Of a DNA stretch of 20,699 nt, positions 1-20,699 are shown in pieces (the stretch's first letter is position 1; each line of letters opens with the position of its first letter). The notes under the pieces are model-generated. The model was not told where the DNA came from. It worked only from the letters and a program-made list of their open reading frames with translations, and searched no databases. The DNA is from a virus. The translations under genes and the position numbers were made by a program. Location: positions 1-20,699 of IMG/VR virus record IMGVR_UViG_3300029448_000556; one strand, given 5' to 3'.

Positions 1-440
1 CTAGGCATTGGGGTCCAACCATCGTCAGAAAAGTTCTCTGTCCAATACTTGTCTATATCCACTATACCAGCACTACCCTGCTTCTTATCACTAGCCCTAC
101 CTCGCCACTCATCAGGAATAAAGAACTCAGGGTCATCATCTACATATCTACGACTAACCTCATTCCAACGTAGGAACTTATGCTTGACTAACTGCCTAGC
201 TACAAAGATAGGAGCCTTGACATGGAAGGATGCAAAGGCATGACCAAAGGGTGACATGTGCTTATGCTTGGCTAAATACTTGATCAACCTCTTGTCTGTA
301 TCATGTAGGATAGGCGTCATACGGTCTCCTTCAACACCACTCCAACCTAGTTCCTTACTATTTTTACCAAAGGATACACGTGCTGCATTGACTACAGACA
401 GGTCACTCCCCATGTGATCTATGTATGTTACTTCAATCAT
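1..440 (-). CDS. thyX: ThyX, flavin-dependent thymidylate synthase (C-terminus cut off by window edge)
   Basis: This gene would make dTMP from dUMP using methylene-tetrahydrofolate and FAD/NADPH, supplying thymidine for phage replication. Reading from the ATG at 440, 146 codons are open to the window edge. Residues 59-71 (HKHMSPFGHAFAS) and 82-99 (RQLVKHKFLRWNEVSRRY) are the ThyX hallmarks. The second is the ThyX motif, normally RHRxxSxNxxSxRY, and here reads KHKFLRWNEVSRRY: both arginines of RHR are lysines and the first serine is tryptophan. The ATG shares its A with the stop of the upstream membrane-protein gene (TGATG), so translation is probably coupled. Full ThyX proteins are usually about 210-250 aa, so roughly the C-terminal third is missing. 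Family assignment is firm; activity with the altered motif is not proven. Confidence 0.9.
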   Translation of the reverse strand, partial: MIEVTYIDHMGSDLSVVNAARVSFGKNSKELGWSGVEGDRMTPILHDTDKRLIKYLAKHKHMSPFGHAFASFHVKAPIFVARQLVKHKFLRWNEVSRRYVDDDPEFFIPDEWRGRASDKKQGSAGIVDIDKYWTENFSDDGWTPMP

Positions 441-775
441 CAGTCATGCTCCCCGTTGTTTCGCCTACCATTGTATCCATCAACACGTCTAGCAAAATCA
501 GATAATACTTTAGGATTTCTACTAGCAGTATCAAACGTACCAACAGTGATAGCTATTGCAGCTAGTAGTAACACGTGAGCTATTGCTGTTAGACCAAACA
601 CAACATAGCTACCCAAGAAGATACTAAACACAATGCACCACATCCATGCAAGTATCTGCAAGATTAGATGACGTGCATTGTTGTCAGGTATATTCTTTAG
701 TGGGCTTCTATCTGAGTCCATGATCAGTGTCCACGTGTCGTATATGTGTTGTCTCACGGTGCTGTACCTTTCCAT
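440..775 (-). CDS. small two-helix membrane protein, unknown function
   Basis: This 111-aa protein has a charged N-terminus (1-36), two adjacent hydrophobic stretches at about 37-60 and 61-80, and a polar, basic tail. The pattern PDNNARHLILQ-ILAWMWCIVFS resembles a conserved small membrane-protein family I have seen in marine phages, but I know of no function. An inner-membrane hairpin is the likely topology. Its start lies inside the end of the 43-aa gene upstream (22-bp overlap), and its stop overlaps the ThyX start by one base, so it sits in the integrase-to-thyX operon. Confidence 0.75.
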   Translation of the reverse strand: MERYSTVRQHIYDTWTLIMDSDRSPLKNIPDNNARHLILQILAWMWCIVFSIFLGSYVVFGLTAIAHVLLLAAIAITVGTFDTASRNPKVLSDFARRVDGYNGRRNNGEHD

Positions 776-885
776 ATTTTTAATTCAGCTTCCAACTTCT
801 CTGCAAGATTTTTCCAGTACTTAACCTCAACCTTTAAGGCTTGATACTTCTCACACAATTCTTTATGTGTCTCCCTGTTTATCAT
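754..885 (-). CDS. 43-aa helical/coiled-coil protein, unknown
   Basis: This short ORF starts at 885 in an ATGA overlap with the integrase stop and ends at 754 inside the next gene. The protein (MINRETHKELCEKYQALK...) is rich in Lys, Glu and Leu with no proline until its last residues. It should form one amphipathic helix, perhaps a coiled coil. The upstream GAAAGAA is a weak ribosome site, so coupling to integrase translation is the likely mode of expression. The exact fit between two flanking genes argues for a real gene. I do not recognise its function. Confidence 0.55.
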   Translation of the reverse strand: MINRETHKELCEKYQALKVEVKYWKNLAEKLEAELKIWKGTAP

Positions 886-1970
886 TTCTTTCTCCTATCC
901 AATGCCTCAGTAGCAGTCTCAAGATTATGTTTGAGGTAGGGGTTGAGTGACGTAATGTTCTTATGTCCAGTGACAGACATAACCTGCATAGCCTCAGCCC
1001 CACCCTTAATCATCTCAACTATAGCTGTCTTTCTTAGATCACCCACACGTAGCTCTGAGGGTAGGCCACAAGCCCTCTTTACCTCACCCACTAGATAGTT
1101 CATCTGGACTACAGAGAGTGGTCTGTAGGCGTTGTCTGAGGCTCTCTGACAGGGTACTACATACTGTTGCCAACCCCAATCAGTGTCTTGCTGTTCTAGC
1201 ATCTCCATCAGGCGATCATCAATAGGTAACTCAACGGTAGCACCACGTTTAGATTGGGTAATAGTCACAGTCTTCTTGGTGAAGTCAATGCTGTCCCATG
1301 TGAGGTTGCGTATGTCTACAGGACGTTGACCCCACTCGTATGCAAACAGTACAAGCAACCCTACGTTACGCCATTTGTATTTACTAAACGCTGTGTCTAA
1401 GAACAACTCAACCTGTTCATTGGTCCAGATGATTGACCGTGGTGTATGACTACGCTTCTTCACGTTCTTCATGGGGTTATACATCATCAACTCCATTGAA
1501 ATACAGTAGTTGATAAGCACTGAGAATATCCTAGCTAATTGATTAGCATGGTCTGTACTTACAGTAGCTTCCCACTGGTCATACATCTCAGTGCATATGT
1601 TTGTGTTCAACTTGTTGAGCGGAATGTTGCCTACTGATTTGTTAAACACAGCACCAGTACAAATAGATTTAAGATTATACTCATAGTTTTTCTGTGTGTT
1701 ATACGACAGAGAATTAAAATGCTTTGTGTTTAGGTAGTAGTCTAGGACTTGGCTTAGGGTAGAGCTTGGACCACATCTACCTACTACTATCTCCCCTCTC
1801 CTAAAGCTATCAACCAAAGCTATTAGCTTAGGTATCTCATGCCTAGCTGTACGACCATCCCTAAATGTCCTAGTGGATAGTACCCCAGCCCTAGCTACGT
1901 CCTCTGGTGGAACAAACATCCAGCTTGTACCACCGTCAATTTTTCGTTTGATCTTGTGTGTATACTTCAT
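882..1970 (-). CDS. int: phage tyrosine-recombinase integrase
   Basis: This 362-aa protein is the usual size for a phage integrase and would insert and excise the genome at attP/attB. Residues about 70-165 look like the helical core-binding (SAM-like) domain and 180-360 the catalytic domain. Visible catalytic residues are R216 (GQRPVDI, box I), K241 (beta-hairpin QSKRGATVELPI), R313 in GDLRKTA, H336 in TGHKN and nucleophile Y345 in NPYLKHN. The first histidine of the usual HxxR (HDLR) is a glycine (G310), a substitution seen in other active family members at this variable position. A palindrome cluster and a 44-bp repeat shared with the late promoter region lie just upstream (1985-2054), implying repression or activation by a common regulator. 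No attP could be identified by eye. Confidence 0.93.
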   Translation of the reverse strand: MKYTHKIKRKIDGGTSWMFVPPEDVARAGVLSTRTFRDGRTARHEIPKLIALVDSFRRGEIVVGRCGPSSTLSQVLDYYLNTKHFNSLSYNTQKNYEYNLKSICTGAVFNKSVGNIPLNKLNTNICTEMYDQWEATVSTDHANQLARIFSVLINYCISMELMMYNPMKNVKKRSHTPRSIIWTNEQVELFLDTAFSKYKWRNVGLLVLFAYEWGQRPVDIRNLTWDSIDFTKKTVTITQSKRGATVELPIDDRLMEMLEQQDTDWGWQQYVVPCQRASDNAYRPLSVVQMNYLVGEVKRACGLPSELRVGDLRKTAIVEMIKGGAEAMQVMSVTGHKNITSLNPYLKHNLETATEALDRRKK

Positions 1971-1984
1971 GTTTACCTTACGTA

Positions 1985-2028
1985 TACTTTAAGTATTATT
2001 ACTACCTTTATAATTAATAGTAGTAATA
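1985..2028. repeat. 44-bp direct repeat, copy 1 (copy 2 at 8830-8873)
   Basis: Positions 1985-2028 match 8830-8873 in the same orientation with 42 of 44 bases identical (the differences are at 1996-1997). The unit is one TACTTTAAGTA palindrome plus the ATTACTAC/GTAGTAAT dyad and the A/T-rich spacer between its arms, which contains TATAAT on the plus strand. The copies are 6.8 kb apart, one before int and one in the late control region. Confidence 0.85.
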
Positions 2029-2054
2029 AAAACTTTAAGTAAGTACTTTAAGTT
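1985..2054. promoter_or_regulatory. operator-like palindrome cluster upstream of int
   Basis: Three copies of an 11-bp palindrome with a central W (TACTTWAAGTA) lie here: an exact copy at 1985-1995, AACTTTAAGTA at 2031-2041 and TACTTTAAGTT at 2044-2054. Between the first and second is a dyad with arms ATTACTAC (1998-2005) and GTAGTAAT (2020-2027). The position, directly before the integrase start at 1970, fits a transcription-factor binding cluster. The same palindrome occurs seven more times at 8784-8908. Confidence 0.65.
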
Positions 2055-2078
2055 ATACTCAATTAGATCTACAGTCAA
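2052..2078 (-). promoter_or_regulatory. weak candidate promoter for int
   Basis: On the minus strand TTGACT (2078-2073) is followed after 15 bases by TATAAC (2057-2052). The hexamers are good but the spacing is shorter than the optimum of about 17. The -10 hexamer overlaps the 2044-2054 palindrome, which would suit repression. A hairpin (TGTGAC 2080-2085 with GTCACA 2091-2096) overlaps the stop of the upstream peptidase gene but has no U-run. Confidence 0.3.
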
Positions 2079-2091
2079 GTGTGACCTGTTG

Positions 2092-3072
2092 TCACATATA
2101 CTTTCTTGATACGTAATCACTGGTATAACTACGTGATTCAATCTTAGCCTCGTCAATCAGTAGATCAGGTGTGAACCCCATCTCAATAAGCATTTTAGTT
2201 ACTAGATCAGGATGCTCTGAAACTAATATATGCATATCCTCAGTGTCATAATTATCCAGAGGCTCATTGTAGTTACCATAAGTTTTACCACTTAAGCTAC
2301 CCCATCTTGACCAGAAGTCATCATCATCATAGTGCATCTCGTACATGGATGGATCACGTGATATCACTAGCTTGGACCAGTCAGCTTGTGTCAAGGCATA
2401 CATCAACAGGTCAGCATACTCAAGGTCTTGTGTCTCATTGACACCGTGCTGACCATAGTAACCTACACTGATGTTGGTACACTCAGGAACTTTATCAGCA
2501 TACTCATTGCTGTCAGTGAATGAGCCACCTGTGTCAGCCACAAGCTGTGGTAGGTCAAGTGCTGTAGCAAATGATTTAGCAAAGTCATCTGATGCTGTAC
2601 GTCTGCCCATCTGATGTGTGATCACTGAGTTTTCACCGTATCTGTCAAAGGATATAACTGCGTCAATGTGTGTCAACCAATAAGGATGACTCTTGACAAG
2701 TGCGCCACTACCAACACAACCAGACTCTTCTGCTGCATGGACTACATACACACCCTCAATACCCTCTTCAATCATACCAAGCATGAGCCATACACCAGTA
2801 GTACAGTCAGCACCAAGGCATGAGGATGTAGCAGCGTCAGCTACGGATACTATGTTGTTAGTGACAACAAGCTTCTGTAAGCCCTCTGTCTTGTGTACTG
2901 TGTCATGGTGTGACGCAAAGCATATCTTAGGGTTATCACCTATACGCAGTATGTAGTTGCCGTTGATATCAGGCAAACCAAAGTGTGGTTCTAGGAACCG
3001 TTCACAGAACTCTTGCTGAGTGCTGGAACCTTGCGGTCTCTTGTACCGCAGCATTTCTATTAAGCTATACAT
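2092..3072 (-). CDS. clan-MH zinc metallopeptidase (M20/M28/M42-like)
   Basis: This 326-aa protein looks like a co-catalytic di-zinc exopeptidase. All five ligand positions of the fold can be placed: H55-x-D57 in FASHHDTVH, D89 in CLGADCTTG, E115-E116 in HAAEES (catalytic Glu then ligand Glu), D143 in ISFDRYG and H209 in GYYGQHG. Such enzymes usually remove N-terminal residues or cleave dipeptides. No signal peptide is visible, so it should act in the cytoplasm. The C-terminal 90 residues are acidic and extend beyond the catalytic core. Its start overlaps the stop of the 538-aa gene by one base (TAATG), so the two are translationally coupled and probably work together. Substrate unknown; class assignment is firm, the exact family is not. 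Confidence 0.85.
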   Translation of the reverse strand: MYSLIEMLRYKRPQGSSTQQEFCERFLEPHFGLPDINGNYILRIGDNPKICFASHHDTVHKTEGLQKLVVTNNIVSVADAATSSCLGADCTTGVWLMLGMIEEGIEGVYVVHAAEESGCVGSGALVKSHPYWLTHIDAVISFDRYGENSVITHQMGRRTASDDFAKSFATALDLPQLVADTGGSFTDSNEYADKVPECTNISVGYYGQHGVNETQDLEYADLLMYALTQADWSKLVISRDPSMYEMHYDDDDFWSRWGSLSGKTYGNYNEPLDNYDTEDMHILVSEHPDLVTKMLIEMGFTPDLLIDEAKIESRSYTSDYVSRKYM

Positions 3073-4688
3073 TATTCTTCCTCTTCTACTTTTATCCAGA
3101 CACCTTCAGGATTCTTCTCCCAAGTATCATTACTATCAAGAATCTCATCCTCTGCTACATCATGACCATCCTCAGTGAAACACCTGACACCATTGTTGTA
3201 TACTTCACCATCCCAATCTGATTGGAAGTAATCATCTTCCATGTCTTTAGGTGATAGCCAAACCTCTTCAGACGTACACCATGTTGCATCATCATCAAGC
3301 CAATGCTTACCATCCTTACACAGAATATAGTTGGCATCACGTGCATCCTCGGATACATTATCTAATGATGGCCCCCAACTACACTGATGCCAAACCTCAA
3401 CAAGCTCAGAGTTGTGTACATGCTCACATATGTAATCACAGTAAGTATGCTCATTGTGGAAGCAATGCTCACAATAGTGATACCCATTATGCTCTGAGCA
3501 ATAGTAATCATCCTCATTGAGTGACTCACCACACTCACAACACTCAGTGTATGAGCCATTAAGTATGCCATGATATGTACTAGCATCCACCTCACCACAT
3601 TCATCTATGATAAGATACTCACCATCACTACACTCAATCATACGCTGTGGTGTCACATCTAAGTATGGACCTATGAAACCACCCTGATGAGGCTTGGCTA
3701 GTAGCCTAGCACCTAACCAGCGTGATCCACGTTCATACCCTACTGCATTGATACTGTCAAGCCAATCCTGTAATTGATTGATTGAGTTCTCACAAACACC
3801 ATAGATAGGACCAGCTTGTGGTCTCTCTTTGTATGATGTACACACCATAACACGACCAGCAATCTCACCACTAGGTGTCTCTAACCAAGCAATCTTGAAG
3901 TCACCACTGCCATAGACAGAGCAAGGGTGCTGTGGCAGTTGATCAAACGTATACCGCATACATGAATGAGCAATAGCCTTTCTGGTAGTGGTAGTCTTAG
4001 GATTGTCCATGTCTGCCTGATTGTGTGAATAGGCATGAGTGAAGTCATCAGGTGATGTACCTGTCTTGAGTGTGAAGGTACGTAAGCCGAACCTCTCACG
4101 GAAAGCATCAGTAAGTATCTCAATGTCTGAGTCAGGTAACTCAGGGAAGATGTACTTGAAGGAACGACCAGCCTTGATAGCTACCTGTCTGTCATTGTCT
4201 GCATCTTTACGTGTCTGGTACATGCTGATCTTACCATGTGCAATCTTGGAACGGATAGGCTGCAATGCACGTAGACGTAACAACCAGTTCTGATACTTAT
4301 GTTCCTTAGAACAAATGTCAGTCTCGTCAAGCTTGGTCCTGAGCCAATTAACAAACACATGATCTTTAAATATTGCACAATCATCCTCAAAGGGACCAAA
4401 GCGTTGCAGTACCTTGTCAGTAGGGTGTAGGTCAGCAACCCTACGCACAATGAACCCATTGTAACGTGGGTTGACACCAAAGGTGACACGTACCATGCTG
4501 TCAGCTATTGTGATGAAGCCACCGACAAGATCACCATTACTGTGTATCTCGTCTTCCCTTCTGATAGGGTAGGGTTTCCATTTCTCAATGTACATCTCAA
4601 CAAGATACTCACTGTTGTCAGTGATACCACGCCCAACACATACATGCTGGGCTAGGTCTGGATCTACCATTACTATCTCATATGGCAT
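3072..4688 (-). CDS. large cysteine/acid-rich protein with zinc-ribbon-like cluster, unknown
   Basis: This 538-aa protein has a strong ribosome site (AAGGAG, 6 bases before the ATG at 4688). I recognise no known family. Residues 1-310 look like a globular alpha/beta region. Residues 383-423 hold a dense Cys/His cluster (C383, C384, C386, C397, H400, H404, C406, C409, H411, H414, C417, C421, H423) that could bind two or more zincs in a RING- or treble-clef-like way. The last 110 residues are very acidic with repeated aromatic and acidic blocks and end in EEEE. It could be a protein-protein or nucleic-acid adaptor. Coupling to the peptidase gene (TAATG) suggests a joint function, but that is inference. 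Expression would be early with the rest of the left arm. Confidence 0.75.
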   Translation of the reverse strand: MPYEIVMVDPDLAQHVCVGRGITDNSEYLVEMYIEKWKPYPIRREDEIHSNGDLVGGFITIADSMVRVTFGVNPRYNGFIVRRVADLHPTDKVLQRFGPFEDDCAIFKDHVFVNWLRTKLDETDICSKEHKYQNWLLRLRALQPIRSKIAHGKISMYQTRKDADNDRQVAIKAGRSFKYIFPELPDSDIEILTDAFRERFGLRTFTLKTGTSPDDFTHAYSHNQADMDNPKTTTTRKAIAHSCMRYTFDQLPQHPCSVYGSGDFKIAWLETPSGEIAGRVMVCTSYKERPQAGPIYGVCENSINQLQDWLDSINAVGYERGSRWLGARLLAKPHQGGFIGPYLDVTPQRMIECSDGEYLIIDECGEVDASTYHGILNGSYTECCECGESLNEDDYYCSEHNGYHYCEHCFHNEHTYCDYICEHVHNSELVEVWHQCSWGPSLDNVSEDARDANYILCKDGKHWLDDDATWCTSEEVWLSPKDMEDDYFQSDWDGEVYNNGVRCFTEDGHDVAEDEILDSNDTWEKNPEGVWIKVEEEE

Positions 4689-4749
4689 ATTAATCTCCTT
4701 GTAAGAAGGGGTGTACCCTCACACAGTATTGCATGAGGGGTAGTGCTTT

Positions 4750-5250
4750 TTATTCATCCTCTTTGAGGGATTCAAGAAAGTCAAACATTTTATTCTGAAT
4801 GGAGGATGCATCAGAACGTAGGTTATCAACAAGACCTTCAAGCTCACGCATCTTTTCACGGTAGTCTTCAGCTTTCTTATTAGCTTCCCACATTGCCTTA
4901 GCGTGTAGCTGTGACACATCATCGGGTGTCTTGTCCTTTGACAAGTTACGGTTCTGAATCTTGCGTGGATACCCATAGTCATCACGCCATTTGTATAGTG
5001 TGGCTTGACTGATTTTGAAAGCCTCACAGGTCTGCCACCATGTATGGTGTGTGTAGTACTGGCAAGCACAGTGGATCAAGTCCAAGCTGTGGTTTTTGTA
5101 AGATGGTTTCTTACGTTGACCAGTAACCTTGTTGTACCAATTACACACAGTACCTACTGACACATTGTACTTCTGTGTGGTGGCTGATAAGGTATTATTC
5201 TTGTAAAACTCTACCACTTCATGTTTTAAATCTAAAGGATAAGAGGGCAT
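4750..5250 (-). CDS. tandem helix-turn-helix DNA-binding protein with coiled-coil tail
   Basis: I chose the ATG at 5250 (166 aa) because AAAGGAACAAACAATG gives it a ribosome site; an in-frame ATG at 5310 has none and falls in a hairpin. Residues about 8-40 (LKHEVVEFYKNN...TQKYNVSVGTVCNWYNK) and 55-92 (ACQYYTHHTWWQTCEAFKISQATLYKWR) are two helix-turn-helix units like those in IS3-type OrfA or psq-type proteins. Residues about 112-163 form a charged coiled coil. No DDE catalytic domain follows, so it is not a full transposase. It could be a transcription regulator, a replication factor or a domesticated OrfA. It is a possible binder of the TACTTWAAGTA palindromes, but nothing here proves that. 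Confidence 0.7.
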   Translation of the reverse strand: MPSYPLDLKHEVVEFYKNNTLSATTQKYNVSVGTVCNWYNKVTGQRKKPSYKNHSLDLIHCACQYYTHHTWWQTCEAFKISQATLYKWRDDYGYPRKIQNRNLSKDKTPDDVSQLHAKAMWEANKKAEDYREKMRELEGLVDNLRSDASSIQNKMFDFLESLKEDE

Positions 5251-5282
5251 TGTTTGTTCCTTTCTAAGAACATTTCTCATAA

Positions 5283-5328
5283 GGTACTTTATCAGTACCA
5301 TGAAGTGCATATCTCCGAACTATGCACT
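5283..5328 (-). other. two hairpins in the leader of the tandem-HTH gene
   Basis: Two perfect inverted repeats sit side by side between the 29-aa gene and the HTH gene: AGTGCATA (5304-5311) with TATGCACT (5321-5328), loop 9; and GGTACT (5283-5288) with AGTACC (5294-5299), loop 5. There is no U-run after either, so they are not intrinsic terminators. They may protect mRNA ends, act as a processing site, or serve as protein-binding sites. Confidence 0.5.
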
Positions 5329-5339
5329 CTAGGTAATGA

Positions 5340-5429
5340 TCAACCCATGAACAGGATTGCCATCGTCAATACAGCTATCAATAATACAGCCGCAATGTCA
5401 ATCAATATGTGGTCATACCATTTTTTCAT
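5340..5429 (-). CDS. 29-aa single-span membrane peptide
   Basis: The ATG at 5429 overlaps the stop of the 55-aa gene (TAATG). The peptide starts MKKWYDHILIDIAAVLL and continues with a hydrophobic stretch to residue 28, so nearly all of it is one membrane span with a short basic N-terminus. The exact overlap supports a real coupled gene. The function is unknown; small phage membrane peptides often modify host membrane proteins or exclude other phages. Confidence 0.5.
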   Translation of the reverse strand: MKKWYDHILIDIAAVLLIAVLTMAILFMG

Positions 5430-5596
5430 TATGTTACCTTTGCTTGATGCCATACAATTACACCAGAACCGTATAATTGTTTTTGAAGGTTGTGTACCTC
5501 ATCCCTAGTCATAAGACCTAGATACACTTTAGGGCCAGTCACCCCACACTTAAAGCCCCTCACCAAGTCAGGGTTTTTGGCTTGTTCACGTGTCAT
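5429..5596 (-). CDS. 55-aa hypothetical protein
   Basis: The start at 5596 overlaps the stop of the GcrA-like gene (TGATG), with AAAGGA just upstream as a ribosome site, and its own stop overlaps the next start (TAATG). The protein (MTREQAKNPDLVRGFKC...) is soluble with mixed charge and one cysteine (C17). No motif is recognisable. It is kept because both junctions are exact and no frame break occurs. Confidence 0.6.
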   Translation of the reverse strand: MTREQAKNPDLVRGFKCGVTGPKVYLGLMTRDEVHNLQKQLYGSGVIVWHQAKVT

Positions 5597-5991
5597 CACA
5601 TTATCCTTTCGTATACTAGTAGTGCCTTGGCTGTTTCTGAGTACATACGTCTTTCTTCTCCTAAGATAGTAGACTTAAGGGCTTTGTGGGGTAACTCATG
5701 ACCCATACCACTAATTTTGTAGTAAGTGTTTGTCTTAGTGTTTGTCACAAGAAAGACCTTATAGGTCTCAGTTACTTCACGTGGAGACACACCTACTTCG
5801 TTTGAAGTGTATCTCCTTTGATTACTGCCATCTTTTGGTTTAGTGTGAGCAGTACTACCGTTTCTGATACGGCGTTCCTTGCTGTAGACCGTATTCGCAG
5901 TTGTACCTAACACAAGGGCAGTCTCTTGTGCAGTTAAGCCACTCTTACGCAGCTTAACCATTTGTTCCATTTTCTGGTCATCCCAGATCAT
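5596..5991 (-). CDS. GcrA-like helix-turn-helix protein
   Basis: This 131-aa protein begins MIWDDQKMEQMVKLRKSGLT and continues AQETALVLGTTANTVYSKERRI. That layout (W-x-D/E start, helix, GLTA, then a helix-turn-helix ending in a basic helix) resembles the N-terminus of GcrA, the alphaproteobacterial cell-cycle regulator that works with sigma70 at methylated GANTC promoters. A basic linker (43-60) follows, then a C-terminal half with beta-strand character that does not look like GcrA. It overlaps its neighbours by ATGA (5988-5991) and TGATG (5596). It may redirect host transcription. Family similarity is moderate; a generic sigma-like or resolvase-like HTH is the alternative. Confidence 0.6.
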   Translation of the reverse strand: MIWDDQKMEQMVKLRKSGLTAQETALVLGTTANTVYSKERRIRNGSTAHTKPKDGSNQRRYTSNEVGVSPREVTETYKVFLVTNTKTNTYYKISGMGHELPHKALKSTILGEERRMYSETAKALLVYERIM

Positions 5992-6191
5992 TGCAGCATC
6001 CTATCAGCTTTGTGTTCAGCCCATGCAATGTTGATCTCATGCTTACGGCGATCAGCACTATGCTCCCACTCTTTCGGACCCATCATATCAGCATTGAGCT
6101 GGTACAATTCTTGACGTAAGACCTGAGACTGTCGGCTCAGTGCCGTCCACTGGTCAAAGAATTTACCACAAAGAAAGTCATCACGAAACAT
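5988..6191 (-). CDS. 67-aa helical hypothetical protein
   Basis: The ribosome site GGAGGAACTATAATG before the ATG at 6191 is good, and the start overlaps the preceding stop (TAATG). The protein (MFRDDFLCGKFFDQWTALSR...) is mostly helical and charged, with Trp and Met scattered through it. It ends in an ATGA overlap with the GcrA-like gene. I do not recognise it; it could be a partner of that regulator. Confidence 0.65.
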   Translation of the reverse strand: MFRDDFLCGKFFDQWTALSRQSQVLRQELYQLNADMMGPKEWEHSADRRKHEINIAWAEHKADRMLQ

Positions 6192-6319
6192 TATAGTTCC
6201 TCCATTTTGTATTTACTTAGAATGTACTGAGCAATCAACTCAGCAGCAAAGGTAGACACACCGCCCATCTGTGTTAGGGCAGTGAGTAGGTCAGCGTGTA
6301 TACGCTGTTGGTTATTCAT
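6191..6319 (-). CDS. 42-aa hypothetical protein
   Basis: The start at 6319 lies 8 bases inside the end of the 48-aa gene, and the stop overlaps the next start (TAATG). The sequence (MNNQQRIHADLLTALTQMGG...) is a helical, amphipathic peptide ending KYKMEEL. The last codons also carry the GGAGG ribosome site for the following gene. Function unknown. Confidence 0.5.
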   Translation of the reverse strand: MNNQQRIHADLLTALTQMGGVSTFAAELIAQYILSKYKMEEL

Positions 6320-6458
6320 ACGTCACCTCAATCCCTTTGCGTTGCATTGCATGACGCAGATCATCCACGTCACGCTTTGGCATGGTACAAAGCAAAGTGC
6401 CATTGACATACACCTTGACTTGCATCATTCTTACCCTCATTTCTAGGTCTGATTCCAT
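6312..6458 (-). CDS. 48-aa hypothetical protein, first gene after the terminator
   Basis: The ATG at 6458 has a near-perfect Shine-Dalgarno (AAAGGAGG, 6 bases upstream), the strongest in the left arm. The protein begins MESDLEMRVRMMQVKVYVNG and then has two short strands and a helix (KRDVDDLRHAMQRKGIEVTY), a compact beta-beta-alpha-beta look. It lies directly behind the intrinsic terminator at 6474-6520, so it depends on read-through or on a promoter within or near that hairpin. I do not recognise the family. Confidence 0.65.
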   Translation of the reverse strand: MESDLEMRVRMMQVKVYVNGTLLCTMPKRDVDDLRHAMQRKGIEVTYE

Positions 6459-6473
6459 CTACTACCTCCTTTA

Positions 6474-6520
6474 TAAATAAAAAGCCCCACATTCAACACG
6501 TAACCAACGTGGTGTGGGGA
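6474..6520 (-). terminator. intrinsic terminator, leftward
   Basis: On the minus strand the stem CCCCACA (6519-6513) pairs with TGTGGGG (6491-6485). An inner stem CACGT/ACGTG (6511-6507 with 6501-6497) lies inside it, and CTTTTTATTT follows (6484-6475). It would stop leftward transcription coming from the 6928-7419 gene or from the structured region, just before the run of small genes, and could be a control point for antitermination. Confidence 0.8.
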
Positions 6521-6521
6521 C

Positions 6522-6587
6522 TAACCGTCTCGTGGTTTCTACGGTAAGATCACAAGTAGTGAGACCTTGCTCTTACTGCTGCGGTTA
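6522..6587 (-). other. nested stem structure before the terminator
   Basis: Three nested inverted repeats are visible: TAACCG (6522-6527) with CGGTTA (6582-6587), GTAAGA (6544-6549) with TCTTAC (6571-6576), and TCAC (6550-6553) with GTGA (6559-6562). A transcript on either strand could fold. It lies between the tRNA-like element and the terminator, so it may be part of one structured leftward RNA. Confidence 0.4.
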
Positions 6588-6604
6588 CGGGGGGGAACAA
6601 ATGC

Positions 6605-6649
6605 AAAAAACCCCCACCCACTCACAGCTTGGGTATTATTCTGTGCGGG
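6605..6649 (-). terminator. candidate intrinsic terminator after the tRNA-like element
   Basis: On the minus strand CCCGCACAG (6649-6641) can pair imperfectly with CTGTGAGTGGG (6627-6617). GGGGG and TTTTTT (6615-6605) follow. The same G-run can instead pair with the C-run at 6595-6589, so two alternative folds compete. The stem is interrupted and confidence is modest. Confidence 0.4.
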
Positions 6650-6708
6650 TAGGATTTGCACCTACAAAACTTTGGTGACACTGTAAGAGTTGTCTCACAG
6701 ATCACACA
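6642..6708 (-). ncRNA. tRNA-like element with aberrant T-loop (not a canonical tRNA)
   Basis: Read on the minus strand, 6665-6649 form a perfect T-arm (GTAGG-TGCAAAT-CCTAC). The following CCGCACA (6648-6642) pairs with TGTGTGA (6708-6702) at 6 of 7 positions including one G-T, like an acceptor stem. The T-loop reads TGC where tRNAs have TTC. The remaining 36 bases do not make normal D and anticodon arms: a strong hairpin CTGTGAGA/TCTTACAG (6700-6693 and 6688-6681) takes that space, no GG is in the D-loop position and no CCA is encoded. It may be a decayed tRNA, a tRNA mimic or chance. Confidence 0.25.
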
Positions 6709-6801
6709 CCCACCCATGCTAAATGTGGGCGCACAGCACTCTCATGTATATAGTTGGCAATCCTTGGGGGTTCACTGACGGTTCACCCCTATGCCTAGTC
6801 A

Positions 6802-6829
6802 TTGAAACCTCAACCGTTGAGGCTGTATT
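6802..6829 (+). promoter_or_regulatory. candidate promoter with palindromic operator in spacer
   Basis: TTGAAA (6802-6807) is followed after 16 bases by TGTATT (6824-6829). The spacer is almost entirely a perfect 15-bp palindrome, CCTCAACCGTTGAGG (6808-6822, 7-bp arms around one base). A start near 6836 would give an RNA of about 85 bases ending at the terminator 6889-6922. The -10 match is only 4 of 6. Confidence 0.35.
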
Positions 6830-6888
6830 CAAAAGGCTTGAACACAGAAAGCGCCCCATGCAGGACGCTATCAGTAGTCAAGAAGTCA

Positions 6889-6922
6889 CACCCCATGCTG
6901 ATACATGGGGTGCTTAGTTTTT
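6889..6922 (+). terminator. intrinsic terminator, rightward
   Basis: A perfect 9-bp stem, CACCCCATG (6889-6897) with CATGGGGTG (6904-6912) and a 6-base loop, is followed by CTTAGTTTTT (6913-6922). The U-run is on the plus strand, opposite to every gene nearby. On the minus strand the same hairpin falls just after the stop of the 6928-7419 gene but lacks a U-run. A second CCCCATG (6854-6860) could compete for the right arm. Confidence 0.75.
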
Positions 6923-6927
6923 GTGGA

Positions 6928-7419
6928 TCATGCAACAATAGCCTTGAGTGCCTTGATCTTGTCAGACGGAACAACATCTTTATCTGTCAGTCCATCATCC
7001 CTACGCTTCTCAGCTTTCTTGATAAGCGCAGCAATCATTGCATCAAGGTCCATTGGCTTATAATCAGGCTCAGGCTTGAACTCCCAAAAAGGAGTTTGAA
7101 TTGCAGCCTTAGCATCCTCAAAACTGATCTTGGTACGTGCCTTGTGGTATGCAAAGCACTTGTCGTCTGTATTCCAAACGAACGTAGCATAAGCCTCTAC
7201 CCACGCTTTGAAAGCATTGGCACGACCCATTGCAGGAATTGCGACCAGTAAAGCGTTCATCTGCTTTACAGCCTTAGACACATCGCTAGTGTCATGCCAA
7301 CGCCGGATAATTGCACACCCACAAGTATGAATATCATCCTGCATTTTAACACCACGCTTTGCTATTGAAGCAATACCAGCATCAATTTGATTATCAGTTT
7401 TCACGTATTTGTTAGCCAT
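6928..7419 (-). CDS. 163-aa hypothetical protein, rightmost gene of the left arm
   Basis: I chose the ATG at 7419 (MANKYVKTDNQIDAGIASIA...) because GGAGG lies 6 bases upstream; the in-frame ATG at 7455 has no ribosome site. The protein is soluble and mostly helical, with a basic N-terminal third (residues about 20-65), an aromatic middle (WVEAYATFVWN) and a charged C-terminal helix (MIAALIKKAEKRRDD). No family is recognised. Being first in the leftward operon next to the control region suggests very early expression, the usual place for host-takeover or replication-accessory proteins; that is inference. Confidence 0.7.
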   Translation of the reverse strand: MANKYVKTDNQIDAGIASIAKRGVKMQDDIHTCGCAIIRRWHDTSDVSKAVKQMNALLVAIPAMGRANAFKAWVEAYATFVWNTDDKCFAYHKARTKISFEDAKAAIQTPFWEFKPEPDYKPMDLDAMIAALIKKAEKRRDDGLTDKDVVPSDKIKALKAIVA

Positions 7420-8111
7420 AGGAACCTCCATGATGTAGCCAAACACCATGCACACAGGACGTATGCACAGTGCAAGCTACACCAACACTATTACACCCCA
7501 CGTTGGTTGGCAGGATAGAATAGCGTTAGGTTTACTTACCATGCGGTTTCTGCATCTCAGCATAGTCCACCGCAAATATATAACTCAAGAGCAATGGCAA
7601 TTACTCACATTGACAAGCACAAACTAAGCACTATCAAATAGCACACAAGTATATTGTGCAAACGCAATGAGATTGCCATAACTCACATTATCAACCGTGC
7701 ACCCTAGCAAGCTAGGACTTACGCCACTGTCTTATTGGGCAGCACTACACCACCACCGATTGACGACACAAAAAGTGCCATAATGTTAAGCCACTATAAA
7801 GAACAAGTGTTATACATGTAGTCAGCTAGTCCCGTAGCACTCCCCTAGTCCCCCAAGGATAGGATGCAAACGGTAGGCCGATACAAGAAGATTCCGAAAA
7901 ACCTTGAAACCATATAGACACATAATCAAAAGATAATAAACATATTTAAAGATAGTGAATAAAAACAACAGGTTACAGGCTTGTTTAGAATAGTTCTAAG
8001 TATTCAAAAAACGAATCAGGCCTTTTGTGTAGGTGATACATACTTTTGATTCACTGGAGATTATTCATAACAGGAATAAATTATTCATGTATAAGAGTTG
8101 TTGTATAGGAC

Positions 8112-8166
8112 ATAATGTATAAGAGATAATGTATAAGAGATAATGTATAAGACATAATGTATAGAC
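8112..8166 (+). repeat. 14-bp tandem repeat
   Basis: The unit ATAATGTATAAGAG is repeated at 8112-8125, 8126-8139 and 8140-8153 (last base C), with a 13-base fourth copy at 8154-8166. It is AT-rich and could serve as an unwinding element or a spaced binding array. Confidence 0.85.
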
Positions 8167-8413
8167 ATAATAAATAGGGCAGCATGATTGACATAATGGG
8201 GTGGGGTATATGTGCAGACATAATGTATTAGGTATAGTGTAAAGAGCATGACTTCACCCCAACTCACAACCCCTTGAAAACACAAGGAAAAACCCTGTTC
8301 GTGTATACTTAAGAATAGTACATTGTATATAAAACATAATCTTTTCAGTAGGTTGGCATACTAAAGTATATACATAATGTCAAAAGCCGGTGTCATACCT
8401 ATACTAAAGCATA

Positions 8414-8473
8414 GGGGGGCATGGGCCACGCGGGGGGTGTACGTATACGTATACACTCAATGACAGCGGGGGG
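8414..8473 (+). other. G-runs around a 12-bp palindrome
   Basis: Runs of G at 8414-8419, 8423-8425, 8432-8437 and 8468-8473 stand out in AT-rich surroundings. The perfect palindrome TACGTATACGTA (8440-8451) sits between the last two. The four G-runs could form a G-quadruplex on the plus strand with a long last loop. Confidence 0.5.
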
Positions 8474-8517
8474 TCAAATACACTTGGTAACTACCTTAAC
8501 AAATACCCCATATTTAC

Positions 8518-8575
8518 TTTGTGATCACATAATCCCCCTCCATACATAATCCTATACCTTTTGTGATCACATAAT
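8518..8575 (+). repeat. pair of 16-bp direct repeats with GTGATCAC palindrome
   Basis: TTTGTGATCACATAAT occurs exactly at 8518-8533 and 8560-8575, 42 bp apart, that is about four helical turns. Each holds the 8-bp palindrome GTGATCAC followed by ACATAAT, so each may be a composite site for two proteins or one protein at higher affinity. Confidence 0.75.
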
Positions 8576-8775
8576 GTTAATCATAATCCAGCCATCTTAA
8601 GGTGTTCGGTAGGTAGACCCCCATGAATATACGACATGCCTACTTAGAGAGCCACTCACAGCCTCTCAGAGGGTATTCTACCCAAAGATAATACCCGATC
8701 CTCGCCGTTAAGAACTCTTTAAGTGTCCTATCTCCACCTTATCAATAATAAAAGTAAAAAATCTTAACTTTTCTC

Positions 8776-8803
8776 TTGACAAATACTTAAAGTATGGTAT
8801 AAT
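8776..8803 (+). promoter_or_regulatory. strong sigma70-type promoter for the right arm
   Basis: Both hexamers are perfect: TTGACA (8776-8781), 16 bases, TATAAT (8798-8803). The 13-bp palindrome ATACTTAAAGTAT (8783-8795) fills the spacer, so a bound regulator would directly block polymerase. Transcription would begin near 8810 and run into the lysis and packaging genes. Confidence 0.8.
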
Positions 8804-8908
8804 AAGTATACTTAAAGTAACTTAAAGCTTACTTTAAGTAAAATTACTACCTTTATAATTAATAGTAGTAATAGATACTTAAGGTACACTTAAAGTATAC
8901 TTTAAGTA
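8784..8908. promoter_or_regulatory. array of seven TACTTWAAGTA operator-like palindromes
   Basis: Sites are at 8784-8794, 8809-8819, 8819-8829 (degenerate), 8830-8840, 8876-8886 (one mismatch), 8887-8897 (one mismatch) and 8898-8908. Within each group the spacing is 10-11 bp, one helical turn, so bound proteins would line up on one face. The dyad ATTACTAC/GTAGTAAT (8843-8872) separates the two groups. The array spans the promoter spacer, the predicted start and the leader. Confidence 0.75.
8830..8873. repeat. 44-bp direct repeat, copy 2 (copy 1 at 1985-2028)
   Basis: This copy has 42 of 44 bases identical to the one before int. It includes TATAAT at 8854-8859 on the plus strand, which could act as a second -10 box, although no good -35 is present at the right distance. 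Confidence 0.85.
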
Positions 8909-8943
8909 CCCAAGAATTTTCTTAGATTCTTTGTCGTTTCTTC

Positions 8944-8971
8944 TTGACAGGAGAAATTTTTTAGGTATAAC
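8944..8971 (+). promoter_or_regulatory. second sigma70-type promoter, abutting the first right-arm gene
   Basis: TTGACA (8944-8949), 16 bases, TATAAC (8966-8971), the same architecture as the promoter at 8776. The ATG of the 83-aa gene is only 5 bases past the -10, so the predicted start falls at or just inside the start codon. Confidence 0.6.
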
Positions 8972-8976
8972 TACCC

Positions 8977-9228
8977 ATGTCTAAAACTAAAACTTATTCT
9001 AGTGATAATGTACTAGAAGAATTTTACTTAGCATTAGCTGAAGAAGACGAAGGGAAGATGCATAGAGTGCATATCCCAAGATCAGACGTCTTCTATGTAC
9101 GAGAAGCAATATTTCAAGATACAGGCGTCAAGTATACTCTAGATCATGTTGAAAGAGCCATGTACCTAGAGGGTCATCTTGAGGCCAAAGACGTATTTCA
9201 ACCACGAACAAAAAGGGATTGGGAGTAA
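8977..9228 (+). CDS. 83-aa hypothetical protein, first gene of the right arm
   Basis: The acidic N-terminal half (SSDNVLEEFYLALAEEDEGK) is followed by a mixed helical region with HIPRSDVFYVREAI and a C-terminal DWE. It could be a small regulator or DNA-mimic, but no family is recognised. It has no good ribosome site at the normal distance: AGGAGA lies about 24 bases upstream and only TTAGG is nearer. With the promoter at 8944-8971 it might be read from a leaderless transcript. Its stop overlaps the next start (TAATG at 9226-9230). Confidence 0.65.
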   Translation: MSKTKTYSSDNVLEEFYLALAEEDEGKMHRVHIPRSDVFYVREAIFQDTGVKYTLDHVERAMYLEGHLEAKDVFQPRTKRDWE

Positions 9229-9437
9229 TGCCAGAGATTATTATGGAACGTATACTTAAGTGGCAGATTATGCCACGTATTATGATGTTTGCAGTAACAG
9301 TATTAACTTATCAAGCAGTTCATTGGTTTATGACACTACCTGATCCATCAATTCAACAGTCAGGCTTAGTGTCTATCTGTATGGGAGCCTTAACAGGATG
9401 CTTTGCTGTATGGTTAGGAAACGAGAAGCATAAATGA
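9228..9437 (+). CDS. 69-aa two-helix membrane protein, possible holin/antiholin
   Basis: I chose ATG 9228 (MPEIIMERILKWQ...) rather than the frame start at 9219, because it is coupled to the previous stop and has GGGAG upstream. Two hydrophobic segments, about 17-36 and 46-63, flank a short polar turn, and the tail is charged (GNEKHK). Size, topology and position just before a three-helix holin and an endolysin suggest a holin, antiholin or other lysis-timing protein. The family is not recognised. It ends in an ATGA overlap with the holin gene. Confidence 0.65.
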   Translation: MPEIIMERILKWQIMPRIMMFAVTVLTYQAVHWFMTLPDPSIQQSGLVSICMGALTGCFAVWLGNEKHK

Positions 9438-9787
9438 TAGCCCAACTTATAGGAAGCATTACTGGTCTAGCCACCAGTATCATAGATGGTAAGACCCAGA
9501 TCAAATTAACTGAGGCTGAGATTAAAAAGAAACAGCTTACAGGAGAGATTGACTGGGATATTGAGGCTATGAAAGGCACTCAGAACTCATGGAAAGATGA
9601 GTGGATTACCCTGTTATTCTCAATCCCATTAATCCTAGCCTTTTGTGGGGATTGGGGTAATGAGATAGTAGCTAGAGGTTTTGCCTCACTTGAAGTAATG
9701 CCTCAGTGGTATCAGATAGCTCTTGGTGGAATTGTATCAGCTAGTATTGGTATGAGGTCAGTGAGTAAGTTCTTTGGGAAAAAATAA
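9434..9787 (+). CDS. holin of the three-helix GTA type
   Basis: This 117-aa protein has an N-terminal hydrophobic segment (1-17), an amphipathic charged helix (about 20-50), the motif WKDEW (53-57) leading into a second span (56-72), and a third span (91-108) with a basic end (KFFGKK). This matches the gene-transfer-agent-type 3TM holin family (Pfam GTA_holin_3TM, from memory), which makes pores in the inner membrane for endolysin release or membrane collapse. It overlaps neighbours by ATGA and TAATG and lies about 360 bases before the endolysin gene. Confidence 0.75.
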   Translation: MIAQLIGSITGLATSIIDGKTQIKLTEAEIKKKQLTGEIDWDIEAMKGTQNSWKDEWITLLFSIPLILAFCGDWGNEIVARGFASLEVMPQWYQIALGGIVSASIGMRSVSKFFGKK

Positions 9788-10026
9788 TGAGTATTAATAC
9801 AACAAATAAAAAAGAAGAATTTAGACTTACTGGTAAGGAAAAGATGCGGTTACGTAAAATTTTTAAAGAAAACCCAGTATATTTTGATAAAATTATAAGA
9901 GACCTTTATGGAAGACCGCCACCCAAATCTAAAATAAAACAAGAAGGTCCAGTAAAGCGTAATAAAGAAGGTAAAGTTATTCGTGCTTTAGTTAATAAAG
10001 GTGGCCTAATTAAAAGGAAAAAGTAA
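9787..10026 (+). CDS. 79-aa very basic hypothetical protein
   Basis: The start overlaps the holin stop (TAATG). The protein is rich in Lys and Arg, with FRLTGKEKMRLRKIFKENP resembling a helix pair, a PPPKSK turn in the middle and an IKRKK tail. It probably binds nucleic acid or is a small virion component. No family is recognised. Codon use is more A-rich than in the lysis genes around it. Confidence 0.6.
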   Translation: MSINTTNKKEEFRLTGKEKMRLRKIFKENPVYFDKIIRDLYGRPPPKSKIKQEGPVKRNKEGKVIRALVNKGGLIKRKK

Positions 10027-10028
10027 CG

Positions 10029-10154
10029 ATGCGTAACGTAATACCTATCCCTCAACTATCCGAGTTAGATAAGCAGTTTATTGCATTAGAAAAACAACAA
10101 GAACAAATACGAGAGCAAGCAAAGCTCATAGCGGAGAAAAGTAATGGCGTTTAA
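10029..10154 (+). CDS. 41-aa coiled-coil protein overlapping the endolysin start
   Basis: This short frame starts 2 bases after the previous stop and ends 11 bases inside the endolysin gene. The sequence MRNVIPIPQLSELDKQFIAL is followed by a Gln/Glu/Lys-rich helix (EKQQEQIREQAKLIAEK). A spanin i-type function would need an N-terminal membrane span, which is absent. Its last codons also carry the GGAGA ribosome site for the endolysin, so its translation may set endolysin expression. Confidence 0.5.
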   Translation: MRNVIPIPQLSELDKQFIALEKQQEQIREQAKLIAEKSNGV

Positions 10155-10596
10155 ACTATCATCACGTAGTGAAGGAAGACTTGAAGGTATTAATCCTAAG
10201 TTAATAGAAGTGGTTAAGACTGCTATTACTCTTACTAAAGTAGACTTTGGTGTTACCTGTGGTATGCGTACTGTAGAAGAGCAGGAGAAACTTGTAGCTA
10301 GTGGTGCAAGTCAAACAATGAAGAGTAAGCACCTAGAGGGTCGTGCAGTAGACCTTGTAGCCTACATCGGCCCTAATATTACATGGTCATTGAATAAGTA
10401 TGATGAGATTGCTGATGCTATGGCTGATGCTGCAGTTGTGCATAGTGTTTCTATCAAGTGGGGAGCTGCATGGACTGTAGGTGACATTGCTTCTTATGAG
10501 GGTTCTATGGAAGACGCAATGAATGAGTACGTAGATCTTCGTCGTTCACAAGGTCGTAGACCGTTTATTGATGCACCACACTTTGAAATGATGTAA
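10144..10596 (+). CDS. endolysin, M15-type peptidoglycan peptidase
   Basis: This 150-aa protein is a single-domain peptidase of the M15/VanY type, predicted to cut peptide stems of peptidoglycan at the end of infection. Zinc ligands are visible: H63 and D70 in SKHLEGRAVDL, and H146 in DAPHFEM; R42 in CGMRT is the usual substrate-binding arginine. There is no signal peptide, so it needs the holin for export. GGAGA upstream serves as ribosome site. The stop overlaps the next start (TAATG). L-Ala-D-Glu endopeptidase versus D,D-carboxypeptidase specificity cannot be told from sequence alone. Confidence 0.88.
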   Translation: MAFKLSSRSEGRLEGINPKLIEVVKTAITLTKVDFGVTCGMRTVEEQEKLVASGASQTMKSKHLEGRAVDLVAYIGPNITWSLNKYDEIADAMADAAVVHSVSIKWGAAWTVGDIASYEGSMEDAMNEYVDLRRSQGRRPFIDAPHFEMM

Positions 10597-10790
10597 TGTA
10601 TACCTTCGTTCTTCTCGTCTATCTTGGTATAGATAGGAAGCTTATAGAAGACAATATGGTATTCAACACCATAGAACAATGCAACTACTACGCAAAGGAA
10701 ATAGTAAGAAGATATAGCACACATGGCATAGCACCAGAAGATCGTGCAGTTGCTTATTGTGTGCCAAAGAGATTGGGCGTTGAACAATAG
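10596..10790 (+). CDS. 64-aa hypothetical protein with hydrophobic N-terminus
   Basis: The start overlaps the endolysin stop (TAATG). A hydrophobic start (MYTFVLLVYLG) may be a short membrane anchor or uncleaved signal, followed by a helical part with two cysteines (C29 and C55) that could form a disulfide outside the cytoplasm. The position after the endolysin is where spanin genes often sit, but the protein lacks a lipobox or proline-rich o-spanin features. Function unknown. Its last codons hold the -35 of a candidate promoter. Confidence 0.6.
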   Translation: MYTFVLLVYLGIDRKLIEDNMVFNTIEQCNYYAKEIVRRYSTHGIAPEDRAVAYCVPKRLGVEQ

Positions 10791-10808
10791 TAAAAATATT
10801 TATACTAT
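10780..10808 (+). promoter_or_regulatory. candidate promoter for the basic-protein and packaging genes
   Basis: TTGAAC (10780-10785), 17 bases, TACTAT (10803-10808). TATACT at 10801-10806 is a closer -10 match, but at 15-base spacing. A 56-base leader follows with an imperfect hairpin between the G-run and the C-run (about 10814-10842). Confidence 0.4.
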
Positions 10809-10864
10809 AAGTTGGGGGTGAAACTAGACGCCGGTGTTCCCCTCATTATTCACAAGGAACTACC

Positions 10865-11158
10865 ATGTCTATCCCTGAACGAGTCAAGACTAAGATGAAA
10901 GAGGAAGGACTTAAGGGTGTTAATAAACCTAAGAGAACTCCTAAACATCCTACTAAGTCTCACTGCGTTATGGCTAAGGAAGGGGATACTTATAAATTTA
11001 TCAGATTTGGGCAGCAGGGCGTTAAAGGTGCGGGTAAAGCCCCCAAGACTGCGAAAGATAAAGCCCGTAAAAAAAGCTATTATGCAAGACATGATGCACA
11101 AGGGAAACCAACGAGCAAGCTGTCAGCAAAATACTGGTCCCACAAAGTCAAGTGGTAG
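10865..11158 (+). CDS. 97-aa basic protein of a marine-phage family, unknown function
   Basis: AAGGAACTACC gives a clear ribosome site. The central and C-terminal parts, KFIRFGQQGVKGAG, SYYARHDAQGK and SKLSAKYWSHKVKW, form a pattern I recall from small proteins of many marine and large phages, where it is of unknown function. The protein is strongly basic. C34 and several His residues (H28, H33, H76) might bind metal. It opens the block of small basic proteins that lies between the lysis and packaging genes. A minor virion or DNA-condensing role is plausible inference only. Confidence 0.7.
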   Translation: MSIPERVKTKMKEEGLKGVNKPKRTPKHPTKSHCVMAKEGDTYKFIRFGQQGVKGAGKAPKTAKDKARKKSYYARHDAQGKPTSKLSAKYWSHKVKW

Positions 11159-11181
11159 GATAGACATAAAGGCATAGAGCT

Positions 11182-11895
11182 ATGACAAAAAGAGCGTCAG
11201 AAAAAAGGAAGACATTTAATAGAGAGTTTAGGGAAGCAAGAGCTGCTTTTAGAATGAATCCTATTGAAAAAAACTTTACTTTTATTAGTAAAGTTGATGG
11301 AGGTAAAAAAACTGTTTTAAGAAAAGGTGAAACTAAACAAGGTTTAATGAAGAAGTTTAAAGCAGAATTTAACTCTGCAGCTCCTACTAAAACTACTGAT
11401 AGTATACCGGGGTATTTAAAACGTAAAGCAGCAGGTAAAAGAATAGTAAAAAATACTAAACTTGCCGATGTAACTAAAGAAGAACTAAATGCTTGGAAAG
11501 AAAAAAATAAAGGTCTTTATAAAGGTAAAGCTTTAACAGCCTATTTAAATGCTAAAGGTAAAAATCTTTCAAAACCTAAAACAGTTGCTAGTGCAAAAAC
11601 AAAAGCTTTAGTAGGATCAGGTAAACAACATTTAAGATCCAAGGTAGATACTTCTCGTAAAGCTGGTGAACTTTCTGCAACTGGTAAAGCTATTGTAGCA
11701 AAAGTAAAACAAGATGATCGTAGTGAAAAAAATCTAAATCGTAATCCTATTTTAAGGCAACAACAAGCAAGTAACGCCACTTTAAAAGTTTTTTATGCTC
11801 TATCAAGTAAACAAAAATTAGATGTAAATAAATTAATTAGAAAAGAAGGACTAACTTTAAGTGCAGCTATAAAAAGAATAACTAAAGGTAAATAA
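11182..11895 (+). CDS. 237-aa lysine-rich protein, unknown
   Basis: About 19 percent of residues are lysine (45 of 237) and most of the rest are small or polar, so the protein is highly basic and likely partly disordered. Two folded-looking parts are visible: 11-65 (FNREFREARAAFRMNPIEK and a following strand-helix) and 200-237 (a helix pair ending AIKRITKGK). Codon use is more A/T-rich than in the genes next to it, which may mark recent insertion. The ribosome site is weak (AAAGGC, 13 bases upstream). It could be a histone-like virion DNA-binding protein. Confidence 0.65.
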   Translation: MTKRASEKRKTFNREFREARAAFRMNPIEKNFTFISKVDGGKKTVLRKGETKQGLMKKFKAEFNSAAPTKTTDSIPGYLKRKAAGKRIVKNTKLADVTKEELNAWKEKNKGLYKGKALTAYLNAKGKNLSKPKTVASAKTKALVGSGKQHLRSKVDTSRKAGELSATGKAIVAKVKQDDRSEKNLNRNPILRQQQASNATLKVFYALSSKQKLDVNKLIRKEGLTLSAAIKRITKGK

Positions 11896-11896
11896 A

Positions 11897-12157
11897 ATGG
11901 CTAATAAAACTATGACTTATAATATAGGTGGCATGGTTAAGTCACAAACAAACAACCTTAAAAATAAAATGGGGTTTTCTAAAGGTGGCTCTACGGTAAA
12001 CAAAGCAGGTAATTACACTAAACCCGGTATGAGAAAACAACAATTTAATCGCATTAAAGCTGGTGGTAAAGGTGGTGCGCCGGGTCAATGGTCAGCACGT
12101 AAAGCACAGATGCTTGCCTCTGCCTATAAAAAGGCAGGTGGTGGGTATAAGTCGTAA
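11897..12157 (+). CDS. 86-aa basic protein, DUF5872-like
   Basis: The C-terminal part reads NYTKPGMRKQQFNRIKAGGK followed by GGAPGQWSARKAQMLASAYK and a GGGYK end. I recall this glycine-rich GQWSARKAQ-x(8-9)-GGGY signature as DUF5872, a domain of unknown function in phages and large DNA viruses; the Pfam name is from memory. The N-terminal 35 residues are variable with GGM and KGG repeats like those of the gene at 12836. Its stop overlaps the next start (TAATG). Confidence 0.65.
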   Translation: MANKTMTYNIGGMVKSQTNNLKNKMGFSKGGSTVNKAGNYTKPGMRKQQFNRIKAGGKGGAPGQWSARKAQMLASAYKKAGGGYKS

Positions 12158-12831
12158 TGCCTCATCTAACAAGTAGCATACCATATTTTAAAGCTTGGGT
12201 ACGCAGAGAGTACACAAAGAATATGGAAGAATACCACGGAGATTTTTTACACTGTATGGTGATTGGTGTAACTACTCTACCAAATAGAACACTAAGTTTT
12301 CAAGTTATCTTTACCGGCTGTGAATCAGACTTTGATGATACTGAAAATGTACATGGCGGTGCTATGTGGGCTAGAATGCCCCTTACTGCGTTAGTAGCAG
12401 ATACACCACTAGAAGACTGGCCTGAAGAACTACCGCCATACCTTGCTCAACCTTGGGACTGTATGTCACATAACCACTCAGTCTATAAGTTAGAACGTGC
12501 AAGCCCAGCGCCATGGATTGCTAAAGTTGATGGAGAGTTTTACCCTGCTAAATATTACTTCACAGTAGACTATACAGACAGTGAAGTTGCAGATGATCCT
12601 GCACAACACAAACAGTCTCACGTATTAGAGTTATTAGATGCAGGAGAATACACAGGTAATATTGTTGCGTTACCTAATAACAGAGTGAGGGTAACTCATC
12701 CAGCTTGGTTTGAAACAGGACAAGGTGCGCCTGACTTTAAACCTAATCAAAACGTGTTTCATTCTAAACAAGAAACATCTTATGTCTGGGATACAGACAG
12801 AGTATTTAACAATCTTTATAAAGAGGAATAA
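12157..12831 (+). CDS. 224-aa hypothetical protein
   Basis: Unlike its neighbours this protein is acidic and rich in aromatic residues. It seems mostly beta-stranded: HCMVIGVTTLPNRTLSFQVI, then FTGCESDFDDTENVHGGAMW, and later IVALPNNRVRVTHPAWF. It is coupled to the DUF5872-like gene (TAATG). I have seen similar proteins near head genes of marine phages without a function. It might be a small head-decoration or packaging-associated protein, or a chaperone for the basic proteins around it; both are guesses. Confidence 0.7.
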   Translation: MPHLTSSIPYFKAWVRREYTKNMEEYHGDFLHCMVIGVTTLPNRTLSFQVIFTGCESDFDDTENVHGGAMWARMPLTALVADTPLEDWPEELPPYLAQPWDCMSHNHSVYKLERASPAPWIAKVDGEFYPAKYYFTVDYTDSEVADDPAQHKQSHVLELLDAGEYTGNIVALPNNRVRVTHPAWFETGQGAPDFKPNQNVFHSKQETSYVWDTDRVFNNLYKEE

Positions 12832-12835
12832 TACA

Positions 12836-13102
12836 ATGGCTATGAAGAAAAAAGGTTATGCTAAAGGTGGCATGAAAAAGAAGGGTTATGCACGTGGCGG
12901 TATGCCAATGTCTAAAGACCCTAAGACTGGTAAAATGGTTCCCTCCTTTGCTATGGATGGTAAAGGTAAGATGAACAAAGGTGGCATGATGAAGAAAAAA
13001 GGTTATGCTAAAGGTGGGTCAGTTAAGAAACCTACTATGACTCTTGCTCAAATCCGTGCTGCAGCTAAAGCCAAAGGTTATAAGTTGGTAAAAATTACCT
13101 AA
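12836..13102 (+). CDS. 88-aa KKKGYAKGG-repeat protein
   Basis: The ATG at 12836 has GAGGA 8 bases upstream; an upstream in-frame extension to 12710 runs inside the preceding gene and is rejected. The motif KKKGYAKGG (or ARGG) occurs three times (about residues 4-12, 13-21 and 53-61), with KxxKGGM between. The last 22 residues (TMTLAQIRAAAKAKGYKLVK) look like a SAP-type helix-loop-helix DNA-binding motif. The composition is almost entirely Lys, Gly and Met, so much of it is likely disordered and nucleic-acid binding. Stop coupled to next start (TAATG). Confidence 0.7.
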   Translation: MAMKKKGYAKGGMKKKGYARGGMPMSKDPKTGKMVPSFAMDGKGKMNKGGMMKKKGYAKGGSVKKPTMTLAQIRAAAKAKGYKLVKIT

Positions 13103-13362
13103 TGGCACTAGCAAAAAGTCAAAAGAGTCTTAAGTCTTGGACCAAACAAAAGTGGAGGACTAAAAGTGGTAAGCCCTCCACCCAAGGACCAAAGGCTACA
13201 GGTGAAAGATACCTACCTGCAAAGGCTATTAAATCTCTTAGTGATTCTGAGTATGCTGCTACAACCCGTGCCAAACGAAGAGGCAAGGCTCAGGGCAAAC
13301 AGTTTGTGGCTCAACCTAAGAAAGTTGCAAAAAAAGTAAAACAGCATAGGAGAATAACATGA
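13102..13362 (+). CDS. 86-aa basic protein with conserved TKQKWRTKSGKPS motif
   Basis: The sequence SWTKQKWRTKSGKPSTQGPK, then GERYLPAKAIKSLSDSEYAA and a Lys/Arg-rich tail, is a pattern I recall from small proteins of marine T4-like phages and large DNA viruses. The function is unknown to me. The middle (AIKSLSDSEYAATTRAKRR) should form a helix. It is joined to both neighbours by start-stop overlaps. It may bind DNA in the capsid or help packaging. Confidence 0.65.
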   Translation: MALAKSQKSLKSWTKQKWRTKSGKPSTQGPKATGERYLPAKAIKSLSDSEYAATTRAKRRGKAQGKQFVAQPKKVAKKVKQHRRIT

Positions 13363-13436
13363 TTGGTTACATAAAACGTATATGGTGTGCTTTACTTAAT
13401 CGTGATTGCCCCTGTCAAAAGTGTGAGTGTTCATGA
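13359..13436 (+). CDS. 25-aa cysteine-rich peptide
   Basis: The frame starts in an ATGA overlap with the previous stop (AGGAG upstream) and ends in another ATGA overlap with the terminase small subunit. The peptide has a basic/hydrophobic N-terminus and the cysteine cluster CPCQKCEC, which could bind one zinc. It may be a real micro-protein or simply a translational bridge to the terminase gene. Confidence 0.45.
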   Translation: MIGYIKRIWCALLNRDCPCQKCECS

Positions 13437-13792
13437 GAAAACTTACGGAAAAACAACAACTATTTCTTGACGTGTTATTTGAGTCAGCACAGGGTGATCC
13501 TGTAAGGGCTAAACGTCTTGCAGGTTATGCTGATACTGTGTCTTCAACAACTGTTACTGCGGTATTGCAAGATGAAATAACTGAACTTACTAAAAAATTT
13601 ATTGCCACTGCTGGTAGTAAAGCTGCATACTCAATGATGCAAGTTATGACTAACCCTACTGACCTTGGCAATAAAGAAAAAATGGCTGCAGCTAAAGACT
13701 TTTTAGATCGTGCTGGTTTTGTAAAGACCGAGAAAGTAGAAGTTAAAGCTGAAAACCCTATATTTATTTTACCACCTAAAAATGAAAATTAA
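13433..13792 (+). CDS. terS: terminase small subunit
   Basis: I chose ATG 13433 (119 aa, MRKLTEKQQLFLDVLF...) because it overlaps the upstream stop; a GTG two codons earlier is the alternative. The layout fits a small terminase: an N-terminal helix-turn-helix (LTEKQQLFLDVLFESAQGD, RAKRLAGYADTVSSTTVTAV), a central helical oligomerisation part with MMQVMTNPT, and a C-terminal strand (NPIFILPPK). The role is to recognise the packaging site and recruit the large subunit. It lies two genes before TerL and overlaps the next gene by 11 bp. Confidence 0.78.
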   Translation: MRKLTEKQQLFLDVLFESAQGDPVRAKRLAGYADTVSSTTVTAVLQDEITELTKKFIATAGSKAAYSMMQVMTNPTDLGNKEKMAAAKDFLDRAGFVKTEKVEVKAENPIFILPPKNEN

Positions 13793-14216
13793 TAAAACTT
13801 GGAAATTACCTAAACCAGAACTGGTTAATGATGAGTACGAATGGCTTTCTGTCGTTAGAGTAGGTAGGATTGTACCTTTTGGTTATAGACAAGACCCTGA
13901 TGATGGTGATATACTTCTGCCAATCCCAGAAGAATTAGAGGCTCTAGAAGAAGCTAAGAAGTATTTAAAACAATACAGTTATAGAGATGTAGCTAATTGG
14001 TTGAGTGAAAAGTCAGGTAGATATATCTCTCATGTGGGTCTAATGAAAAGAGTTAAACTTGAACGACAACGTAAAGCAGAGGCTTCAACGCAACGCTATT
14101 ACGCTGAACGCTACAAAGAAGCGGCGGCAAAAGCGGAAACCCTTGAAAGAAACCGTATCGGAGCCAGAGAGTACAATTACTCCCGTAGCCCTGAAGCCAC
14201 AGCCGATAGAGGTTGA
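13782..14216 (+). CDS. HTH protein partly overlapping TerL, possible packaging factor
   Basis: This 144-aa protein has an N-terminal strand-rich part (EWLSVVRVGRIVPFGYRQDP, ILLPIPEELEALEEAKKYL), then a helix-turn-helix (YSYRDVANWLSEKSGRYISH, VGLMKRVKLERQRK), then a long Lys/Glu helix. In marine phages I recall such a protein just before TerL. It starts 11 bp inside terS and its last 158 bp overlap the terL frame in the +1 frame, an unusually long overlap for this genome. It may aid DNA recognition in packaging. Whether a +1 frameshift fuses it to TerL is considered in the findings. Confidence 0.7.
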   Translation: MKINKTWKLPKPELVNDEYEWLSVVRVGRIVPFGYRQDPDDGDILLPIPEELEALEEAKKYLKQYSYRDVANWLSEKSGRYISHVGLMKRVKLERQRKAEASTQRYYAERYKEAAAKAETLERNRIGAREYNYSRSPEATADRG

Positions 14217-15615
14217 AAAAGCTCAAAAGATAATCTTTCAGCCAAATCCCGGCCCTCAGACAGATTTTCTTTCAGCATCAGAACAGGAGGTACTATACGG
14301 TGGAGCGGCTGGTGGTGGTAAGTCTTTTGCTATGTTGGCCGATCCTGTTAGGTATTTTAATAATCCTTTATCTTCTATGCTACTTGTACGAAGAAGCACA
14401 GAAGAACTCAGGGAACTTATCTCAGTATCCAAACAACTCTATCCCAAAGCAATCCCCGGCATTAAGTTTATGGAAAGAGATAAAACGTGGGTAGCTCCAA
14501 GCGGTGCTACTCTTTGGCTTTCATACTTAGACAGAGATGACGATGTACAAAGATATCAAGGACAAGCTTTTAATTGGATTGGTTTTGACGAACTTACACA
14601 ATGGCCTAGCCCTTATCCTTGGAACTATATGAGATCAAGGTTACGTACTACTAAAAATAGTGGGCTTAATCTTTATCAAAGAGCTACTACTAACCCCGGC
14701 GGCGCTGGTCATCAATGGGTTAAAAAAACTTTTGTAGACCCAGCCCCACATAATACCAGCTTTAATGCTACTGATCCTGAAACAGGAGAACGCATTGCTT
14801 GGCCTAAAGGTCACTCAAAAGAGGGTCAACCACTGTTTAAACGTAGGTTTATTCCTGCTACTTTGTTTGATAATCCTTACCTAGCTGATGATGGTTTATA
14901 TGAAGCTAATCTACTATCACTGCCTGAGCATCAACGTAAGCAACTACTAGAAGGTAACTGGGATGTAAATGAAGGTGCTGCTTTCCCTGAGTGGAACAGA
15001 CAGATACACGTAATAGAACCTTTTGAAATACCCAGAAGTTGGGTAAAGTTTAGGGCGTGTGATTATGGATATGGTTCTTACTCAGGAGTTGTTTGGTTTG
15101 CAGTATCTCCTGATGAACAACTCATAGTTTACCGTGAGATGTATTGCTCAAAGGTTATAGCTACTGATCTAGCTGATATGATACTAGATGCAGAGGACGG
15201 AGAGAAGATACGTTATGGTGTGCTTGACTCATCTCTTTGGCATAAACGTGGGGATACTGGCCCAAGTCTAGCTGAACAAATGATTATGAGAGGTTGCAGA
15301 TGGAGACCTGCTGACAGGTCCAGAGGTTCAAGGGTAGCAGGTAAGAACGAGATACACAGACGATTACAGGTAGATGAGTTTACTGAGGAACCACGGTTAG
15401 TATTCTTTAATACCTGCATCAGTACTATATCACAAATGCCAGCCCTACCTTTAGATAAAAACAATCCTGAAGATGTAGATACACACTCAGAAGACCACCT
15501 ATACGATGCAATTAGGTATGGGGTTATGACAAGACCACGAAGTAGTTTATTTGATTTTGACCCCGCAACACAAAAATCAGGGTTTCAAGTAAGTGACCCA
15601 ACGTTTGGTTATTAA
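14059..15615 (+). CDS. terL: terminase large subunit (packaging ATPase-nuclease)
   Basis: This 518-aa protein pumps DNA into the prohead and cuts the concatemer. Walker A is G81-S89 (GGAAGGGKS). Walker B is 174-178 (IGFDE), with E178 as the catalytic Glu. The coupling motif is TTNPGG (210-214). The RNase H-like nuclease domain starts near 330, with acidic residues D335 (RACDYG), D390 (VLDSS) and D479/D483 (EDHLYDAIRYG). The true start is uncertain: ATG 14059 makes an N-terminus of about 55 residues that is basic, looks non-conserved and lies in the overlap with the previous gene, while the recognisable family sequence starts near residue 56. A later non-ATG start or a frameshift product is possible. 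Confidence 0.93.
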   Translation: MNDNVKQRLQRNAITLNATKKRRQKRKPLKETVSEPESTITPVALKPQPIEVEKAQKIIFQPNPGPQTDFLSASEQEVLYGGAAGGGKSFAMLADPVRYFNNPLSSMLLVRRSTEELRELISVSKQLYPKAIPGIKFMERDKTWVAPSGATLWLSYLDRDDDVQRYQGQAFNWIGFDELTQWPSPYPWNYMRSRLRTTKNSGLNLYQRATTNPGGAGHQWVKKTFVDPAPHNTSFNATDPETGERIAWPKGHSKEGQPLFKRRFIPATLFDNPYLADDGLYEANLLSLPEHQRKQLLEGNWDVNEGAAFPEWNRQIHVIEPFEIPRSWVKFRACDYGYGSYSGVVWFAVSPDEQLIVYREMYCSKVIATDLADMILDAEDGEKIRYGVLDSSLWHKRGDTGPSLAEQMIMRGCRWRPADRSRGSRVAGKNEIHRRLQVDEFTEEPRLVFFNTCISTISQMPALPLDKNNPEDVDTHSEDHLYDAIRYGVMTRPRSSLFDFDPATQKSGFQVSDPTFGY

Positions 15616-15624
15616 GGAAATACT

Positions 15625-17730
15625 ATGGACGAATTTGAAGAAAGTATGGGAATGGACATTGAAGAGGCAAGCTCTTTAGAGGACATGAAAAAAGATACAT
15701 ACAGTGATCCTCTTGCAGGTAGTATTGTAGGGCTTGTGCAAGGCCACTATAAAAAAGCTTCTGATGCCAGAGAAACAGAAGAAAATCGTTGGATACAAGC
15801 CTACCGTAATTATCGTGGTCTTTATGGACCTGACGTGCAGTTTACTTCTACAGAAAAATCTCAAGTCTTTGTTAAAGTAACTAAGACTAAAGTTCTTGCA
15901 GCCTATGGTCAAATCATTGAAGTACTCTTTGGCAACAATAAGTTTCCAGTTACTGTAGACCCCACTACCTTACCTGAAGGTGTAGTAGAAGCTGTACATT
16001 TTGAATCTAACGATGAAATGAAGAAAGCCAAAGGTCCAACAGCAGAGGATCTAAAGTTACTTCCCGGCGAAACTATGACTGATCTTAAAGAAAGATTAGC
16101 TGGTCTTTCTGATAAATTATCTCCTGTTGCTGAAGAACTTAAAGAAGGTGAAAGTAGCACTATTACAGAAGTTACATTTCATCCCGCTATGGTAGCAGCT
16201 AAGAAAATGGAAAAGAAAATCCATGATCAACTTGAAGAGTCCAATGCAAATAAACAACTACGTGTAGCTGCCTTTGAATGCGCCTTGTTTGGCACAGGTG
16301 TAATGAAAGGTCCGTTTGCTATAGACAAAGAGTATGCTAATTGGAGTGAAGAGGGTGAGTACTCCCCTACGATTAAAACTATTCCTCAAACCTCTAGTGT
16401 ATCTCTTTGGAACTTCTATCCTGATCCTGATGCATCTAACATGGATGAAGCTGAGTATGTAGTAGAACGTCATAAAATGTCACGTACTCAACTACGTAAT
16501 CTTAAAAGACGTCCTTTCTTTAGAAGCAATGCTATTGACCTTGCTGTATCTGATGGTGAGTCTTACATCAAAGAATGGTGGGAACAAGCTATGGAGGATG
16601 ATGCTCAGGAATCCAAAGCTGAACGTTTTGAAGTCCTTGAGTTCTGGGGTAGTGTAGACACAGAAGTTCTTGAAGGACATGACATAGATATCCCCACAGA
16701 ACTAGCAGATATGGATCAAGTCAATGTAAACATTTGGGTATGTAATGGTAAAGTATTGCGTTTAGTTATGAACCCATTTACTCCCTCTATCATTCCCTAC
16801 TATGCAGTACCATATGAAGTAAGTCCATATAGTTTATTTGGTGTGGGTATTGCTGAGAACATGGACGATACACAGACCTTAATGAATGGTTTTATGCGTA
16901 TGGCTGTTGACAATGCTGCATTATCTGGTAATATGTTGATTGAGGTGGACGAGACTAACCTAGTTCCCGGCCAAGATCTATCAGTATATCCCGGTAAAGT
17001 CTTTCGTCGTCAAGGTGGTGCGCCGGGACAAGCTATCTTTGGCACTAAGTTCCCCAACGTATCCAATGAGAACATGCAGATGTTTGATAAGGCACGTGTA
17101 TTAGCAGACGAGAGTACAGGCTTTCCTAGCTTTGCTCATGGTCAGACAGGAGTTCAAGGTGTTGGACGTACAGCTTCTGGCATTAGTATGCTCATGTCTG
17201 CTGCTAATGGTTCTATACGGAATGTAGTTAAGAATGTAGACGATTACCTACTAGCACCACTAGCTAAAGCATTCTTTAACTTTAACATGCAGTTTGATTA
17301 TGATGATGAGATTAAAGGTGATCTTGAAGTTAAAGCACGTGGTACTGAAAGTCTAATGGCTAATGAGGTACGTAGTCAACGCCTGATGCAATTCCTTGGT
17401 GTGGTACAGAACCCTGTGCTAGCTCCGTTTGCTAAGATGGATTATATTGTTCGTGAGATTGCTAAGTCTATGGACCTTGACCCTGACAAATTGGTAAACT
17501 CAATGAGTGATGCTGCAGTACAAGCTGAACTACTTAAAAAGTTTCGTGAAGAAAATCCACCACCACCTCCACCACAAGCACCACCACAAGGAAGCCCACA
17601 GGGTCCACCAGCAGGGGCGCAGGTACAGGATACTCAAGGTAGCGGAGGGGGTACTATAGGTACAGGCACAGCCCCTACACCGGGAGAACAAGGCTTCTCA
17701 GCTAACACTGGACAAGGACCAATGCAGTGA
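15625..17730 (+). CDS. portal protein
   Basis: This 701-aa protein sits directly after TerL with a strong ribosome site (AAGGAAATACT). It should form the dodecameric channel at one capsid vertex. Size and sequence (VFVKVTKTKVLAAYGQIIEV and LFGNNKFPVTVDP near residues 75-115, long helices at 560-640) fit the large portals of podovirus-like marine phages. From residue 645 the C-terminus is low complexity, rich in Pro, Gln and Gly (six prolines at the start), and is probably disordered. There is no frameshift. Its stop overlaps the GTG start of the next gene. Confidence 0.88.
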   Translation: MDEFEESMGMDIEEASSLEDMKKDTYSDPLAGSIVGLVQGHYKKASDARETEENRWIQAYRNYRGLYGPDVQFTSTEKSQVFVKVTKTKVLAAYGQIIEVLFGNNKFPVTVDPTTLPEGVVEAVHFESNDEMKKAKGPTAEDLKLLPGETMTDLKERLAGLSDKLSPVAEELKEGESSTITEVTFHPAMVAAKKMEKKIHDQLEESNANKQLRVAAFECALFGTGVMKGPFAIDKEYANWSEEGEYSPTIKTIPQTSSVSLWNFYPDPDASNMDEAEYVVERHKMSRTQLRNLKRRPFFRSNAIDLAVSDGESYIKEWWEQAMEDDAQESKAERFEVLEFWGSVDTEVLEGHDIDIPTELADMDQVNVNIWVCNGKVLRLVMNPFTPSIIPYYAVPYEVSPYSLFGVGIAENMDDTQTLMNGFMRMAVDNAALSGNMLIEVDETNLVPGQDLSVYPGKVFRRQGGAPGQAIFGTKFPNVSNENMQMFDKARVLADESTGFPSFAHGQTGVQGVGRTASGISMLMSAANGSIRNVVKNVDDYLLAPLAKAFFNFNMQFDYDDEIKGDLEVKARGTESLMANEVRSQRLMQFLGVVQNPVLAPFAKMDYIVREIAKSMDLDPDKLVNSMSDAAVQAELLKKFREENPPPPPPQAPPQGSPQGPPAGAQVQDTQGSGGGTIGTGTAPTPGEQGFSANTGQGPMQ

Positions 17731-17921
17731 GTTTAAAACTATTAGTAAATAACCCAGAAGCATGGAAAGCATTTGAAGCTGAACTAGATGAACGTATTGA
17801 GGCTAGTTACAAAATGTTTTCTCAGTCAGATGAATCTCACATAATGTATAGGTTACAGGGACAGATACATGCACTACAAGCTTTGAAGCAGCTTAGGTTA
17901 AAGGTTAATGCTAATGGCTGA
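17727..17921 (+). CDS. 64-aa helical protein after the portal
   Basis: The start is GTG at 17727, overlapping the portal stop (GTGA), with AAGGA upstream inside the portal gene. The protein (MSLKLLVNNPEAWKAFEAEL...) is a helical hairpin of mixed charge. Small proteins of this kind follow the portal in many marine phages; I know no function, though a portal chaperone or head-assembly helper is conceivable. It overlaps the start of the giant gene by 8 bp. Confidence 0.7.
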   Translation: MSLKLLVNNPEAWKAFEAELDERIEASYKMFSQSDESHIMYRLQGQIHALQALKQLRLKVNANG

Positions 17922-20699
17922 ACAATCTTTAGGGTTAGAATCTGTACCTTTCTTTAAAAAACCATTAGATGCTAGTGAGTCAGACCGTATTGTAGGTCAA
18001 GATGATGCTGGTAATTTTGTGTATCAAACATTTTTAGGTAACAGATATACTGTAGCCCGTGACCCTGATCAACGTACTACCCGTACAAAGATTGAAGAAG
18101 ATGTTATACCTGCAGTAAAAGCTTATGCAGAAAACCCAAGGCTACCCACAGGAGAAGAGGTAGTAGGTGCAGGTAAAGCTATAGTAGAAGGTGCAGTAGA
18201 AACAGCAAGTATTCCCGGTGATCTACTTACAGGTAAACGTAGTCCTACAGATGTACAAATGGGAGATGTTTTTGATATTGCTGGTGGTGCTGCTGTAGGA
18301 GCAAGTACACAGACTCTTCCTGATAATGCTGTTGGAAGTATGGTAGGTGCTTTCAGACGTAAAGAAAAACCTTATGTTGAAAAATCTATTGGTATTAATC
18401 CTGACCTAGATAAAACTTTATCTTTAAAAGATGCGTTTGGTGAAGAAGGTGTGGAAAATTTTTATAGTATTAAAAACCCTGCACGTTCTGGACGTTTTGC
18501 TATTGCCAATCAAATTTTTGACGGTGTAAACATAGAAGATTTCTTAGAAAATGTGTACTCAAAGTTAGACACTAAAAAACTTTCTGAACCCCGTGTTCAA
18601 AGTAAATTTTTATCCTCTTCAGGGGAAGATATAATTAAAGAGTATTCTGATAGATTAGTTTTAAATGCTTCAGAAGATATTGAAGCTAAAGGTGTTTCCG
18701 TTCCAGACAGGGTTTCTGAAGCTTTATCTGATAACTTTACAACACTAGTAGATAATCTTCGTCACCAACAGTTTAATCTTGATAAAAAAGCTAGATTTAA
18801 CGTCGGTACATATGATGTATATCCTGTTAAAGATAATATTTTTGTGCCAACAGAAACAGAACTAGCATTTCCCTCTACTCGTTTAGAACCAAAAACAAAT
18901 ACTTCTTTTTCTTACCCAACACAAACTATAAACCTTAGTGGTCCTATCAGCTCCTATGTAGAGACAATGAATATACCTAAAAAAGGTATAACAGCTAATA
19001 ACTTTTTAAAAGAGATACGAAATAATTTAAATGTTCCAGTAAGAGTTTTTCCAGACAGTTTTGTTGATAGTAGTAAAAGATACACTAGAGAAGAACTTCT
19101 TGACCTTGTTGAACAAAAAGAATTTAAAGTAAAAGCACAAGAACAAAGCCGCAATAAACTGGATCAAAGACAAAATAAAGCTGGTTTTACATATGGGGAT
19201 GAACAAGAATATTTCTTTATGAACATTGCAGCTACTACAGGTGCAGGTAAAATTACTCCAAGAAGACAACATTCATCTAGGGATGACATAGGGCATGTTC
19301 GTGGTTCTATTATTACTCCTAATGTAAACTCTCCGTATTCAAGCTCAGGGGCAATAACAGATTTTAATGATGTTACAGAAAATAAACCTTTTCTATTAGC
19401 AGAAGAGTTTCAATCTGATCTGTACCAAAAAGGGTACAAAAAAACTAATCTTAAGTTTATGCAAGAAGCAGTTGAACGTTACTATGGTGGGGTTTCTAAA
19501 AAAGTTCAAAAAGTTATTGAAGATAGTTCTCTTGCAGCAAATAAAATAAATCTTCCTGCTGTTAATGATTATGGTTATATTAGAAATAATACAATGATTA
19601 TTACTGACGAAGCCATAGAAAGAACTATGAAGGATGCTACAGAGCGTGGATATATTGGTGGTGACACTTTTGACAGTATTAGTTTTTCTGTTGATAGATT
19701 AAAAGGTGTAGAGACAGATGAAGTTTTTAAACCTGCGTATTTAGATGCTAAAAGAATAGAAAACACTGTAAGGATGCTTGCTGAAAAAGGTGTTAGTATT
19801 AACCTGCCAGAAACAGAAGTTTTTAAAGGAGAGCTGTTTTCTCCTCCACCAGTAGACGTAGAAACTATTTTTAAGGTTGATCCCCTATCTTTGTCTAACT
19901 CTTCTTTTATTGCAGATCAATTAACCTTTTTAGACTCTAAAGCATTAGCTTCTCCACAGATTTTATTCAGAGTGCAAAGTATGGACCCTGATACAGCAGA
20001 AATATTTAACACTACTACTATAGGAGAATTAAACGCTGCAACACAAGAGTGGTTAGAATCTAAAGCTAAAGATGATTTTGTACCTATTTTAATTGAAGAT
20101 ATAGTAGAAGATTTAAGTGAAACTAATGCAGAAAGAATGGGTAGGGGAGATAGAATTACTGCAGACGATATTGGGGGCAGAAGTGGTGGAACTATTGGCG
20201 ACCTCGGCACTATATCTGAAGTTGCAGAAAACCTTGTTCGTAAAAAATTAGGACTTGATTTTACAGAAACCTCTGCCGAAGATATATATTCTTCAAGGTA
20301 TGTAAATTACCCTGATAATACTGAGGGTTATTTTAGACTTATAAATGCTTACAGTGATTTAATATATCAACAAGTATCTTTTCCCGAAGACACCGTTAAT
20401 GTTCTGGGTAAATTAAGTGTAACAAAAAAGACTGACGACAAACAAATTAAAAAACTAGAAGACTACATAACAAAAACTACTCAGGGTATTCTTGATTATA
20501 GAACTAAAATTGTAGATCAAGAAAACAAAATAGATAAACACTTTGAAAAATTTGTAAGTAAACTTGATGGAACAGAAGTTACACCAGTAAAAGGACGACC
20601 AGATTTTTCAGTTACACTAAAACCTGAACAAGCTAAAGTTTTGCTTAGGGATGCTTACAAAGGCTTAAAAAGAAATACAAACGACTTCCAAGGTTTAGA
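17914..20699 (+). CDS. giant polyvalent-type virion protein, N-terminal 928 residues (open at window end)
   Basis: From ATG 17914 the frame stays open to the window end (928 codons plus 2 bases), so the full protein exceeds 100 kDa. Residues about 85-150 are glycine/alanine-rich (VVGAGKAIVEGAVETASIPG, then DVFDIAGGAAVGAST), as in N-termini of marine-phage internal proteins. H461 (GHVRGSII) and E497-D502 (LLAEEFQSDLYQKGY) resemble the AHxR ... EEIQSDWHQ pattern of phage large polyvalent proteins, which are often injected with the DNA. The C-terminal part seen is coiled-coil-like (KKLEDYITKTTQGILDYRTK). Codon use is very A/T-rich. Placement after the portal fits an ejected internal or head-associated protein. 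Confidence 0.7.
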   Translation, partial: MAEQSLGLESVPFFKKPLDASESDRIVGQDDAGNFVYQTFLGNRYTVARDPDQRTTRTKIEEDVIPAVKAYAENPRLPTGEEVVGAGKAIVEGAVETASIPGDLLTGKRSPTDVQMGDVFDIAGGAAVGASTQTLPDNAVGSMVGAFRRKEKPYVEKSIGINPDLDKTLSLKDAFGEEGVENFYSIKNPARSGRFAIANQIFDGVNIEDFLENVYSKLDTKKLSEPRVQSKFLSSSGEDIIKEYSDRLVLNASEDIEAKGVSVPDRVSEALSDNFTTLVDNLRHQQFNLDKKARFNVGTYDVYPVKDNIFVPTETELAFPSTRLEPKTNTSFSYPTQTINLSGPISSYVETMNIPKKGITANNFLKEIRNNLNVPVRVFPDSFVDSSKRYTREELLDLVEQKEFKVKAQEQSRNKLDQRQNKAGFTYGDEQEYFFMNIAATTGAGKITPRRQHSSRDDIGHVRGSIITPNVNSPYSSSGAITDFNDVTENKPFLLAEEFQSDLYQKGYKKTNLKFMQEAVERYYGGVSKKVQKVIEDSSLAANKINLPAVNDYGYIRNNTMIITDEAIERTMKDATERGYIGGDTFDSISFSVDRLKGVETDEVFKPAYLDAKRIENTVRMLAEKGVSINLPETEVFKGELFSPPPVDVETIFKVDPLSLSNSSFIADQLTFLDSKALASPQILFRVQSMDPDTAEIFNTTTIGELNAATQEWLESKAKDDFVPILIEDIVEDLSETNAERMGRGDRITADDIGGRSGGTIGDLGTISEVAENLVRKKLGLDFTETSAEDIYSSRYVNYPDNTEGYFRLINAYSDLIYQQVSFPEDTVNVLGKLSVTKKTDDKQIKKLEDYITKTTQGILDYRTKIVDQENKIDKHFEKFVSKLDGTEVTPVKGRPDFSVTLKPEQAKVLLRDAYKGLKRNTNDFQGL

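Follow-up and report, generated by a model that had tools for sequence, protein, structure and literature searches.

An ACATAAT array between the diverging gene arms of an HMO-2011-type phage: a candidate clade-specific operator array

The gap between the divergent gene arms of an HMO-2011-type phage carries eleven ACATAAT words in one orientation (7920..8575, + strand), which in our judgement have a slightly better than even chance of being a clade-specific array of directional sites for a putative DNA-binding regulator of the divergent control region. This reading is favoured because the word is limited to one clade and because the words of other clades include LexA boxes at a predicted leftward promoter. 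In the model, drawn from sequence comparison, a protein, either phage-coded or host-derived and presumably a transcription regulator, would occupy several ACATAAT sites to the left and right of a conserved core and, once bound, would control transcription, most likely that of the leftward (replication/integrase) arm, while the rightward arm would run on its own strong promoters and operators. If true, a single control region would unite a core that does not vary, two promoters for the rightward arm and operator arrays that can be exchanged, SOS boxes among them, and the lysis/lysogeny control of HMO-2011-type marine phages would become testable, including an input from DNA damage. PMC9038755 describes such phages as a dominant group with a broad oceanic distribution; the control region and the switching of arms are not described in the passages matched in PMC9038755, PMC8528129 and PMC6918029. 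A literature search linking HMO-2011 or roseophages with iterons, a replication origin, an SOS box, LexA or operators found nothing on point.

The DNA studied is a 20,699-bp IMG/VR virus record, analysed at its whole length and referred to here as the window. Its terminase (14059-15615) is 66-76% identical to those of CRP-13, CRP-9, CRP-2, other Roseobacter phages and Puniceispirillum phage HMO-2011, and the window is therefore assigned to an HMO-2011-type phage, whose host, judged from its relatives, would be a marine alphaproteobacterium. The leftward replication/integrase arm encodes thyX, a tyrosine integrase (882-1970), an M28-type peptidase and HTH proteins (4750-5310 and 5596-5991), and in complete relatives primase, helicase and polymerase sit further out in this arm. 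Its first gene, phrog_1448 (6928..7419, - strand), starts at ATG 7419 with GGAGG before the start, and the operon leader (7420..7880, - strand) contains blocks conserved in distant relatives. Two of these blocks, GCTGCCCAATAAGA and GGTGTAGCTTG, are kept even in the distant locus L173, and Rfam gives no match to the leader. The rightward lysis/packaging arm opens with an 83-aa gene (8977..9228, + strand) that is 72-90% identical in 22 diverse relatives and whose predicted structure has a mean pLDDT of 62; by position in relatives, the portal gene would come after the terminase. The ~1.5-kb gap separating the arms (7420-8976) gave zero matches in a nucleotide search of its control region against a phage collection, and a search of GTDB genomes for prophage copies returned one hit, in a Blastopirellula MAG into which a phage contig was probably misbinned. 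Separately, a stretch of ~740 bp between leftward genes (6192-6927) has as its sole frame a short leftward one of 55 aa (6810-6977) and carries a single GTTCN7GTTC at 6770.

The eleven copies begin at 7920, 8110, 8152, 8165, 8191, 8218, 8334, 8372, 8527, 8544 and 8569, with none on the - strand of the intergenic region and just four further copies, on both strands, in the rest of the window. Shuffling 7456-8976 2000 times gave a mean of 0.5 copies and a maximum of 5, and in 500 shuffles no 7-mer whatsoever was counted more than 6 times. The same-strand enrichment beyond chance asserted in an earlier sequence-only reading of this DNA is thus borne out, as is its description of the region as gene-free, the sole ORF of at least 50 aa in 7628-8976 being a 66-aa TTG frame on the - strand built from the repeat. 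The extended form ACATAATGTAT, said there to be frequent, is found in 3 of the 11 copies, so that "often" was an overstatement. Gaps between copies range from 13 to 190 bp and are not helically phased (p about 0.7).

Conservation of the word was followed in 80 loci of relatives, fetched via the first rightward gene. ACATAAT is kept, in varying numbers, by close relatives (L108 and, within L090-L098, the loci that extend far enough) and is missing from most of the other loci. Seven relatives were aligned to the window for positional comparison, L090 being omitted as nearly identical to it. The copies at 8218, 8334 and 8569 recur unchanged in 6/7, 6/7 and 7/7 relatives while their flanks drift, with identities of site versus flank of 0.95 vs 0.78, 0.98 vs 0.72 and 1.00 vs 0.70, respectively. 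The copy at 8110 is exact in three of the seven and that at 8152 in four, and those at 8165 and 8191 are exact in at most two, the latter reading ACCTAAT in most others. Across relatives the word is confined to one region cluster (9/53 regions, 1/14 clusters). Comparison with related phages, proposed in the sequence-only reading as a check, therefore came out in two parts: three copies are positionally kept within their own clade, but the word occurs in only one of 14 clusters, with different words elsewhere. In the 54.8-kb relative G002, the control region is at the contig ends; of the 15 exact words, 7 are found there, no more than ~405 bp from an end, and the other 8 are scattered; as the contig ends overlap, the seven represent five distinct places, one of them in the opposite orientation. 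The two ends (L189 1-337 and the end of L191) hold control-region versions that differ slightly, which would fit a genome that is circular or permuted and whose assembly mixed several strains.

In other clades the same zone carries the words GGATAGG, TATACTT and AGAACAA, several of them helically phased, with TATACTTTAG, GAATATG and GAGAACAAA likewise listed there, and GGATAGG often sits within imperfect CTATCC-GGATAG palindromes. In several regions and other clades no single strand-biased word is outstanding, and the best strand-biased word beat all 25 shuffles in some clades only. The words GAGAACAAA and AGAACAA resolve into GAAC-N7-GAAC, and passages of PMC3091678 give GTTCN7GTTC/GAACN7GAAC as LexA sites of Alphaproteobacteria. 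Direct GAAC/GTTC pairs have a spacer of 7 in 17/66 regions, versus 0-4 regions for each other spacer from 3 to 15. Spacer-7 pairs occur in 15/53 regions and 5/14 clusters, against a shuffle mean of 0.7 and maximum of 2 regions over 20 rounds. In long records, the pairs fall inside the control region in 5/5 cases for G013, 4/4 for G010, 6/6 for G012, 2/2 for CRP-9 and 2/4 for G011, and a backwards control pattern gave 0-3 hits per long record. In the CRP-9 record the LexA-type boxes cluster at 55612-55655, in the control region.

In two clades, a leftward promoter is predicted where the GAAC-N7-GAAC words lie. Five loci (L153, L160, L161, L163 and L166) have a leftward TATAAT, with a poor -35, that is overlapped or flanked by two LexA-type boxes, and in L165 a box lies at the predicted start of a better predicted leftward promoter, TTGGTA-N18-TATAAT; these six predicted leftward promoters look SOS-controlled. 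In L105, L137, L144, L155 and CRP-9, no leftward promoter is predicted to overlap the boxes. The LexA-type examples show that repeats of this sort can serve as transcription operators in this zone. The analogy between ACATAAT and alphaproteobacterial LexA operators extends to short directional half-sites, direct repeats in a promoter region and the same zone in sister clades; however, the word here is ACATAAT, and since GAAC-N7-GAAC and GTTC-N7-GTTC are found 0 times in the window's control region and 0 times in G002 of the same clade, the analogy with the LexA boxes of the zone is one of position only. The boxes in other HMO-2011-type phages point in their own right to possible SOS control in marine phages. 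A related arrangement is the P1 promoter of phage GIL01, where, according to PMC4551915, a set of SOS boxes is bound by host LexA; as here, a phage control region holds several sites for one regulator, but GIL01 is an unrelated phage and its regulator is shown to be host LexA, whereas the regulator here is putative.

The rightward promoters P1 (TTGACA-N16-TATAAT, 8776..8803, + strand) and P2 (TTGACA-N16-TATAAC, 8944..8971, + strand) are predicted, unchanged, in 8/8 aligned sequences each, and P2 ends 5 nt ahead of ATG 8977. TATAAC precedes the ATG in 80/80 loci and ends 3-7 nt before it in 69 of them, suggesting that the first rightward gene is translated from a leaderless mRNA. Five ACTT(A/T)AAGT nonamers (8785, 8810, 8831, 8888 and 8899; palindromes spanning 8783..8908) lie over and just downstream of P1, occur in 48/68 regions and are likely operators of P1. 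The ACATAAT copies are located 200-860 bp upstream of P1, toward the leftward operon. Promoters were scored in the window, aligned relatives and LexA-type regions with approximate -35/-10 weights; on this scale no convincing leftward sigma-70-like promoter is seen among the ACATAAT copies, the best having a mean of 6.9 vs 13.4 for P1 and 9.9 for P2. This counts against the operator-array reading, as do the missing helical phasing, the clades in which no strand-biased word is outstanding, the failure to tie a candidate regulator to ACATAAT, and the poor retention of eight copies, four of which are in 0/7 relatives and four in just 1 to 4 of the seven.

The array surrounds a ~80-bp non-coding core (8415..8495, + strand) of the form GGGGGCATGGGCCA(GC-rich)CGTATACGTATACACTCAATGACAGCGGGGGGT...TTGGTAACTAC, which iterated profile searches recovered in 95 of 174 sequences, 68 of the 95 being distinct with their flanks. 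Among the 80 loci it is present in all 65 whose sequence extends 471 bases or more beyond the start of the first rightward gene on its upstream side and in 0 of the 15 shorter ones, beginning 376-637 bases ahead of that gene. The firmest parts are GGGCCA, a CGTATA-like stretch and GACAG, and the G-rich or C-rich flanks switch between clades. The core is also found in CRP-2, CRP-9 and CRP-13, and weakly in HMO-2011 (E 0.002); the control regions of these four phages resemble that of the window in having divergent arms and the core, but differ in their repeat words. RNAalifold on the 68 distinct sequences found no common structure, so the core probably works as DNA; if any part of the region has a universal role, such as that of an origin, the core is the strongest candidate. 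Two TGTGATCACA palindromes (8520-8529 and 8562-8571) lie to its right, each running into an ACATAAT; such palindromes occur in 29/68 regions, often as a pair 30 bp apart immediately right of the core.

The sequence-only reading had taken the repeats for an iteron origin, at which a phage initiator would bind same-strand ACATAAT beside AT-rich DNA and load the phage helicase; we regard this reading, with the core included, as unlikely. Its pattern, the location where the arms diverge and the notion of a repeated directional protein-binding site stood up, but nothing specific to replication was found. Multiple repeats in the same orientation, AT-rich surroundings (32-41% GC in 500-base windows over 7751-9250), the central position, the retention of the core in 65/65 relatives reaching it and a clade-specific word, as expected of co-evolving initiators, all fit an origin. 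Against it, tandem copies are spaced 13-14 bp and unphased rather than regularly spaced at ~20-22 bp or phased, and the words of the zone in two other clades are LexA-type transcription operators. In line with the lack of an initiator stated in the sequence-only reading, no replication protein was found among the 12 window proteins scanned (Pfam and/or PHROGs), although these do include the HTH proteins and the window is only part of the genome; a DnaA box is absent from the window's region and present in 16/68 regions. With neither initiator nor DnaA boxes found, it is the pattern that speaks for an origin. Iteron origins of lambda-type phages and plasmids likewise have same-strand repeats beside AT-rich DNA, but there the units measure ~17-22 bp and work with a known initiator, which has no counterpart among the scanned proteins.

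GC skew, another check proposed there, gave a cumulative minimum at this region in 7/7 complete relatives, as an origin would, but not a maximum at the antipode. In these seven, the maximum lies at a convergent gene junction 34.1-39.6 kb from the edge of the region, with the antipode at 26.5-28.1 kb, and the sign of the late-arm skew is unchanged past the antipode in 7/7. The skew thus reports gene orientation, not an origin, and we rule it out as origin evidence because it follows gene orientation and transcription. A regulator array and an origin could nevertheless be one and the same. In a combined scheme, which we consider somewhat less probable than a plain origin, the core and the clade-specific arrays would act, in one of the dominant marine phage groups, as a joint replication origin and transcription switch whose word has been replaced repeatedly, sometimes by a host SOS (LexA) operator.

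It is similarly improbable that the array is mostly a neutral minisatellite, produced by slippage of a 14-bp AT-rich unit and made up of idle copies. The 14-bp tandem repeat (ATGTATAAGAGATA/GACATAATGTATAA, 6.1 copies, 8087..8171, + strand) reported in the sequence-only reading is real, but the array passes through it rather than lying next to it: the repeat contains the ACATAAT copies at 8110, 8152 and 8165, and two more units, at 8124 and 8138, read AGATAATGTAT. Its copy number and unit sequence shift together between close relatives, the tandem part expanding, contracting and homogenising, and the copies at 7920, 8372, 8527 and 8544 are found in 0/7 relatives, as idle copies might be. Slippage, however, does not explain copies spread across 650 bp, nor the retention of the isolated 8218, 8334 and 8569 despite the drift of their flanks. 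Because these three copies are kept while the tandem part expands and contracts, we consider the array to be part minisatellite and part held sites, and under the operator-array reading the tandem part would be a local expansion of one ACATAAT site.

Both attP arm-type sites and pac sites can use directional repeats, and the phage encodes a tyrosine integrase, yet it is very unlikely that the copies are arm-type integrase sites or a small-terminase (pac) packaging site. Neither a tRNA gene nor any T-arm-like sequence exceeding chance expectation lies in the window, the integrase is ~6 kb distant, and the core is also present in CRP-9 and CRP-13, which are annotated without integrase. An integrase was present in 15 of 20 records searched, several of the five without it being fragments. 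In passages of PMC9038755, PMC8528129 and PMC6918029, CRP-3 integrates at tRNA-Met and subgroups IV-X are without identifiable lysogeny genes. Separately, the core was rejected as the place of physical genome ends reflected in contig ends, as only L135 and L067 of the 95 loci start inside or beside it, and a dif site was rejected, CATAATGTATATTATG being absent from the 68 regions.

Tandem sigma-70 -10 elements firing rightward are the least credible reading: CATAAT is similar to TATAAT, and in L091, L092 and L094 the copy matching 8569 has TGGACA 17 bp upstream, but they are ruled out for the window, where the -35 scores ahead of the 11 copies run from -3.2 to 1.4 and do not rise above background (median -0.6, 90th percentile 2.2). 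Structured RNA was also rejected, with 0 Rfam hits and repeat and core strands that fold no better than shuffles. The segment from the core to P1 (8620-8745, + strand) is well conserved, and its RNA fold beats 199 of 200 shuffles (z -2.4).
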